From Magnetococcales bacterium (GTDB taxonomy: Bacteria; Pseudomonadota; Magnetococcia; Magnetococcales; UBA8363), in the NCBI GenBank assembly GCA_015228815.1, contig JADGCV010000018.1, positions 1 through 64,000 on the forward strand: DNA of 64,000 nt, given 5' to 3'. Positions within the stretch are counted from its first letter, which is position 1. Each line of letters starts with the position of its first letter. Shown piece after piece: positions 1 through 64,000 of the stretch. The position numbers were made by a program, and so were the translations under genes. A model generated the notes under the pieces. It did not search any database. It was not told where the DNA came from and saw nothing but the letters and a program-made list of their open reading frames with translations.

Positions 1-207
1 GTCCGTGATCATCTGAAGCGGGTGCGTGAATACAAGGAGTTCTATGAAGGCGAAGGTGGCGCACGGGTCATGGGCGCTGTGGCCGGCATCCTGATCGATA
101 AGGATGTCGATCGATTTGCCATGAATGAAGGGCTGTTCGTCATCGTCCAGTCTGGCGACAGCGTCAAGTTGGCCAATAATGAAACGTTTGTGCCACGTAC
201 CTGGTGA
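1..207 (+). CDS. C-terminal fragment of a conserved hypothetical protein (DUF3782-like)
   Basis: The reading frame is open from the window edge and ends at a TGA at 205-207, so only the last 68 residues are visible. The tail contains GAVAGILIDKDVDRFA, then GLFVIVQSGDSVKL, and ends PRTW. From memory this resembles the C-terminus of DUF3782-type proteins, which are related to PD-(D/E)XK nucleases and end in a similar GLFVIxQSGD...PRxW block. That family link is recollection, not a search result. No catalytic region lies inside the window and no function is claimed. A 166-base gap with no supported gene separates it from the next CDS. Confidence 0.5.
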   Translation, partial: VRDHLKRVREYKEFYEGEGGARVMGAVAGILIDKDVDRFAMNEGLFVIVQSGDSVKLANNETFVPRTW

Positions 208-373
208 CGATGGGTTTTTGCATGGCGGCGGGGATGATGATGTCCTGTCGGCTGTGGGTAAAAGACGTTTCTGATCCCGATGTGGAAAAACTGCGTATGC
301 CGTGATGGTTGCGGTTTGTTGAAAAATCTGGAGGATGATCTTCAGGGTTTTTGTTTTCCTTGCCTGGGGCGAA

Positions 374-2113
374 ATGGACAAGACGACACAACGATCGATG
401 GGAACGGTGGTCGGATGGCATGACAGCCATTGCGCCAGTTCTGTCCTGGTGGATGACAGTGGCAGGATCGTGTTTGCTTCCGCCGAAGAACGTTATACCA
501 AGAAAAAATTGCAGAAAGGGATGCCGCGCCTGAGCATGGCCGACCTTCGCCGCCGTTTTCCGTCGTTTTCTGCCGGCGCTCCGACATGCTACGTCGATAT
601 GCCTTTGCTGCCCAAGATGGGGCGCAATCTGGAACTGGTCGTGCGCAGTAGGATCCGGGGGCACAACACTTCCAAGAGTCTTGGTTCGTTGTTCGAAACC
701 TGGGGCCGGCGGTTGCTGGGGGGGCGGGGAGGGGGTGTCGTCGGGGCGGATCCAGGTGCCAGCACGGGGGGACTGGGGTTTGATCTTCTGGTGGAACACC
801 ATGCGGCCCATGCCGCGAGTGCCTATTATTGTTCCGGTTTTCCCAAAGCCCTGGTGGTGACCCTCGATGGGGTCGGTGATTGTTTGTCGGCGACCGTGTA
901 CGAGGGCAGCGGTTCAAGACTGACGAGGAAGGCCAAATATTTCTATAACGACATGCCCCTCGGAGCCAACTATGAGGTCCTGACCGGTCTGTTGGGATTC
1001 AATCCTGACCGTCATTGTGGCAAGATCACCGGCCTTTCCGCCCGGGGTCGGCCCGATTCAGCCTGCCTGACCGCGGTGTCGCGATTTTTTGCCGATTCCT
1101 GGAGGTGGGGAGAAAAAAACTGGTTCGACCGCCTTCACGATGAAAATGAAGACAAGGTGTTGCAGGAATTGCGACAGTTGCGTCGGACCCGTCTGGGGGG
1201 GGTCCGGCAGGAGGACCTTGCCTGGGCCATCCAGGAGGATACGGAACGGCGCACCCTGGCATTGATCGCCGAGCATGCGCCGATCGACCTGAGCCATACC
1301 GATATTTGCCTGGCGGGGGGTGTTTTCGCCAACGTTCGGGTCAATCAGAAGGTCAAGGAGTTGGGATTTCGCAATGTGTTCGTTCAGCCGGCCATGGATG
1401 ATGGCGGATTGTCGCTGGGGGCGGCGTTGTATCATTTGGGGATGAATTGTGGGGTGCCGCCCCGCCGTCTGGATCATTGTTTTCTCGGTCCCTCCTTCGA
1501 CGAGGAGGAGATGCGCGAGGCGATCGAGCGTCGCGGCCTGGCCTGGGAAAAGGTCGAAAATATTCAGTTTGCGATTGCCCGTCTGGTCGCCCAGGGACAG
1601 GTGGTGGCCCGATTCGATGGCGCCATGGAGTTTGGACCACGGGCCTTGGGCAACCGTTCGATTCTCTACCACACGGTCGATCCCTCGGTGAACGCATGGC
1701 TCAACAAACGCCTGGCCCGGACAGAGTTCATGCCATTCGCCCCGGCGACACTGATCGAGAAGGCAGGGGATTGTTATTTGAACATCGATGGTTGCGCCCA
1801 TACCGCCGAGTTCATGACCATCACCTTCGACTGCACCCCCCAGATGAAACGAAGCTCTCCCGCGGTGGTTCATGTCGATGGTACCGCCCGCGGGCAACTG
1901 GTCGATTCCCGGGTCAATCCAGGTTTTCATGAAATATTGACCGAATATGAAAAGCTGTCCGGGATTCCATCGCTGGTGAACACCAGTTTCAACATGCACG
2001 AGGCCCCTATTGTTGCCACTCCCGACGATGCCGTCACCTCGTTCCTTGATGGGCGGCTTGACTGTCTGGCGCTCGGGCCGTTCCTGGTGCGATCACGGGA
2101 TGCAAGTCGGTAG
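374..2113 (+). CDS. Carbamoyltransferase (NodU/CmcH/TobZ family)
   Basis: A 579-residue protein of the O-carbamoyltransferase family, which moves a carbamoyl group from carbamoyl phosphate through a carbamoyl-adenylate to a hydroxyl acceptor. The N-terminal actin/HSP70-like domain begins GTVVGWHDSHCASSVLVDD. It carries the metal-binding run EHHAAHAASAYY near residues 141-152, followed by LDGVGD. The C-terminal YrdC-like half has GPRALGNRSIL, FMPFAPATL and NTSFNMHEAPI, all family hallmarks, so the enzyme looks intact. An upstream ATG at 335 abuts a GGAGG with no spacing and adds a hydrophobic stretch unlike the family. ATG 374, or 398, fits the conserved N-terminus better. It converges with the next gene, 14 bases away. 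The acceptor (polysaccharide, lipid or secondary metabolite) cannot be told from context. Confidence 0.9.
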   Translation: MDKTTQRSMGTVVGWHDSHCASSVLVDDSGRIVFASAEERYTKKKLQKGMPRLSMADLRRRFPSFSAGAPTCYVDMPLLPKMGRNLELVVRSRIRGHNTSKSLGSLFETWGRRLLGGRGGGVVGADPGASTGGLGFDLLVEHHAAHAASAYYCSGFPKALVVTLDGVGDCLSATVYEGSGSRLTRKAKYFYNDMPLGANYEVLTGLLGFNPDRHCGKITGLSARGRPDSACLTAVSRFFADSWRWGEKNWFDRLHDENEDKVLQELRQLRRTRLGGVRQEDLAWAIQEDTERRTLALIAEHAPIDLSHTDICLAGGVFANVRVNQKVKELGFRNVFVQPAMDDGGLSLGAALYHLGMNCGVPPRRLDHCFLGPSFDEEEMREAIERRGLAWEKVENIQFAIARLVAQGQVVARFDGAMEFGPRALGNRSILYHTVDPSVNAWLNKRLARTEFMPFAPATLIEKAGDCYLNIDGCAHTAEFMTITFDCTPQMKRSSPAVVHVDGTARGQLVDSRVNPGFHEILTEYEKLSGIPSLVNTSFNMHEAPIVATPDDAVTSFLDGRLDCLALGPFLVRSRDASR

Positions 2114-2127
2114 CATGAACGTGTCAA

Positions 2128-2907
2128 TTACTGAAGCAAATACAAGATAAAAATCATTAAAGAAAAAAAGACAATCAAAAAATCTTGCCATCCTGGGTGA
2201 AAGGGAGTGCTCGGGGGGACGGGGAGTCCTGACAGGATGCCCTGATCGCGCAAACGTTGTTCTTGTCTGGCCATATCCACCTGCATTGCATCGAGCAGGG
2301 CGCCGCCGCGCTGGCTCCACTGAGTCATGATGGCCATCCATCCCTTGAGATGGGGGGGGTGGGGGGGGAGTGTACGGGTGGCGGACGCGAGGGTCACCAA
2401 ACGACCGACGCATTCAATGGTCCATGACAGCAGAGCCGCCCAGCGCATGACCGGGATACCCCATCGTTGCAAAACGCCAAACAAGCCACACATCCCGGCG
2501 ATCAAATCTTCCGTCGTCGAAACCCGGACCAGGGTCCAGGCAAGAATGGCCATGAGACCCAGCCTCAGGGACTGTTGGCCACCGACCATGAGCCCTTCCC
2601 GGCTGGGCCATTCGGAGAAGGGCAACACGGCGCTGCCCGGGATGAAAAACCCGTGCAGAAGAAAAAGAGCAAGGAAGAAAAAACGCAGTTTCCGCAAAGG
2701 GTAGAGCAGGGCTGGAATGCTCATGCCTGCGAGCCGGGGGAAAAGACAGATGCCACCGATGGCAATCCACCATCCAATCTGGTGCCATGATCCCCGGGTG
2801 AGGGGAACCAGCATCAAAAAAAAAGCCAACAGACGGCTTCTCGGATCGCAACGGCGGAAAAAACAATCATGATGACTTGTGGCGTCTGTTTCATGGGAAC
2901 GGGGCAT
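2128..2907 (-). CDS. Energy-coupling factor transporter transmembrane protein (EcfT/CbiQ-like)
   Basis: A 259-residue, strongly hydrophobic protein. After a short His-rich lead comes DPRSRLLAFFLM, matching the DPRxKLL motif that opens EcfT/CbiQ proteins. Several membrane helices follow, then a cytoplasmic region with RLVTLASATRTLPP and ARQEQRLRDQGIL in place of the usual coupling helices, and a final hydrophobic helix at the C-terminus. EcfT subunits link an ATPase pair to a substrate-binding S component in vitamin or cobalt/nickel uptake. No ATPase or S component lies nearby, so this would be a solitary T subunit that uses partners elsewhere. The start at 2907 places the gene 5 bases after the preceding CDS and avoids an overlapping extension. 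Confidence 0.7.
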   Translation of the reverse strand: MPRSHETDATSHHDCFFRRCDPRSRLLAFFLMLVPLTRGSWHQIGWWIAIGGICLFPRLAGMSIPALLYPLRKLRFFFLALFLLHGFFIPGSAVLPFSEWPSREGLMVGGQQSLRLGLMAILAWTLVRVSTTEDLIAGMCGLFGVLQRWGIPVMRWAALLSWTIECVGRLVTLASATRTLPPHPPHLKGWMAIMTQWSQRGGALLDAMQVDMARQEQRLRDQGILSGLPVPPSTPFHPGWQDFLIVFFSLMIFILYLLQ

Positions 2908-2912
2908 CGGTG

Positions 2913-3206
2913 TCAGGAGAGCACCTTGACCCCTTTGAGCCAACCGTCGAAATAATTGACGTTCGCCGTGGCAATCTGGCTGGCGTGTTCCTTGACATCA
3001 TCCCAATCCATCATGTCTTCGCTCCAGCGTTCGATGGCGTAGGAATTTTGTTGAAACAGGGGCAGGGTATCCTCCTTGAGGGAACGTTCGACATCGCCAT
3101 CGAACAACCGCATGGCAAAGTGTTCTGCCCGATGCCGGGCGATGATTTCGACGGGGATGCTCCAGAGGGAGCGGTCCGGCATGGTGACGGTCAGCGTTTT
3201 TTTCAT
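2913..3206 (-). CDS. Conserved small protein of unknown function
   Basis: A 97-residue soluble, acidic protein beginning MKKTLTVTMPDRSLWSIPVE. It continues with a charged region (AEHFAMRLFDGDVERSLKED) and a C-terminal part rich in Trp, Asp and Asn (ERWSEDMMDWDDVKEHA). No signal peptide, membrane segment or catalytic motif is visible. An in-frame extension upstream to 3320 overlaps the PilZ gene and looks non-coding, so the start at 3206 was chosen. It lies between the PilZ gene (50-base gap) and the EcfT-like gene (5-base gap) on the same strand and is probably cotranscribed with them. I recall no function for this family. Confidence 0.65.
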   Translation of the reverse strand: MKKTLTVTMPDRSLWSIPVEIIARHRAEHFAMRLFDGDVERSLKEDTLPLFQQNSYAIERWSEDMMDWDDVKEHASQIATANVNYFDGWLKGVKVLS

Positions 3207-3255
3207 GTCTGCCTGTCCATTGGAAGTAGTGGTTTCACGATGACCCAGCAAGGAT

Positions 3256-3726
3256 TCAGGAATGTTTCCCAGTTTTCTCTGGAACGAAGGTTGATCGGGG
3301 CCTGCGCTTTTTTTTTCCACGGGTGGCGTCCCAGCGTTCGAGGAGGTGGCAATTGTCCCGCATGGAGGACAGTTGCATGAGCGATACCAGGGAAGCGAAC
3401 TGGGCGCGCCGGTTTTCGTCCATGGCCACGAAAATAGTGACCTTGGCGGTTCGCACGACGCGGCAGGGAAAGCGATGCACCTTGGAATCGAAGCGGAGTT
3501 CGACCCACCCCTCCTGATCGGCGTTGATGGTATCGGGAACGGAGTCGAGTTTCAAGGCAACTCCACCCAGGCTGACATCCTGACTGAAACCGGAAAGTCG
3601 CCGCCTTCCGTCTTCCAGGACGAAGGTCATGGGGATGGTGGCTGTTTCCCTGGGCCATTGTCTGCGTGATGATGTGGACGAGGATGGGGCTTCGGATGAG
3701 GCATCACGATCCTTGGGCGGGTTCAT
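3256..3726 (-). CDS. PilZ-domain protein, probable c-di-GMP receptor
   Basis: A 156-residue protein with a Ser-rich N-terminus followed by a PilZ domain. The two c-di-GMP-binding signatures are both present: RQWPR (RxxxR) around residues 22-26 and QDVSLGGVAL (DxSxxG) around residues 49-58. The rest of the beta barrel follows (WVELRFDSKVHRFPCRVVRT). A short basic tail (GKKKRRPRS) ends the protein. It is likely a cytosolic effector that reads c-di-GMP. The same window encodes a degenerate GGDEF regulator and an HD-GYP protein near 43-45 kb that could belong to the same signalling network. Target unknown. Confidence 0.85.
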   Translation of the reverse strand: MNPPKDRDASSEAPSSSTSSRRQWPRETATIPMTFVLEDGRRRLSGFSQDVSLGGVALKLDSVPDTINADQEGWVELRFDSKVHRFPCRVVRTAKVTIFVAMDENRRAQFASLVSLMQLSSMRDNCHLLERWDATRGKKKRRPRSTFVPEKTGKHS

Positions 3727-3834
3727 TCATGGCTTTCGATCGGAAACGGGTGGGCACTGAAGAGACACTATCCTGGAAGATTGCAAAAGACAAGAATTTT
3801 GCAATCCGATGGTCCCTGACGTGGATGATCGAGT

Positions 3835-4716
3835 TCATGGTTGTATTTTTTTCAATCTGATGGCGGCGGGATCCAGCGTTTCCTCACTGGAGCGGTTATA
3901 GGTGAATTCCAGGGTCTTTTCGCCGCGCAATATTTTGAAACGCATTGTCTGGGCGGTATTCAGCCGTCGCAGGGCCTGCATTCCTTTTTCATACGAATCA
4001 AGGTGTTCCCCATTGAGCCAGGTGACGACATCTCCCGGCTGGAGACCGAATCGACCGAGGAACCCCTCATCCTGACCGTGGCCGAGGCGAACGCCGATCA
4101 GTTTGCCGTTTTGTTCTGCCGGATCCAGGCGTACCAGTCGCAGAACCTCTTCCGGTTTTTCGGTGAAGGTTTGCCATACCCGGCTGACCTCGCGCTGTTG
4201 TTCGACGCGCGCCCGGAAACGGGCCAGGATTTCCCTTTGTCCTTCATCGGGGAGGCGGATTTGTTCCCGTTGTCCCTTTCTCAGGATGACGACTCGATCT
4301 CGAAGAATGGCGATCAGCCGTCCCTCTTCAGGCAAGGGTGATCCAATCCTGCGTATTCGTTCCTGACCGAACGGGTCGAGGAACGCCGCCAGACTGCGGG
4401 AAGGATCGTCGTGATGGAGGACGCCGATGAGGAGGAGGCTGATCGGGGAAATGGGCAGGGCATCGAGTTGGTCCTGACTCATTCCCAGGGGGACATCCCT
4501 TTTGATGCGAGGCTCGCCAAAGAGGGGACCGAGCCAATCCAATTCCGGGGTGATCCGGGTGACCAGGGGGGTGGTCCAATCGTTTTCGGAACGGGATGCC
4601 GTAACCGCGTCGCTGCCTTCGTTCCATTGCGATCGTTCCCAGATCAGCCAGGTCATGGCGGCCAGTTCCCGGCTGATGGCGAGGATTAGGAGGAGATGGA
4701 CCAGTTTCTTTGCCAC
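3835..4716 (-). CDS. GspC-like type II secretion inner-membrane protein with C-terminal PDZ domain
   Basis: A 293-residue protein. A membrane anchor near the N-terminus (HLLLILAISRELAAMTWLIW) is followed by a linker and an HR-like domain in which DWLGPLFGEP, ISLLLIGVLHHDDP and AAFLDPFGQE recall GspC (loop-FG-x and LxLxGxV patterns). A C-terminal PDZ-like domain reads GVRLGHGQDEGFLGRFGLQPGD then VVTWLNGEHLD. GspC connects the inner-membrane platform of type II secretion to the GspD secretin. No other gsp genes are nearby, so it is an orphan. GTG at 4716 has a GAGGA box about 6 bases upstream; an earlier in-frame TTG at 4740 lacks one. Family assignment rests on pattern and domain order. Confidence 0.7.
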   Translation of the reverse strand: MAKKLVHLLLILAISRELAAMTWLIWERSQWNEGSDAVTASRSENDWTTPLVTRITPELDWLGPLFGEPRIKRDVPLGMSQDQLDALPISPISLLLIGVLHHDDPSRSLAAFLDPFGQERIRRIGSPLPEEGRLIAILRDRVVILRKGQREQIRLPDEGQREILARFRARVEQQREVSRVWQTFTEKPEEVLRLVRLDPAEQNGKLIGVRLGHGQDEGFLGRFGLQPGDVVTWLNGEHLDSYEKGMQALRRLNTAQTMRFKILRGEKTLEFTYNRSSEETLDPAAIRLKKIQP

Positions 4717-4797
4717 ATGAAGTCCTCGGGGATGAAACAATAACGGGATGGATGGGGAGAAAGGGTCTGGGACGATGATCCTGAAAATCGCTGTCGA

Positions 4798-5892
4798 TCA
4801 AGGGAACAGAGGTTTGGCGGCATCCTGGGTCGCCAGGATGACACCACATCCGGGCGTTTCGAGGAGGTCGATCCGATCCAGTTGTGGCAGCAGGGGCGCG
4901 GTTTGGCTGTGGATCCATCGGGCCAGGGACAGGCAATCGTTGTCTTCGAGACCGTTGAGTTCATGCAGAGGGTGATGATCCAGGAGGGAAAAAACGGGGA
5001 GGAACAGCCTTTTGACATCGCCAAAATCGACGGTCCAACCCAGAATTGCATCCAGGGAAGCGCTCAGGTGCAAACGGAGGGTGAACGTATGGCCATGAAG
5101 CCGATGCAGGGGATCTTCCCGTGATACCCGGGCAAGACGCACGGCGCTGTCGAGGGTGAATTCCTTCCAGATTCGATGGTGTTGTCCATCGAAGGATGTT
5201 CCACTGCTCGCTGTTTCAAGGACCGTGACCCGAAAGCGTTCCGGCAGGCGTCCTTCAAGGCGTTGCCAGATCCAGCCGGCCAGCATTTCGCTGGTTGGAT
5301 TTTCCAATCCGGGGATTTCGTTGAGACAGTGCGCATGCAATTGACGCTGCAAGGGGTGCCAATGGCGGTCGATGTCGTCCGGGTCGAAGGGTGTCATTTG
5401 TGTGGAAGCATTGCCATCGACATGGATGATGACGCGGAAGCCATGGCCATGCATGCGACCGCACGGATGACCGGGCGGTACATGGGGCAGGCGGTGGGCG
5501 GCTTCGAAGGAAAAAAGGCGCCAGGGATGGGCATGAAGCCGTCCATCCAGGGAGACTCCGGCATTCCAGGTGCTTTGGAGGCCGACCATGTCGATTCCGG
5601 GCCAGTCCAGATGATCCCGGATCCACCGGGCAAGGCGTTCATCGGTGGGATCGGTCACAAGATCATTGAGAAACCGATGATCCAGGGGGGCGACGCATTC
5701 ATGCGACAACCGGCCAAGGTGCGCCACTTCGGTTCCGGGAGGAACGGACCCCGCGATTGGGGGACGGGCGCGAACCTGAACGACAAAGCCATGACCATGA
5801 ACGCGCCCCTGTCGATGTCCCTGCGGCAGGGAATCGATTCGGCGTGCCGCGTCGAACCGGGCCATCGTTGTGTAAAACAAGGATTCTTTCAT
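4798..5892 (-). CDS. Three-repeat QueD/6-pyruvoyltetrahydropterin synthase-like protein
   Basis: A 364-residue protein made of three tandem QueD/PTPS-type units, where a normal QueD is a single unit of about 120-150. Each unit keeps the HGH zinc pair: residues 32-34, 148-150 and 266-268. The other active-site residues are divided. The first zinc His (AAHRL, His133) and the catalytic Cys (Cys144) survive only in unit 2. The catalytic Asp-His survives in unit 1 (DHRFLN, 71-76) and unit 3 (LLDHHPL, 303-309) but is HA in unit 2. The C-terminal Glu is present in units 2 and 3 (VLET, LLET) and is Gln106 in unit 1. The start overlaps the queC stop by 4 bases, supporting a role in 7-deazaguanine (queuosine precursor) synthesis. 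One composite active site from a single-chain pseudo-trimer is inference. Confidence 0.85.
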
Positions 5893-6650
5893 GGAAGGAT
5901 TGGCGCCCGAGTCTCCAGATAACGGGAATAACCTTCAGACCTGATGCGGCAGGCGGGGCACGTTGCGCAACCATGGCCCCAGGAGTGCCATTGGCCTCGA
6001 TCACCAAGATAGCAAGTATGCGTATGGATCCGGATCAGGTCAACCAGTTCCATTCCGCCAAGGGATTCGGCGAGGGCCCAGGTTTGTTGTTTGGTCCGCC
6101 ACATCAACGGGGTATCGATGCGTATCCTGGAGGCCATGCCGATGTTCAAGGCGACCTGCAATGCCTTGATGGCATCATCCCGGCAGTCGGGATATCCGGA
6201 ATGGTCGGTTTCGCACATGCCACCGATCAGGATTCCGATTCCAAGGCGATGGGCCAGGGCTGCCGCCAGGGTCAGAAACAAAAGATTTCGTCCGGGGACG
6301 AAGGTATTGGGCAACCCCGAGGCCAACGGTTCGATCTCCATGTCCCGGGTGAGGGCAGTCGCGCTGATCCGACCCAGGGCTGGGATGTCGATCAGATGAT
6401 CGCTGCCAAGGCGCTCGCTCCATTTGGGAAATCGTTCGGCCAGCAAACGCCGCAGGGTATCCCGGCAGGACAGTTCGATGGCATGCCTCTGTCCATAGGA
6501 AAAGCCGACGGTTTCGACCCGGTCGTGGCGTTGGAGCGCCCATGCCAGGCAGGTCGTTGAATCCTGCCCCCCCGAAAACAGGACCAGGGCCCCGGAACGA
6601 TCGGCCTCGCGTGAAGCTGAATTCAGGTCTTCCGGAGGGGGCGGGATCAT
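5889..6650 (-). CDS. queC: 7-cyano-7-deazaguanine synthase
   Basis: A 253-residue QueC, which converts 7-carboxy-7-deazaguanine to preQ0 with ATP and ammonia. The PP-loop signature [18 protein letters not shown] lies near residues 22-39, followed by [10 protein letters not shown] and the conserved [17 protein letters not shown]. The zinc-binding cysteine cluster is complete near the C-terminus: [26 protein letters not shown] compressed here as Cys...GCATCPAC. Length matches the family. It overlaps the downstream QueD-like gene by 4 bases, so the two are probably translationally coupled. queE is not in the window. The start gives a slightly long Pro-rich lead, and a later start cannot be excluded. 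Confidence 0.95.
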
Positions 6651-6695
6651 GGACCGACAGCCAAGGCTCGGGTTGGTGGACGAACGCGAATCGAC

Positions 6696-7373
6696 CTATT
6701 CGTATTCCTTGTATTTGCAGATTGCAACCCCGCACACCTGAATTTCTCCTTTGACCTCGATCAGGGGATACCGGGAGTTGAGCGGTTTGAGGTATTGCTG
6801 GTTGCTGTGATGGATCAATTGTTTGAAGGTGGGCCGGTTGTTTCCTTCGCGGGCGATCAGGAACTGGTTGTGGGAGCCTTTCTTCGTCGGATCGATGACG
6901 ATGATTTCTCCCTCGTGAAACTCGGGTTCCATGGAGTCGTCGGGAACCTTCATGGCGAAGCACCGCTCGCTGGCCTTGGGGGCGACCGGTACCCATGAGA
7001 GGACCTCGGGGATGAACGCTTCTTTGGGCAGGCCGCAATATTTGGCCAGCGCGTCCCAGGAGATCAGGGGGATCCGGGCGATGAGGGGATAGGAGCGGCT
7101 GGATTCCCCCTGTTCGTCATCAAACTCCTTCCGTGAGGAGGAATAGGGGGAGCCGCCGGCGAGTTCCATTTCTCCGCGACCGGTATCCAGCCAGATGGGA
7201 TCGACACCACAGGTCAGGGCGATGGCGATCGTCTTGCGCGAGGAACGGGACCCGCCCCCTTCCAGCTTGTGGATTGCCGTCTGACTGATCCCAACCTTGT
7301 CTGCAAGTTCCTTTTGAGTCAGGCCGGCATGCTTCCTGGCCAGTTTGATCCGTTCGTTCAGGGTGCTGTTCAT
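6696..7373 (-). CDS. XRE-family HTH repressor with S24 (LexA-like) peptidase domain
   Basis: A 225-residue repressor. The N-terminal helix-turn-helix (residues about 5-60) includes LTQKELADKVGISQTAIHKLE, trimmed here to GLTQKELADKVGISQTA plus IHKLE. The C-terminal S24 domain has the catalytic Ser in KVPDDSMEPEFHEGE and the Lys in RPTFKQLIHH, so self-cleavage or at least the LexA/CI fold is plausible. Such proteins commonly control prophage or stress genes. No phage genes flank it. The 512-base region upstream contains two nested inverted repeats (7385-7438) that are good candidates for its operator, suggesting autoregulation. Confidence 0.9.
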   Translation of the reverse strand: MNSTLNERIKLARKHAGLTQKELADKVGISQTAIHKLEGGGSRSSRKTIAIALTCGVDPIWLDTGRGEMELAGGSPYSSSRKEFDDEQGESSRSYPLIARIPLISWDALAKYCGLPKEAFIPEVLSWVPVAPKASERCFAMKVPDDSMEPEFHEGEIIVIDPTKKGSHNQFLIAREGNNRPTFKQLIHHSNQQYLKPLNSRYPLIEVKGEIQVCGVAICKYKEYE

Positions 7374-7384
7374 GGGAATGGCTC

Positions 7385-7438
7385 TTTAGGTTGGTATTCT
7401 TTGCGCGCAACTCAATGTTTGTATCGGACAAACCTAAA
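7385..7438. promoter_or_regulatory. Nested inverted repeats, candidate operator of the S24 repressor
   Basis: An outer perfect 8-base inverted repeat (TTTAGGTT at 7385-7392, AACCTAAA at 7431-7438) surrounds an inner repeat TTTGT-atcgg-ACAAA at 7418-7432. The block begins 12 bases upstream of the repressor start, where a promoter and autoregulatory operator are expected. Assignment to this repressor is inferred from position and symmetry. Confidence 0.5.
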
Positions 7439-7885
7439 TTTTCCAACGGCGCCCTTTGTGTACCAGGGCGGTGTTTGAAATATACATGCCTCACGAGCAA
7501 AATACAACGCTATCCGAAAGCAAAGAAGAATGGAAGCTGTTTTCGGTCAATCTGACTCCTCTTCGATCGACTGAATGCGCTTCTTGAGCATTGATGATAC
7601 GGTATTTTGCCGACTTTCGATTATAAAAATTTTATTTCTTTGTCGGTGCGGATGATCAACGAGTGTTTTTTTTGTTGTGATTACAGAAGATGGGCCATTC
7701 GCAGGGGCCGTTGCCGTGGCAAACATGTCGGTATGCTGACGCATGTGTGTGGACACCCGTGGCGAGAATTGAATGAAATATAAAAATAGTATTATATTTC
7801 AATATATTACAATAAAATTGCAAAAATGGTTCATCTTGTGCATGATCCTGTCGGATTCCATAATGTCGCGCCGAGGAGCCAGATC
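7439..7885. other. AT-rich intergenic region
   Basis: Apart from the palindrome at 7774-7801, nothing is supported here. The stretch is distinctly AT-rich compared with its surroundings (for example 7616-7640 and 7771-7825), which suits a promoter region for the rightward small ORFs or acquired DNA. A possible 69-codon leftward frame at 7547-7756 has no ribosome-binding site or recognisable features and was not called. Confidence 0.5.
7774..7801. repeat. AT-rich perfect inverted repeat
   Basis: TGAAATATAA (7774-7783) and TTATATTTCA (7792-7801) are perfect 10-base inverted arms separated by 8 bases. It lies about 85 bases upstream of the small rightward ORF at 7886. It could be an operator or a weak hairpin; the AT content makes a stable terminator unlikely. 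Confidence 0.55.
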
Positions 7886-8053
7886 ATGCCTGTACTGAAA
7901 CTTCACAAGGAACGGAACCGATTCATGTTGAAGGATGGGGAAACCGTTCTTTTGGAGGGAATCAGCAGGCAACAGTTGCTCAAACTGTTGCCACGGCTTA
8001 AATCAAGAGGCTTTGTCGTTGATAATGTTGGTCTTCTTCAAGGAAAGGTGTAA
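7886..8053 (+). CDS. Small protein of unknown function
   Basis: A 55-residue basic protein beginning MPVLKLHKERNRFMLKDGE and continuing TVLLEGISRQQLLKLLPRLKSRGFVVDN. The start is backed by a GAGGAG box (7874-7879) at good spacing. The pattern (short beta strands, then a Lys/Leu helix) suggests a small folded protein, possibly nucleic-acid binding or regulatory, but no family is recognised. A second small ORF with its own strong ribosome-binding site starts one base after its stop. Both lie opposite the S24 repressor across the operator-like region. Confidence 0.5.
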   Translation: MPVLKLHKERNRFMLKDGETVLLEGISRQQLLKLLPRLKSRGFVVDNVGLLQGKV

Positions 8054-8054
8054 C

Positions 8055-8369
8055 ATGGACGTCATTTTGCCGCCGTCGAGGAATGTCCGAATCCGTCGCG
8101 AGGAGTTTCTGGGCCGGGTCGAGCAGGTTTCGGGCGTGTTGGGTTTGAACGTTTCGATGTCAATCGACAACGCACAGGAGCCCTTTGAGGTAGCGTCCCT
8201 CGGGAAAGGCAAGGGCAACGGGATGGTCCGGCGCTGGACCCAGGCGACGTTGAATCAACGCATTGCGTCCGGCGTCAATGGCGGCATCCGCAACCACCTT
8301 GGCAAACAGCTCTTCCGGCATGCGACCCGAGCAGGAGAAGGTCCAAAGGCGACCTCCGGGGGCCAGTAG
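8055..8369 (+). CDS. Possible second small ORF, convergently overlapping the rlmI-like gene
   Basis: An ATG at 8055 follows an AAGGAAAGG box and begins MDVILPPSRNVRIRREEFLG, then RVEQVSGVLGLNVSMSID. The frame runs to 8369, but everything after 8160 is antisense to the 3' end of the methyltransferase gene and looks like shadow sequence. Either only the first third or so was ever a gene and the methyltransferase end has replaced its true tail, or the ORF is spurious. No family recognised. Confidence 0.25.
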   Translation: MDVILPPSRNVRIRREEFLGRVEQVSGVLGLNVSMSIDNAQEPFEVASLGKGKGNGMVRRWTQATLNQRIASGVNGGIRNHLGKQLFRHATRAGEGPKATSGGQ

Positions 8370-9353
8370 GCGAAAGGCCAGCCAGTTGAGGTCCTTGTAG
8401 GCCCGGGCCGCGCGTTGTACCCCTCCCTGGGAATCGGCCAGTTTTGGCGGGTCCAGGACGATCACATCGAAGTCACGGTGTTGATCGCGCCATTCCCTGA
8501 GTTTGTGGAAGGCGTTTGCCTTGCAGTATTCGAAGCGGTCCGCGGGCAGATGGTTTTGCCGTGCGTTTTCTTCGGCGAGGCTCAGGCAGCCGGGGGCGCT
8601 GTCCAACTGGACTACATGTCCGGCCCCTGCGGCCATGGCATTGAGTCCAAAGCCTCCCGAGAATGAAAAAGTGTTGAGGAAGCGCGTTCCGGAGGATTCC
8701 TCCCGGATCAGGAAACGGTTGTCTTTCTGATCGAGGTAGAACCCGGTTTTATGACCGCGCCAGGGATCGACGGCATAGGTCAGGCCGTGTTCGAGGATGG
8801 TGATTTTCTCGGGAGGGGCTTCGCCCCGGAGGGGACCGGTCGATTCCGGCAATCCTTCCCGGGCGCAGGCTTCGCCGTCGGTTCGTTCGAGCAGGCCCCT
8901 GGCTCCGGTCACTTCCAGCAACAGTGTCGCAATCACATCCTTCCATTGCTGTGCTCCGGTGCTGGTGAACTGTCCAACCAGCCAGGAACCATAGCGATCC
9001 ACGGTGACTCCCGGCAGACCGTCCGATTCGGCGTTGACCAGACGGAGGGCCGAGGTTTCCGGGGCCTCCTTCATCATCGGGCGTCGCCGGTCGAGGCAAC
9101 GTTCGAGTCGCTCGCGGAAAAACGCGGGGGCGATGTGTTCATCGGGATTGAAGCTCCAGATGCGGGAGACAATCTGCGATTGACCCGAAAAGGCCCCCCA
9201 TCCCAACCGTTTGCCTCGAAAATCAAGGATGGCGATCGATGCTCCCTGACCGGGTGCTCCTTCGATGCGGGCGACGGCCCCGGAAAAAATCCACGGATGA
9301 CGCCGTGTGACCGATTTTTCACGGCCCTCCTTGAGCGTCAGGGTCGGGGTCAA
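8160..9353 (-). CDS. Class I SAM-dependent 23S rRNA (cytosine-C5) methyltransferase, RlmI-like
   Basis: A 397-residue protein of the RlmI/YccW family, which forms m5C in 23S rRNA. The N-terminal PUA domain is visible (GREKSVTRRHPWIFSGAVAR), followed by an EEHAD-type region (RLVNAESDGLPGVTVDRYG) and the Rossmann methyltransferase core: TRFLNTFSFSGGFGLNAMAAGA for SAM binding, then DVIVLDPPKLADSQ. The nucleophile region reads LWTFSCSGRM. The C-terminal end is slightly short of the usual YLKGL...R tail but complete. It overlaps hinT by 4 bases and is the last gene of the murA-his unit. Confidence 0.88.
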   Translation of the reverse strand: MTPTLTLKEGREKSVTRRHPWIFSGAVARIEGAPGQGASIAILDFRGKRLGWGAFSGQSQIVSRIWSFNPDEHIAPAFFRERLERCLDRRRPMMKEAPETSALRLVNAESDGLPGVTVDRYGSWLVGQFTSTGAQQWKDVIATLLLEVTGARGLLERTDGEACAREGLPESTGPLRGEAPPEKITILEHGLTYAVDPWRGHKTGFYLDQKDNRFLIREESSGTRFLNTFSFSGGFGLNAMAAGAGHVVQLDSAPGCLSLAEENARQNHLPADRFEYCKANAFHKLREWRDQHRDFDVIVLDPPKLADSQGGVQRAARAYKDLNWLAFRLLAPGGRLWTFSCSGRMPEELFAKVVADAAIDAGRNALIQRRLGPAPDHPVALAFPEGRYLKGLLCVVD

Positions 9354-9700
9354 TGGGAGACCATCCGGCCCAAGGCCCGTCCGCCGAGTATGTGGACGTG
9401 GATGTGAAACACCTCCTGTCCGCCATCCCCTTTGGTATTGATGATGGTTCGATATCCCGAGGCGCCGAGGCCCAGTTCCCGGGCGATGTGGGCGGTCCGT
9501 TCCATCAGGTGTCCCAGAAGAAGGCGATCCTGGGGGGTGACGGCGTCAAGGCTTTCCCGATGCTTTTTCGGGATGACGAGGACGTGGACCGGGGCCTGGG
9601 GGTGGATGTCGTGAAAGGCCAGCACCTCTTCGTCCTCGTAAACTTTTCGTGCCGGGATCGTTCCCGCGACGATTTTGCAAAAGAGACAGGAATCATTCAT
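9350..9700 (-). CDS. HIT-family hydrolase (HinT-like)
   Basis: A 116-residue HIT protein. It starts CLFCKIVAGTIPARKVYEDE, where paired Cys residues near the N-terminus are common in the family, and carries the catalytic triad motif FHIHVHILGG near the C-terminus. HinT proteins hydrolyse purine nucleoside phosphoramidates. It overlaps hisE upstream by 8 bases and the rRNA methyltransferase downstream by 4 bases. A HIT gene following hisE is also the order seen in many betaproteobacterial his operons. Confidence 0.93.
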   Translation of the reverse strand: MNDSCLFCKIVAGTIPARKVYEDEEVLAFHDIHPQAPVHVLVIPKKHRESLDAVTPQDRLLLGHLMERTAHIARELGLGASGYRTIINTKGDGGQEVFHIHVHILGGRALGRMVSH

Positions 9701-10061
9701 GGTTCGTTCCTTGTTTTCCGGTGGGATCGACCTTGGGACCTTCCGGTCTCCGTGCGTCGGTCGTCTGGTGACGGCGGATCAATTCATCCATGATCACGTC
9801 GGGATGGATGTCCAGGTGGGCCAGCATCACCAGGGTATGAAACCAGAGGTCGGCGGTTTCATGCACGATCTCCTGGTGGTTTCCGCGGCTTGCGGCCAGA
9901 AGGGTTTCGACTGCCTCTTCTCCGACCTTTTTCAGAATGTGCTCCAGCCCCTGCCGGTGCAGGCGGGCAACGTAGGAGGATTCATCGGCTGAATGTTTGC
10001 GTGTGACCAGCAGATTGTACAACGAATCGAGAAAAAGGGCGCGGTTTGCGGGTGCGGTCAT
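9693..10061 (-). CDS. hisE: Phosphoribosyl-ATP diphosphatase
   Basis: A 122-residue HisE, the second step of histidine biosynthesis (PR-ATP to PR-AMP plus PPi). The MazG-like fold signature is clear: HILKKVGEEAVETLLAA followed by ETADLWFHTLVMLAHLDI, containing the acidic Mg-binding EExxE...E/D pattern. The C-terminal tail is Arg/Lys/Pro-rich and variable. The start codon overlaps the hisI stop by 4 bases. Here HisE and HisI are separate proteins rather than the fused HisIE of enterobacteria. Confidence 0.95.
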   Translation of the reverse strand: MTAPANRALFLDSLYNLLVTRKHSADESSYVARLHRQGLEHILKKVGEEAVETLLAASRGNHQEIVHETADLWFHTLVMLAHLDIHPDVIMDELIRRHQTTDARRPEGPKVDPTGKQGTNHE

Positions 10062-10450
10062 TGCCTGCCGTAGATTTCATTGGGATCTTTCAGGGGGGGG
10101 GCGATTTCCACCCATTCTTTTTCCCGGGCTTCCAGGTAAAAACAGTTTTTGCGGCCTGTATGGCAGGCGACTCCGATCTGATCCACCAGAAGCAGAAGGG
10201 TATCCCGGTCGCAGTCGGTGCGGATCGCCTTTATTTTTTGCACATGGCCTGAGGTTTCACCCTTTTTCCAGAATTGTTTGCGCGAACGGGACCAGTAACA
10301 GGCGACACCGCTTTGAATGGATTCGGTCAGGGAGTCACGGTTCATCCAGGCCATCATCAACACCATGCCGGTGTCGTATTGTTGGGAGATGGCGGGGATC
10401 AGGCCATCGGCGTTGAATTTCAGGGAATCCAGATCGGGCAGTTCTTTCAT
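10058..10450 (-). CDS. hisI: Phosphoribosyl-AMP cyclohydrolase
   Basis: A 130-residue HisI, the third step of histidine biosynthesis. Characteristic motifs: VLMMAWMNRDSLTES, then ACYWSRSRKQFWKKGETSGH, and the zinc/magnesium site DCDRDTLLLLVDQIGVACHTG. All expected Cys and Asp ligands are present. It lies 7 bases downstream of hisF and overlaps hisE by 4 bases, so it belongs to the same leftward operon. Confidence 0.96.
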   Translation of the reverse strand: MKELPDLDSLKFNADGLIPAISQQYDTGMVLMMAWMNRDSLTESIQSGVACYWSRSRKQFWKKGETSGHVQKIKAIRTDCDRDTLLLLVDQIGVACHTGRKNCFYLEAREKEWVEIAPPLKDPNEIYGRQ

Positions 10451-10457
10451 GTGTTCC

Positions 10458-11234
10458 TCATGAGCGGACTTCCACTCCGTGGTTTTTCAGAAACACCTTG
10501 CATTCCGGAATGGTATGTTGGCGAAAGTGAAAAATGGAGGCGGCAAGGACGGCGTCGGCGCCGCCTGCCTGGAGGCCTTCGAGCAGGTGGTCGAGGGTGC
10601 CGACCCCTCCCGAGGCGATGACGGGGATGGAGGTGGCCTCGGCGATGGCCCGGGTCAATGGAATGTCGTAGCCTGCCTTGGTTCCGTCGCGATCCATGGA
10701 GGTCAGAAGGATTTCACCCGCTCCGTATTCTTCCATGCGCCGTGCCCAGTCCACGGCGTCCAGACCGGTTGGTTTGCGGCCTCCGTGGGTGAAGATCTGC
10801 CAGCGGATGGGGTGGCCAAGGTTATCTTTTTCGACGCATTTGGCATCGATGGCCACGACAATGCATTGAGCGCCGAAGCGGTTGGCTGCTTCTCGGACGA
10901 ATTCGGGGCGGAATACCGCCGCGGTATTGATTCCCACCTTGTCGGCGCCGGCGTTGAGGAGGCGGCGGATGTCGTCGTTGGTCCGGATTCCGCCGCCGAC
11001 GGTCAGGGGGATGAACACTGCGTCCGCCGTCCGGCGCACGACATCGAGGATGGTATCGCGGTTTTCGTGCGAGGCGGTGATGTCCAGAAAGGTGAGTTCG
11101 TCCGCCCCTTCCTGGTCATACCGTTGTGCTGCTTCCACCGGGTCGCCGGCATCGACGAGACCTTCGAACTGGACCCCTTTGACGACCCGTCCTTCACGGA
11201 CATCGAGGCAGGGGATGATTCTTTTGGCGAGCAT
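10458..11234 (-). CDS. hisF: Imidazole glycerol phosphate synthase, cyclase subunit
   Basis: A 258-residue (beta/alpha)8 barrel HisF, which with HisH converts PRFAR plus ammonia to IGP and AICAR. It opens [18 protein letters not shown], with the catalytic Asp in CLDV, and contains the second catalytic Asp in [18 protein letters not shown]. Phosphate-binding loops VGGGIRT and [12 protein letters not shown] are intact. Cognate hisH is two genes upstream in the same unit. The 58-base gap to hisA is the largest within the hisA-to-rlmI part of the operon. Confidence 0.97.
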
Positions 11235-11292
11235 GATCGGACGCTTTCAAAATGGGCGCGGCGGTAATGACGTATGATGGATCATCGTAGAG

Positions 11293-12054
11293 TCAGACAT
11301 GGTGGATTTTTTTTCTTTCCCGTACCCGGTGTGCCGCATCCTTGAATGACAGCCGGCCATCATAAATCGCCTTGCCGGTAATCACTCCCGAAATGCGCCC
11401 CCCGGAGGCGAAGGGTCCGCAATGGGCAAGGACCGCTTCGATATCATCCATTCCCGCCACTCCCCCCGAAAGGATCACGGGTATGGAAATGGCCTGGGCC
11501 AGGGCGATGGTTGCCGGAAGATTCGCTCCCGTCAAGGCGCCATCGCGGGCGATGTCGGTAAAGATGACCTCCGCCACCCCCGCGTCCTCGAATCGTCGGG
11601 CGAGGGCAGTGGCGTCCATATCGGTCACTTCCGACCACCCCTGGATGGCCACCTTGCCGCCGCGGGCATCGATTCCCACGGAGATGCGACCGGGAAACTG
11701 GCGGCAGGCCTCCTGAACCAAAGCGGGATTGCGGCAGGCGATCGTCCCCAGGATGACACGAAAGATTCCCATGTTCACGAGCGATTCGATGGTGTGCAGA
11801 TCGCGAATGCCACCTCCCAGTTGCATCGGAATGGAAATCGTTTCGAGGATGGCCGCGACTGCCTGTTGATTGACCCGGACCCCGGCAAATGCCCCATTGA
11901 GGTCCACGACATGAAGACGCAACGCCCCCTCGTCCTGCCAGCGCAGGGCCATGGCGCCCGGGTCGTCGGAATAGACGGTGTCGCGGCGCATGTCCCCCTG
12001 GAACAGGCGGACGCACTGACCGTCCTTGAGGTCGATGGCGGGAATGACGATCAT
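11293..12054 (-). CDS. hisA: 1-(5-phosphoribosyl)-5-[(5-phosphoribosylamino)methylideneamino]imidazole-4-carboxamide isomerase
   Basis: A 253-residue HisA barrel for the fourth-step isomerisation (ProFAR to PRFAR). It begins [20 protein letters not shown], with the catalytic Asp in AIDL, and has QLGGGIRDL, the second catalytic Asp in [14 protein letters not shown], and the phosphate loop [11 protein letters not shown]. The frame is open far upstream to 12861, but that part runs antisense to conserved hisH codons, so the ATG at 12054, which gives the conserved N-terminus, is the start. It lies 2 bases after the hisH stop. Confidence 0.97.
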
Positions 12055-12056
12055 GG

Positions 12057-12692
12057 TCAGGGGCTCCAGGTGATGAAGTTTTTCAGCAGTTCGAGTCCAG
12101 CCGCCTGGCTTTTTTCCGGGTGGAACTGGGTGGCGAACAGGTTGTCCCGGGCACAGGCGGCCAGGAACGTCATGCCGTAATGGCTTTCTCCGGCGATCAT
12201 GTGCCGATGGTCGGCAACGGCATGGAAGGAGTGGACAAAATAGAAGAATGTATCCTGCCGGATCCCTTGCCATAACGGATGGGGGGTCGTTTGATGGACC
12301 CGGTTCCATCCCATGTGGGGCACCTTGAGGAAAAGAGACGGGTTGCCGGGATCGGGCATGGTGCGGGGAAAGCGGATCACCTTGCCCGGAAACAGTCCCA
12401 TTCCGGGGTGGATGCCGAATTCGTGTCCTTCCGAGAACAGGAGTTGCATTCCGACACAGATGCCAAGGAACGGTTTTCCTTTTTGGATGTGTTCGCGGAC
12501 GGGTTGCAGCAATTGGGCCTGTTCCAGATTGGCGCGGCAGTCGCCGAAGGCGCCGACTCCGGGCAATACGATCCGGTCGGCCTGGAGGATTTCCTCGGGA
12601 TGGTGGCTGATCCGAACGGTCCCCCCCGATTTTTCCAGGGCCTTGGCCACGGAACGAAGATTGCCGGAACCATAGTCGATGATGGTGATCAT
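12057..12692 (-). CDS. hisH: Imidazole glycerol phosphate synthase, glutamine amidotransferase subunit
   Basis: A 211-residue class I glutaminase that feeds ammonia to HisF. The N-terminus is [20 protein letters not shown]. The catalytic Cys sits in [12 protein letters not shown], and the His and Glu of the triad are in [26 protein letters not shown] forms the oxyanion-strand motif. Its stop lies 2 bases before hisA. Confidence 0.97.
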
Positions 12693-12721
12693 GATGATCC
12701 TTGCTGGCAGGATGCGAGGCT

Positions 12722-13312
12722 CTAAAGCGTTCCCTTGGTGCTCGGAATGTCGGAGGCCCGCGCCGGGTCACGCGCACATCCCTGACGCAGCGCCAGGGCC
12801 AATGCCTTGAAACAGGACTCGATGATGTGGTGGCTGTTCTCGCCATGCAGATTTTCGACATGCACCGTCATCCCGGCATTGCCGGCAAACGCCACGAACC
12901 ACTCCTTGAACAATTCAGTGTCGAACGATCCCACCTTTTGCGTCGGAAACGATACTTTCCATGACAAACCGGGACGGTTGGACAAATCGACCACGACGCG
13001 GGACAGCGATTCGTCAAGGGGAACATGGGCCGACCCGAAACGGACGATGCCCCGCCGATCCCCAAGGGCTTCGCGAAAGGCTTGTCCCAGGGCGATTCCG
13101 ACGTCTTCCACCGTATGATGGTCATCGACATGATTGTCGCCGCGGGCGTCGATTTCAAGGTCGAACAGTCCATGACGGGCCAGTTGATCCAGCATGTGAT
13201 CGAGAAAACCAACGCCGGTATCGATGCGCGAACTCCCCCGTCCATCGATGGACAGGGAAATCGAGATGGAGGTTTCGGCGGTTTTTCGTTGAATGGAGGC
13301 TCGGCGGATCAT
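12722..13312 (-). CDS. hisB: Imidazoleglycerol-phosphate dehydratase
   Basis: A 196-residue monofunctional HisB. It begins [16 protein letters not shown] and has the two manganese-binding His repeats: [18 protein letters not shown] with [15 protein letters not shown], and [17 protein letters not shown]. There is no N-terminal histidinol-phosphatase domain, so this is not the bifunctional enterobacterial type and that step must be encoded elsewhere. The frame extends upstream to 13423 inside hisD, but the ATG at 13312 overlaps the hisD stop by 4 bases and gives the conserved start. Confidence 0.96.
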
Positions 13313-14628
13313 GGACGTTGTTTCAATCGAATGTCGATGCTGCGTTGATGCGCGGTCAACCCCTCGGCTGCCGCCAGCCGGGCTGCCGCCGGTCCGATGG
13401 CCTCCAGGGATTGGCGGGTGCAACCGATGATGCTTGATCGTTTGATAAACTCATGAACCCCCAGGGGGCTTGAAAACCGGGCGGTGCGCGAGGTTGGCAA
13501 AACATGATTGGGACCGGCGATGTAGTCGCCGATCGGTTCGGGGGTGAATCTGCCCAGGAAGATGGCCCCGGCATTGTCGATGGAATCGATGAGTTCCTCG
13601 GGGTGTGCCACTGCCAGTTCCAGATGCTCCGGAGCCATTCGCGAAGCGATGCGGCACGCTTCCTCCAGGGACCGGGCGATGATGATCGCTCCATGATCGG
13701 CCAATGCCTTGCGGCAGATTTCCTGTCGTTGCAACGTCGCCAGATGATCTTCGAGGGCGGCGACGACCCGGAGCGCGACATCGGCCTGGTCGGTGATCAG
13801 AATGGATTGGGCGCTGGCATCGTGTTCCGCCTGGGAGAGCAGATCGGCGGCAAGCCATGACGGATCGTTGGCGCCGTCGGCGATGATGAGTATTTCCGAG
13901 GGCCCGGCGATCATGTCGATCCCGACATGCCCGAAGACCTGCCGCTTGGCCGTGGCGACATAGATGTTGCCCGGACCGACGATCTTGTCCACGGGCCGGA
14001 GGGTCGCGGTGCCAAAGGCCAGGGCGGCGATCGCCTGGGCGCCACCGATGCGATGGATCTCATCGACCTGGGCGATCCGGGCGGCGGCCAGAATCAGGGG
14101 ATTGATGCGTCCCTCCGGGGTCGGCACCGTCATGACCAGTTCCCGTACACCCGCGACCCGGGCAGGAATTGCATTCATGAGAACCGAGGAGGGATAGCTG
14201 GCAAGACCGCCGGGAACATAAAGCCCGACCCGGTCGAGGGGGCGCAACCGTTGTCCGAGGGTGGTTCCATGGGGATCGACGAAGGTATGCACGCCCATGG
14301 GGGGCATTTGCCAGACATGATAATCGCGAATGCGCCGGGCTGCCAGTTCCAGGGCTTCGAGGTCCTTGGAATCGCATTGACCCATTGCCTGATCGATCTC
14401 TGTGTCGTCGAATCGAAGTGTCCCTCGGGAATGGTCGATGCGGTCGAATCGTGCGGTCAATCGCGCCAGGGCGGTGTCGCCTTCGCGGCGGACTTGCTGG
14501 ATGATGTCGGCGACGGTGGCTTCGATATCGGCGACCCGATCCTCGTTCCACTGTCCAAGACGGTCCAGTTCGAGCGCAAATCGGGGATCGCGGGTGTCGA
14601 GAAGGCGAATGGGAAAGTCGTTCATCAT
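13309..14628 (-). CDS. hisD: Histidinol dehydrogenase
   Basis: A 439-residue zinc-dependent, NAD-linked HisD that performs the last two oxidations of histidine synthesis. Signature regions include [22 protein letters not shown], seen here as [16 protein letters not shown], then [32 protein letters not shown], the zinc-site region [11 protein letters not shown] and [12 protein letters not shown] at 14628 or 14625 is preferred over the longer frame to 14703, whose extra residues are not family-like. hisG and hisC, which often surround hisD after murA, are absent, and murA ends 93 bases upstream. Confidence 0.96.
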
Positions 14629-14721
14629 CTGACCCGTGTACAACCCGTTGACCGAATGATCGTATCCATGACAAGGCGAAACAAAAAAACACGCATGGAT
14701 CATGCGTGCGACAAAGCGGGA

Positions 14722-16429
<1,708 letters not shown>

Positions 16430-17983
16430 ATGGCGATACCAATCAAAGCCCTTGAAACGTTGCGTAACCGCCGCAAGGCGATCTCCGAGACGGGTGACGA
16501 GGACAAGATCAAGAAACGCCGCGCCAAGGGGTTGATGACAGCGCGCGAGCGTCTGGACCACCTTTTCCAGGAGGGGACCTTCCAGGAATTGGGAGCGCAT
16601 ATCCAGCACCGGTGCAACTTTTTCGGCATGGAAGGGAAAGAAATCCCTTCCGACGGGGTTGTCGTCGGGACCGGGTACGTCGATGGACGGCAGGTTGCCG
16701 CCGCCAGTCAGGATTTCCTGGCCATGGCGGGGACTCTTGGCAAGGCGCACGCCACCAAGATCGTCGCCGGGATGGAAATCGCCAAGAAAGTGGGCATTCC
16801 CCTGGTCGCCTTCAAGGATTCGGGCGGCGCCCGCATCCAGGAAGCGGTCGATGCCCTGTCGGGGTATGGCGAGGTGTTCTATCAGAACGTCCTCCTGTCC
16901 GGGGTGGTGCCGCAGATCGCGGTCATTCTCGGGCCGTGCGCCGGTGGCGCCTCCTATTCGCCGGCCCTGATGGACTTCATCATCATGACCCGCGAAAATG
17001 CCCAGATGTTCATCACCGGACCCCAGGTGATCAAGGCAGTCAGCGGTCGTGAATGTTCCATGGACGAGGTTGGCGGCGCCATGATGCACGCCACCGTCAG
17101 CGGCAATGTCCATTTTGTCGCCGACGACGATGAGCACGCCATCGAAATCTGCAAGGAGTTGTTGAGCTATCTGCCAAACAACAACACCCAGGACCCGCCC
17201 CATCATCCCTATCCCGAACTGGACATGTCCGAGGACCCGGAGATGGAGAAGCTGGTTCCCGAGGACCCCAAGGAGGCGATGGACGTCACCAAGGTGATCG
17301 AGCGGCTTGTCGATGACGGGATTTACCTTCAGGTTCACGAACTGTTCGCCCAGAATCTGATTACCTGCTTTGCCCGGATCGAAGGGGTCGTGGTGGGGAT
17401 CCTGGCCAATCAATCCAAGGTACGGGCGGGTTGTCTGGACATTGACGCTTCCGACAAGGGGGCGCGGTTCATCCGCTTCTGCAACGCTTTCAATATTCCT
17501 CTGGTCAATCTGGTCGATGTGCCGGGATTCTTGCCCGGGATTGAGCAGGAGCGGGGCGGGATCATCCGCCATGGCGCGAAATTGTTGTTCGCCTATTCCG
17601 CCGCCACGGTCCCCAAGATCACCATCATCCTGAGAAAGGCCTATGGCGGGTCCTACCTGGCCATGTGCAGCCAGGAGCTCGGGGCCGATGTGGTACTCGC
17701 CTGGCCGACCGCCGAGATTGCCGTGATGGGTGCCGAAGGGGCGATCAACATTCTGTACCGCAAGGAAATGGACGAGGCCACGGACAAGAGGGCCAAGGCC
17801 AAGGAATTGGCTGCGGAATATCGCGACAAATTCGCTTCCCCTTATCTTGCGGCCTCCCGGGGGTACATCACCGACGTGATTGAGCCGGGTCAAACCCGGG
17901 GACAGGCGGCCCTTTCATTGAGGAAACTCTTGAGCAAGAGGGACCTCCGGCCGCTGAAGAAGCACGGCAATATTCCCCTTTGA
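16430..17983 (+). CDS. Acyl-CoA carboxyltransferase / decarboxylase alpha subunit (MmdA/PccB type)
   Basis: A 517-residue carboxyltransferase with the two crotonase-like domains of the PccB/MmdA family. Motifs include RAKGLMTARERLDHLFQEGTF near the start, the oxyanion loops SGGARIQEAVDALSGYGEVF and GPCAGGASYSPALMDF, and in the second half DVPGFLPGIEQERGGIIRHGAK and RKAYGGSYLAMCSQ. A GAGGACAGAGGA ribosome-binding region supports ATG 16430. Clustering with OadG-like, biotin-carrier and beta subunits indicates a Na+-translocating decarboxylase, most likely for methylmalonyl-CoA; another acyl-CoA substrate is possible. It transfers CO2 from substrate to biotin in the cytosol. Confidence 0.88.
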   Translation: MAIPIKALETLRNRRKAISETGDEDKIKKRRAKGLMTARERLDHLFQEGTFQELGAHIQHRCNFFGMEGKEIPSDGVVVGTGYVDGRQVAAASQDFLAMAGTLGKAHATKIVAGMEIAKKVGIPLVAFKDSGGARIQEAVDALSGYGEVFYQNVLLSGVVPQIAVILGPCAGGASYSPALMDFIIMTRENAQMFITGPQVIKAVSGRECSMDEVGGAMMHATVSGNVHFVADDDEHAIEICKELLSYLPNNNTQDPPHHPYPELDMSEDPEMEKLVPEDPKEAMDVTKVIERLVDDGIYLQVHELFAQNLITCFARIEGVVVGILANQSKVRAGCLDIDASDKGARFIRFCNAFNIPLVNLVDVPGFLPGIEQERGGIIRHGAKLLFAYSAATVPKITIILRKAYGGSYLAMCSQELGADVVLAWPTAEIAVMGAEGAINILYRKEMDEATDKRAKAKELAAEYRDKFASPYLAASRGYITDVIEPGQTRGQAALSLRKLLSKRDLRPLKKHGNIPL

Positions 17984-18015
17984 CGATCGTCTGAACCGGT
18001 TAACTAAGGAAAACG

Positions 18016-18354
18016 ATGATGTTGTCCCAGGTGATTATGAAGTCGTTGTTTGCTTATGGGATGTTGATCGTCATTGCTGGTCTCGTGGCAGTGGTGATCA
18101 AGGTCATTGTGGATATTTTTACCCGCATGGGTGAAAAATCCATGGCCGCCACGCCCGCCGTCGTCAAACCGGCACCGAAGGCGGTTCCGGTCCTGGCGGG
18201 CGGAATTCCGCCGCACCATCTGGTTGCGATCATCGCGGCCACCCAGACCATGTCGGGAGGCCGCATCCTGAGGATCGAAGATACTGGAGTTGACAAGAGT
18301 TGGACATCGGTGGGTCGTTCGATGCAACAATCGTCGCACAACGTCCGTCGCTGA
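18016..18354 (+). CDS. OadG/MmdD-like gamma (delta) subunit of the Na+-pumping decarboxylase
   Basis: A 112-residue protein with one N-terminal membrane helix (SLFAYGMLIVIAGLVAVVIK), a Pro/Ala/Lys-rich linker and a short C-terminal part with GGIPPHHLVAIIAATQTMSGG. That matches OadG/MmdD, which anchor and assemble the decarboxylase complex. A TAAGGA ribosome-binding site precedes the ATG. It lies 32 bases after the carboxyltransferase and 43 bases before the biotin carrier. These subunits are poorly conserved, so the assignment leans on topology and gene order. Confidence 0.8.
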   Translation: MMLSQVIMKSLFAYGMLIVIAGLVAVVIKVIVDIFTRMGEKSMAATPAVVKPAPKAVPVLAGGIPPHHLVAIIAATQTMSGGRILRIEDTGVDKSWTSVGRSMQQSSHNVRR

Positions 18355-18397
18355 TCCATGTAACCGTGAGTACCACTCAATTGCCGAGGATACTGTT

Positions 18398-18793
18398 GTG
18401 AAGCAAAGAAAACTGAGAGTAACGGTTGAGGGTAAGCAGTACGAAGTTCTCGTCGAGGATATCACGGGTGGAGACAAGACCCCGGTGGCTCCGAGAATGG
18501 TTTCCAGGGAAGCGCCGGCTGCTGCTCCGGTCGCAGCCCCTCCGCCGCCGAAGGCCGCCGCTCCGGCTGCCGCCGGTGGTCAGGAAGCCCGGATCGCCCC
18601 CCTCGCCGGGATCGTGACTGCCGTGTTCGTCAAGGATGGCGATGTCGTCAAGGCTGGAGACCGGGTCGTCGAAATCGAAGCCATGAAACAGAAAAACGAG
18701 GTGGTCGCCCATCGCGCCGGGACCGTGAAAGACTTGGCGGTCAAGGTGGGTGACGCGGTGGAGTCCGCTCAACTGTTGATGAACATCGCCTGA
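18398..18793 (+). CDS. Biotin carboxyl carrier subunit of the decarboxylase (MmdC-like)
   Basis: A 131-residue protein: an N-terminal beta region (KLRVTVEGKQYEVLVEDI), an Ala/Pro linker around residues 36-60 and a C-terminal biotinyl domain (IAPLAGIVTAVFVKDGDVVK, then VVEIEAMKQKNEVVAH). Lys97 is the predicted biotin site. The usual AMKM is AMKQ here, an uncommon substitution at the residue after the biotinyl-lysine. GTG at 18398 has GAGGA about 8 bases upstream; upstream in-frame codons overlap the gamma subunit. It shuttles CO2 from the carboxyltransferase to the membrane beta subunit. Confidence 0.9.
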   Translation: MKQRKLRVTVEGKQYEVLVEDITGGDKTPVAPRMVSREAPAAAPVAAPPPPKAAAPAAAGGQEARIAPLAGIVTAVFVKDGDVVKAGDRVVEIEAMKQKNEVVAHRAGTVKDLAVKVGDAVESAQLLMNIA

Positions 18794-18833
18794 CCGAAGA
18801 GTTTTTTCTCTCCGCGGCGCGGGTGTGCTTTTT

Positions 18834-18877
18834 CCGGATCGCCGATCGTCTGTTTGCCGATGATTCAGGCGATCCGG
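18834..18877 (+). promoter_or_regulatory. Intra-operon hairpin between biotin carrier and beta-subunit genes
   Basis: Perfect 10-base inverted arms CCGGATCGCC (18834-18843) and GGCGATCCGG (18868-18877) with a 24-base loop lie in the 252-base gap between the two genes. A run of eight T occurs about 20 bases downstream (18897-18904). Possible roles are partial termination or mRNA 3'-end protection that tunes subunit ratios. Confidence 0.5.
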
Positions 18878-19045
18878 GGAATGTTTTGGAGGGAGTTTTT
18901 TTTCCGTCCGTTTTGCCGTGGTGTTTCTGGCAGGGGCGTGCGGGAATCTTTGTCGTGGCGGGTCGGTATTGTGCCACCGGCTTTTCTGGTGGATCAGGTC
19001 GGATAACGGTTGATCGGGCATTATGGTATCAGGAGGAGCACCGGC

Positions 19046-20287
19046 GTGGATATTAACCCATTGGATATTTTTCAGGGCATCAGTACATTGGTGTCCTCTT
19101 TCGAAAGCCAACCTTCAATCGCTTTCGCCAGACTGTTTCTCATCGCTCTTGGCTGCGTTCTGATTTATCTTGGGCACAAGGGGGTGCTCGAACCTCTGCT
19201 GATGGTTCCCATGGGGTTGGGCATGGCGGCGGTCAACGCGGGCGTCATGTTTGTTCCACCTTCCATGAATCTTCCGGAGCAGGGAGACAAGGGAACATTG
19301 TTTCTCAACCCGATGATTTCCGAAGGGGAAAAACTGACCTACATACTCCAGGTCGATTTTCTTCAGCCGATTTACATCTATACCTTCTCCAACGGTTTGA
19401 TCGCCTGTCTGGTGTTCATGGGGATCGGATCGCTCCTGGATGTCGGGTACATCATGGCCCGGCCCTTTCAGAGCATGTTCATTGCGGTGTGCGCCGAACT
19501 GGGGACCATCGTGACCTATCCTCTGGGGGTGGCCATCGGTTTGCCCGAGGGGGCGGCCGCCGCCACCTCGACGATCGGCGGGGCGGATGGCCCGATGGTG
19601 CTGTTCGCATCCTTGATGCTGGCCCCGGACATCTTTGTCCCGATCACTGTGGTCGCCTATCTTTATCTGGGGCTGACTTATGGCGGGTATCCCTATCTGA
19701 TCAAGGCGATGATCCCGGAGCATATCCTGGCCATTCCAATGCCGATCGAAAAACCGGTACGGATCACCGCCGGACAGAAGATGGTTTTTGCCATCATCAC
19801 CTGCATCCTTCTCTGTCTGCTGTTTCCGGTCGCCGCTCCTCTGTTTCTCTCCGTGTTTCTTGGGGTGACCATTCGTGAAGCGGGCCTCAAGGATTTTCAT
19901 ACCCTTTTCTCCAATACCGTGCTTTATGGAGCGACCTTCTTCCTTGGTCTGGTTCTCGGCATTCTTTGCGAAGCTGCGACCATCATGAACCCGGTGGTGC
20001 TGCGTCTGCTCGTCCTTGGCATCTTTGCCCTGACCGTGGCAGCCATTGGCGGAATCCTCGGGGGGTATGCGCTTTATTTCTGGTCGGGGAAAAAATACAA
20101 CCCGGTGATTGGCATTGCGGGAGTCAGTTGCGTTCCGACATGTGCCAAGGTGGCGCAAAAGAGTGTTACCAAAGTAAACCGTGAATGCATCATCCTGCCG
20201 CAGGCCATGGGTGCCAATATCAGCGGTGTCATCACCTCGGCCATCCTGGCGGCGGTATTGATCGCCCTTGTGGGGCCGCTCAAATAG
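19046..20287 (+). CDS. Na+-transporting decarboxylase beta subunit (MmdB/OadB type)
   Basis: A 413-residue polytopic membrane protein. It carries the signature STIGGADGPMVLFASLMLAP (Asp181 in GGADGP matches the essential Na+-site Asp of OadB) and, near the end, VSCVPTCAKVAQKSV and ILPQAMGANISGVITSAILA. It decarboxylates carboxybiotin and exports Na+. GTG at 19046 follows an AGGAGGA site. Between the first helices there is a longer extramembrane segment (about residues 70-105) than I recall for OadB. A strong terminator follows, so the four-gene operon ends here. Confidence 0.93.
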   Translation: MDINPLDIFQGISTLVSSFESQPSIAFARLFLIALGCVLIYLGHKGVLEPLLMVPMGLGMAAVNAGVMFVPPSMNLPEQGDKGTLFLNPMISEGEKLTYILQVDFLQPIYIYTFSNGLIACLVFMGIGSLLDVGYIMARPFQSMFIAVCAELGTIVTYPLGVAIGLPEGAAAATSTIGGADGPMVLFASLMLAPDIFVPITVVAYLYLGLTYGGYPYLIKAMIPEHILAIPMPIEKPVRITAGQKMVFAIITCILLCLLFPVAAPLFLSVFLGVTIREAGLKDFHTLFSNTVLYGATFFLGLVLGILCEAATIMNPVVLRLLVLGIFALTVAAIGGILGGYALYFWSGKKYNPVIGIAGVSCVPTCAKVAQKSVTKVNRECIILPQAMGANISGVITSAILAAVLIALVGPLK

Positions 20288-20335
20288 AATAAAACGATTT
20301 TCGGGAAGTGTACTTCCTGGATGGGTTCAATCTGA

Positions 20336-20365
20336 AGACTGCCGTTAGCGGCAGTCTTTTTTTTT
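20336..20365 (+). terminator. Rho-independent terminator of the decarboxylase operon
   Basis: AGACTGCC (20336-20343) pairs with GGCAGTCT (20350-20357) around a 6-base loop and is followed directly by an uninterrupted T run. It lies 48 bases after the beta-subunit stop. A smaller inverted repeat, GGAAGTGTACTTCC, precedes it at 20304-20317. Confidence 0.9.
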
Positions 20366-20478
20366 ATTGGTAAAACGTGGATTGGAACCAGAGGATATGA
20401 AAAAAAAATGATGGACCTGAGAGGGGGGAACAAGGAAAATATCGCAAACAACAGGATTGGGCGGATGGAAAAAAAATG

Positions 20479-20521
20479 CCAGGGGCCGGTAAGAGGGGGG
20501 GAGAGGGGAACCGGCCCCTGG
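20479..20521. repeat. GC-rich inverted repeat
   Basis: CCAGGGGCCGGT (20479-20490) and ACCGGCCCCTGG (20510-20521) form perfect 12-base arms around a 19-base purine-rich loop. No T tract follows on either strand. It may be a REP-like hairpin or mRNA-stabilising element downstream of the decarboxylase operon. Confidence 0.6.
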
Positions 20522-20572
20522 CCATAGGCGTGTGTAACCACAACCTATGTCAAATGCTCACCTATGAGCCTT

Positions 20573-20606
20573 CAGGGGCAGATGAAGGGGGGTACGCCTG
20601 CCCCTG
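20573..20606. repeat. Second GC-rich inverted repeat
   Basis: CAGGGGCA (20573-20580) and TGCCCCTG (20599-20606) are perfect 8-base arms. The arm sequence shares CAGGGGC with the hairpin 60 bases upstream, so the two may be related copies of one element. Confidence 0.5.
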
Positions 20607-20947
20607 GCAAGGACAGGAAATGAATTCCCGTCCTTCCGTGAACCGGTGGCGTCCAAGCACCGGCTGAATCGTCTCAAGAATTTCTCTTCAACAAGAGTCT
20701 ATCAAGACTTGTGCCACATTGAAAAGAATAATGAAAACAACGCTCTGTTGAATAATTTAATTGACGGAAAAAGAAAGTGGAAAATTCTTTTCCGCTGGTC
20801 TCGGGGGACAAGGGGATTTCTGAACGGAGGACCATTCCAAGTTGTTGAAAGATTGGATAGTTTTCTGGAGTGGAAAGATTTTTTCCATGAATGTCAAAAA
20901 GTGCAAATTTCGACAGGTTGTGTCTCTGGGGTGCATTGGACGGTAGA

Positions 20948-20969
20948 CCGGGGGGATGAATCCCCCCGG
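20948..20969 (-). terminator. Terminator-like hairpin downstream of ahcY
   Basis: CCGGGGGGAT (20948-20957) and ATCCCCCCGG (20960-20969) form a near-perfect palindrome 11 bases past the ahcY stop. The stem is very stable, but no U tract follows in the leftward transcript, so it may act with Rho or as a 3' stabiliser. Confidence 0.5.
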
Positions 20970-20980
20970 GTGGGTGCAGG

Positions 20981-22303
20981 TCAATAGCGGTAGTGTTCCG
21001 GTTTGAAGGGACCGTGGACGGGAACACCGATGTAGGCGGCCTGTTTTTCGGTGAGACGGGTCAGTTTGGCGCCCAGTTTGCCGAGGTGCAAACGAGCGAC
21101 CTTTTCGTCGAGTGCCTTGGGGAGGATGTAGACGCCGACGGGATATTTGCCGGGGTTGTTCCACAATTCCAATTGGGCCATGACCTGATTGGTGAACGAA
21201 TTGGACATCACGAAGCTGGGATGACCGGTGGCGCACCCCAGGTTGACCAGACGCCCCTCGGCCAGGACGATGAGCCGTTTGCCATCGGGAAAGATGACAT
21301 GATCGACCTGGGGCTTGATGTTTTCCCAGGTAAGATTGCGGATGCCGGCGATGTCGATTTCCGAGTCGAAATGGCCAATGTTGCAGACGATGGATTGATC
21401 CTTCATGGCATCCATATGCCCGCGGGTGATGACGTTGACGTTGCCGGTGGCGGTGACGAAGATGTTGGCCAGGGGGGCGGCATCCTCCATGGTGACCACG
21501 CGGTAGCCTTCCATGGCCGCCTGCAAGGCACAGATCGGATCGATTTCGGTGATCCATACGGTGGCGCCCAGGCCACGAAAGGCCTGGGCGCATCCCTTGC
21601 CGACATCGCCGTAGCCGCACACCACCGCGATCTTGCCGGCGATCATGACATCGGTCGCCCGTTTGATACCATCGACCAGCGATTCGCGGCAGCCGTACAG
21701 GTTGTCGAATTTGGACTTGGTCACCGAATCATTGACATTGAAGGCGGGAACTTTCAGCACCCCCTGGGCGGCCATTTCATTGAGGCGGTGGACTCCGGTG
21801 GTTGTTTCCTCGGAGATGCCGCGCACCTGGGCCATCAGATCGGCGTATTCGGGGCGATGCATGACGATGGTCAGGTCGCCGCCGTCATCGAGGATCATGT
21901 TGGGGGTCCATCCGTTGGGACCGCGGATCGTTTGTTCGATGCACCACCAGAATTCCTCTTCGGTTTCCCCCTTCCAGGCGAACACCGGGATTCCGGCCTG
22001 GGCGATGGCGGCGGCGGCCTGGTCCTGGGTGGAAAAAATGTTGCAGGAGGACCAGCGTATTTCGGCGCCCAGGGCGACCAGGGTTTCGATCAGGACGGCG
22101 GTCTGGATGGTCATGTGCAGGCAGCCGGCGATCCGCGCCCCCGCCAGGGGTTTTTTGCCGGCATACTCTTCGCGCAGGGCCATGAGACCGGGCATTTCGG
22201 TTTCGGCAATGGCGATTTCCTTGCGTCCCCAGTCTGCCAGGGAAAGATTGGCAACTTTGTAATCGTTTTGCGGCGTGGTTTTCACTCGGGGTTGTGTACT
22301 CAT
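20981..22303 (-). CDS. ahcY: Adenosylhomocysteinase
   Basis: A 440-residue SAH hydrolase, which splits S-adenosylhomocysteine into adenosine and homocysteine. Motifs: [59 protein letters not shown] with the catalytic Lys-Asp region, the NAD-binding [18 protein letters not shown], and the C-terminal KPEHYRY with Lys and Tyr that reach the neighbouring subunit's NAD. It follows metK after a 210-base structured gap and is probably cotranscribed with it, linking SAM production to by-product removal. A GAGGA box lies about 11 bases upstream. Confidence 0.97.
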
Positions 22304-22429
22304 GGTTGTTTTTATCCTCGGAACGATAATGAACGATGATGGGGTGGGTGGCGACGGTCCCCAAGGAAAAAAGCGTGGAAGTCTGGATACAAAGGGCTGT
22401 ACGGTGGCTACGGAAGGTGTTCGAGTCGT

Positions 22430-22490
22430 GGAGGAAGCGCCCTCCGACCACCTTTCCGGGGTGGGATATGTTCCACTCCCGGGAAAGTGG
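22430..22490 (-). promoter_or_regulatory. Three consecutive hairpins in the metK-ahcY intergenic region
   Basis: Within 61 bases are three perfect 5-bp stem-loops: GGAGG/CCTCC (22430-22445), CCACC/GGTGG (22448-22464) and CCACT/AGTGG (22473-22490). They begin 24 bases after the metK stop and lie in the leader of ahcY. The order and sequences do not match my memory of the SAH riboswitch core, so I call this only a structured leader candidate. Confidence 0.4.
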
Positions 22491-22513
22491 CGGGGCGATC
22501 GGTCTTTGGGACT

Positions 22514-23683
22514 CTAAAGACCCGATGATTGGCGGATGGCTGCGGCCTTGTCGGTCCTTTCCCAATAAAATTCTGGCAACTCGCGGCCAAAATGGCCGTA
22601 GGCGGCGGTTTTGCGGTAGATGGGGCGCAAAAGGTTCAAGGTTTGAATGATGGCTTTCGGGCGCAGGTCGAAATGTTCGCGGATCAATGCCTCGATGTTT
22701 TCATCGGCGATTTTGCCGGTGCCGAAGGTGTTGACCATCATCGAGACCGGTTTGGCGACGCCGATGGCATAGGCAACCTGGACCTCGCAACGGTCCGCCA
22801 CGCCCGAGGCGACAATGTTTTTGGCGATGTAACGTCCCATGTAGGCGGAGGAGCGATCGACCTTGGATGGATCCTTGCCGGAAAAGGCGCCGCCGCCATG
22901 GTAGCCGGCTCCGCCATAGGTATCGACGATAATCTTGCGTCCGGTCAGGCCGCAGTCGCCCACGGGACCGCCGATGACGAACCGTCCGGTTGGATTGACA
23001 TGGTAGGTGACCGATCCCTTGAGGAGGTGGGGTGGAAGTTCCGGTTTGATGATCTCCTCGATGACCGCTTCCTTCAGGCGTTCATGGGCAATATCGGGAT
23101 CGTGCTGCGTCGAGACGACGACGGTATCGATGGCTACCGGTTTGCCTTCTTCATAGCGGATGGTGACCTGGGATTTGGCATCGGGCCTGAGCCAGGAAAG
23201 TTTTCCCTCCTTGCGGACCCGCGCCTGGCGTTCCATGATCCGGTGGGCGTAGTGGATCGGGGCGGGCATGAGTTGCGGGGTTTCGTTGCAGGCAAAACCG
23301 AACATCAATCCCTGATCCCCGGCCCCCTGGTCCAGATCCAGCCCCTGGCCCTCGTTGACGCCCTGGGCAATGTCGGGTGATTGTTTGTCCAGACTGACCA
23401 GCACGGCGCACGAGGCGTAATCGAACCCCATCTTTTCGGTCGAGTTGTAACCGATCTCCTTGATGGCCTCCCGCACCGTCGCCGGGTAGTCGATGACCGC
23501 CCGGGTGGTGATTTCACCGGCGATGATGGCCATGCCGGTGGTGATCATGGTTTCGCAGGCAACCCTGCTTTTGGGATCCTGTTCCAGGAGGGCATCGAGA
23601 ATGCCGTCGGAAATTCTGTCGGCCATTTTGTCGGGATGCCCTTCCGAAACCGATTCGGAGGTAAAAAGATAGTTCCTGCTCAT
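22514..23683 (-). CDS. metK: S-adenosylmethionine synthase
   Basis: A 389-residue MetK that makes SAM from methionine and ATP. It begins [19 protein letters not shown] with the ATP-binding His, and has the signatures [31 protein letters not shown] and [20 protein letters not shown]. The upstream in-frame ATG at 23698 would add five residues. ATG 23683 has a GGAG about 9 bases upstream and gives the standard N-terminus. The 184 bases upstream, to rapZ, contain a CCCCGGGG palindrome near 23740 but no riboswitch I can recognise. Confidence 0.96.
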
Positions 23684-23867
23684 TCCATGAGTCTCCATTG
23701 CAAGATGAACCCCAGTGGGACCCCGATGTATACCCCGGGGCGGCCTACTGCCAGGAGTGGATATTAATTGCGTCTACTTTAAACAAATGAATTCAATTTG
23801 TCATGGGCAATGTCCTTGTATTGGGCATTTCCGGGTCCAGAATCAAGGACAAAAGGATGCGTTTCCG

Positions 23868-24749
23868 TTACCGTTCCAGTTCCCGGTGGCGCACCAATAC
23901 CTGATACCCCATGGAATCAAGTCGTTGTGACAATTGCCGCACCAGGAATACCGATCGATGGTGGCCGCCGGTGCATCCGATATCGATGGTAAAATAGTGT
24001 TTTTTCTCCATTTCGTAGCGTGGCAGGAGGTAGGCGAACAATTCCACGAGACGATCGAGGAAGGATTGGACGTCGCCATCCTGGGCGAGGAACGCCTGGA
24101 CGGGGGCCTCCAGTCCGGTCAGGTCTCTGAGTTCGGGGAGGTAGTAGGGATTGGGAAGAAAACGCGCATCCAGGACCATATCGGCGTCGGTATTGATGCC
24201 GTACTTGAAGCCGAAGGAGCGCAGGACGATGATTAGATTCGCGGAGGTTTTTGTCTCGAAAAGACGTTGCAGCCGTTCCTTGTGTTCGGGCAGAGTGGTT
24301 TTGGAAGTATCCAGGATTGTGTTCGCCATCGCCCGAAGTGGTTGCAAACCATTTATTTCTTTCAGGACTGCCTCGCTTACGGTACGATTTTCGGCCATGG
24401 GATGCCTGCGGCGTGTTTCGCGATAGCGCGAAACCAACACTTCGGGTTTGGCTTCGAGAAAGACCAGTTCCATTCGCCGTGTTTTGTGGGAAAGGGTTTC
24501 GAGGATCGATTTCAATGATGCGATGTCGTATCCTTCATGCCAATGCAACCCGATGGCCCATCGTTTTGCAGTGTCCGGCGCGGCGCGGCTGTGTTCGATC
24601 AGGGAGAGGATGCCTTCGGGCGGAGGATTGTCCATCCACGAAAAACCCATATCCTGAAGATGTTTCAGGGAACTGGAGATTCCCGCCCCGGAACAACCGG
24701 TCAGGATCACCAGATGGCTGATTTGTTTCTCCGGATTCATTCCATCCAC
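23868..24749 (-). CDS. rapZ: RapZ-family RNase adapter protein with altered P-loop
   Basis: A 293-residue RapZ/YvcJ family protein. In enterobacteria RapZ delivers the sRNA GlmZ to RNase E and binds glucosamine-6-phosphate. Family motifs include FLEAKPEVLVSRYRETRRRHP, VLRSFGFKYGI, DARFLPNPYY and IGCTGGHHRSVFL. The Walker A region reads LTGCSGAGISSS: the nucleotide-contacting Lys of GxxGxGKS is Ile, confirmed from codon ATC in the DNA. ATP/GTP binding is therefore doubtful, although the C-terminal RNA-binding and sugar-sensing domain looks intact. It follows rpoN by 18 bases. The hpf and ptsN genes that often sit between them are missing. Confidence 0.88.
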   Translation of the reverse strand: MDGMNPEKQISHLVILTGCSGAGISSSLKHLQDMGFSWMDNPPPEGILSLIEHSRAAPDTAKRWAIGLHWHEGYDIASLKSILETLSHKTRRMELVFLEAKPEVLVSRYRETRRRHPMAENRTVSEAVLKEINGLQPLRAMANTILDTSKTTLPEHKERLQRLFETKTSANLIIVLRSFGFKYGINTDADMVLDARFLPNPYYLPELRDLTGLEAPVQAFLAQDGDVQSFLDRLVELFAYLLPRYEMEKKHYFTIDIGCTGGHHRSVFLVRQLSQRLDSMGYQVLVRHRELER

Positions 24750-24767
24750 TCCAGGTGTTTCTCCCGA

Positions 24768-26294
24768 TCATTCGCTATCGCCTTTCGGGGCCAATTGCTT
24801 GCGGCGCGAGGAAGAAGGGATGTTCAGGGCGTCGCGATATTTGGCCACGGTCCGCCGGGCGACGTCGATTCCCTGTTCCCGAAGCAGTTTGGCCAGTTTT
24901 TCATCCGAGAATGGCCGATTGGGTGGTTCACTGTCCACAAGTTTGCGAATCTTGTATTTGACGGCCTCGGACGAATGATTTTCTCCCCCGGTTTGCGAAC
25001 CCAGCGAGGAGGAAAAGAAAAACTTGAGTTCGAAAATTCCCCGCGGGGTGTGCATGTATTTATTGCTGGTGACGCGCGATGTGGTCGATTCATGGACGCC
25101 GATGTCATCGGCGACATCCTTGAGGATCAGGGGTTTGAGGTATTCCTGCCCATGATCGAGAAAATCCTTCTGGAAGCGGACGATGCTTTCGGCGACCCGG
25201 AAGATGGTGCTCGAACGTTGTTCAAGGCTTTTGATCAACCATTGGGCCGAACGGGCGTTGTCGGCCAGGAATCGTTTGTCCTGCGAGGATATGTTGCTGC
25301 CAAGGGCCGCTTCATAGGCACGATTGATGCGGAGGCGGGGTTGGGTTTCGGGATTGATCTCGACGACCCATTCGCCATCGATCTTCCGGACGAACACGTC
25401 GGGGACGATATAGTTGGCCTGATCGCTGCCGTAGGCCAGTCCCGGTTTTGGGTTGAGCGATTGGATGACCGCGACGGCATCGCTCAGTTCCTCTTCGTCA
25501 AGTTTGAGCAGGCGTTTGAGTTTGCGAAAATCCCTGCGCGCAAGATCTTCAAGGTTTTCCAGAAGCTGGGTGTAGGGGGGATGAGCCATCCCTTCGTTTT
25601 TCAATTGAAGATAAAGGCATTCCGCCAGATTGCGGGCGCCGATGCCGGCGGGGTCGAAGGATTGGATCAGGATCAGGGCGTCCTCCAGGTCCTCCTCGGA
25701 GGCGCCGGTCATCTCGGCGATGGCATGCAGGCTGGTGGTGAGATAACCGTTTTCATCGATGGCATCGATCAGGGTCAGTCCCAGGGACCGTTCCCGTTCG
25801 TTCAAGGCGGAAACCCCCAGTTGCCAGACCAGGTGGTCTTGAAGGGTCTGGCTTCCGGTGAGGGTGTTTTCCAGGGGTGGCGCTTCGGTACTGGTGGAAT
25901 TCTCGAAGGGCAGGGCCGAATAGCTGTCGCCGTAGACATCATCCCAGGAGGCATCGACCTGAAGTTCTTCACCCAGGCTCGATTCGCTCCCTTCACGATC
26001 CAGTTTGTCCCGTTCCTTGACGATATCGACGCCATCGGGCCGGATGGGAAAGGACTCTTCCCCCTCGGAACCATAATGTTCCCCGGAATCGTCCTGTTTT
26101 TCCGCGCCGGAGGCATCGGCCCCCTCGTCCGGACCATCTTCCCGTTCGAGAAGTGGATTTTTTTCGAGTTCCTCCTGCAGATAGTCCGCCAGATCCAGGC
26201 TGGACATCTGTAACAGTTTGATGGCCATTTGCAGTTGGGGCGTCATCACCAACTGCATGCCCATCCGGAGTTTGAGTTCCAAACCTAAGGCCAT
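24768..26294 (-). CDS. rpoN: RNA polymerase sigma-54 factor
   Basis: A 508-residue sigma-54. Region I is clear at the N-terminus (LRMGMQLVMTPQLQMAIKLLQM, Gln/Leu-rich activator-contact region), followed by an acidic linker (about residues 45-120) and the core-binding domain. The HTH includes DIGVHESTTSRVTSNKYMHT, and the C-terminal RpoN box is ARRTVAKYRD at residues 479-488. It directs transcription from -24/-12 promoters with enhancer-binding proteins. It lies in the conserved lptB-rpoN neighbourhood, 15 bases after lptB. Confidence 0.96.
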   Translation of the reverse strand: MALGLELKLRMGMQLVMTPQLQMAIKLLQMSSLDLADYLQEELEKNPLLEREDGPDEGADASGAEKQDDSGEHYGSEGEESFPIRPDGVDIVKERDKLDREGSESSLGEELQVDASWDDVYGDSYSALPFENSTSTEAPPLENTLTGSQTLQDHLVWQLGVSALNERERSLGLTLIDAIDENGYLTTSLHAIAEMTGASEEDLEDALILIQSFDPAGIGARNLAECLYLQLKNEGMAHPPYTQLLENLEDLARRDFRKLKRLLKLDEEELSDAVAVIQSLNPKPGLAYGSDQANYIVPDVFVRKIDGEWVVEINPETQPRLRINRAYEAALGSNISSQDKRFLADNARSAQWLIKSLEQRSSTIFRVAESIVRFQKDFLDHGQEYLKPLILKDVADDIGVHESTTSRVTSNKYMHTPRGIFELKFFFSSSLGSQTGGENHSSEAVKYKIRKLVDSEPPNRPFSDEKLAKLLREQGIDVARRTVAKYRDALNIPSSSRRKQLAPKGDSE

Positions 26295-26309
26295 GAACTT
26301 CCCTTGCGT

Positions 26310-27065
26310 CTAATCGAGCCTGAATGTTTCTCCAAGATACATTTGCCGGACCTGTTCATCGCGGACCACCGTGTCGGGAAGACCTCGTGCCAGGACCCGA
26401 CCTTGGGAAAGGATATAGGCTCTGTCGCAAATTCCCAAGGTCTCACGAACATTGTGGTCGGTGATCAGGATACCGATTCCTCTTTGTTTCAGGTGGAGGA
26501 TGATGGAACGGATGTCTTCGATGGCCAGTGGATCGACTCCGGCGAAGGGTTCGTCCAGAAGGATGAACCGGGGTTCGATGGCCAGGGCCCGGGCGACCTC
26601 GACCCGGCGGCGTTCACCACCTGAAAGGGTATAGCCCATGGACCGGGCCAGGTGCGAGACACCCAGTTCGACAAGGAGTTCCTCCAGTTTTTCCAGTCTT
26701 TGCTCCCGTGTCAACGGCAATGTTTCAAGAATGGCCAGAATATTGTCCCGGACCGATAGTTTACGAAATACCGAGGGTTCCTGGGGCAGGTAGGAGATGC
26801 CGCGGCGGGCCCGAAGATACATGGCATCGTTGGTGATGTCACGACCGTCGAGCCAGATGGACCCTTTGTCGGGGGCGACGAGGCCGACGATCATGTAGAA
26901 TGTGGTGGTCTTGCCGGCGCCATTGGGGCCCAGAAGACCGACGACCTCGCCAGCGACAAGTTTAAGGCCGACATCATCGACGACCTGACGGCCACGATAG
27001 CTTTTCCCCAGGCCGAGGGCCATTACGGAGCCCCGTTCCAGGATGGACTCGTGTTCCCTGGCCAT
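26310..27065 (-). CDS. lptB: LPS export ABC transporter ATP-binding protein
   Basis: A 251-residue ATPase of the LptB2FG LPS extractor. Walker A is GPNGAGKTT (residues 46-54), the ABC signature is LSGGE (147-151) and Walker B is ILLDEP (168-173). [17 protein letters not shown] is the Q-loop region typical of LptB. It lies 1 base after the lptA stop. Membrane partners LptF and LptG are not in the window. An N-terminal lead of about 15 residues is longer than in most orthologues, so the true start might be internal. Confidence 0.96.
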
Positions 27066-27066
27066 G

Positions 27067-27831
27067 TCAATCGCCCGGCTCCTGGCCGGGGCGTTGTGTG
27101 GGGCGGGCTTCGGGGAGGGGGTATCGTTGGCGCGGGGTGGCCGTGATGGCGTTTGATTCCACGGCAGCGGATGGTTTGGCGGGATCGACCTTTCTGGGGG
27201 TAGCCCCCTTGGGACCCGGAGTTTTTTCGACGCCGATCAGTTCCGGAAGGGTGCCGGGTGGACCATCCTTTTCGACTTTTCCCGACGGGGTGATGCGGGC
27301 GGAGACCCGGTTGTTGCCACCGCCGCTCTGGACCGAAACCTTGTCGATGCGAAGATCGGTTCCCAGGGTCAGGAGGATTCGTTTTCCTTCAAGATGATCC
27401 TGTCCTCGTTGGATGGAGGCGTTGTTCTGACCGCCGACGAGTTCCAGGGTGCGTTGGCCGACGCTGTAGACCGCCGAGGTTGCCACCCCGTGATTTTCCC
27501 CTTGATCGATGGCGACATGACCATCCGCCTTGACCTCGCGCACACTGCCGCGCCCACGGCCCGATTGCGGCTTCATGATGTAGTGGACCGTCATGCGGTC
27601 CGAGGTGATGCGCATGTGACCGTCTTCCGCCACGACATTGCCGGAGAATGTCGCGGTCTGGAGTTTTTGATCCATTTCCAGGGCATCGGCGGTCACGACC
27701 AGGCTGTTGCCGTTTGCCGCGCCGCCACTGGAGACGCCAAGAAGGCCCAGGGCCACGAAGTGTCGGACGAGCGATCGCAAGGGCCCCTTTCGTGGCACGC
27801 CACCGGTCCATGACTGGTTCAGGAACCCCAC
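27067..27831 (-). CDS. lptA: LPS transport periplasmic protein LptA
   Basis: A 254-residue protein with an N-terminal signal segment ([18 protein letters not shown]) and an OstA/LptA jellyroll domain: [20 protein letters not shown], then [20 protein letters not shown]. It builds the periplasmic bridge that moves LPS to the outer membrane. The C-terminal 80 residues are Pro/Lys-rich and longer than in E. coli LptA (about 185 residues in total). It overlaps lptC by 13 bases. Confidence 0.92.
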
Positions 27832-28412
27832 GCTCCATTCTCCTTGACGCGATCCTTGTTGAACATCACCTTCACCTTGTCGTGTACCCGAAGGATTTGC
27901 GTTTCCTGATCAAGCGTGAATCCGACCCCTTCCAGTTGATGGTTTTCCCCCTCCAGACGGAACGCCTGATCGGTATACAGTATTTGCCTGTTGGGATCAA
28001 ACCGCAACCAGTTGGTTGTCAGCACGTTGAAGGGACCGTTCGTTGCCGTGACCTCGCCGTGAAAAATGACGGCGTGTGTTTCGTTGTTGACCGCTCCCTG
28101 TCTGGAGGTCACCATCATTTTTCCCCCATCCTTGAAATACACTTCCAAATGAGGTTGTTCGATGACGATGTTGTCGTCTCTGGCGCGGACGGCACTTTTG
28201 GCGTTCAGGGTCCAGCGCGTTTCCCGTCCTTCGAACTGCACCATGCTCGGATCGGTGACCATGGCGCCTTCGGGTCCGGTCTTGAGCATCAATAACGGTC
28301 CGCCTCCCGATTGTTGCAACAAATACCATGCCAATCCCGCCAGGATCAGCAGGGCAAGGGCGAGAAACAGGTATTTAAGATGACCCGTCACTCGGGCCGA
28401 CAAGGATTTCAT
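27819..28412 (-). CDS. lptC: LPS export system protein LptC
   Basis: A 197-residue inner-membrane protein with one N-terminal helix (YLFLALALLILAGLAWYLL) and a periplasmic jellyroll (MVQFEGRETRWTLNAKSAVR, DGGKMMVTSRQGAVNNE). It accepts LPS from LptB2FG and passes it to LptA. Sequence conservation in this family is low; position between kdsC and lptA, topology and length support the call. Confidence 0.9.
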   Translation of the reverse strand: MKSLSARVTGHLKYLFLALALLILAGLAWYLLQQSGGGPLLMLKTGPEGAMVTDPSMVQFEGRETRWTLNAKSAVRARDDNIVIEQPHLEVYFKDGGKMMVTSRQGAVNNETHAVIFHGEVTATNGPFNVLTTNWLRFDPNRQILYTDQAFRLEGENHQLEGVGFTLDQETQILRVHDKVKVMFNKDRVKENGAWGS

Positions 28413-28443
28413 GGGCGATCCGTGTCATGATTCATCGGAGGGT

Positions 28444-28980
28444 TCAATCCTTGACGGGAATGAAGCCTGTGACGATGTGTTCCCATCGTCCCTGTGCCAA
28501 AAGAATTTTTTCCGCCAGTTCCCGAACCGCTCCCCGTCCTCCGGCGGCCTGGGCTACCCAATGGACTCGTTGTCGGACCTCGGGTCGGGCATCCTGGGGT
28601 GCCGTTGCCAGGCCGACCCGGCACAGGACCGGAAGATCGATCAGGTCGTCTCCCATGAAACCGCATTGGGCCGGTTCGCATCCCGACCGTTGTATTTCTT
28701 CCCGGAGGCAGTTCCACTTGTCGCCGTGGATTCCCTGATGCGCGAAGGAGAGTCCCAGTTCCTGGGCCCGCCGGGTGACGGCGGGCGAATTCCGGGCGGA
28801 AATCAACCCGACCTTCAAACCTGCATCGAGGAGCAGACGTATTCCCATGCCATCGCCGACATGAAAGCGTTTGTGTTCCGTGCCGGCGCCATCGATGTGA
28901 ATGATGCCGTCGGTCAGGACCCCATCCACGTCCAGGGCAAGCAGGCGCAGGGGGCGCCCCAGCGAATCGGGAAAGATCAT
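28444..28980 (-). CDS. kdsC: 3-deoxy-D-manno-octulosonate 8-phosphate phosphatase
   Basis: A 178-residue HAD phosphatase of the KdsC type. The nucleophile motif is LALDVDGVLTDG (DxD), and the later motifs are SARNSPAVTRRAQELG and the Mg-binding FMGDDLIDLPVL. It removes phosphate from Kdo-8-P on the way to CMP-Kdo for LPS core. Its start overlaps the kdsD stop by 4 bases. Confidence 0.96.
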   Translation of the reverse strand: MIFPDSLGRPLRLLALDVDGVLTDGIIHIDGAGTEHKRFHVGDGMGIRLLLDAGLKVGLISARNSPAVTRRAQELGLSFAHQGIHGDKWNCLREEIQRSGCEPAQCGFMGDDLIDLPVLCRVGLATAPQDARPEVRQRVHWVAQAAGGRGAVRELAEKILLAQGRWEHIVTGFIPVKD

Positions 28981-29987
28981 ATCAGCCCTGCTTGCAGAAG
29001 GTCATGGAGATGGATGACCCCGATCACTTCGGTCGGTGATCTGTCCGGGGCCTTTGTCCGGGATTCGGCGTCGCGGCCTTTGGATGCGGGTTCGGGGAGG
29101 ACGAACAGACTGGTGATTTTTTTTTCCTCCATGAGGCGCAGGGCTTCGACGGCCAGGGCGTCGGAGGTGATGGTTTTGGGATGACGGGTCATCAGTGTAC
29201 CCGCCGTCTGGGTCAGAAGGGCGGAGCCACGTTCCAGATGCCGCCGCAGATCGCCATCGGTGATGATGCCCAGCAGTTGACCCGAGGCATCGACCACTCC
29301 GGTCATGCCGAAGCGTTTCGCGGTCATTTCCAGGATCGTTTCCCGGCCATTTTCGTGTTCCGGAACCAGAGGGATGCGGGAACCGGTGTGCATGAGGTCC
29401 TGGACTTTCAGGAGCAATCGTTTGCCCAGGTTGCCTCCGGGATGGAACAGGGCGAATTGTTCTTCGTCGAAGCCCCGTTGTTCCAACAATGAAACCGCCA
29501 GGGCGTCGCCCATGGCCAGGGCCGCGGTCGTGGAACTGGTGGGGGCCAGTCCCAGGGGGCAGGCTTCGCGTTCGACCGACACATCGAGCGCCACGTCGCA
29601 CAATCGTCCAAGGGTGGAATCGATGCGTCCCAAAAGACCGATCAGGGGGACTCCGAGGCGTTTGACGACCGGCATGATGGCGATGAGTTCCCCTGTTTCG
29701 CCACTGTTGGAGAGGGCGATCAGACAATCCTGCCGGGTCATCATGCCAAGGTCGCCATGGCTGCCTTCGGCGGGATGAAGAAAAAACGCGGGCGTTCCGG
29801 TGCTTGACAGGGTTGCGGCAATTTTTTGTCCGATGAGTCCCGATTTGCCCATTCCCGAGACCACCACCCGACCGCGACAGTCGTGGAGGCGGTTGACCGC
29901 CAGGATGAACCGTTCGTCCAGTCGGGAGGCCATGGCATCGATGGCCCGGGCTTCGAGTGCAAGGGTGCGACGTGCCGCGTCCAGCAT
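28977..29987 (-). CDS. kdsD: D-arabinose 5-phosphate isomerase
   Basis: A 336-residue SIS-plus-CBS protein that converts ribulose-5-P to arabinose-5-P for Kdo synthesis. The SIS domain has VVVSGMGKSGLIGQKIAATL, FFLHPAEGSHGDLGM and ALSNSGETGELIAI. Two CBS motifs follow (GMTGVVDASGQLLGIITDGD and the C-terminal block near SLFVLPE). The frame is open to 30068, but ATG 29987 has AAGGAT about 8 bases upstream and gives the family N-terminus. It heads the kds-lpt-rpoN-rapZ unit. Confidence 0.95.
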   Translation of the reverse strand: MLDAARRTLALEARAIDAMASRLDERFILAVNRLHDCRGRVVVSGMGKSGLIGQKIAATLSSTGTPAFFLHPAEGSHGDLGMMTRQDCLIALSNSGETGELIAIMPVVKRLGVPLIGLLGRIDSTLGRLCDVALDVSVEREACPLGLAPTSSTTAALAMGDALAVSLLEQRGFDEEQFALFHPGGNLGKRLLLKVQDLMHTGSRIPLVPEHENGRETILEMTAKRFGMTGVVDASGQLLGIITDGDLRRHLERGSALLTQTAGTLMTRHPKTITSDALAVEALRLMEEKKITSLFVLPEPASKGRDAESRTKAPDRSPTEVIGVIHLHDLLQAGLI

Positions 29988-30097
29988 TAAAGTGATCCTT
30001 GTCGATGGAAATTCCAGGACATGCCATCCTGTTTGCCCCATAATAACCTTTTCGCCGGCAGAAACCACCGGTACTTGGTGTTCGTGTCGCGGAAAAA

Positions 30098-30176
30098 ATT
30101 ATTGAAAGAAAAAAAAGGGGGCCCGCCGTGGCAGGGAATGACGGGGGATTGTCCCCAGGGTTTTGGTTTTGACTTT
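30098..30176. repeat. Dispersed intergenic repeat, copy A
   Basis: Starts ATTATTGAAAGAAAAAAAA, continues with GGGGGC, then GGGGGATTGTCCCCAGGG and ends TGGTTTTGACTTT. It shares this order of blocks with 32843-32899 and, more loosely, with 62094-62131. It lies between kdsD and the CoA-binding protein gene. Copy A has about 20 extra bases between the GGGGGC and GGGGATTG blocks. Confidence 0.75.
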
Positions 30177-30214
30177 ATTGCCCGATGCACAGCCACCTCA
30201 TTTCGGATCCATCC

Positions 30215-30646
30215 ATGACCAATATCGATCACGACATCATCCTGCCGATCTTGAAAAATTTCAAGACCATTGCCGTCATTGGCCTGTCGCCGAAACCCGA
30301 CCGGGCATCCCATCGGGTTGCCGCCTACATGCAGCGGGCGGGATATCGGATCATACCCATCCGCCCGGGAGGGGGTGAGATTCTTGGAGAACCCTGTTTT
30401 TCTTCGCTGAAGCAGCTTCCACCGGGGGTGTCCGTCGATCTGGTCGATGTGTTTCGCCGTTCCGACGAGGTGCTCCCCATTGCCGAAGAGGCGGTGGCGG
30501 CCCGGGGGTTCTGGTTGCAAAGTGGGATCATCAACGACGAGGCACTGGCGATCACCCGACGGGCGGGATTGCTTTCGGTTCAGGATCGGTGCCTCATGGT
30601 GGAACATCGAAGGCTGTCCCATCTTTTGGGGTCGGGTGGATTTTAA
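30215..30646 (+). CDS. CoA-binding domain protein (YccU-like)
   Basis: A 143-residue single-domain CoA-binding protein with a Rossmann fold: ILKNFKTIAVIGLSPKPDRA, SHRVAAYMQRAGYRIIPIRP, VDLVDVFRRSDEVLPIAEEA and GFWLQSGIINDEALAI. The last part has the conserved Cys near the C-terminus (DRCLMVEH). The physiological role of the family is unclear; binding of CoA or a nucleotide is expected. ATG 30215 gives the family N-terminus; an upstream ATG at 30185 adds ten residues and neither has a strong ribosome-binding site. The larC gene follows after 49 bases. Confidence 0.88.
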   Translation: MTNIDHDIILPILKNFKTIAVIGLSPKPDRASHRVAAYMQRAGYRIIPIRPGGGEILGEPCFSSLKQLPPGVSVDLVDVFRRSDEVLPIAEEAVAARGFWLQSGIINDEALAITRRAGLLSVQDRCLMVEHRRLSHLLGSGGF

Positions 30647-30695
30647 CCCACGGCGTCCCTTTCCCGGCAAGAATCGACAGCGAGGACCACGGTTC

Positions 30696-31931
30696 ATGCG
30701 CATTCATCTGGATCCCGTTTCCGGAATCGCCGGTGACATGTTCATCGCCGGTTGTCTTGATCTTGGCCTTGATCGGGAGGCGCTGGTCGAGGCCCTCGGT
30801 ACACTGGACCTCGCTCCCTGGCGGCTGGATGTGACGCGGTTGCGTCGTGGCGGCATGTCCGGGCTTCATGTCGCATTTCTTCTTTCCGGGGAAGAGGGCC
30901 ATTCCCATCCGGCTGCCGCTCATGACCACCATCATCACCGTCATCTGGCGGACATCCTTGCCTTGATTTCCCGTTCCGGACTGCCCGAACGGGTCAAGGA
31001 GGATGCGGCGGCGATGTTTTCGTTGTTGGCCGAGGTGGAGGGGAAGGTGCATGGCATCGATCCCGAGGAGGTCCATTTTCATGAAGTCGGGGCGGAAGAT
31101 GCCATTCTCGATGTGTGCGGCGCCGCTTTTGCCGTCTGGCGGCTTGGGGTGACGGAGGTGACTGCGTCTCCCGTTGCGGTCGGGTCGGGGATGGTACGTT
31201 GCGCCCATGGTTCGATGCCGGTTCCGGTCCCGGCGGTCGCGGAACTCTTTCGTCGCTTTCGTGTGCCTCTTCAGGTGGAAATGGAGGGGGCGGTTGGTGA
31301 ATTGACGACGCCCACGGGGGCGGTCATTCTGGTTCACTTCGCCAGGCGTTTCGGACCTTCCATGTTGACCACGATCGATCGTTGCGGTTTGGGTTTGGGG
31401 ACGAGGGAACTTCCCGGACGCACCAACGGTCTGCGAATGCTGGCCCAGGAGTCTTCTCCCGCCATTGGCGGGGGCCTGGATCGGGACCGGGTGACTCTGA
31501 TCACCGCCAACATCGACGACATGAATCCGGAATGGTTTGGTCCGTTATGGGACCGGTTGTTCGAGGCGGGGGCGTTGGATGTGTCCTTGTCGGGAGTGAC
31601 GATGAAGAAGGGACGTCCGGGGGTACGATTGGAATGCATGGTGGCCATGGATCGGGCTGCGGAACTGGCCCGGGTCATTCTGGAACATTCCACCACTCTG
31701 GGGGTGCGGATGCAACCGTGTGACCGGTTTCTTTGGCCGCGAACGGAAAAGAACGTGGCGACGCCCTGGGGGGAGATCGGGGTCAAGGTGGCGGCGGGGC
31801 GCTGCAAGGCGGAACACGACGACCTGCTGCGACTTGCCCGGAAGATGGGGTGGTCCCTGCCTGAAACCGCGCTTCGGATCGCTCCGTTTCTGATCGAGGC
31901 CCAACCTTCGCGGGAGGGCATCGCTTCATGA
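30696..31931 (+). CDS. larC: Nickel pincer cofactor biosynthesis protein LarC (nickel insertase)
   Basis: A 411-residue LarC, which inserts nickel into the pincer nucleotide used by lactate racemase and related enzymes. It begins IHLDPVSGIAGDMFIAGCLD. A His-rich metal-handling stretch (AAAHDHHHHRHLADI) follows, then VHGIDPEEVHFHEVGAEDAI, and the C-terminal ANIDDMNPEWFGPLWDRLFE. The protein is one continuous frame, unlike the split larC1/larC2 of Lactobacillus that is joined by ribosomal frameshifting. The GAGGA box fits ATG 30696. It overlaps larB by 4 bases. Confidence 0.95.
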   Translation: MRIHLDPVSGIAGDMFIAGCLDLGLDREALVEALGTLDLAPWRLDVTRLRRGGMSGLHVAFLLSGEEGHSHPAAAHDHHHHRHLADILALISRSGLPERVKEDAAAMFSLLAEVEGKVHGIDPEEVHFHEVGAEDAILDVCGAAFAVWRLGVTEVTASPVAVGSGMVRCAHGSMPVPVPAVAELFRRFRVPLQVEMEGAVGELTTPTGAVILVHFARRFGPSMLTTIDRCGLGLGTRELPGRTNGLRMLAQESSPAIGGGLDRDRVTLITANIDDMNPEWFGPLWDRLFEAGALDVSLSGVTMKKGRPGVRLECMVAMDRAAELARVILEHSTTLGVRMQPCDRFLWPRTEKNVATPWGEIGVKVAAGRCKAEHDDLLRLARKMGWSLPETALRIAPFLIEAQPSREGIAS

Positions 31932-32719
31932 CGCCCCATCGCCTGCGCACCATTATCGAAGAGGTCCATCGCGGGCGGATGGATGTGGCGTCGGCGATGC
32001 GACATCTGGCCCGTTTCCCGATCGAGGAGGTTCGCGATCATGATCGGGTGGTGGCGCGACTCGATACCCATCGCCATGTGCGCCACGGTTTTCCCGAGGT
32101 GATCCTCGCTCAGGGAAAGCGCTGGCGTCATTTGCGGGAGGTGGTCGCCCATGCCCTGGGTCGTCCTGGAGCGGTCCTGATCACCCGACTGGCGAAAAAA
32201 CAGCAAAAACGTCTGATGGAACGGTTTCCCGACCTGAAAAACGAGGAACATACCCGGTGTCTGTACCGCGAGGGCGATCCAGTGGGAGATGAAACGGGAC
32301 TGGTCGCCGTGTTTTCCGCCGGAACCGCCGACATCGAGGTTGCCATGGAAGCGGTCCTGACCGCCCGCATCATGGGAGCGCGGGTCGTCACCCATTTCGA
32401 CAGCGGTGTCGCCGGACTCCATCGGCTGTTGGCGGCGGGAGATCTTCTGGCCCGGGCCCGGGTGTTCGTCGTCGTCGCCGGAATGGAAGGGGCGCTTCCT
32501 TCGGTGATCGGTGGACTGGTCGATAAACCGGTCATCGCCGTACCCACCTCGCAAGGTTACGGTGCTTCGTTTGGCGGGCTTTCCGCCTTGTTGGGGATGC
32601 TTAACAGTTGCGCCGCCAACGTCACTACCGTCAACATCGACAATGGATTTGGCGCGGGATATGTCGCGGGCCTGATCAACCGTCTGGGGACGAGTGACGG
32701 TGGCTCGGAGTCTGATTGA
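31928..32719 (+). CDS. larB: Nickel pincer cofactor biosynthesis protein LarB (NaAD carboxylase/hydrolase)
   Basis: A 263-residue LarB. The C-terminal PurE/AIR-carboxylase-like domain is well preserved: FSAGTADIEVAMEAVLTARI, VVVAGMEGALPSVIGGLV, VPTSQGYGASFGGLSALLGM and TTVNIDNGFGAGYVAGLIN. It carboxylates nicotinic acid adenine dinucleotide, the first step of the pincer cofactor. It overlaps larC by 4 bases. larE lies 1.8 kb downstream on the opposite strand. Confidence 0.95.
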   Translation: MTPHRLRTIIEEVHRGRMDVASAMRHLARFPIEEVRDHDRVVARLDTHRHVRHGFPEVILAQGKRWRHLREVVAHALGRPGAVLITRLAKKQQKRLMERFPDLKNEEHTRCLYREGDPVGDETGLVAVFSAGTADIEVAMEAVLTARIMGARVVTHFDSGVAGLHRLLAAGDLLARARVFVVVAGMEGALPSVIGGLVDKPVIAVPTSQGYGASFGGLSALLGMLNSCAANVTTVNIDNGFGAGYVAGLINRLGTSDGGSESD

Positions 32720-32793
32720 TTCTATTTTGTCACATTCATTAATTGGAGGAAACCGTTGACAGTGTACTGATATATATAAAAAAAGTATTAAAA

Positions 32794-32899
32794 ATATTGA
32801 AAAGAAAAAAGGTAACTCCCCAGGTGCCCCCTCCGGTTCGAGATTATTGAAAGAAAAAAGGGGGCAGGGGATTGCCTCCAGGGGGTTGGTTTCGACTTT
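32794..32899. repeat. Dispersed intergenic repeat, copy B with an adjacent partial copy
   Basis: The main copy (32843-32899) reads ATTATTGAAAGAAAAAAGG, then GGGCAGGGGATTGCCTCCAG and GGGGGTTGGTTTCGACTTT, closely matching 30098-30176. Just upstream (32794-32826), TATTGAAAAGAAAAAAGG followed by ACTCCCCAGG looks like a shortened second copy. The 311-base gap between larB and the secreted-protein gene (32720-33030) is mostly this element plus an AT-rich stretch. Confidence 0.7.
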
Positions 32900-33030
32900 G
32901 CTTCTCCACGCGCCAGTTTACCCGAAGCAGGATTCCCTCGTGGTTTTTTCGGGAATCCTGCGCAGGCATTGCTGGAATCTTTAGGCCGTTGTCCTGAATT
33001 CTTGCGAATTTTGCGTCCTTGCGCCAAAGG

Positions 33031-34305
33031 TCAAAACGTCGATTTCATCAGGATCTTGGTATATCCGGCGCTGAAGGAGGCATCGAAGCCCGCTCCGCTG
33101 GCAGTACTCAAGGCGAACCCAGGAATGGCATTGGATGCCCCGGACATTCCCTTCGATACATCCCATGACAACCCCATATCCGCTCCCGTTCCCAACGCGG
33201 CGCCCACTCCAAACCCTACGGACCAGCCATTGTTTTCATCGATGGTGCCCGGACTCCAGGAGATACCCAAGCCTCCTCCGTCAATCTCTGCTTTCATCGT
33301 GGCGCCCAATGTGCCGCCAACATAAGAAACGATTCCATAGGTATATTTCCCGCTGCTGTCAGGCATTAGATTCATAACGAAAGATATGTTCGTCGAAACG
33401 CCGCCAATCATCCCCGCATCGACGCCCATCAGGGGAATGCCGACCGAGGAGTTGATGACCTTGCCGGGAATGGCGGCCCCCGCTTGGTTGGGCATCATCT
33501 TCAGTGCGGTCACCACGGCTCTCATATCCTGGGCCATCTGGGAGGTGATTTGCCCGTCGGAAAGGGAACGTTGGATCCGGGTATAGGCGACCTTGGTATC
33601 TGTATCAAGGTTTTTCAGTGAGTTGCGTATTTGTGTGAGGACGGTTTTGTTGTCGCTGATGAACTTTCCGCCAATCTGTCTGAACAAGGCTTCCAGGGCG
33701 GCGGTCCAGGCCGATTTCAGCGCGGCGACGGATTCGTTGTAACCCGCCTGGACTGCGTTGGCGGCACTGGAGTAGACCGACTTGGCCGTCGCGGCCAGGG
33801 AGTTCAATTCGGACTTGGCGATGCTGGTGCTTGCCGAAACCAGGCCGTCCAGCGAGGAAACTTTATCTTTCTTGAAATAGGTTGTTGTTCCGTTGTTTTT
33901 CACGACGATATAAATGTAATAACCTTCCATGTTGTCGCACATGTCGGAGCTGGTATATTTGCTGTCCGTGAACATTTTTCCGACATTTTCGCAAGCTGTC
34001 GAACTCTGGTGAACCCAGGTCAACCCGTTCACGTCTACCTGCAATGCCTTCATGGTGGCATCCATCGATTGCATCCACTGAATGTATCCGACCTGATCGA
34101 TCTTGCGGACCTTGTCGCAGACGGTACTGGCCAGAGGGTCTTTGTTTTGCACGTCGATCAGCAAACCGACGTATCCCCCCGCCGTTTGCGCCCAGCGTCC
34201 ACAAATTCGTTTTCCGGGTTGGGCCTGGGCATTTTCCGGCAGGAGCAGAGCCAGTGCGGCAAAGACGATCATCCCTGTGATCGCTCTTCTACAGAAGTCG
34301 TTCAT
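33031..34305 (-). CDS. Secreted or outer-membrane protein of unknown function
   Basis: A 424-residue protein with a clear signal peptide (IVFAALALLLPENAQAQ, cleavage after AQA) and a GAGAGGA ribosome-binding site at ATG 34305. The mature N-terminal part (about residues 25-130) has several Cys. A middle Ala/Ser-rich helical region (KSELNSLAATAKSVYSSAAN) follows. The C-terminal 150 residues are Gly-rich with alternating hydrophobic residues and end in Phe (YTKILMKSTF), as outer-membrane beta-barrel proteins often do. No family recognised. It interrupts the lar genes and has lower GC and simpler composition than its neighbours, suggesting separate acquisition. A 190-base gap upstream probably holds its promoter. 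Confidence 0.75.
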   Translation of the reverse strand: MNDFCRRAITGMIVFAALALLLPENAQAQPGKRICGRWAQTAGGYVGLLIDVQNKDPLASTVCDKVRKIDQVGYIQWMQSMDATMKALQVDVNGLTWVHQSSTACENVGKMFTDSKYTSSDMCDNMEGYYIYIVVKNNGTTTYFKKDKVSSLDGLVSASTSIAKSELNSLAATAKSVYSSAANAVQAGYNESVAALKSAWTAALEALFRQIGGKFISDNKTVLTQIRNSLKNLDTDTKVAYTRIQRSLSDGQITSQMAQDMRAVVTALKMMPNQAGAAIPGKVINSSVGIPLMGVDAGMIGGVSTNISFVMNLMPDSSGKYTYGIVSYVGGTLGATMKAEIDGGGLGISWSPGTIDENNGWSVGFGVGAALGTGADMGLSWDVSKGMSGASNAIPGFALSTASGAGFDASFSAGYTKILMKSTF

Positions 34306-34495
34306 GATCCTCTCCTCGATTGTTGACAAGCAAATGGTTCAAGGCCCGCAACCCGGATGCAAACGACTTGTCCGCATCGCCAATGGTCAGGTGAACGGTC
34401 TATCCGGCAAACCGGTTCGTTCCGTGGGTGGCACGATGCAACGGAAAGTTCTCGGATGAACGGACAGCCCTGGCGGTTTCGTCCGCGAAAAGCGC

Positions 34496-35314
34496 TCATT
34501 TCAACACCATCCGGTTGAGCTTGCCACTGGCAAACCCTTCCAGATCCAGGGAAATGAATTGAAATCCCAGATTGCGAAAAAAAAGGTTCGTTTCATGGCG
34601 AAACCCGGGATCCAGGAACCGGGCCATTTGTTCTTCGGGAATTTCGATTCGGGCGGTGTGGTGTTGTTTGCGGACGCGAACAATGTCGAAGCCGTGGTCT
34701 TTAAGCCACGTTTCTCCCGATTCGATCATGCGCAGGGCTTCGGATTCGATCGGTTCGCCGTAGCTGATCCGGGAGGAAAGACAGGGAGAGGCGGGGCGGT
34801 TCCAGGTGGGAAGTCCCAGGGTTCGCGAATGGAGGCGCAGTTCCTCCTTGGTCAGGCCAGCGTCGAGCAGCGGGCTTTCTACTCCGTGGGCCATTTTTGC
34901 CCGCATTCCCGGACGGTGGTCGTACAGGTCGTCCGCGGTGCTGCCATCGACGACGTGGTCGAATCCTTCCTCCCGTGCCATGGTGACCAGGCGGGAAAAA
35001 AGATCGTCCTTGCAATGAAAACATCGGTCAAAATCGTTTTTGACAAACCGGGGATTGTCCATTTCACCACTGGCGATGATCCTGTGCCCGACATCGAGGG
35101 CGCGGGCAAGCGATACGGACTGTTCGCGGTCATGGGCGGGCATCGTGGGGGAAACCGCGGTGACGGCAAGAAAGTTGGTTCCCGCTTCCTTCAGCATCGC
35201 CATGAGAAACGTGCTGTCCACCCCACCCGAAAAGGCAAGGATCGTCCGTCTCTTTCGGGACAGGTCCTGTCGCAGACGCAGCAATTTTTGTCGCAGGGGT
35301 TCATCGAGCGTCAT
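34496..35314 (-). CDS. larE: ATP-dependent sacrificial sulfur transferase LarE
   Basis: A 272-residue LarE, which supplies sulfur to the pincer cofactor. The PP-loop is TILAFSGGVDSTFLMAMLKE. CFHCKDDLFSRL and VVDGSTADDLYDHRPGMRA are family motifs. The sacrificial Cys appears in RPASPCLSSRISYGEPI, matching the PCLSSR context of the single-Cys enzymes. ATG 35314 was preferred to an upstream in-frame TTG at 35332. It diverges from gatC. With larB and larC this completes cofactor synthesis, but no LarA-like racemase is seen. Confidence 0.95.
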   Translation of the reverse strand: MTLDEPLRQKLLRLRQDLSRKRRTILAFSGGVDSTFLMAMLKEAGTNFLAVTAVSPTMPAHDREQSVSLARALDVGHRIIASGEMDNPRFVKNDFDRCFHCKDDLFSRLVTMAREEGFDHVVDGSTADDLYDHRPGMRAKMAHGVESPLLDAGLTKEELRLHSRTLGLPTWNRPASPCLSSRISYGEPIESEALRMIESGETWLKDHGFDIVRVRKQHHTARIEIPEEQMARFLDPGFRHETNLFFRNLGFQFISLDLEGFASGKLNRMVLK

Positions 35315-35401
35315 GATTGGTTTTTCTTGCAATTATTCATCCCTGTTGTTAAACATTTAAAATCAAGGTCAACCCCTTCTCCCGATCACCCATGTCTCAT
35401 C

Positions 35402-35689
35402 ATGTCCATCCCACCCGAAACTGTCAAGCAGGTAGCCCTTCTGGCCCGGCTGCAACTCGATGATGCGGCGGTCGGGTCCCTGGCCGGACAACTGGGCGCC
35501 ATCCTTGATCTGGCCGGCCAACTCGACGAGCTGGACACCCGGGAGGTGGTTCCCATGTCCCACCCCCTGGACATGCCCATTCCGGAACGCGCCGATGTCG
35601 TGGTCAACGGCAACCGCAGGGAAGCCCTGCTCGCCAACGCCCCGGATCATGTCCAGGGGTATTTCCAGGTTCCCAGGATCATCGAATAA
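35402..35689 (+). CDS. gatC: Asp/Glu-tRNA amidotransferase subunit GatC
   Basis: A 95-residue GatC, the small stabilising subunit of GatCAB. MSIPPETVKQVALLARLQLDD is the typical N-terminus, followed by an acidic helix (QLGAILDLAGQLDELDTREV), the SHPLDMP motif and a C-terminal VQGYFQVPRIIE. It precedes gatA by 24 bases. Several overlapping alternative ATGs exist; 35402 is the one in frame with the conserved protein. Confidence 0.95.
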   Translation: MSIPPETVKQVALLARLQLDDAAVGSLAGQLGAILDLAGQLDELDTREVVPMSHPLDMPIPERADVVVNGNRREALLANAPDHVQGYFQVPRIIE

Positions 35690-35713
35690 CCATTGCCAAC
35701 GCGGAGCATTCCC

Positions 35714-37171
35714 GTGGATCCAACCCAGCTTACCCTTGTCTCGGCCACCGCGATGCTCCGCGCACGCAAGCTCAGTGCCCGTGACCTGACCGCAGCCTTT
35801 CTCGAACGCATCGACCGGCTCAATCCGATCCTCAACGCCTTCATCACCATCGATCACGAGGGGGCCATGGCCGCAGCCCGCCAGGCGGACGAACGGCTGG
35901 ACCGGGGACAGTCGACGGGGTTGACAGGCATTCCCGTGGCGGTCAAGGATCTTTTCTGCACCGAAAACCTGACCACCACCTGCGGTTCGCGGATGCTTGC
36001 CGGATTTCGCCCCCCCTACGAATCGACCGTGACCCGGAAACTCAAGGAAGCCGGGGCGATCATTCTCGGCAAGACCAACATGGACGAATTCGCCATGGGT
36101 TCTTCCAACGAAACCTCCTGGTTCGGCCCGGTGAAGAATCCCTGGGATACTCGCCTGATTCCCGGCGGTTCCTCCGGTGGTTCCGCCGCCGCCCTTGCCG
36201 CCCGGCTCGCCCTGGCGACCATCGGCAGCGATACCGGCGGTTCCATCCGGCAACCTGCCGCCCTGACCGGCATCACCGGTCTCAAGCCGACCTATGGCCG
36301 GATTTCCCGTTATGGCATGATCGCCTTCGCCTCATCGCTCGATCAGGCCGGACCCATGACTCTGTCCGCCGCCGACGCGGCGCTTGTCCTTCAGGTCCTG
36401 TCGGGGCACGATCCGAGCGATTCGACAAGCATTCAGGCCGATGTCCCCGATTATTCCGCCGCCCTGAACACATCCATGGAAGGGGTCCGCATCGGCATTC
36501 CCGTCGAATACCGCCCCGATACCCTCGATCCCGAAATCGCCCGGGCGCTCGATGCCGCCCAGGAGGTGTTCGTCCAACAGGGCGCCACCCTGGTTCCCCT
36601 GTCCCTGCCCCATACCCGTCATGCCATTCCCACCTATTATATCATCGCCCCCGCCGAGGCCTCTTCCAATCTTGCCCGCTACGACGGGATTCGCTTCGGC
36701 TATCGTTGCCAGGATCCGCGGGACCTTGGCGACCTGTATACTCGCAGTCGTTCCGAAGGATTTGGCGCCGAGGTCCGGCGGCGGATCATGCTGGGGACCT
36801 ATGTCCTCTCCTCGGGATACTATGATGCCTATTACCGCAAGGCGCAAAAGGTCCGCCGTCTGATCGCCGACGATTTTCAGCGCGCTTTTGCCCAGGTGGA
36901 TCTGCTGTTGACACCGACCACTCCGGGAACCGCCTTTCCCCTGGGCGAAAAAGTCGATGATCCGGTCGCTATGTATCTTTCCGACATCTTTACCATCAAC
37001 GTCAATCTGGCGGGTCTTCCCGCCCTGTCGCTTCCCTGTGGCGCCGATACCCGGGGATTGCCCATCGGCATGCAGCTCATCGCCCCCATCCTCAAGGAAG
37101 ATCGGCTGCTCGCGGTGGCGCATGCCTTTCAATCCGCCACATCCTGGCATCAACGCAAACCGGAACTCTAG
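35714..37171 (+). CDS. gatA: Asp/Glu-tRNA amidotransferase subunit GatA
   Basis: A 485-residue amidase-family subunit that hydrolyses glutamine and passes ammonia to GatB for transamidation of Glu-tRNA(Gln) or Asp-tRNA(Asn). The Ser-cisSer-Lys triad is intact: [15 protein letters not shown] for Lys, [20 protein letters not shown] and [16 protein letters not shown] for the serines. GTG 35714 has GGAG about 8 bases upstream and gives the standard 485-residue length; a TTG at 35693 would add seven residues. Confidence 0.97.
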
Positions 37172-37177
37172 AATCCC

Positions 37178-38623
37178 ATGGCGAACGATCCCTACTACGA
37201 GACCATCATCGGGCTCGAAGTTCATGCCCAGATGCGGACCCGCTCCAAAATATTCTGCGGTTGCGCCACAACCTTCGGGGCCGAACCCAATACCCAGATC
37301 TGTCCTGTTTGCGCCGCCTTTCCCGGGGTCCTGCCGGTCCTCAACGGGGAACTGGTTCAGATGGCCATCAGGACCGGATTGGCCATCGACGGTACCATCC
37401 GCCATCGTTCCGAGTTCGCCCGGAAAAATTATTTCTACCCCGACCTTCCCGCCGGTTATCAGATTTCCCAGTTCGAACTTCCGATCATCGAACACGGAGG
37501 GCTGACGATCTTTCCGGAAGGCGGAGAAAAAAAACGGATCGGCATCACCCGCATCCACATGGAGGTCGATGCGGGAAAAAGTCTGCATGAAGGGATTCCG
37601 GGGGCATCGTGGATCGATCTCAACCGTACCGGGACACCGCTTCTGGAAATCGTTTCGGAACCCGATCTTCGTTCTTCCCGCGAGGCGGGAGACTATCTGA
37701 AAAAACTGCGATCCATTCTGCGCTATCTTCAGGTGTGCGACGGCAACATGGAAGAGGGATCGTTTCGTTGCGACGCCAACGTGTCGGTGCGACGCCGGGG
37801 AGAAACGCGGCTTGGAACGCGGACCGAACTTAAAAATCTTAATTCCATCCGCAATGTCATGCGTGCCATCGACTATGAGGCGGATCGGCAGATTGACCTG
37901 ATCGAATCGGGGGGACGCATCGTTCAGGAAACCCGTCTCTGGGATGCCGGCCTCAATGCGTCGCGCCCCATGCGTGGCAAGGAGGAGGCGCACGATTACC
38001 GTTATTTCCCAGAGCCTGATCTGCCGCCTCTGTCGATCACCCGGGAGCGGATCGAGGCAATTGCCCGGCGGATGCCGGAACTGCCCGATGCCAAGGGGAC
38101 CCGTTTCATCGCCGATTTCGGGCTGTCGGAGTACGATGCCGGGGTGTTGACCTCAAGCCGCGAAATGGCGATGTTCTTCGAGGAGACGGTTGCCCAGGGC
38201 GCGGCGCCGAAAACCGCCGCCAACTGGATTACGGTCGAACTCCTGGGCCGGCTCAACCGCGACGGTACGGAAATCGAGCAGTCACCCGTTTCGCCCGGGC
38301 GTCTGGGACGTTTGTTGCGCCTGATTCAAAACGGCGCCATTTCGGGAAAAATCGCCAAACAGGTGTTCGATCTCATGTTCGAAACCGATGCCGATCCCGA
38401 ACGGATCGTGGCGGAACGGGGGCTGGAACAGGTCCGTGATTCGGGGGCGATCGAGGCAGCGGTCGTGAAGGTGCTGGCCGACAATCCGCTTCAGGTGCAA
38501 CAGTACCGCGACGGAAAGACCAAGGTCGTGGGTTTCCTTGTCGGTCAGGTCATGAAGGCAACTCAGGGAAAGGCCAATCCTGCCGCGGTCAATGCCATTC
38601 TCAAGGCCAAACTCGAAGGATGA
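37178..38623 (+). CDS. gatB: Asp/Glu-tRNA amidotransferase subunit GatB
   Basis: A 481-residue GatB, the transamidase/kinase subunit. It opens [20 protein letters not shown] and has [29 protein letters not shown] and [17 protein letters not shown]. The C-terminal YqeY-like tRNA-binding domain ends [19 protein letters not shown]. It lies 6 bases after gatA and its stop overlaps the AsmA-like gene by 4 bases, tying that gene to the same transcript. Confidence 0.97.
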
Positions 38624-40866
38624 TCCGTTTTTTCTCCCTTATTCTTCTCCTTCTGATCCTTTTTCTGGCATTCATGCCGTGGGACACCACGACATGGTTT
38701 GGTGCCGAACGGCGGCGCGAACAGATTCGTCATACGATGGAACGGATTTCAGGGCACAAGGTTCGGATCGAGCGATTGGATTACAATCCCTTCAACGGTC
38801 TGTTCACCCTGGAACTGCACAATCTGGAGATCGAAGCCTCCGATCCCGACAATCCTCCCGTGCTCCTGGCGCCCAAGGTCCTTCTGGGAATTCGCGCCTT
38901 GTCCCTGGTTTTCGATCGACCGGAGGTGGTCAGTGTCACCCTGGTCAACCCCCAGTTCAATATCGTTCTGCCTGGAGGCGGGAAATTGTTGGACCGCGCC
39001 CAGGACAAGGCCCGGTCCAGCAACCGCAAGATGACCCAGGAACTGGGATGGGGGCTGACCGGATTGACCCTGGGAAAGGTGGCGATTCAGAATGGCATGA
39101 TCACGGTGCTTGACCATGGCCGGTTCGGGGATGGTACCCTGATTCTCGATCACATCCACTTGAATCTGCATGCCCTTTCCGCCAGTCGGGCCTCGCCGCT
39201 GACCGCCGCTGCCCGGATGTACAACATTCCGTTCACTGTCAACGGCCAGATCGGACCGCTTCCTTCATCCCTGGATCCCATGGAAATGCCCGTGCTTTTG
39301 AGCCTGGACGCCAAATCGACGGGGCTTGCGGATTTGAACGATCTTTTTCCCGGCAAGGAGGTCCAGGCCCGCCTTTCCCGGGGATTCGTGACCACCCTGC
39401 TGCATGGTGTGCCACGAACGGGGTTGCAAACGAGCAGTTGGATCGAATTGAATGGTTTCGATCTGGCCTATGCCGATCCGATGAATCCCAGGGAAAAAAA
39501 TCCCTTGTGGAACATCGGCGTCGGGCGGACAAAAAAGGATGGGCCTCGGGCCATGGACATCGCCCTGCGCCAGAAATCGTCGATTCGCGTCACGGCTGAT
39601 GGGGGAACGACGTTGTCTTTCGAGGAGTTTTTCATCTACCTCGATGGCGAGCCCATGATTGAAATCAGGGGAGGAATTCCCAACCATGGCGATGGGATCT
39701 GGGATCTGGAGCTGACCTTTCGCAACAGCGTCGAAATGAGCCGGCTTCCCCTGCCGCCAGGTTTTTTTCCGGGCGGGACCACTCCGGTGGGGAAACTCTT
39801 TCTGAAAGGCTCCTGGTCCATGGCGGGGGAATTTCGCTGTGAACTCGACTGGACGCCGACGATCGAACTTCCACCGCCGTTTCTCACGCAGGAAAGTCAG
39901 CCACTGCGCCTGACGGCCAGGGGGCGGTTTTCGGAGCGCAGTGTTTTTTTGGAAGCGGGCGAACTGGCGCTGGCGGATGATCCTGAATCCCGGATTGGCG
40001 TTTCGGGGCGCATTTACCCATCACGGGCGTTGCGGGTCCAGGCGCGATGGCCGTTGTCCCGGTTGGCCCGACATCTTCCGCCGTGGCCGGTCGCAACTGG
40101 GAAGTCCGCCGTCCGAAAACCCACCGGGAATCTTGATGTGACGTTGACCATGGTCCAGGGGGGGACGCCCGAGGATCGGATCGAGGGGATGGCGCAACTG
40201 GGACCGGGGACGATCGATTCCTTTTCCTTCACCCGTTTCGCGGCCCCTTTTCGGTGGAAGGAAAAAATGTTCAATGTCCCTCGTTTTGTGATCGAAGCCG
40301 AAGGAGGGCGGATCGTGGGGCATCTTGCGGTGATGGCACGGGACGAACGTCCCCTGGTCTACCATGCCACCCTGCATCCGACTGGAATTTTCCTCGAAAA
40401 CCTTCCTTTCGGGAACACTGCGGGGGAGGCCCGTCTCGAAGGGGTGTTGTTCGGGTCCTTGAGTGTCCAGGGGATGATCCCTTCCGTGTCCACCTGGGAG
40501 GAGGCGACGATGACGGGAGTGGGCGATCTTCATCTTCTGTCGGGGCGGATCGTGGGCATCGACCCGGTCCCGTTTCTCAAATCGCCCACCGAGGAGATGA
40601 CCATCTCCGACGCGGAAAAATCGTTGTCCTGGGACCATGCCCAGGCCCGTCTGCGCTGGGACCTTGGAGGAATCCGCATCCAACACATGAAGATCGCCGC
40701 GGAGGATTATGTCATGAACGGTCGCGGTCGCTGGGACTTCAAGGACCGGTATGGGTTTGACCTTGTGGTGCAAAATCTGCTGCCACCGTGGGGCAGGGGT
40801 GCGGTCTTTTCGGCCCGGGTCGAGGGGGACGACATCACCCAGGGGGTGCGGCTCATTCCCCGTTAG
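38620..40866 (+). CDS. AsmA-like membrane-anchored protein
   Basis: A 748-residue protein with one N-terminal membrane helix ([19 protein letters not shown]) and a long periplasmic part rich in beta strands. The sequence after the anchor ([40 protein letters not shown]) fits AsmA-type bridge-like lipid-transfer proteins, where similar text describes nested bilayer-facing strands. Family members are tied to outer-membrane lipid homeostasis. Conservation is low, so this is a structural-pattern call. Translation is coupled to gatB through the 4-base overlap. The following kinase gene starts 42 bases later. Confidence 0.65.
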
Positions 40867-40907
40867 ATTGGATTGCCTTCAATGCGGACGGTACGGGATC
40901 TCCAGGG

Positions 40908-43181
40908 ATGTATTTTCTGAGCATTACCGGGAAAGTGATCATTTTTTTTCTATGCACCATTTCGATGGTGGTTGTCGGGCTTACCGCTTTTTTTGTGCGC
41001 GAACAGGAAAAAACGATCATTGCCCAGAATCAACGTGCCATGGCCATGATGTCCGCCAACATCACCAGTGGTATTCAGTCGCTCATGGAATCGGGCAATG
41101 CCTTGATTGTCAATGCCTTCGTCGAGTCGGTACGCAGAAATTCGGCCATTCTCGATTTTCGTATCCTGCGGACCAATGGGGAGACGGCGTTTCTGGACAA
41201 TGGCACGATCGACGAGATGAATCGCCGTCTGGGGGGAACGATGTTTACCCCAAGAGTACAGGAGTTTCATGAACGGGGCCTGGCGGCGGATGATGCCCAT
41301 CTGAAGAAATCCCTGGAGGAGAAACGCATCCTTTCCGACCCGCACCTGCGGGATGGCCAGTTGGTCATGACGGTGTTGGCCCCGATTCTGCCGAATGAGC
41401 GTTGTTTCCCGTGTCATGGCGAGGGCTTGAAGCCGCTTGGAATCATGCTGCTGACCACCTCTCTGGCCGAAGCGGAACGGGATATCCATGCCACCAGGAA
41501 GGAAGCTCTTGTTTTTGGTATCGGTGCGTTGATTGTCGTGTTGCCCTTGCTGTACTGGATGATGCATCGTTTCCTGATCCGACCGTTGGGTCGAATCGAG
41601 GGCTCCATGGAACGGGTGGCTGGCGGTCATCTGGATGAACGGATCATCGTGCCGGGACGTGACGAAATCAGTCGGATGGCCGCCACGTTCAATGCCATGG
41701 CCAACCAGTTGCGCCGGACCTATCAGGGGCTTTGGCAGGAACGCAACAAGTTGCGTACCGTCATTCATGGCGTGCAGGAGGGAATTGTCGTCACGGATGC
41801 CTCTGGTCAGGTGATTCTGGTGAACGAGGCCACCGAGCGGCTGCTGAAAAAATCCGCTACGAGGATTGCCGAGGAGGGGTTCATCCATTTGATCGACGAT
41901 CCGGAGTATGTCGGCGCCTTTTTGGAGCGGGAAGGAGCGGACATGCCCACCCTGTTGGTCTACAAGGGCAATGCGTTGCTGTTTCATGCTTCGACCTTGC
42001 GTGAGGATGGGGTGGTCATTGGTTCGGCAGCCTTGTTGCGCGATGTCAGTGAAGAGATGAAATTGAAGGAACAGTTCCGGGAAATTATCCGGCAGGCGCC
42101 TTTCGGCATCATCGTGGCGGATGATCGCGGCGTCATTCACGTCTTCAATCCCGCGTCGGAACGGATCTTCGGCGATTGGCGCGGCGACATGATCGGCAAA
42201 AACCTGACCACACTGATTCCGCCCGGTTTGCATGACGTGCATCGGGACAGGTTCATGCGGTATTTTCAGTCGGGATTGCCGCGGACGACCGTTCCCCACA
42301 TGTTCGAGACGACGGCCTTGCGTCGGGATGGTTCGGCTTTTCCGATCCGGTTGGCCGTCAATTCGATGATGCTGGAAGGGGGACTGGCGATCGTGGGCAT
42401 GGTTTCCGACATCACCGAGGAGAAGCGGTTGCTGGAGGACCTGATCCAGTCGGCCAAAATGGCGGGCCTGGGCAGCATGGTGGCTGGGGTGGCTCATGAG
42501 ATCAACACGCCCGTGGGCATTGGCGTGACCGCGGCCTCGGAACTGCTGGAGCGCATGCTTGTTTTTGAAGGCGTCGTCCAATCCGAGGGGATCAGCGAGG
42601 AGGAATTGAGCGAGTGCATCGCATCGACGCGGCGATTGACAAAACTTACCCTGGACAATCTGGTGCGTGCCGCGGAACTGGTGCGCAGCTTCAAATCGGT
42701 GGCCGTGGATCAGTCCAACGAAAACCTGCGCACCTTCCGGGTCCGTGAATACGTGGAATCGACCCTCCTGACGATTCATCACGAATTGCGTCATACCCGG
42801 TTGCACATCGAGATCCTGTGCGATGAGCGTCTGGAAATTCGCTGCCATCCGGGAGCGCTGTCACAGATTCTCATCAACCTGATCATCAATTCGAAAGTTC
42901 ATGCGTTCGCGCCGGACACCCCTGGCGAGGTCATCCTGGAATTCCAGGCTGTCGGAGATCGTCTGCGGTTGATCTATCGTGACAATGGCAAAGGGATGTC
43001 GGAGGAGGTGCGTCAACGTATTTTTGAACCGTTTTTTACCACCCGTCGTGATCTGGGGGGCAGTGGGTTGGGCATGCACATTGTCTACAATCTGGCGACC
43101 CGGACCCTCGGCGGAAGCATCTCTTGTCAAAGTGCTCCGGGGTGTGGCATAACGGTTATAATCGACATTCCTTTGACTTGA
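40908..43181 (+). CDS. Sensor histidine kinase with periplasmic haem-binding (CXXCH) domain
   Basis: A 757-residue membrane kinase. TM1 is at about residues 8-28. A periplasmic sensor (about 30-198) contains ERCFPCHGEGLKP, with Cys166, Cys169 and His170 forming a c-type haem CXXCH. TM2 lies at about 200-218, then HAMP (220-272), PAS (about 280-380) and a second PAS (about 388-505). The phosphoacceptor region is MVAGVAHEINTPVGIGV (His530), and the ATPase domain ends with GLGMHIVYNLATRTLGGSIS. The domain order suggests redox, oxygen or NO sensing by covalent haem, as in DUF3365-type sensors. The partner is probably the regulator starting 96 bases downstream. Confidence 0.88.
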   Translation: MYFLSITGKVIIFFLCTISMVVVGLTAFFVREQEKTIIAQNQRAMAMMSANITSGIQSLMESGNALIVNAFVESVRRNSAILDFRILRTNGETAFLDNGTIDEMNRRLGGTMFTPRVQEFHERGLAADDAHLKKSLEEKRILSDPHLRDGQLVMTVLAPILPNERCFPCHGEGLKPLGIMLLTTSLAEAERDIHATRKEALVFGIGALIVVLPLLYWMMHRFLIRPLGRIEGSMERVAGGHLDERIIVPGRDEISRMAATFNAMANQLRRTYQGLWQERNKLRTVIHGVQEGIVVTDASGQVILVNEATERLLKKSATRIAEEGFIHLIDDPEYVGAFLEREGADMPTLLVYKGNALLFHASTLREDGVVIGSAALLRDVSEEMKLKEQFREIIRQAPFGIIVADDRGVIHVFNPASERIFGDWRGDMIGKNLTTLIPPGLHDVHRDRFMRYFQSGLPRTTVPHMFETTALRRDGSAFPIRLAVNSMMLEGGLAIVGMVSDITEEKRLLEDLIQSAKMAGLGSMVAGVAHEINTPVGIGVTAASELLERMLVFEGVVQSEGISEEELSECIASTRRLTKLTLDNLVRAAELVRSFKSVAVDQSNENLRTFRVREYVESTLLTIHHELRHTRLHIEILCDERLEIRCHPGALSQILINLIINSKVHAFAPDTPGEVILEFQAVGDRLRLIYRDNGKGMSEEVRQRIFEPFFTTRRDLGGSGLGMHIVYNLATRTLGGSISCQSAPGCGITVIIDIPLT

Positions 43182-43276
43182 TGAACGGCCCCGAGGTGGG
43201 CTCCTGCGCGGTCATGGTTGCCTTGAATCGAGGAAATCGTGCCTGTTTTTTTCCTCCCCGCATCTTGGAGAATGCG

Positions 43277-44122
43277 ATGGCCAAAATTCTGGTTGTCGAT
43301 GACAACGAAAAAGAGATTCGCCGACCGTTGGTCCGGCAGATGGGACGTGTTTTCGGACCGGACAGGATCCTCGAAGCGGAAAACGGCCAGCAGGCCTTGA
43401 CGATCGTGGAACGGGAACATCCCATGGTCATCGTGCTGGATGTGATGATGCCGGTGATGGATGGCATTTCCACATGTCGTCTGATTCGCAGCAAGCCTCA
43501 GTTCAACGGGGTGTACATCATCATGCTGACGGGACGTGAAGGGGGCCTGGCCGAAGGGTTGGAAATCGGCGCCGATGCCTACGTGCGCAAGCCTTATGAT
43601 ATCGAAGAGTTGACCGCCTATGTGCGCAAGGGAATGAAATTGTCCAAGGAGCGGAACGTTCCGGCCATGGATCCGGTGACCGGACTCTTCAATGAACCCT
43701 TTTTCATGGAATCCCTGCTGGTGGGGGAACTGGCCCGCGCCACCCGCTATGAAATCAATTTTTCCGTCATTCGTGTGCGGCTGGATCTGCCGGCGCCGGA
43801 GGATGAGCCCAACGATGATTTGCTGCGGGCCGTGGCTCATATGTTCAGTTTTCGGGAGAGCGATCGGGTGGCTTATTTTGGTGGATATGATTTTGTGGTG
43901 ATGCTGCCCAATACGCCACCAACGCATGCCATGAATATCGCCAACCGCTTGTGTCAGCGCATCCAGGAGCGTTCATTTCCCGGATACGAACGGATCACGG
44001 TCAGTTGCGGGGTGGCAAGTTTTGATTCCGCCGAAAACCTGCTTTTGCAACTGGCCGAAGATGCCCTGAATCAGGCGCAGTTGCAGGGCGGCGGCAGGGT
44101 GCGCATGGCGGAACTGTCCTGA
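43277..44122 (+). CDS. Response regulator with degenerate GGDEF output domain
   Basis: A 281-residue protein. The receiver domain is intact: acidic pair in VVDDNEKE, phosphoacceptor Asp55 (VLDVMMP), Thr85 and Lys105 (VRKPYD). The C-terminal domain has the GGDEF-domain opening DPVTGLFNEPFF, but the active-site loop is GGYDF (residues 202-206) in place of GGDEF/GGEEF, so diguanylate cyclase activity is unlikely. It may bind GTP or c-di-GMP or act by protein contact. ATG 43277 has GGAG at about 8 bases; upstream in-frame codons overlap the kinase. Confidence 0.88.
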   Translation: MAKILVVDDNEKEIRRPLVRQMGRVFGPDRILEAENGQQALTIVEREHPMVIVLDVMMPVMDGISTCRLIRSKPQFNGVYIIMLTGREGGLAEGLEIGADAYVRKPYDIEELTAYVRKGMKLSKERNVPAMDPVTGLFNEPFFMESLLVGELARATRYEINFSVIRVRLDLPAPEDEPNDDLLRAVAHMFSFRESDRVAYFGGYDFVVMLPNTPPTHAMNIANRLCQRIQERSFPGYERITVSCGVASFDSAENLLLQLAEDALNQAQLQGGGRVRMAELS

Positions 44123-44154
44123 GATCTTGTTGCATCCGAGGAGGATAAGATAAC

Positions 44155-45183
44155 GTGAAACCCCTGGTGCTCATTGTGGCCCAGCTGGCGGAAATTCGGC
44201 ATTTGGCCAGGATCCTGGAAAAGCAATTCGAGATTACGATTGCGCTCAATGGGGAAAAGGCGATTTTTGCCACCCGGCAACGCCGTCCGGATGTGATCCT
44301 GCTGGATGGGAATATCCGATTGGCCGATGGCGCCCAGGTCTGTCCCAGAATGCGGGCCGATGTCCCGGAGAGCCAGGAGACGCCCGTGGTGTTTCTCCTG
44401 GACAGTGGCGCCCAGCGCAGTCAGGCCAGGGTCCAGGGGGCTGTTGATTACCTGCTGCGCCCCTTCGAGGACGACGAGGTTCTGTCCCGCGTGCAGACGT
44501 TTGCCTCCTTGAGCCAAATGCAGCGAACGCAGAGGCTCTACAGCGATTCCCTGGAGGTGCAGGTTCGCGAGCGGACCCAGGCGTTGGAAGAAAGCAGGCG
44601 TGAAACCATCTACATGCTGGCTCGTGCTGGTGAGTTCAATGATACCGATACCGGTGTGCATATCTGGCGCATGTCGGCGTATGCCAAGGAATTGGCCGTG
44701 GCGGCCGGGGCCTCCGCCCGGGAGTGCGAACTCCTGCAATTGGCTGCTTCCATGCATGACATCGGCAAAATCGGTATTCCCGACTCGGTGCTCAAGAAGC
44801 CTGCCAAGCTGGATGCCAAAGAGTGGCGGATCATGCAAACACATACGGTCATCGGGCGGGATATTCTGTTGGAGAGCCAGGATCCGCTTTTTCAAATGGG
44901 GGCCTTGATCGCGCATCAGCATCACGAAAAATGGAATGGTGCCGGGTATCCGCAGGGGTTGCGGGAGGATGCCATTTCGGTCTGGGCCAGGATTGTCAGT
45001 GTGGCGGATGTATTCGATGCCCTGACCATGAAGCGTCCCTATAAGGAACAATGGCCGGTCGAGCAGGCCATGGCCATGATGCAAAAAGATCGTGGTCTCC
45101 ATTTCGACCCACGCATGTTGGATCTGTTTCAGAAGATTCTTCCGGAGATCCTTCGTATCAAGGAGAAATTTACCTGTCCGTAG
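44155..45183 (+). CDS. Response regulator with HD-GYP c-di-GMP phosphodiesterase domain
   Basis: A 342-residue protein. The N-terminal receiver has the phosphoacceptor Asp51 (VILLDGNI), but the conserved Lys of the KPF motif is Arg (LLRPFE). A coiled segment (about 120-150) leads to the HD-GYP domain with metal ligands in SMHDIGKIGIPD (201-202 HD), AHQHHEKWNGAGYP (256-266) and SVADVFDALTMKRPYK. The GYP signature is intact, so c-di-GMP hydrolysis is expected. GTG 44155 follows a strong GAGGAGG box. It ends 3 bases from the convergent CHAT gene. Confidence 0.92.
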   Translation: MKPLVLIVAQLAEIRHLARILEKQFEITIALNGEKAIFATRQRRPDVILLDGNIRLADGAQVCPRMRADVPESQETPVVFLLDSGAQRSQARVQGAVDYLLRPFEDDEVLSRVQTFASLSQMQRTQRLYSDSLEVQVRERTQALEESRRETIYMLARAGEFNDTDTGVHIWRMSAYAKELAVAAGASARECELLQLAASMHDIGKIGIPDSVLKKPAKLDAKEWRIMQTHTVIGRDILLESQDPLFQMGALIAHQHHEKWNGAGYPQGLREDAISVWARIVSVADVFDALTMKRPYKEQWPVEQAMAMMQKDRGLHFDPRMLDLFQKILPEILRIKEKFTCP

Positions 45184-45186
45184 CGT

Positions 45187-46302
45187 CTACGAAAGGGCGG
45201 GAAGGGCGCCGAAGACCAGGGGAATCACCACGGAGGGGGAGCGCAAGGGTGGCTGTTGCGGCGTGGACTCCCGCCGTCCCCGGTCGAGGGCTGCGTCGAT
45301 GGGGACTCCCTGGGCCAGGGCTTTGAGAAAAACCGACAACAAAACATTGTCCATCAGCGGGGGTCCCTGAACGTCGGCCATTTCCGCTTTTTCCGTGATG
45401 GGGACCACGTTCCGGCTGGAAGAACAGGTGCTCGGGTCGGGCCAGGCCATGGTGATCGGGATTCCGTTATTGGCGAGCTCGTCGGCCAGGAGCGCGGTTG
45501 CCGACCAGGGGGGCGGGCCTCCCGGTGGGGCCTGTCCAAGGATGATCAGAAGTTCGATGCCGCTTTCTTTCAATTCGGGCGTGGCGATTTCCTGACCGCT
45601 TCGGGGATCGGGATTTCCCCCCTCGTCGATGAACTGGAAAAATCCCCGGTTGGCGCGTACCAGAGTCGTGCCATCGAGGATCAATCCCTTGGGCTGCAAA
45701 CGGTGGACTTCCTGAAGCAATCCCGCGAAACTTCCCGAAGGTTCCCAGTGCAGTTCCACCATCTCCTGATTCAGGGGTGGCGGGATCCTTCTGTGATGCC
45801 GGGCGGCGGAAGGTGGGTGCGGGGGGAAGGTTGCCAGTATTTTCAGTGGCGACGGCGGATGAAGGTGGAAAAACCGGTGTGGTGTACGTGGCGTTCCACC
45901 CTTGCGACGGATGCTCCAACCCCGATTGCCGATCCAGGGAAGATGGGTGGGGGGACGCAACAACTCCCATGGGAGGAGGATGATCTCGGGGAGGGGACTT
46001 TGGACGACAAGAAAAAGATCCTCGCCGGGAACGATCCGTGTCTGGAGAAATGGCCAGGAGGGGGCGAGCCAGGCATCGAACAGTTCGATTCCGGTGCTGA
46101 TGAGGGCGGTTTGTTCCAATTCCGCGGGCAACGGGTGGAGAAACAGGGAGCGGAAATGATCGACGATGGCCAGAACCTCACGGAGTCTTGCCTGGGTCAA
46201 TGAATGATGCTTGAGCCAACGTCCCTGGAAACGAATCCGGATCAGGAGGTCCGCGTCTGGGTCCTGAGACCAGGGGAGGGTGATCAGTTCGATGATGTTC
46301 AC
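45187..46302 (-). CDS. CHAT-domain protein lacking the catalytic His-Cys pair
   Basis: A 371-residue stand-alone CHAT-like protein (caspase-like clan). Family landmarks are PEIILLPWELLRPP (residues 105-118) followed by SIRRKGG, SPLKILATFPPHPP, GFFQFIDEGGN (220-230), ALLADELANNGIPITMAWP (270-288) and SVFLKALAQGVPIDAALDR. At the catalytic HFSGHG position the protein reads GLILDGTTL (206-214), and at the LNAC position LLIILGQAP (251-259), so both His and Cys are missing. No TPR array is attached. The GTG start overlaps the mtaD stop by 4 bases, so it is coupled to thioadenosine-salvage enzymes. A scaffold or regulatory pseudo-protease is the most likely reading. Confidence 0.7.
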   Translation of the reverse strand: MNIIELITLPWSQDPDADLLIRIRFQGRWLKHHSLTQARLREVLAIVDHFRSLFLHPLPAELEQTALISTGIELFDAWLAPSWPFLQTRIVPGEDLFLVVQSPLPEIILLPWELLRPPTHLPWIGNRGWSIRRKGGTPRTPHRFFHLHPPSPLKILATFPPHPPSAARHHRRIPPPLNQEMVELHWEPSGSFAGLLQEVHRLQPKGLILDGTTLVRANRGFFQFIDEGGNPDPRSGQEIATPELKESGIELLIILGQAPPGGPPPWSATALLADELANNGIPITMAWPDPSTCSSSRNVVPITEKAEMADVQGPPLMDNVLLSVFLKALAQGVPIDAALDRGRRESTPQQPPLRSPSVVIPLVFGALPALS

Positions 46303-47588
46303 GAGGGCGTTCCGTGGCCCAGGAGAGACCGGGCCCTGTTGGCGACTTCGCGGCGTATGTCTTCCTCATCGTCGATGATTCGGTGCTTCATCAGGATACG
46401 CCCGGCGACGATGGTGGTATCGACGACGTGGCCCGTGGCGGAATAGACCAGGTTGGAGGCAAGGTTCAGGGGAGGGGTCATCGACGGATCATTGGTGTCG
46501 ATCAGGAGCAGATCGGCGGGTTGTCCGGGGGCGAGGAGACCCGATGCCCCAAGTAGCGGCGCTTTTCTTCCCTGGGCGATGTCCAGTACCTGGGGGGCGG
46601 GGAGGGTGGTGGGGTCTTCGGTGGCGTGTTTTTGGATCAGGGCGAAGGTTTTCATCTCCGAAAACAGATCGAGGCTGTTGTTCGACGCGGCGCCATCGCT
46701 TCCGAGTCCGACCGGAATTCCCAGTGACGCGACCCGACCGTAGGGGAAAATTCCTCCGACCGCCAGTTTCAGGTTGGAGGTTGGATTGGTGACCAGGGTG
46801 GCGCCGCGACGGGCGATCAGTTCCAGTTCCGCGTCATCGAGAAAGACGCCGTGGGCGAGGATGCAGCGTTCATGCAGCAATCCCAGGGCGTCAAGATGGA
46901 AGGCCGGGCGCATCCCGTGTTGTCTCAGGCACGCTTCGACTTCCCATCGATTTTCCGAAAGGTGAATATGAACCCCAAGGTCATGATCCGCGGAAAATCG
47001 GGCGCACCAGCGCAGATTCCCGGGAGTGACCGCATAGATCGAGTGGGGAAAAAGGATTGGCCGGATGTGCGGACCATGATGTTCGGGATCTCTCATGATC
47101 TCCATGGCCGTCTCCTTGCAGACTTTTCCTTGTTCCGGTCCCTGGGCGTCCACCATTGCCATCCCCAGACTGGCGCGCAGGCCGCTGTCATGAACCGCCC
47201 GGGCGACGGCGTGATAATGCCAATATCCATCCTGAAAGACGACGGTTCCGCAGCGGATCATTTCCAGGCAGGCCAGGCGCGTTCCCCAATAGACATCTTC
47301 CGCGCTCAAGCGTGCCTCGGCGGGCCAGATCCGTTCCTTGAGCCATGTTTCAAGGGGCAAATCGTCGCCGGCGCCGCGAAACAGCGTCATGGCGGCGTGG
47401 GTATGGCCATTGACCAGACCCGGAAGCGCCGTCATGCCGCGGGCATCGAGGCGTGGAAACGTGGAAGGGTTGCTCCCGGTCTCATTGGGTTCGCCGGATC
47501 CGACCTGTTCGATGCGTCCATCTTTGATGAGGATCGACAACGGACCCGCTCGTCCTTCCAGAAAAACATTGTGAATGAAAAGATTCAT
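46299..47588 (-). CDS. mtaD: 5-methylthioadenosine/S-adenosylhomocysteine deaminase
   Basis: A 429-residue amidohydrolase of the TRZ/ATZ-MtaD group. Metal and catalytic residues: VNGHTHAAMTLFRG (HxH), HIHLSENRWEVEACLRQHG, ILAHGVFLDDAELELIARRG and GLGSDGAASNNSLDLFSEM. Such enzymes deaminate MTA to methylthioinosine and often SAH to S-inosylhomocysteine. The ATG at 47588 overlaps the upstream phosphorylase stop by 4 bases and gives the expected N-terminus; the frame continues upstream to 47804 without family similarity. Confidence 0.9.
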   Translation of the reverse strand: MNLFIHNVFLEGRAGPLSILIKDGRIEQVGSGEPNETGSNPSTFPRLDARGMTALPGLVNGHTHAAMTLFRGAGDDLPLETWLKERIWPAEARLSAEDVYWGTRLACLEMIRCGTVVFQDGYWHYHAVARAVHDSGLRASLGMAMVDAQGPEQGKVCKETAMEIMRDPEHHGPHIRPILFPHSIYAVTPGNLRWCARFSADHDLGVHIHLSENRWEVEACLRQHGMRPAFHLDALGLLHERCILAHGVFLDDAELELIARRGATLVTNPTSNLKLAVGGIFPYGRVASLGIPVGLGSDGAASNNSLDLFSEMKTFALIQKHATEDPTTLPAPQVLDIAQGRKAPLLGASGLLAPGQPADLLLIDTNDPSMTPPLNLASNLVYSATGHVVDTTIVAGRILMKHRIIDDEEDIRREVANRARSLLGHGTPS

Positions 47589-48304
47589 GGCAGGTTCAGG
47601 AGCGTCTCCAGGATTCCATGCGCCAGGGGGGCGTTGTCGGCGACCTGGCTTCGGAACAGGTCCATCGTCAGAGGATCGCCGCCGATGCCATTGGCAAAAT
47701 TGTCCACGATGGCAACCGCCGCATAGGGAAGACCCAGTTCGCAAGCCAAAATACATTCCGATGCCAAGGTCATGCCCACAATCTCGGCCCATGGGGCGTG
47801 GCAACGGATTTCCGCTGCCGTTTCAAAGCGGGGACCCGTGGTCTGCCAATAGACGGCCCCATCCACCGGTGCGGGCAGACCAGCGCGGGACAGGGCGGCC
47901 AGGAGAACGGACCGCAGGACCGGATCGAATCGCGGCAGGACATGTCCCCGGGCATCGGCAAAAAAGGTCGGGTTGAGGTTGGGGGCGAAAAAATCATCAG
48001 GCACCACCACCGAACCGGGAGGAAGATGCCGTCGCAGGCTTCCGACCGACCCCAGGGCAACCACGGAACGAACGCCAGCCTGCTTCAAGGCGGCAAAATG
48101 GGCCAGGTGATCGATCCGATGGGGGGGATCATAGTCATCCAGTCCATGGCGTTGCAACAGAATTCGGCCTGAGACCTCCAGGAACGCTACCGTCCCATGC
48201 GGCGTTGCGACCTGGAAGCGCCGCGCCTGGCAAAACGGCTCGGTCTTCATCAAACCCATGAGCGAGGTCCCGACGATGACGGCCTTCTGTTCGGTCCCGG
48301 TCAT
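47585..48304 (-). CDS. MTAP-family phosphorylase, probably S-methyl-5'-thioinosine phosphorylase
   Basis: A 239-residue nucleoside phosphorylase of the MTAP/PNP family. It has SVVALGSVGSLRRHLPPGSV, VVPDDFFAPN, YWQTTGPRFETAAEIRCH and VGMTLASECILACELGLPYA. The base-recognition loop reads AIVDNFANGI: an Asn where adenosine-specific MTAP enzymes carry Asp, which favours 6-oxopurines. Together with mtaD next door, this suggests the Pseudomonas-type route of deaminating MTA first and then phosphorolysing methylthioinosine to hypoxanthine and methylthioribose-1-P. Substrate preference is inferred. It starts 3 bases after the bamE stop. Confidence 0.85.
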   Translation of the reverse strand: MTGTEQKAVIVGTSLMGLMKTEPFCQARRFQVATPHGTVAFLEVSGRILLQRHGLDDYDPPHRIDHLAHFAALKQAGVRSVVALGSVGSLRRHLPPGSVVVPDDFFAPNLNPTFFADARGHVLPRFDPVLRSVLLAALSRAGLPAPVDGAVYWQTTGPRFETAAEIRCHAPWAEIVGMTLASECILACELGLPYAAVAIVDNFANGIGGDPLTMDLFRSQVADNAPLAHGILETLLNLP

Positions 48305-48307
48305 GGG

Positions 48308-49345
48308 TCAGCGCGACCAGAAGCGCCACCAGGGGGCCTGGGGCAGTCCTGGGCTGGGCGGTTTCGGCTGTTCAAGTCTTGTTTCGACCTTCTTCGGGGC
48401 GGCAGGGGCATCGTTCGGTGGACCGTCCATTCCGGGTTGGCGAACGGTTCTCGGGGTCAATTCCTCGGTATAGGCGGGTTGATACTTGCCCCCCTGCATC
48501 ACGTCGGCGTCGGTCGGGACGGGTGGTTTGTTTTCCCCCCGTGGTTCCGTGGGAGCGCCGGGGGTCGCTTCCTGTTCGGTTTGGGTTGATGCTTCTTCGC
48601 GTTCATCCTTTTTGCCCCAGGGCCAGAAGGACCAGAAGGATTTTTTCCCGGTCTCGGAGGCTTCGGTTGCGTTCTTTTCATGTTCCTGCATGGCCCTGTC
48701 TGCCTGGATCTCGGACGGATCGGCGGTCCCGGCCATCGGGGCTTCGGGCAGGTTGGAGGTCCCGGAGTCCCGAGTGGTGGCGGGGGCCGATTCGTTTGGT
48801 TCCACGGCGGATGCGGGAGATGATTCCGATGTGGTCTCGGAGGCGGAATCCTTTTTCAGGAAACGGGGCCAGAAGGATGGGGAGTTCTCTGCCGCCGACT
48901 CCGATTCCTTCGGTGGATCGGTCATCGGTTTGCTGAATTCTCCGCCGAAAAGCCATTTGGCGTAACTTCTGTCTTCGTTCTCCCGGGATGAATGACGTGG
49001 ATCATAGAGGGAATCGTTGAAATTTTTCTGGATGTCCCGGACCAACCCCTGTTCGTCGAAAGTGATTTCGATACGGTTGGTGACCCTTGAGAATGTTCGT
49101 TGAATGTTTTTAAACTGCCGGTCCTGGATATAGATCCACCGTTCCTGACGAAAGGTGTTGACCAGGGTTGGCGGTCCGAGAAGTTCGCGAACCTGGTCGC
49201 GATGGGTCTGGCCGATGTGAATCTGGTCCGCCTTGTCGGTTTCGATGATGTTGCCCGATTCGCTGACGATGGCTTGACAAGCGGCCAGAAACAGCGAACA
49301 AACAAGCACGAGGAATCGGGCGAGCGGATACGAAAGGACGGACAT
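48308..49345 (-). CDS. bamE: BamE-like outer-membrane assembly lipoprotein with long C-terminal extension
   Basis: A 345-residue lipoprotein. The lipobox LFLAACQ follows a short hydrophobic signal, and the SmpA/OmlA (BamE) domain is clear: DQIHIGQTHRDQVRELLGPP, then ERWIYIQDRQFKNIQ and EITFDEQGLVRDIQK. BamE stabilises the BamABCD complex that folds outer-membrane proteins. E. coli BamE is about 113 residues. Here about 220 residues of low-complexity, Ser/Glu/Pro/Thr-rich sequence follow, punctuated by Trp-rich basic clusters (SFWPRFLKKD, SFWSFWPWGKKDE, PWWRFWSR). It is divergent from the cytochrome-c chaperone gene, an alphaproteobacterial arrangement. Confidence 0.9.
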   Translation of the reverse strand: MSVLSYPLARFLVLVCSLFLAACQAIVSESGNIIETDKADQIHIGQTHRDQVRELLGPPTLVNTFRQERWIYIQDRQFKNIQRTFSRVTNRIEITFDEQGLVRDIQKNFNDSLYDPRHSSRENEDRSYAKWLFGGEFSKPMTDPPKESESAAENSPSFWPRFLKKDSASETTSESSPASAVEPNESAPATTRDSGTSNLPEAPMAGTADPSEIQADRAMQEHEKNATEASETGKKSFWSFWPWGKKDEREEASTQTEQEATPGAPTEPRGENKPPVPTDADVMQGGKYQPAYTEELTPRTVRQPGMDGPPNDAPAAPKKVETRLEQPKPPSPGLPQAPWWRFWSR

Positions 49346-49473
49346 GGCATCACCCAACATCTTGGACGGGGTTGGCTTGGGAGCGCCCTGGTCTGGCCAG
49401 ACCAGGGCCAGCCTCGGGGGCGATCTTGAATCGGTCTCATGATACTACCGGTCGGGGCGGGAGCAAAGTTTCC

Positions 49474-49974
49474 ATGATGGGCATCGGGTTTCTTCGTTCG
49501 GGGAACAGGGACAGGGAGGTGGCGCGGCAACGGGTCATGGCGCTTCATGGACGGATCGTCGAGGAGGTTCTGGAGTGGACCGCCGGGGACCGCTTGGGCG
49601 TCGCGGATCGGTTTTCGCTGCGCTTCGAGGTCATGGTGTTGGCGGTTTCGGTGGTGATGGTGTCCGTGAAGGAGGACCGGGAACTGGTCCAGGGATTGTG
49701 GGACATGACCTTCGAGGGATTCGAGGAAAGTTTGCGGGGGCGTGGCGTCAACGACATTCGCATCGGTTCGCGCATGCGGGAATTGATCCAGCATGCCATG
49801 GGGCGGAGTCGGGCCTACATGGATGCCCTGAATGGCCATGACACAGAGGCCCTCGGTCGGGCGATCGTGCGCAATGTGTTCGGTGGGGAACCTCCACGAC
49901 AGGAAACAGTTGAAATATTGTTGTCTTCGGTGTTAAATCTCCCGAACCGGGTGTCGGGTGGCATTAATTCTTGA
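49474..49974 (+). CDS. Ubiquinol-cytochrome c chaperone family protein
   Basis: A 166-residue protein of the CBP3/UQCC1-like family, associated with cytochrome bc1 assembly in mitochondria and found in Alphaproteobacteria. Matches include RFSLRFEVMVLAVSVVMVSV, the DMTFEGFEESLRGRGVNDIR block (typically FxDMDxSLREMGVGDL) and GRSRAYMDALNG. ATGs at 49474 and 49477 both follow GGGAG. The gene diverges from bamE and is followed 21 bases later by pgk instead of the more usual DUF177/plsX genes. Confidence 0.8.
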   Translation: MMGIGFLRSGNRDREVARQRVMALHGRIVEEVLEWTAGDRLGVADRFSLRFEVMVLAVSVVMVSVKEDRELVQGLWDMTFEGFEESLRGRGVNDIRIGSRMRELIQHAMGRSRAYMDALNGHDTEALGRAIVRNVFGGEPPRQETVEILLSSVLNLPNRVSGGINS

Positions 49975-49995
49975 AGCCTTGGAAAGGAAAACAGA

Positions 49996-51186
49996 ATGAA
50001 CAAGTTGACGATTGATGATGTGGCGTTGAAGGGCAAACGGGTTTTTATCCGTGTCGATTTCAATGTGCCGATGACCGAGAGCGGTACGATTCGCGAGGAT
50101 ACCCGCATCCGTGGCGCCCTCCCGACCATTCGCAAGGCGATCAAGGATGGAGGCCGGGTGGTGCTTGCGTCGCACATGGGCCGTCCCAAGGGCAAGATCA
50201 TCCCCAGCCTGTCGTTGAAACCGGTGGCGGAGCGTCTGTCCATGCTTTTGGGTCAGGAAGTCAAACTCGCCCCCGACTGTGTCGGACCCGAGGTGGAGGC
50301 GATGGTTGACGCCCTGAAGCCGGGTGAGGTCCTGTTGCTGGAGAACGTCCGCTTTCACGGGGGCGAGACCAAGAACGATCCGGCGCTGGCCGATGGTTTT
50401 GCCAGACTGGCCGACGTGGCGGTCAATGATGCCTTTGGTACGGCGCATCGTGCCCATTCCTCCAATGTCGGCGTCGGCGAACGTGTTCCTCCCTCGGTCG
50501 CGGGATACCTCATGGCGGCGGAAATCGAATACTTCAACAAGGTTGTGCGCAATCCGCAGCGTCCGGTGGTCTCCATTCTCGGTGGCGCCAAGGTTTCGAG
50601 CAAGATCGGGGTCATCGAAGCCCTGATGGACAAGGTGGATAAGATCATCATCGGTGGCGCCATGGCGTTCACCTTCTTCAAGGCCCGGGGCTACAACACC
50701 GGCACATCCCTGGTCGAGGACGATCAGGTCAAGGTCGCCGCCGACGCCGAAGCCAAGGCCAAGGCCAAGGGGGTGCAACTGGTGTTGCCGGTCGATGCCG
50801 TTTGTGCCCAGTCCATGGACGATGGCGCTCCGACCCGGATTTTTCCGGTCAATGCCATTCCCGACGGATGGATGGGGCTTGATGTCGGTCCCGAAACGGT
50901 CAAATTGTTCAACGAGGCCCTGGGTGGCGTTCGGACCATCGTCTGGAACGGACCCTTGGGCATGTTCGAGAAGCCCGCCTATGCCACCGGCACCATGGCC
51001 CTGGCCAAGACGGTCGCCAACAGTGGCGCGGTCTCGGTGGTCGGCGGCGGTGATACCGACGCGGCGGTGAAACAGGCGGGGGTGGCCAGTTCCATGTCCC
51101 ACATTTCCACCGGCGGCGGCGCTTTCCTCGAACTGATGGAAGGCAAGGAACTCCCCGGTGTGACCATCATCGGCGAGAAAAAGTAG
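49996..51186 (+). CDS. pgk: Phosphoglycerate kinase
   Basis: A 396-residue Pgk that transfers phosphate from 1,3-bisphosphoglycerate to ADP. Signatures: RVFIRVDFNVPMTESGTIRE, VVLASHMGRPKGK, LLLENVRFHGGETKNDP, VSILGGAKVSSKIGVI and the ATP-site region GGGDTDAAVKQAGVASSMSH. Length is normal. An AAGGAAA box precedes the ATG. A GT2 glycosyltransferase starts 6 bases after its stop. No other glycolytic genes are nearby. Confidence 0.97.
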   Translation: MNKLTIDDVALKGKRVFIRVDFNVPMTESGTIREDTRIRGALPTIRKAIKDGGRVVLASHMGRPKGKIIPSLSLKPVAERLSMLLGQEVKLAPDCVGPEVEAMVDALKPGEVLLLENVRFHGGETKNDPALADGFARLADVAVNDAFGTAHRAHSSNVGVGERVPPSVAGYLMAAEIEYFNKVVRNPQRPVVSILGGAKVSSKIGVIEALMDKVDKIIIGGAMAFTFFKARGYNTGTSLVEDDQVKVAADAEAKAKAKGVQLVLPVDAVCAQSMDDGAPTRIFPVNAIPDGWMGLDVGPETVKLFNEALGGVRTIVWNGPLGMFEKPAYATGTMALAKTVANSGAVSVVGGGDTDAAVKQAGVASSMSHISTGGGAFLELMEGKELPGVTIIGEKK

Positions 51187-51192
51187 CGGCTC

Positions 51193-52029
51193 ATGTCCGT
51201 GCCAGGAGGGGAGGGGCTTTCGGTCGTCATGATGGGACGCGATGAGGCGCACCATCTGGCCGAGAGTCTGCCTCCACTCCTGGCGGTTGCCGACGAGCTT
51301 GTCTTTGTCGATACCGGTTCCGTCGATCGAACCATGGACGTGGTCCGTGCGGCGGGGGGGCGGGTGATTCAAACCAACTGGCGGGATGATTTTTCCGCAC
51401 CGAAGAATCTGGGTATCGACCATGCCCGGTTTTCGTGGATTTTCAACGTCGATTGCGATGAAATTCTTCAGGATGCGCCTCGGGTCGGTGGTATTTTGCG
51501 TGATTGCTGCCGTCGGAGCGATCGTCCGGGTTTGATCATCGCCATCGACAATCTGATGGCCGATGGCGGGGTTGTGGAAAGTCAGGCGGTTCGTCTGTTT
51601 CGCAACCATCCCGCCATCCGTTTTGCCAATCCCATTCATGAAAGTGTGGCGCAGTCGCTCCTTGCGCATTGGCCGCGGCAACCGCCATTGGTGGCTCGGG
51701 GGGTGCGATTGCTTCATTTGGGTTATCGGGGAGGGATGAATCGGGAAAAAATGCGGCGCAACGTCGCCATCCTCCGTTCCTGGCTGGAGCGGGAGCCTGA
51801 CTCCATTTTTGGTTGTTACAAACTCGGGATCAACCTGCGACACCTTGGGGCGGGGAGCGAGGGGCTTTACTATTTGCAGCGGGGATTCGATCTTTTGGAT
51901 CGGCAGACCGATCGGGGGTCATGGCCTTTTGCCGAAAAGTTGGTTGCCGAATATTTTCGCGCCTTGTTGGCGGGAGGGTTCAAGGATCGGGCCGAGGAGG
52001 TGAAACGGAGGATTGCCGCATGGAACTGA
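51193..52029 (+). CDS. Family 2 glycosyltransferase
   Basis: A 278-residue GT-A fold enzyme. It begins LSVVMMGRDEAHHLAESLPP, has VFVDTGSVDRTMDV and the metal-site motif FNVDCDEILQD (DxD), then FANPIHESV and a C-terminal TPR-like helical part (FGCYKLGINLRHLGAGSEGL). It is probably a cytosolic sugar transferase for cell-surface or protein modification. It is cotranscribed with pgk, and a second glycosyltransferase lies convergently 35 bases away. Confidence 0.88.
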   Translation: MSVPGGEGLSVVMMGRDEAHHLAESLPPLLAVADELVFVDTGSVDRTMDVVRAAGGRVIQTNWRDDFSAPKNLGIDHARFSWIFNVDCDEILQDAPRVGGILRDCCRRSDRPGLIIAIDNLMADGGVVESQAVRLFRNHPAIRFANPIHESVAQSLLAHWPRQPPLVARGVRLLHLGYRGGMNREKMRRNVAILRSWLEREPDSIFGCYKLGINLRHLGAGSEGLYYLQRGFDLLDRQTDRGSWPFAEKLVAEYFRALLAGGFKDRAEEVKRRIAAWN

Positions 52030-52064
52030 ACGGGAATGACGGGGGAAAGTGAAGAATGATGCCC

Positions 52065-53069
52065 TTACGCCATCATCCGATGTTCTATTTTCAATGCCTT
52101 TTGGATGACTTTCATGAACCCGGCGGCAAAACGGGAACGGGAAAAAAAATCGGTCACCTTCTGTCGTGCCTGGCGTCCCATCCGCTCCGCCAACGATCGA
52201 TCCTCCAGCAACTGTTTGGCATGAAGTCGCAACGTTCCCGGATCGTCACAGAGAAAACCACTGACTCCATGCTCGATGGGCGACGTGGGATGGACATTGC
52301 CCAGGACCGGCAATCCTGCCGCCATCGCTTCGATGGTTGCCATGTTGTATCCGTCCTCCAGCGATGGATGGGCGGTATGAATGAAAAACCGGTGATGGCT
52401 TAGAATTTTTTTCAGGTCCTCCCAATCCCGCGAAGGATGCACCCCGGGCATTTCCGGATTGTCGCCGACGATGGTGACCGGTATCCCCGTAAAGGCGGCG
52501 CGATGAAAATCCCAGTTCAATAGTTCCTTTTTTCGGTCAATCTGGTTGGCAACACGCAACCCCGCCGCCATGTCGCCGACCCAGGGCAGATAATGTTCCG
52601 GATCGACCCCGAATTCCACGACATCGCCACCCGCGAATCCCCAGGATTCCCCCTTGGCGCGCGAAACCGCGACGACATGACCCCCCGTCAATTCAAGGTA
52701 ATGCTTCAAGGTTTGTTGCACCATCATCGGATTCATCACATCCAAAGCGCCCCTGATTCTGCTTTCCAGGCGATTGTGGATCACCAGAATCCGCGCCCCG
52801 GCGATGGTCCGGACATCCATCAAATCCTGGATCGAATGCGCGATGATGCAATCATAGCCACCCGGTGTTTCATGCGCCTGATTCAAGGTGATCAGACGGG
52901 CATTTTCCGGTACCGGTCGAATGCGTTTATCCCATGAGGAGACCTCGCGATTGGGCAGTCCGTCGATGATCGCCAACGGATACCCCAACGCCTCCAATTG
53001 ATGGATCCAGGCTTCATGACTGTTCAGGGTCAAAAGCCTGATCCCGTGCCGTGGAAAGGAAAGATTCAT
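52065..53069 (-). CDS. Family 4-type (GT-B) glycosyltransferase
   Basis: A 334-residue GT-B fold glycosyltransferase. The N-terminal domain is variable (ILVIHNRLESRIRGALDVMN). The C-terminal domain carries TIVGDNPEMPGVHPS, FFIHTAHPSLEDGYNMATIEAMAAGLPVLG (Glu-x7-Glu donor-binding region, trimmed here to LEDGYNMATIEAMAAGLPVL) and GVSGFLCDDPGTLRLHAKQL. The acceptor is unknown. It lies next to a GT2 enzyme and an ion-channel gene, with no polysaccharide cluster around. Confidence 0.85.
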   Translation of the reverse strand: MNLSFPRHGIRLLTLNSHEAWIHQLEALGYPLAIIDGLPNREVSSWDKRIRPVPENARLITLNQAHETPGGYDCIIAHSIQDLMDVRTIAGARILVIHNRLESRIRGALDVMNPMMVQQTLKHYLELTGGHVVAVSRAKGESWGFAGGDVVEFGVDPEHYLPWVGDMAAGLRVANQIDRKKELLNWDFHRAAFTGIPVTIVGDNPEMPGVHPSRDWEDLKKILSHHRFFIHTAHPSLEDGYNMATIEAMAAGLPVLGNVHPTSPIEHGVSGFLCDDPGTLRLHAKQLLEDRSLAERMGRQARQKVTDFFSRSRFAAGFMKVIQKALKIEHRMMA

Positions 53070-53102
53070 GGTTCGTCCATGGCCGTCGGAAAAAGGTCAG
53101 AA

Positions 53103-54448
53103 TCAACTCTTATCATTCAGGGAAGGATACCGTTCCCGAACCACTGCGTCCAATTGTCGTGCAAAGTCAGGATACCGGTCAATGACCCGGTTGAACTCGG
53201 TCCGACTGAGGACATAAAGGTCACAAAAACTGACGGCGCGAACCGTGGCGACCCGTTCGACCTGACGCAACAGGGCAATCTCACCAAAGAACGCCCCGGA
53301 ATTCAGGCGGACCAGGAGTCGTCCCTGGGCATCGAGGACTTCGACCTCGCCATGAAACAGGAAATACATTTCATTGCCCTGGTCCCCTGCGTTGATGATG
53401 GTTTCCCGTGGGGAACAGATGGTGGTGGTGAGACAATTGACCAGATCGGTCAGGCATTCATGGGATGCCTGGGTGAAAAAAGGGACGCTGCGCAGCATGA
53501 ACATGTTGACGTATTTATCGATCTCACGGCGCAATTCCTGCGGCAGTTCGGCGAGGATCTCGGTGGCCATCGTCACCCGATCGCGGAGAAAATGGTCGTA
53601 GAAACTGAAGATGTCGTTCTGGATCGAAAGGGGAATCTCATATTTTTTCATGAAGTCGGCCAGCGCCGAGAATTTTTCGTGCTGCCGTTGTTTCTGGGCA
53701 TTGGCATTGGCAATCACCGTGGAGACGGTACCGATGATGTAACCGTACATGCCGATCCCGACCATCATGACCAGTGTGGCGTAGATGCGGGAAATGTCGG
53801 TTTTCGGCGTGATGTCGCCATAGCCGACCGTCGCCACGGTGACGATCAGCCAGTAGACGGCTTGAATGTAGATCGACAAGGGATCGGTATTGTCGGTTTG
53901 ATAAAGGAGGATCCAGCCGCAGGCAATCAGATTGAGGGCGAGCAGGACCCAGAACAGCAACAGGTAGATCCGAACCTTCTGATTGGTTTCCAGGTAGATC
54001 GCATCGACCAGGGTGTTGCCGGTAGGTCGGCGACGATGCTGGGTACCCGGAACAACCGTAACAAGCGCAACATCCGCAACCAGATGATCACTTCGGCATG
54101 GATCAGGTCCGCCGGCAGAATGGACCACATGACGAAATCCCAGGGAATCGTCGCGATGATGTCGAGCAGGCATCGGTTCTTCAGGTAGTGCCGACGAATC
54201 GCGACCGGATCGGAAATCAATTCGTGTCCCTTGAAGAATGGCGTGCGAAATAATATCAAAATATCGACCATGAACAGGATCGACAGAATAAAGTCCAACC
54301 CGTGGGACCACAAAGGCATATCAAGTCTGAGCGCAATTTCGATGGGTACCGAAAATCCATACCAGGCGATGCCCAGGAGCATCGAATAATTCCAGATCGG
54401 ATTCAGTTGTCCCAGGGTGCGGTGGGTGCCAGGGGTTTCGGTGGTCAT
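53103..54448 (-). pseudogene. Voltage-gated-type potassium channel with cyclic nucleotide-binding domain, frameshifted
   Basis: Two reading frames together encode one six-helix channel. Frame 1 (from ATG 54448) covers S1-S4 with a voltage-sensor-like helix RMLRLLRLFRVPSIVADLP. Frame 2 covers NTLVDAIYLETNQKVRIYLL, S5, the selectivity filter TVATVGYGDITP, S6 and a cyclic nucleotide-binding domain (GEVEVLDAQGRLLVRLNSGA, FFGEIALLRQVERVATVRA). Translation must change frame by -1 near 54020-54050, with one base apparently missing. No slippery heptamer is visible there, so either the gene is broken or an assembly base error is present. The combined product would be about 448 residues. Confidence 0.8.
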
Positions 54449-54814
54449 GGGTTTACTCTGAATGATTGTTTATAAATTTGAAAGGGTCTGTCATGATGCG
54501 ACCAATGATCGAATCATGACGACGGTCTGGTCGGACCGGATGACGGTTCAGTGTGGGAGTTGTGCGTGAAAAATGGCGCTGAAAAGAAAAACGACCGGTG
54601 ATGATCGACGGAGCGAAGTTTGTGGAACCAGGGAATCGATACGTTTCCCGGGAAGGAAGGTCCCGGTCGGTGGGTGGTTCGTGACCCGATGGGGTTTGGG
54701 CGGGGCGTTTTCAGGTGATTGGTGATAGAATCCTTGCGAAAGGCGGGGGCGGACCGTGAAGGCAACGGAAGATGACGGACCGGAATATCGGGCGTCAGAA
54801 AAAGGGGAGAAACA
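54449..54814. other. Divergent intergenic region
   Basis: This 366-base region separates the leftward channel gene from the rightward DUF1538 gene and must contain both promoters. It holds the inverted repeat at 54490-54520 and an AAGGGGAGAA ribosome-binding site for the DUF1538 gene just before 54815. No gene is supported here. Confidence 0.5.
54490..54520. promoter_or_regulatory. Inverted repeat, candidate operator
   Basis: GTCATGAT (54490-54497) and ATCATGAC (54513-54520) are perfect 8-base inverted arms 15 bases apart, situated 42 bases upstream of the channel start. Each half is itself nearly palindromic around TCATGA. It may bind a dimeric regulator of one or both divergent genes. Confidence 0.45.
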
Positions 54815-56545
54815 ATGAGTCGGGAAAACCGCTCGGGTTCTGGCTTGGATGAAGAGTCGGTAGTGACACGGCATTTGAGTTACAACCTGTTGACTCCAAG
54901 GATTCGGCGCGACTTGAAGGGGCGAATTGTGCCTCATGTCGCATCGGCGGTCAAACTCAATTTGAGGGATGTTTTTCGTTTGCTGAAGAATTATGTTTCC
55001 CATCGCTTCATGGAACCATTCAAGATCGTTCTTCCCGTGACTCTTGTTCTTTCGGTGTTTCAGTGGAACTTTCTGAAGGATCCATTGTGGCTGATTGTGG
55101 GAATGATTTCGGGGTCGTTTCTGGTGGTCATCGGACTGATGATGCTGGTCGAAGGGTTGCGCCTGGGAATCTTTCCCCTGGGGGAACTCCTGGGTAATGC
55201 CTTGCCGCGAAAATTACCGATGCCTGCGATGTTGTCGATCCTTTTCATTCTCGGAGTGGGGAGTACGTGTTGCGACGCGACCTGGGGATGGATGGAGAGG
55301 GTGGGCGATGCGGTGGATCGGGGAACGATTCCGGATGTGCAGCTCCTGTTGCTCGGTCGAATGGGATGGGTCCTATTGGCGTCAGGAATGGCCGTGGGAT
55401 TGGCCCTTGTGTTGGCGACACTCCGTTTTTTCCACGGTTGGCGCTTTAAAATAATGATTCTTGCCGTGTCGCTTTTGCCTCTGGGGTTGACTGTAATGGC
55501 ATGGATGGATCCATGGGGCAAGGATGTGGTCGGATTGGCCTGGGATTGCGGCGCGGTGGTTCTGGGACCGGTGACGGTTGCGATGTTTCTGGGGTTGGGA
55601 CGGGGGGTGGCGACGGCCCTGTCCAGAGGCAACGAGACAGCATGGGGTTTGGGGATGATCGCGGTCGCTTTTTTTCTGGTCGTGGCTGCGACTTTGGTGC
55701 TTGGAACCCTTTTGGCCGCAACGGTATCTCCCGAGGTCGTTGGGCCCCGGTTGCCGATTCTGGCGGAAGGGACGACGGTTGCGGCGGATCCATCTTCTGG
55801 ATGGATGTTTGTTTATCGTTCCGCGGCGCTTTCCGCCGTGGTGGCGGTGCTTCCCATGGCGGGACTGATGTTTTTCCTGTTGGTTCTGGTCCTTGGGGAA
55901 CGGGTCCAGGGGGTGGGGTTGCTGCTCCATGGGGTGGTTCTGTCCACCCTGGGATTGGCCCTCTTCAATACGGGCATGGGCCTGGGACTGGCGGATGCGG
56001 GGGGACGTCTGGGGCAGTTTTTCGCATCGGCCCTGGCCCGGAATGGAATGATTGATTTATGGTTCGACTCGGGATTCATGTTCGGGATGGTTTTGTTTCT
56101 CGTGGGGACCGTTGCCATCGGTGCAACCTTGGCCGAACCGGGATTGACTGTTTTTACCGCAAATATCGAAAGCCTGTCGCACGGGGTGGCGAGAAAACGA
56201 AAACTGACCCGATCGATGGCCTTTGGCGCGGGCATCGGCGGTTTGGTGGGGGTCGCGGGCATCCTCGCCAACGGCATTCATCTCTGGATGCTGGCGCCTC
56301 TGGGGCTGGTCATTCTTTTCGCAATCTTCGGTTTCCCGGAAGACTGGGGCACCATTTCCTGGGACGGCGGCATGGTGATTTCCGGACCACTCCTGGTGGG
56401 GCTGATCCATCCCCTTGGGATTGGTCTTGGCGGGAGAAGCCACGGGTCGGGGCTGCTTTTTTTCCTCACTGCCGGGGCGATCGTCGCCACACTGTTTACC
56501 GGACGCCTGCAACATGGCGCGTCCTCCGGGAGCGGTATATCATGA
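54815..56545 (+). CDS. DUF1538-family polytopic membrane protein
   Basis: A 576-residue protein with a soluble N-terminal segment of about 65 residues and many membrane helices (for example VFQWNFLKDPLWLIVGMISG, SAALSAVVAVLPMAGLMFF). Two related halves are suggested by similar blocks: FLILGV-type GVGSTCCDATWGWMERVGDA in the first half and GVAGILANGIHLW with GDWGTISWDGGMVISGPL-like text in the second. I recall DUF1538 proteins as uncharacterised membrane proteins often encoded next to P-II-like proteins, which is exactly the context here. It overlaps the first P-II gene by 4 bases. A transport function is likely; the substrate is unknown. Confidence 0.75.
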   Translation: MSRENRSGSGLDEESVVTRHLSYNLLTPRIRRDLKGRIVPHVASAVKLNLRDVFRLLKNYVSHRFMEPFKIVLPVTLVLSVFQWNFLKDPLWLIVGMISGSFLVVIGLMMLVEGLRLGIFPLGELLGNALPRKLPMPAMLSILFILGVGSTCCDATWGWMERVGDAVDRGTIPDVQLLLLGRMGWVLLASGMAVGLALVLATLRFFHGWRFKIMILAVSLLPLGLTVMAWMDPWGKDVVGLAWDCGAVVLGPVTVAMFLGLGRGVATALSRGNETAWGLGMIAVAFFLVVAATLVLGTLLAATVSPEVVGPRLPILAEGTTVAADPSSGWMFVYRSAALSAVVAVLPMAGLMFFLLVLVLGERVQGVGLLLHGVVLSTLGLALFNTGMGLGLADAGGRLGQFFASALARNGMIDLWFDSGFMFGMVLFLVGTVAIGATLAEPGLTVFTANIESLSHGVARKRKLTRSMAFGAGIGGLVGVAGILANGIHLWMLAPLGLVILFAIFGFPEDWGTISWDGGMVISGPLLVGLIHPLGIGLGGRSHGSGLLFFLTAGAIVATLFTGRLQHGASSGSGIS

Positions 56546-56907
56546 CAACCGGCAGACGGACCATCACGTTTTTGACCGAGGTCAAACTGATCACCTGCAT
56601 CGTCCAGCGCGGTCTGGGCGACATCATCGTCAAGGCGGCACGAGACGCCGGGGCCCAGGGGGCGACGGTGTTCTTCGCCAAGGGCAGCGGCGTTCGCGAA
56701 CGGTTGGGGCTCCTGGGCGTTGCGGTCGAGGTCGAAAAGGAGATCGTCAACATTGTCGTCTCTTCCGACCAGATGGAGGGGGTTTTCGAAAGCGTCTACC
56801 TCGCCGGTCAACTCGATACCCCGGGGATGGGGTTCATGTATGTGACGCCCCTGGAAAAGGCAGCCACCTACATTCCTAAGGAGGTCGTCGATAAACTTGG
56901 ACAATGA
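56542..56907 (+). CDS. P-II family regulatory protein
   Basis: A 121-residue P-II-like protein. It has VKLITCIVQRGLGDIIVKAA, EKEIVNIVVSSDQMEGVFES and the C-terminal signature TPLEKAATYIP. The T-loop region (FFAKGSGVRERLGLLGVAVE) lacks the Tyr used for uridylylation in GlnB/GlnK, so it is not a classical nitrogen-signalling P-II. Nucleotide sensing coupled to the adjacent membrane protein is the obvious hypothesis, by analogy with GlnK-AmtB. It overlaps the DUF1538 gene by 4 bases and the next P-II-like gene by 11. Confidence 0.85.
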   Translation: MTTGRRTITFLTEVKLITCIVQRGLGDIIVKAARDAGAQGATVFFAKGSGVRERLGLLGVAVEVEKEIVNIVVSSDQMEGVFESVYLAGQLDTPGMGFMYVTPLEKAATYIPKEVVDKLGQ

Positions 56908-57307
56908 CCCGAAGGAGTGCCAAACCGTCCCTCCCTGGATGCGGGAGCATCCACCGGCACGATTGCTGACCTGTATCGTTCCCGATGACGGGATGGATCG
57001 TGCATTGATTCTCGCACTGGAAGACCAGATGGGTCTGTTCACCGCCAACTCCTATCCGTGCCGGGGGTATGGTGTCGGAGAGGGGCTCGGTGGAACGGGC
57101 ATGGCGGGCGACCCGGACGGCATCGTGGCAGTGGCGGTCGTGACGGTGGTGGTTGCCCCGGACCGCGCCATGGAAGTCTTCGATTTCCTGGGCCGAATGA
57201 TCGTCGAACGACTCGGGAAGGGACATGCCCTTCTCTATCAGGGCGAGGTGTCCCACGCGACCCGTTTTGAACTCCCAATCGGGATTCCCGATGAAGCGGA
57301 ACAGTGA
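56897..57307 (+). CDS. Second P-II-like protein of the DUF1538 module
   Basis: A 136-residue protein with a weaker ferredoxin-like P-II pattern: ARLLTCIVPDDGMDRALILA for the first strand and helix, a Gly-rich loop (CRGYGVGEGLGGTGMAGDP) in place of the T-loop, and IVAVAVVTVVVAPDRAMEVF for the second half. The TTG at 56897 overlaps the previous gene and has AAGGAGG 12 bases upstream; ATG 56939 is an alternative start. Two P-II-like proteins per DUF1538 unit recalls what I remember of other genomes. Function unknown. Confidence 0.65.
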   Translation: MDNDPKECQTVPPWMREHPPARLLTCIVPDDGMDRALILALEDQMGLFTANSYPCRGYGVGEGLGGTGMAGDPDGIVAVAVVTVVVAPDRAMEVFDFLGRMIVERLGKGHALLYQGEVSHATRFELPIGIPDEAEQ

Positions 57308-57424
57308 TGTTGCGTTTCTCTCGTGGAATCATTTTGTTTGGAGGGGTTGGGGATTGAAGGGCTGAAGGCACTTCACCAGTGCGTGGCGTGGGGGCGACTT
57401 ACAAGGCTGACCTTGATTTTGCCT

Positions 57425-57453
57425 TTGACTTTTTGCCCGAAGGGCATCATGTT
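57425..57453 (+). promoter_or_regulatory. Candidate sigma-70 promoter of tRNA-Ala
   Basis: TTGACT (57425-57430), 17 bases, then CATGTT (57448-57453), 22 bases before the tRNA 5' end. The -35 box is good and the -10 box is weak. It is placed by pattern and position only. Confidence 0.4.
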
Positions 57454-57475
57454 CGTGGGATTGAAAGGTCCTTAT

Positions 57476-57551
57476 GGGGATGTAGCTCAATTGGGAGAGC
57501 GCCTGCTTTGCAAGCAGGAGGTCGTCGGTTCGATCCCGTCCATCTCCACCA
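57476..57551 (+). tRNA. tRNA-Ala (anticodon UGC)
   Basis: A complete 76-nt tRNA with encoded CCA. The acceptor stem GGGGATG (57476-57482) pairs with CATCTCC (57541-547). The anticodon stem is CCTGC/GCAGG with loop TTTGCAA, giving anticodon TGC (Ala). The T-arm GTCGG-TTCGATC is normal. It stands alone, not in an rRNA operon, and its 3' end is a plausible integration site (see the fragment just downstream). Confidence 0.97.
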
Positions 57552-57558
57552 AAGAGCC

Positions 57559-57726
57559 ATGGGAGCCTACTTCCCAAAAACTGGAAGAATTGTTCTCAAC
57601 GCAGCCCTTATGTCTTCGCCCATCGAAGTTCGCCGAACCCTCGCCCACGAAATCCTGGCGCACCACGGTCTTAACACGCTTGAAAGGGTGGTTAAGGTCA
57701 ACCCTCGCCAGGAAGATGTTCCCTGG
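57559..57726 (+). pseudogene. Fragment resembling a HExxHH-type metallopeptidase domain
   Basis: Seven bases after the tRNA, an open stretch encodes FPKTGRIVLNAALMSSPIEV, then RRTLAHEILAHHGLNTLERV. The HEILAHHGL pattern and preceding strand look like the zincin-type segment of large polyvalent or phage-associated proteins (HExxGHHGL). There is no full domain, and the frame continues directly into the lipoprotein gene. It may be a remnant of an element that integrated at the tRNA, or a chance resemblance. Confidence 0.3.
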
Positions 57727-58257
57727 TTGAAATGCCATCAAGGCCCGCGTTTCAAACGCGCCTCTTGCCCATCGTTTGGAAATGGCACTGTCCTGGTCCT
57801 CACGATTCTGCTCTTCGTTCTTGCGGCATGCACGACGCCCAGGCTTTCGTTTCCGGGAAAACTCGAGGTCGCACTTCTCGATATCAAACCGGAAAAGATT
57901 TCCTTTTCCCACCAGGTTTTCCGCGTCAGACTCAAGGTCTTCAATCCCGGCGCCGATGACTTTCCCTTGGCAGCCCTGCAAGCGACTCTCAAGGTGGGCA
58001 ATCTTGAATTTTCGGCGATCCATTTCCAAAAGCCGATGATCCTGAAAAAAAATGAGGGAACCGAAATCGACGCCACCGCCCGAACAGCCCTGGCGGGGGC
58101 GTGCAAGGAACTGATCAAATTTTTCAAGAACGACCACAAGGAACTTCCCTACCACATCCGGGGAACAATCCGGGTTGATCGTCCCTGGACCGAGGATGTC
58201 CCTTTCGATCGATCGGGAAACATTGATCTTCCGCGGAAACTGGAAGATTCCATCTGA
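57727..58257 (+). CDS. LEA type 2 (WHy-like) family lipoprotein
   Basis: A 176-residue predicted lipoprotein. A hydrophobic signal ending in the lipobox VLVLTILLFVLAAC (Cys at about 35) is followed by a single beta-sandwich domain: DIKPEKISFSHQVFRVRLKV, FNPGADDFPLAALQATLKVG, KNEGTEIDATARTALAGACK. This fits LEA14/WHy lipoproteins. TTG 57727 has AGGAAG about 10 bases upstream and gives a normal-length signal. The open frame extends upstream through the tRNA gene, which is not coding. Function in bacteria is unclear; envelope stress tolerance is often proposed. Confidence 0.7.
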   Translation: MKCHQGPRFKRASCPSFGNGTVLVLTILLFVLAACTTPRLSFPGKLEVALLDIKPEKISFSHQVFRVRLKVFNPGADDFPLAALQATLKVGNLEFSAIHFQKPMILKKNEGTEIDATARTALAGACKELIKFFKNDHKELPYHIRGTIRVDRPWTEDVPFDRSGNIDLPRKLEDSI

Positions 58258-58504
58258 ATGAAGAACGATTTTTATTCTACAGGAAACCCTTTCAGGGGAA
58301 ATGGAGGAATCTTGCCGTCCCGGGGTGCGATTCTTCTGTCGCTGACTGCTTGGTCATGGTATCCTGGCCTGAATCAAGGGTAAATTGATAATGAAAGCTG
58401 GACACGGGGTCGTTTTTTCCCTCTTGGGCCGTAGGGAAGGATTGACGATAAAAACATCATTTATTATTTCTATTGCAAGATATACGTGATCAATGGAGGT
58501 CAAA
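58258..58504. other. Intergenic region upstream of the OmpA-family gene
   Basis: No gene is seen. The last 60 bases are AT-rich (ATAAAAACATCATTTATTAT) and probably hold the promoter of the OmpA-family gene. A GGAGG ribosome-binding site lies at 58494-58498. Confidence 0.45.
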
Positions 58505-59263
58505 ATGCAAACCAAATGGCGTCGTTTGGGGATGGTGCTGTCCCTGTCGGGTCTGTTCCTTGGGGTGGGTGAACCCGGTGCCGCGGAAGTATCGATTCCG
58601 TGGAAGGCGGATGGTTGGCTGCAATGGCATCCGCACCGGGGAAACTACATGATCGGGCGGGCGGGGACGCAGGTCTATTTTGCGCCGGGAGATCCGGTTG
58701 CCGCTCCCGTGCCACAGGTACCGGTCGCGGCGGCGACTCCGGTGGTGGTCGATCCTGATTCGGACGGTGACGGAATTCCCGACTCCAGGGATCGTTGTCC
58801 GGGGACGCCTCGCGGGACGATCGTCGATGCCAACGGCTGCGATCCCGATCCCGATGGCGACGGGGTGCGGCGCGAGGATGATCGTTGCCCCAATACTCCG
58901 GCGGGAGTGGTGGTCAATGCCCAGGGATGTTGGATCATCGGCAAGATCCTGTTCCGCTTCGACAAGGCGGACGTCCAGAAAAAGTACAAGGATGAACTGA
59001 AAAAGGTGAAGGAGGCCATGGGCAAATATCCCGACCTTCGGATCGACATTCAGGGACATGCCGATAGCGTCGGTTCCGTTCCCTACAACGATAAACTTTC
59101 CTTGCGGCGGGCAGAGTCGGTGCGCAAATCGTTGCTCCGGCTGGGGCTGTCCAAAGGGCGGATGTCCGTCTCCGCGTTTGGGGAACACCGTCCGACCAAC
59201 AAAAACACCAATGCCCGGGAACGGGCCGTGAATCGCCGGGTGGAAATCATCTCCAAGGAATAG
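58505..59263 (+). CDS. OmpA-family outer-membrane protein with thrombospondin type 3 repeats
   Basis: A 252-residue secreted protein with a signal peptide (LSLSGLFLGVGEPGAAE), a short unique region (WKADGWLQWHPHRGNYM) and a Pro/Ala linker. Two TSP3 calcium-binding repeats follow (DSDGDGIPDSRDRCPGTPRG and DPDGDGVRREDDRCPNTPAG). The OmpA-like peptidoglycan-binding domain has ILFRFDKADVQKKYKDELKK, IQGHADSVGSVPYNDKLSLR, RAESVRKSLLRLGL and ERAVNRRVEII. ATG 58505 follows GGAGG. There is no N-terminal beta barrel, so it is probably a periplasmic or OM-attached anchor to the wall. Confidence 0.9.
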   Translation: MQTKWRRLGMVLSLSGLFLGVGEPGAAEVSIPWKADGWLQWHPHRGNYMIGRAGTQVYFAPGDPVAAPVPQVPVAAATPVVVDPDSDGDGIPDSRDRCPGTPRGTIVDANGCDPDPDGDGVRREDDRCPNTPAGVVVNAQGCWIIGKILFRFDKADVQKKYKDELKKVKEAMGKYPDLRIDIQGHADSVGSVPYNDKLSLRRAESVRKSLLRLGLSKGRMSVSAFGEHRPTNKNTNARERAVNRRVEIISKE

Positions 59264-59276
59264 GGGATGGGGCCAC

Positions 59277-59340
59277 GACCCAATGTGTACGTGGTCCGGG
59301 ATGGGCTTTGCTTGCCTGTCCCGGACCTGTGCGTTGGGTC
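59277..59340. repeat. Long imperfect palindrome between the OmpA-family gene and rlmD
   Basis: Inner arms GGTCCGGGA (59293-59301) and TCCCGGACC (59319-59327) are perfect. Outer arms GACCCAA (59277-59283) and TTGGGTC (59334-59340) extend the stem. It begins 14 bases after the OmpA-family stop. With no T tract it is a terminator candidate only for Rho-dependent or structural roles. Confidence 0.55.
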
Positions 59341-59379
59341 GATGGAAGGTTCGCATGAACCAGAAGGGATGACGGTTTG

Positions 59380-60696
59380 ATGTCTGGCGATGCCATGGAA
59401 CGGCTTGATCTGGAGGTTGAAAAATTGGTGACCGGCGGTCGCGGACTGGCCCGGTCGGCGGGGATGGCGGTATTCATCCCCGGAGCGGTACCGGGGGACC
59501 GGCTGAGGGTGCGCATCACGGGACGGCGCCACCACCATGCCACCGCCGAGATCGTCGAAGTTGTGCAACCGGGACCGGGACGGGTTTCCCCACTCTGCCT
59601 CCATTTTGCTTCAAGTCTTGAAAAATGCGGTGGTTGTCAGCTGCAACAGCTCGATATCGAGTACCAGCGCGCGTTCAAAAAGGACATCGTCGCTGAAAGT
59701 CTTCTGCGGATTGGCCATTTCGCTCCCCTCCCAGCCATCACTCCGATGGCGGAGGTCTCTCCCCCCTGGAACTATCGCCGCAAGGCGGGTTTCAAGATAC
59801 GCCGGGTCCGTGACCGGTTGCTGTTTGGCTTTCATCAGGCAGGTTCGCATCGGGTGATCGACCTGGACCATTGTCCGGTTCTGCGCCCCGAAATCAATCA
59901 TTTGATCGCGCCATTGCGTGCCTTGGTCCAATCCCTTTCGGTCCGCGACCGGGTGCCCCAGATCGATGTCATGTCGGGTGACCGCGGCGTCGGATTGGTG
60001 ATGCACCTCATCGAACCCTTGTCGCCACGGGACCGACAACACTGTCTGGCTTTTGCCCGGGAGCAGGGGTTGGCGCGATTCGATCTTCAGCAGGGACGCA
60101 AGGAACGACTTGTTTCCCTGTATCAGGAAGGGAGCCTGGAATACGTGCTCGAAGGGATGTCCCTGAAGTTTCTTCCGGTCGATTTCATTCAGGTCAATGG
60201 CGCGGGCAACGTCAATCTGGTGGCCAGGGCCATGGAGATGGTCGGGGAGGGGCAAAGGGCATGGGATCTTTTTTCCGGTATTGGCAATTTTACCCTTCCC
60301 CTGGCCCGACGTTACCAGACGGTATTGGCCGTGGAGGGTAACCGATCCTCTTTGGACCGCCTGCGGCTCAATGGCCATCGGGCAGGATTTGCAAAGATCG
60401 AGCGACTCCATGGCGATCTTTTTTCAGCCTCCCGGATCGATTCCCTCGGGGCGGGGCCGGTTCCCGAGTTGATCCTGCTCGATCCACCGCGGGATGGCGC
60501 GGTGGAACTATGTCGTCGAATCGGACAATTCATCCCGAAACGTCTGGTCTATGTCTCCTGCGATCCGGCGACCTTCAGCCGTGATGCGGCAGTGCTGTGT
60601 CATTTCGGGGGGCATCTGCGTCGGGTCGAACCGTTGGATCTTTTTCCGCACACCGCGCACGTCGAACTTGTCGCCCTCTTCGATTGGGGTGGATGA
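59380..60696 (+). CDS. rlmD: 23S rRNA (uracil-C5) methyltransferase RlmD-like
   Basis: A 438-residue TrmA/RlmD-family m5U methyltransferase. An N-terminal TRAM-like domain (LEVEKLVTGGRGLARSAGMA) is followed by the Fe-S ligand cysteines in SPLCLHFASSLEKCGGCQLQ and DLDHCPVLRP. The SAM site is AWDLFSGIGNFTLPLARRY, and the nucleophile Cys is in VYVSCDPATFSRDAAVL. ILLDPPRDGAVELCRR is the motif IV region. The exact rRNA position (1939 or another) cannot be told by eye; RlmD is favoured by the Fe-S cysteines and TRAM domain. A start at 59395 is also possible. Confidence 0.9.
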   Translation: MSGDAMERLDLEVEKLVTGGRGLARSAGMAVFIPGAVPGDRLRVRITGRRHHHATAEIVEVVQPGPGRVSPLCLHFASSLEKCGGCQLQQLDIEYQRAFKKDIVAESLLRIGHFAPLPAITPMAEVSPPWNYRRKAGFKIRRVRDRLLFGFHQAGSHRVIDLDHCPVLRPEINHLIAPLRALVQSLSVRDRVPQIDVMSGDRGVGLVMHLIEPLSPRDRQHCLAFAREQGLARFDLQQGRKERLVSLYQEGSLEYVLEGMSLKFLPVDFIQVNGAGNVNLVARAMEMVGEGQRAWDLFSGIGNFTLPLARRYQTVLAVEGNRSSLDRLRLNGHRAGFAKIERLHGDLFSASRIDSLGAGPVPELILLDPPRDGAVELCRRIGQFIPKRLVYVSCDPATFSRDAAVLCHFGGHLRRVEPLDLFPHTAHVELVALFDWGG

Positions 60697-61065
60697 GCTG
60701 GTCCGAGATCTGCATCCTGAATTTTCACGGTGTCGCGGTATCGTATCCTTCAACATCTTTACCCCGATGCCGCTGACAAAACGGGAGATTGCAGCGAAGA
60801 GGAGACGGATTTGCGCATTGTCGAGCCGGTCGGACCGGTGGTCGCCGTGCCGCCAGCCCGCAATAATACAGAAGGGTTGTTTCATCCCCAGGAAAAACGG
60901 GAAAACCGGTTCCTCGCCATCTTTCAGGAGGTCTCCAACCGTTGTCGTCCCGTTGCCGGTCGCATCGTGTCATCGGGAAGGATCCCTTTTCTTCGCGGAC
61001 GGGGGACGGGGCGTTCCTGATTCCCAGGTGAATGGCGCGACGGGTGGTTTACGATGGGGCTTTCT
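60697..61065. other. Intergenic region with no supported gene
   Basis: Open frames exist on both strands (for example 60730-61020 rightward from a GTG), but none has a ribosome-binding site or recognisable features. The following gene is leftward, so this is the space between convergent genes. No terminator with a T tract is seen. Confidence 0.4.
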
Positions 61066-61329
61066 TCAGGAATTGGCCTCCCCCTCCGGCAACAGATGTT
61101 CTTCCCACCCGGGAAAATAGGTTTGCGCCTCTTCGACGCTGATGACTCCCGCTTCCACCGCTTTGTTGACCGCGGCGCTCAGGTCTTCGGGTTTCAAGGC
61201 GTCATTGCCGCGCAATCCCTTGCCGACCTTTTCGAGAAGGTAGGAACGGGGCCGACCGGACATCTGTTGGTTGACCATGGCCCCGACAATGGCCTGGAGG
61301 GCGTTGGCGGATGTGAAACGGAAATTCAT
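61066..61329 (-). CDS. Small helical protein of unknown function
   Basis: An 87-residue protein beginning MNFRFTSANALQAIVGAMVN, followed by QQMSGRPRSYLLEKVGKGLR and a region (EDLSAAVNKAVEAGVISVEE) that looks like a short helix-turn-helix or EF-hand-like helical pair. AGGAGAT sits 6 bases before the ATG, a good start. It is 70 bases downstream of the next leftward gene and may be in its operon. No family recognised. Confidence 0.65.
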   Translation of the reverse strand: MNFRFTSANALQAIVGAMVNQQMSGRPRSYLLEKVGKGLRGNDALKPEDLSAAVNKAVEAGVISVEEAQTYFPGWEEHLLPEGEANS

Positions 61330-61399
61330 GGTACATCTCCTGAAAAGGACAAGCGCGGGTGGGCATTCTTGGGAAGATCGCCGTCCACCCCATCGCGTG

Positions 61400-61999
61400 T
61401 CAGACATCGAGTACCGGCAGATTGCGCAGCGTTTTGTACAAGGGACGCAGCGTGTCCTTGATGACCTCCATCGCCGGCAGTTGGGTTCCGGTTTCTTGGG
61501 TGGACGCCCATTGAAGGAGCCGGGTCATTTCATCCTTCATCAAGGGGGAAAGCTTCCGGATCGCGGCCCGGTCCACCAGCTGCTGCCGCATCCGGGTCAG
61601 GAGCGGATGTTCCTCCGGCCAACCGATCCAATCCCGCGGAGGCGGGGGCAGGGGTTCGGGAACGATTCCGTGATCCGACCAGCGTACCGGGCTGTTCGGT
61701 GTCTTTTCAAGCGCCCATGAGGCCAGGTGGTGGATGCGGACAAAACAATGGGGAAAACGGTTCCAGGGTTCGCGGGTGAGCGGCAGGTTTCCCCGGGCGA
61801 CCGCACGGAACAAAAGATCAAGGTGTTCCAGATAAGGGCTAAAATGCCGTTCGACGCCGTCGGACACGCTTCCGGGCCGGAGTGGCGTGGTCGGATTTTT
61901 CCGGTTTTCCGCCCCCGTGTCGTCGGGATCGATGCCCAAAAGGATCCAGGCGCTTTCGCGAAAGGTGAGCGACGATCGTTTGAACCATTCCGGATTCAT
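61400..61999 (-). CDS. Hypothetical protein
   Basis: A 199-residue soluble protein. The N-terminus FKRSSLTFRESAWILLGIDP recalls a short motif common in hypothetical proteins of phage or plasmid origin (FREAAWLLxGIDP), which is the only hint. Many Pro, His and Trp residues occur in the middle (EPLPPPPRDWIGWPEEHPLL), and a C-terminal helix (MKDEMTRLLQWASTQETG) follows. No signal or membrane segment. Gene pair with the small protein downstream. Function unknown. Confidence 0.6.
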   Translation of the reverse strand: MNPEWFKRSSLTFRESAWILLGIDPDDTGAENRKNPTTPLRPGSVSDGVERHFSPYLEHLDLLFRAVARGNLPLTREPWNRFPHCFVRIHHLASWALEKTPNSPVRWSDHGIVPEPLPPPPRDWIGWPEEHPLLTRMRQQLVDRAAIRKLSPLMKDEMTRLLQWASTQETGTQLPAMEVIKDTLRPLYKTLRNLPVLDV

Positions 62000-62093
62000 G
62001 GATCCTGATCCTTGTCTCGAAAGGGAGAATCGTCCATCCTATTAACCATAACCGGAGGACGGAGGCAATGGGATGAACGCGGTTGACCAGGAT

Positions 62094-62131
62094 CAAAAGA
62101 AAAATGGGGATCGGGGACTGCTCCAGGGAGT
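62094..62131. repeat. Dispersed intergenic repeat, copy C (diverged)
   Basis: CAAAAGAAAAATGGGGATCG followed by GGGACTGCTCCAGGGAGT follows the same order as copy B (A-rich run, GGGG block, GGGGATTGCCTCCAGGG). The ends found in copies A and B (ATTATTG start, TGACTTT end) are not recognisable. It lies between the leftward hypothetical gene and the two-component pair. Confidence 0.55.
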
Positions 62132-62162
62132 GTGATGTTGCATCCGAAGGGCATCGTGATTC

Positions 62163-62864
62163 ATGAACCAGACGCTGCGTATTCTTTTCATTGAGGATCA
62201 TGCCGACCTGGCGGCCAATCTGTGCGATTATTTCGAGGATCGGGGCCACACGGTGGATTGTGCCCTGGATGGTGTCACCGGTCTGCATCTGGCGGTGGTC
62301 AATCCCTATGATGTGATCGTGCTGGATCTGATGTTGCCGGGCATGGATGGCCTGACGTTGTGCCATAAACTGCGTCGCGAAGCCCTGAAAAGTACGCCGA
62401 TGATCATGCTGACGGCGCGCAATACCCTGGAAGACAAGATTGCCGGCTTCACCGGCGGCACGGATGACTATCTGGTGAAACCCTTTGAACTCAAGGAACT
62501 CGAATTGCGCATCCATGCCTTGACGAAACGGGCACAAGGACAACGGCAGGAACGCATTTTACGGGTGGCGGATCTGGAGTTCAACCAGGAGACCCTGGAG
62601 GTTTTTCGTGGTGGTCGGCGCCTGGTGCTCCAGGCCATCCCTTTGCGCATTCTGGAATTGCTCATGCATCGCTCGCCCGCCGTCGTCCTGCGCCGGGACA
62701 TCGAACAGGCCGTATGGGGGGATTCCCCACCCGACAGCAATTCCCTTCGGGTTCACATGCATACCCTGAGAACGGCCATCGACCGGCCCGATTGTCCGGT
62801 TCTTCTCCATACGCAACGCAGTATCGGTTACCGTCTGGCCCAGACCGATGCGTCCCCGCTATAA
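62163..62864 (+). CDS. OmpR/PhoB-family response regulator
   Basis: A 233-residue regulator. The receiver domain has LFIEDHADLAANL, the phosphoacceptor Asp in VIVLDLMLPGMDGLTL, MLTARNTLEDKIAG and the Lys in DDYLVKPFELKELELR. The winged-helix DNA-binding domain ends in the RSIGYRLAQ wing. The kinase gene overlaps its end by 17 bases, so they form a cognate pair. Target genes are not evident. Confidence 0.95.
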   Translation: MNQTLRILFIEDHADLAANLCDYFEDRGHTVDCALDGVTGLHLAVVNPYDVIVLDLMLPGMDGLTLCHKLRREALKSTPMIMLTARNTLEDKIAGFTGGTDDYLVKPFELKELELRIHALTKRAQGQRQERILRVADLEFNQETLEVFRGGRRLVLQAIPLRILELLMHRSPAVVLRRDIEQAVWGDSPPDSNSLRVHMHTLRTAIDRPDCPVLLHTQRSIGYRLAQTDASPL

Positions 62865-64000
62865 TCTGCGCTTTCGGGTTGCCCTGGCCTTTGCCGTGTC
62901 GGGGGCGATCGTGTGTCTGCTGATGGGGGGCTTTCAGCTCTGGGCGACCCACGACCTCAGCCAGCGTCTGATCGATGAAACCCTGAGCGCCGAACTGGAC
63001 GACTATTTTTCCCGGCGCGAACGCAATCCCCATTCCCTGCCGCCCAAAACGGTCATCCTCCATGGTTATGTCCGGACCAAGGGGGCTTCCGTGACGGATA
63101 TGCCCAATTATCTGGATTCCCTTCCTCCCGGACGGCATGACCTGACGGTCGGTCGTCTGACCTATCGGGTGGCGGTGGTGGATCATCTGGGGGAACGGTA
63201 TTTTTTCCTCTACGACACCACTTTGCAACAAAAACGGGAACAACGATCCATTCTGTTCATTCTGGGTAGCATCGTCATCGTCGGACTGATCGCAGCCCTG
63301 GGAGGGGTATGGCTGGTTGGCGTCATCATCGCACCCGTCACGGAACTCGCCAACCGGATCCGCAACCGCCGGACCGATGTCTGGGTCCTTGAACTGGCCG
63401 ACGATTTTTCCCACGACGAGGTCGGGGAACTGGCGCGTGCCTTCGATGCCCATCTGGGGACCATCCATCTGTTCGCCGAACGGGAGCGGGCGTTTACCGC
63501 CGATCTGAGTCATGAGTTGCGGACCTCTCTTTCGGTGATTCTCAACGCAGCGGAAATTCTCCTGGCCGACGAATCCTTGAGCGAGAAACAGCGGCGCCGG
63601 GTCGAGCGCATCGATCGGGCGGCTCGGGATATGGGAGAAATGGGCAACGCCCTTCTGCTGATGTCGCGGGAACAAAACCTGCCTGACAGCGCTGAAAAGA
63701 TCGGTGTTGCCGAGATCATCGAGGAAGCGGTCGCGAAACATCGGTTTCTTCTCGGTGGCAAGCCCATCGAATTGAGTTTCGTTACCGATTCCTCCGTCCA
63801 GGTGTATGCCGACCGGGGATTGGTGTTCATTCTTGTCGCCAATCTCATCCGCAATGCCTTCACTTATACAGAATCGGGAACCGTGGAAATCATTCACAAA
63901 GGATTGTCCCTGACGATTCGCGACAGTGGGTGCGGCATGGATCCGCGCCAGGGGCGTTCGCCGTTTTATCCTTCCTGGCAGACCGTGTCCCGGACCAAGG
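62848..64000 (+). CDS. Sensor histidine kinase, C-terminus beyond the window
   Basis: At least 384 residues are visible from ATG 62848. TM1 (RVALAFAVSGAIVCLLMGGF) is followed by a periplasmic domain of about 115 residues and TM2 (ILFILGSIVIVGLIAALGGV, ending VWLVGVIIAP). HAMP and the HisKA box RAFTADLSHELRTSLSV come next, then the N-box LVANLIRNAFTYTESG and DSGCGMDPRQGRS. The ATP-lid and end of the ATPase domain lie outside the window. It overlaps the response-regulator gene and is its partner. The periplasmic domain carries no motif that I recognise. Confidence 0.93.
   Translation, partial: MRPRYNLRFRVALAFAVSGAIVCLLMGGFQLWATHDLSQRLIDETLSAELDDYFSRRERNPHSLPPKTVILHGYVRTKGASVTDMPNYLDSLPPGRHDLTVGRLTYRVAVVDHLGERYFFLYDTTLQQKREQRSILFILGSIVIVGLIAALGGVWLVGVIIAPVTELANRIRNRRTDVWVLELADDFSHDEVGELARAFDAHLGTIHLFAERERAFTADLSHELRTSLSVILNAAEILLADESLSEKQRRRVERIDRAARDMGEMGNALLLMSREQNLPDSAEKIGVAEIIEEAVAKHRFLLGGKPIELSFVTDSSVQVYADRGLVFILVANLIRNAFTYTESGTVEIIHKGLSLTIRDSGCGMDPRQGRSPFYPSWQTVSRTK

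Follow-up and report, generated by a model that had tools for sequence, protein, structure and literature searches.

The pairing of DUF1538 membrane proteins with PII-fold proteins is a near-universal property of the DUF1538 family, and was apparently undescribed before. The genes involved form a real and widely conserved module, which would act in the regulation of a known antiporter family. The unit analyzed here resides in a Magnetococcales genome (contig JADGCV010000018.1; the whole stretch of 64,000 nucleotides analyzed is hereafter called the window), and is made by a DUF1538 gene followed by two genes encoding the PII-like proteins A and B. The explanation that we consider rather probable is that the three genes specify a monovalent-cation/proton antiporter of the UmpAB family together with a dedicated PII-fold regulator.

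Organization of the operon

ORF calling in the window placed the three-gene unit DUF1538-A-B at exactly 54815-57307 of the forward strand (Table 1). DUF1538, with its stop codon at 56543-56545 (TGA), overlaps A, which starts at 56542 (ATG), by 4 nt (ATGA), and B, if translated from the TTG at 56897, overlaps A by 11 nt; a later start (ATG 56939) is possible for B. The reading frames of DUF1538, A and B are intact. The unit is isolated, being flanked upstream by a divergent K+ channel gene and downstream by a tRNA-Ala gene, and the initial annotation, which had described three overlapping genes set apart from their surroundings, was right in this respect. Rfam scans near the unit detected the tRNA alone, and no riboswitch or other element; promoter and terminator scans around the unit gave about what is expected of shuffled sequences.

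The channel gene, which encodes a TVGYGD filter and a cNMP domain, is broken in this assembly by a frameshift, at about 54.0 kb, into two overlapping frames. The split may be either a genomic frameshift or an assembly error. In four genus mates the channel is a single intact ORF of 438-458 aa, and adjoins the same operon.

Table 1. Features of the DUF1538-A-B unit and of its flanks, in window coordinates
Feature	Position	Strand	Remarks
Cyclic-nucleotide-binding K+ channel gene	53103..54448	-	Ion_trans, Ion_trans_2, cNMP_binding; divergent from the operon
DUF1538 double-domain membrane protein	54815..56545	+	576 aa, ATG start
N-terminal extension	54815..54979	+	About 55 aa, conserved '(I/L)SYN' motif; conserved in alignments of relatives
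First DUF1538 repeat	55037..55708	+	PF07556, 101 bits
D154-A155	55274..55279	+	E-P in 59/60 family members; window protein the sole exception
V249-L250, replacing the TT of the first repeat	55559..55564	+	Pair missing only in the genus of the window
Second DUF1538 repeat	55865..56443	+	PF07556, 75 bits
I522-S523, replacing the TT of the second repeat	56378..56383	+	Pair missing only in the genus of the window
PII-like protein A	56542..56907	+	121 aa, ATG start, short T-loop, highly conserved
PII-like protein B	56897..57307	+	136 aa, TTG start, divergent, Gly-rich loop
tRNA-Ala	57476-57551		Downstream of B

The DUF1538 membrane protein

The membrane protein had been viewed as made of two halves, and indeed the Pfam DUF1538 model (PF07556) matches it over two stretches, one in each half, at 163.5 bits versus a cut-off of 22.6. 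About 14 transmembrane helices are expected, and the AF2 model is all-helical (pLDDT 85.7, pTM 0.86). No solved relative was found at E <= 0.001 in a PDB fold search. The NCBIfam UmpA and UmpB models (NF041627/NF041628) match the protein at 103 bits (E 1e-29) and 58 bits (E 1e-15), respectively. These scores are far under the equivalog cut-offs of 490 and 500, and equivalog status was rejected; the protein is thus a relative, and not an orthologue, of UmpA or UmpB. Judging from its sequence, it looks like a fused UmpA/UmpB pair with two repeats.

In Halomonas zhaodongensis two paired DUF1538 proteins, UmpA and UmpB, jointly carry out Na+(Li+,K+)/H+ antiport at pH 6.5 to 9.5, and are reported to form a heterodimer (PMC5484666). 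The substrate of the family is therefore not undescribed, as had been assumed. The paper makes no mention of PII, and UmpAB is active in E. coli upon co-expression of its two genes alone (PMC5484666), so that basal activity does not need PII. The window protein belongs to the same PF07556 family, in which UmpAB is made by two homologous 7-TM units, and matches both Ump profiles; it differs in that the two units are fused into a single chain, preceded by an N-terminal tail, and in having lost the conserved E-P and TT motifs. Antiport has been demonstrated for UmpAB only (PMC5484666), and transport by the deviant protein of the window is presumed. The N-terminal tail is present at loci with A and B, and absent from loci encoding split UmpAB or three-domain PII proteins (see below); it is a candidate PII docking tail.

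Motifs were compared in 60 diverse DUF1538 proteins. Outside the genus of the window the acidic and TT motifs are near-invariant. In the window protein the acidic residues D244, E441 and D517 are retained, E154 is changed to D and P155 to A. Because near-invariant motifs have been lost, this protein may be no ordinary antiporter; the losses may reflect relaxed constraint, a new substrate, or the conversion of a transporter into a receptor. We consider it less likely than not that the transporter of this lineage now serves another substrate or is degenerating, the antiporter reading then being true for the family and not for this copy. It would fit the E154D and P155A changes, found together in 1 protein out of 60, the loss of the TT pairs of both repeats in this genus alone, the low identity (32-45 %) of DUF1538 proteins inside the genus, and the frameshift in the neighbouring channel gene. 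The three intact reading frames and the persisting acidic residues argue against it.

We think it improbable that DUF1538 is mainly a membrane receptor or sensor which sequesters A and B, as AmtB sequesters GlnK, leaving PII to regulate channels, exchangers and cyclases. Transport motifs have decayed in the genus of the window while A stays 77-86 % identical, and neighbouring ion transporters and cAMP enzymes could be the targets. On the other side, the near-invariance of the acidic and TT motifs elsewhere is what is expected of a working transporter, and UmpAB does transport (PMC5484666).

The PII-like proteins A and B

A passes the Pfam P-II (PF00543) cut-off (33.8 bits versus 25), and matches the structure of GlnB-1 (3o8w, E 2.7e-5). 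Its identity to aligned relatives ranges from 51 to 86 %, and 27 positions are invariant across 24 relatives, some of them in loops (KGSGVRERLG, EKE and DTPGMG). The two GlnB/GlnK proteins of the same genome were taken as canonical reference. Compared with these, the T-loop of A is shorter by about 5 residues and the uridylylation Tyr motif (YRGAEY) was not found in it, in keeping with the atypical T-loop that had been noticed earlier. The ATP-site GDGK and RxR motifs (equivalents of K90, R101 and R103) are missing as well, GMGFMYV and ATYIP being found in their place; the nucleotide sensing attributed to these proteins in the initial annotation is unproven on this ground. As canonical residues are lost and loop residues are invariant, A probably senses or contacts something, and does so other than through the classical ATP/2-oxoglutarate site.

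The window B protein gave no match in the Pfam search, and does not pass the P-II cut-off. The profile of the B family matches A (hhalign probability 98.9 %) and, among solved PII proteins, 6yc6 (E 9e-5), and one B relative passes the P-II cut-off. On these grounds B is PII-like, and the description of the third gene as a second P-II-like gene can be maintained.

A and B, like the three-domain protein, might also serve as constitutive structural components instead of ligand-sensing regulators, a reading that appears to us improbable. The lack of canonical T-loop, GDGK and RxR ligand residues is in line with such a role, and an obligate complex is suggested by the overlap of the genes and by their strict pairing. 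In contrast, the invariant loops of A look like a ligand or interface site, and UmpAB is active without PII (PMC5484666).

DUF1538-PII association in bacterial genomes

A search for relatives retrieved the same gene order in 24/24 fused loci, all carrying both A and B. In a scan of GTDB genomes a PII gene was found directly 3' of DUF1538 in 77 out of 80 named loci; the remaining three are truncated within DUF1538 by the end of the contig. According to the record titles, these loci belong to Magnetococcales, Zetaproteobacteria, SAR116, Gamma- and Betaproteobacteria, Nitrospinota, Bdellovibrionota, Campylobacterota, Bacteroidota, Verrucomicrobiota and other taxa. One downstream PII gene is present in 29/30 UmpAB-type loci, L170 being the exception. 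No genome in the sample reached the UmpA equivalog cut-off; since Halomonas umpAB is absent from the sample above this threshold, the closest UmpA relatives were used, and PII was adjacent in 29/29 of their loci (genomes are partly shared with the UmpAB-type set of 30). DUF1538 homologues consistently lacking PII neighbours, which would speak against the initial annotation, were not seen in any of these sets.

The association holds also in the reverse direction. All 41 genomes with a strong A match carry DUF1538, and the two genes are adjacent in 29 out of 30 such genomes inspected, the remaining one being at a contig end. The weak correlation of distances between DUF1538 and A (r 0.13) counts against the explanation that we prefer, though the correlation between DUF1538 and B is 0.51. 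A literature search for a link of PII to UmpAB or DUF1538 found none. Adjacency of the three genes by chance or general gene density, with no functional linkage, was rejected as virtually inconceivable, as no supporting point was found and the order is conserved in well over 100 loci from many phyla.

Matched forms of transporter and PII protein

The form of the transporter and the form of the PII protein go together, in three combinations. Split UmpA/UmpB are accompanied by one PII protein (33/35), fused DUF1538 proteins with the conserved N-terminal tail by A and B (79/86), and fused DUF1538 proteins without the tail by one three-domain PII protein of about 370 aa (10/13). Some exceptions to the rule linking the tail to A and B correspond to the end of a contig, to masked bases or to a B gene that has diverged.

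Single proteins with three PII-like domains in tandem are encoded immediately 3' of DUF1538 at L102:6483-7604 and L092:7908-9053; further three-domain loci are L095, L097, L100, L101, L107, L109, L112 and L093. The AlphaFold model of the three-domain protein (nine sequences) has pLDDT 79.7 and pTM 0.80, and its single domains match PII structures. The protein is predicted as one compact body, and the high pTM for three domains implies a defined mutual arrangement, which may be that of the usual PII ring. Resemblance to A is clear for domain 2, lower for domain 3 and weak for domain 1, and none is specifically B-like. Equating domain 1 with B was not supported, since the A model outscores the B model on each of the three domains; a 2A:1B stoichiometry accordingly remains a guess.

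Additional arrangements were observed. In the Magnetococcales loci L016 and L082 a split umpA-umpB-PII unit lies immediately upstream of a fused DUF1538-A-B unit, both types being in tandem. A conserved protein with no Pfam match is encoded directly downstream of the PII genes at L046:6296-7021, L051:8559-9338 and ten similar loci, from SAR116, Oxalobacteraceae and others; it is possibly a fourth component. Loci L052, L062, L069 and L076 (Ghiorsea, Mariprofundaceae) encode a related membrane protein after PII, and at L069 the PII-A frame passes through an N stretch into a SpoIIE-type phosphatase domain.

Gene neighbours and candidate signal

A comparison of neighbours across genomes had been proposed as a source of hints, and provided some. 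Among 103 proximal proteins in other genomes, 6 are Na_H_Exchanger, 6 cNMP_binding, 5 TrkA_N and 3 Guanylate_cyc (adenylate/guanylate cyclases) members; none of these families is found among the 25 commonest of 103 distal proteins, where families with two or fewer members may be missing. A rough positional test, with clades grouped by hand, gave a p of about 0.001. The cNMP-binding K+ channel is divergently adjacent to the operon in 5/5 genomes checked from the genus of the window. Such ion and cAMP-related neighbours point to monovalent-cation physiology, and make cAMP a candidate signal, although its reader may be the channel rather than A and B. There is precedent in SbtB, a PII-like protein sensing cAMP/AMP on the Na+-coupled transporter SbtA (PMC8352866), for which cAMP serves as a signal (PMC8352866; PMC10117731).

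Comparison with known systems

The analogy with AmtB-GlnK drawn in the initial annotation holds for the layout, a transporter gene linked to one or more genes of the PII family, and fails for membership. AmtB-GlnK features a single homotrimer gene; here two distinct PII proteins, or one chain with three domains, take its place, and A and B lack the T-loop Tyr motif and the ATP residues. Membership was rejected because the membrane protein matches DUF1538 only in Pfam and shows no relation to Amt by fold search, and the T-loop and ATP residues are missing. Gating by trimers had been envisaged; in the simple symmetric form of AmtB-GlnK it fits poorly, since UmpAB is reported to be a heterodimer, DUF1538 has no detectable relationship to Amt, and the PII part consists of two proteins or of three domains in one chain. 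All transporters so far known to be PII-regulated are trimeric (PMC10710835), and the reported heterodimeric nature of UmpAB (PMC5484666) counts against our own explanation as well.

In SbtA-SbtB (PMC8352866) a transporter is likewise combined with a dedicated non-canonical PII-like protein, and the cAMP theme recurs in the DUF1538 neighbourhood; SbtA, however, is trimeric and belongs to another family, SbtB is encoded by a single gene, and the substrate differs.

PstA/DarA proteins are c-di-AMP-binding members of the PII fold with altered loops, and c-di-AMP is linked to K+ physiology in their hosts; PDB searches with A and B gave no sequence match to them. NifI1 and NifI2 are a two-gene PII pair, paralogues acting together on nitrogenase. 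A and B similarly would be two PII paralogues on one target, but accompany an antiporter rather than nitrogenase. PDB entry 9p1x, found in the B-profile search and which we take to be a NifI complex, holds two PII proteins, in 12 and 6 chains. No report of a NifI heterotrimer was found in a literature search.

Proposed mechanism and significance

In the explanation that we prefer, the operon would encode an UmpAB-family (DUF1538) monovalent-cation/proton antiporter as one chain, and a regulator made of two paralogous PII-fold subunits. Most likely the two assemble into a hetero-oligomer, which is probably trimeric. The complex would dock on the antiporter from the cytoplasmic side, perhaps through the N-terminal tail, and may either raise or lower cation/H+ exchange. 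The trigger would be a change in the ion or energy state, or in a small ligand, for which an adenine nucleotide, cAMP for example, is the probable candidate.

More tentatively, and at less than even odds in our judgement, these systems may represent a widespread, overlooked class of signal-gated cation/proton antiporters with an asymmetric PII regulator that reads a cAMP-linked signal. In Proteobacteria this regulator would be a heterotrimer of A and B; Bacteroidota, Verrucomicrobiota and others would instead combine a single-chain antiporter with a covalent pseudo-trimer, its three PII domains being non-identical. If so, an asymmetric PII assembly would break the pattern of symmetric PII homotrimers on trimeric transporters. 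As its domains are separately mutable, the natural three-domain PII protein allows the question of symmetry in PII-transporter control to be tested directly.

New here are the near-universal association, the matched architectures, the noncanonical PII residues and the enrichment of ion and cAMP neighbours. The UmpAB family, experimentally demonstrated yet poorly understood, gains a near-universal candidate regulatory partner, and the reach of PII control would extend beyond the uptake of nitrogen and carbon, into the homeostasis of monovalent cations and pH.
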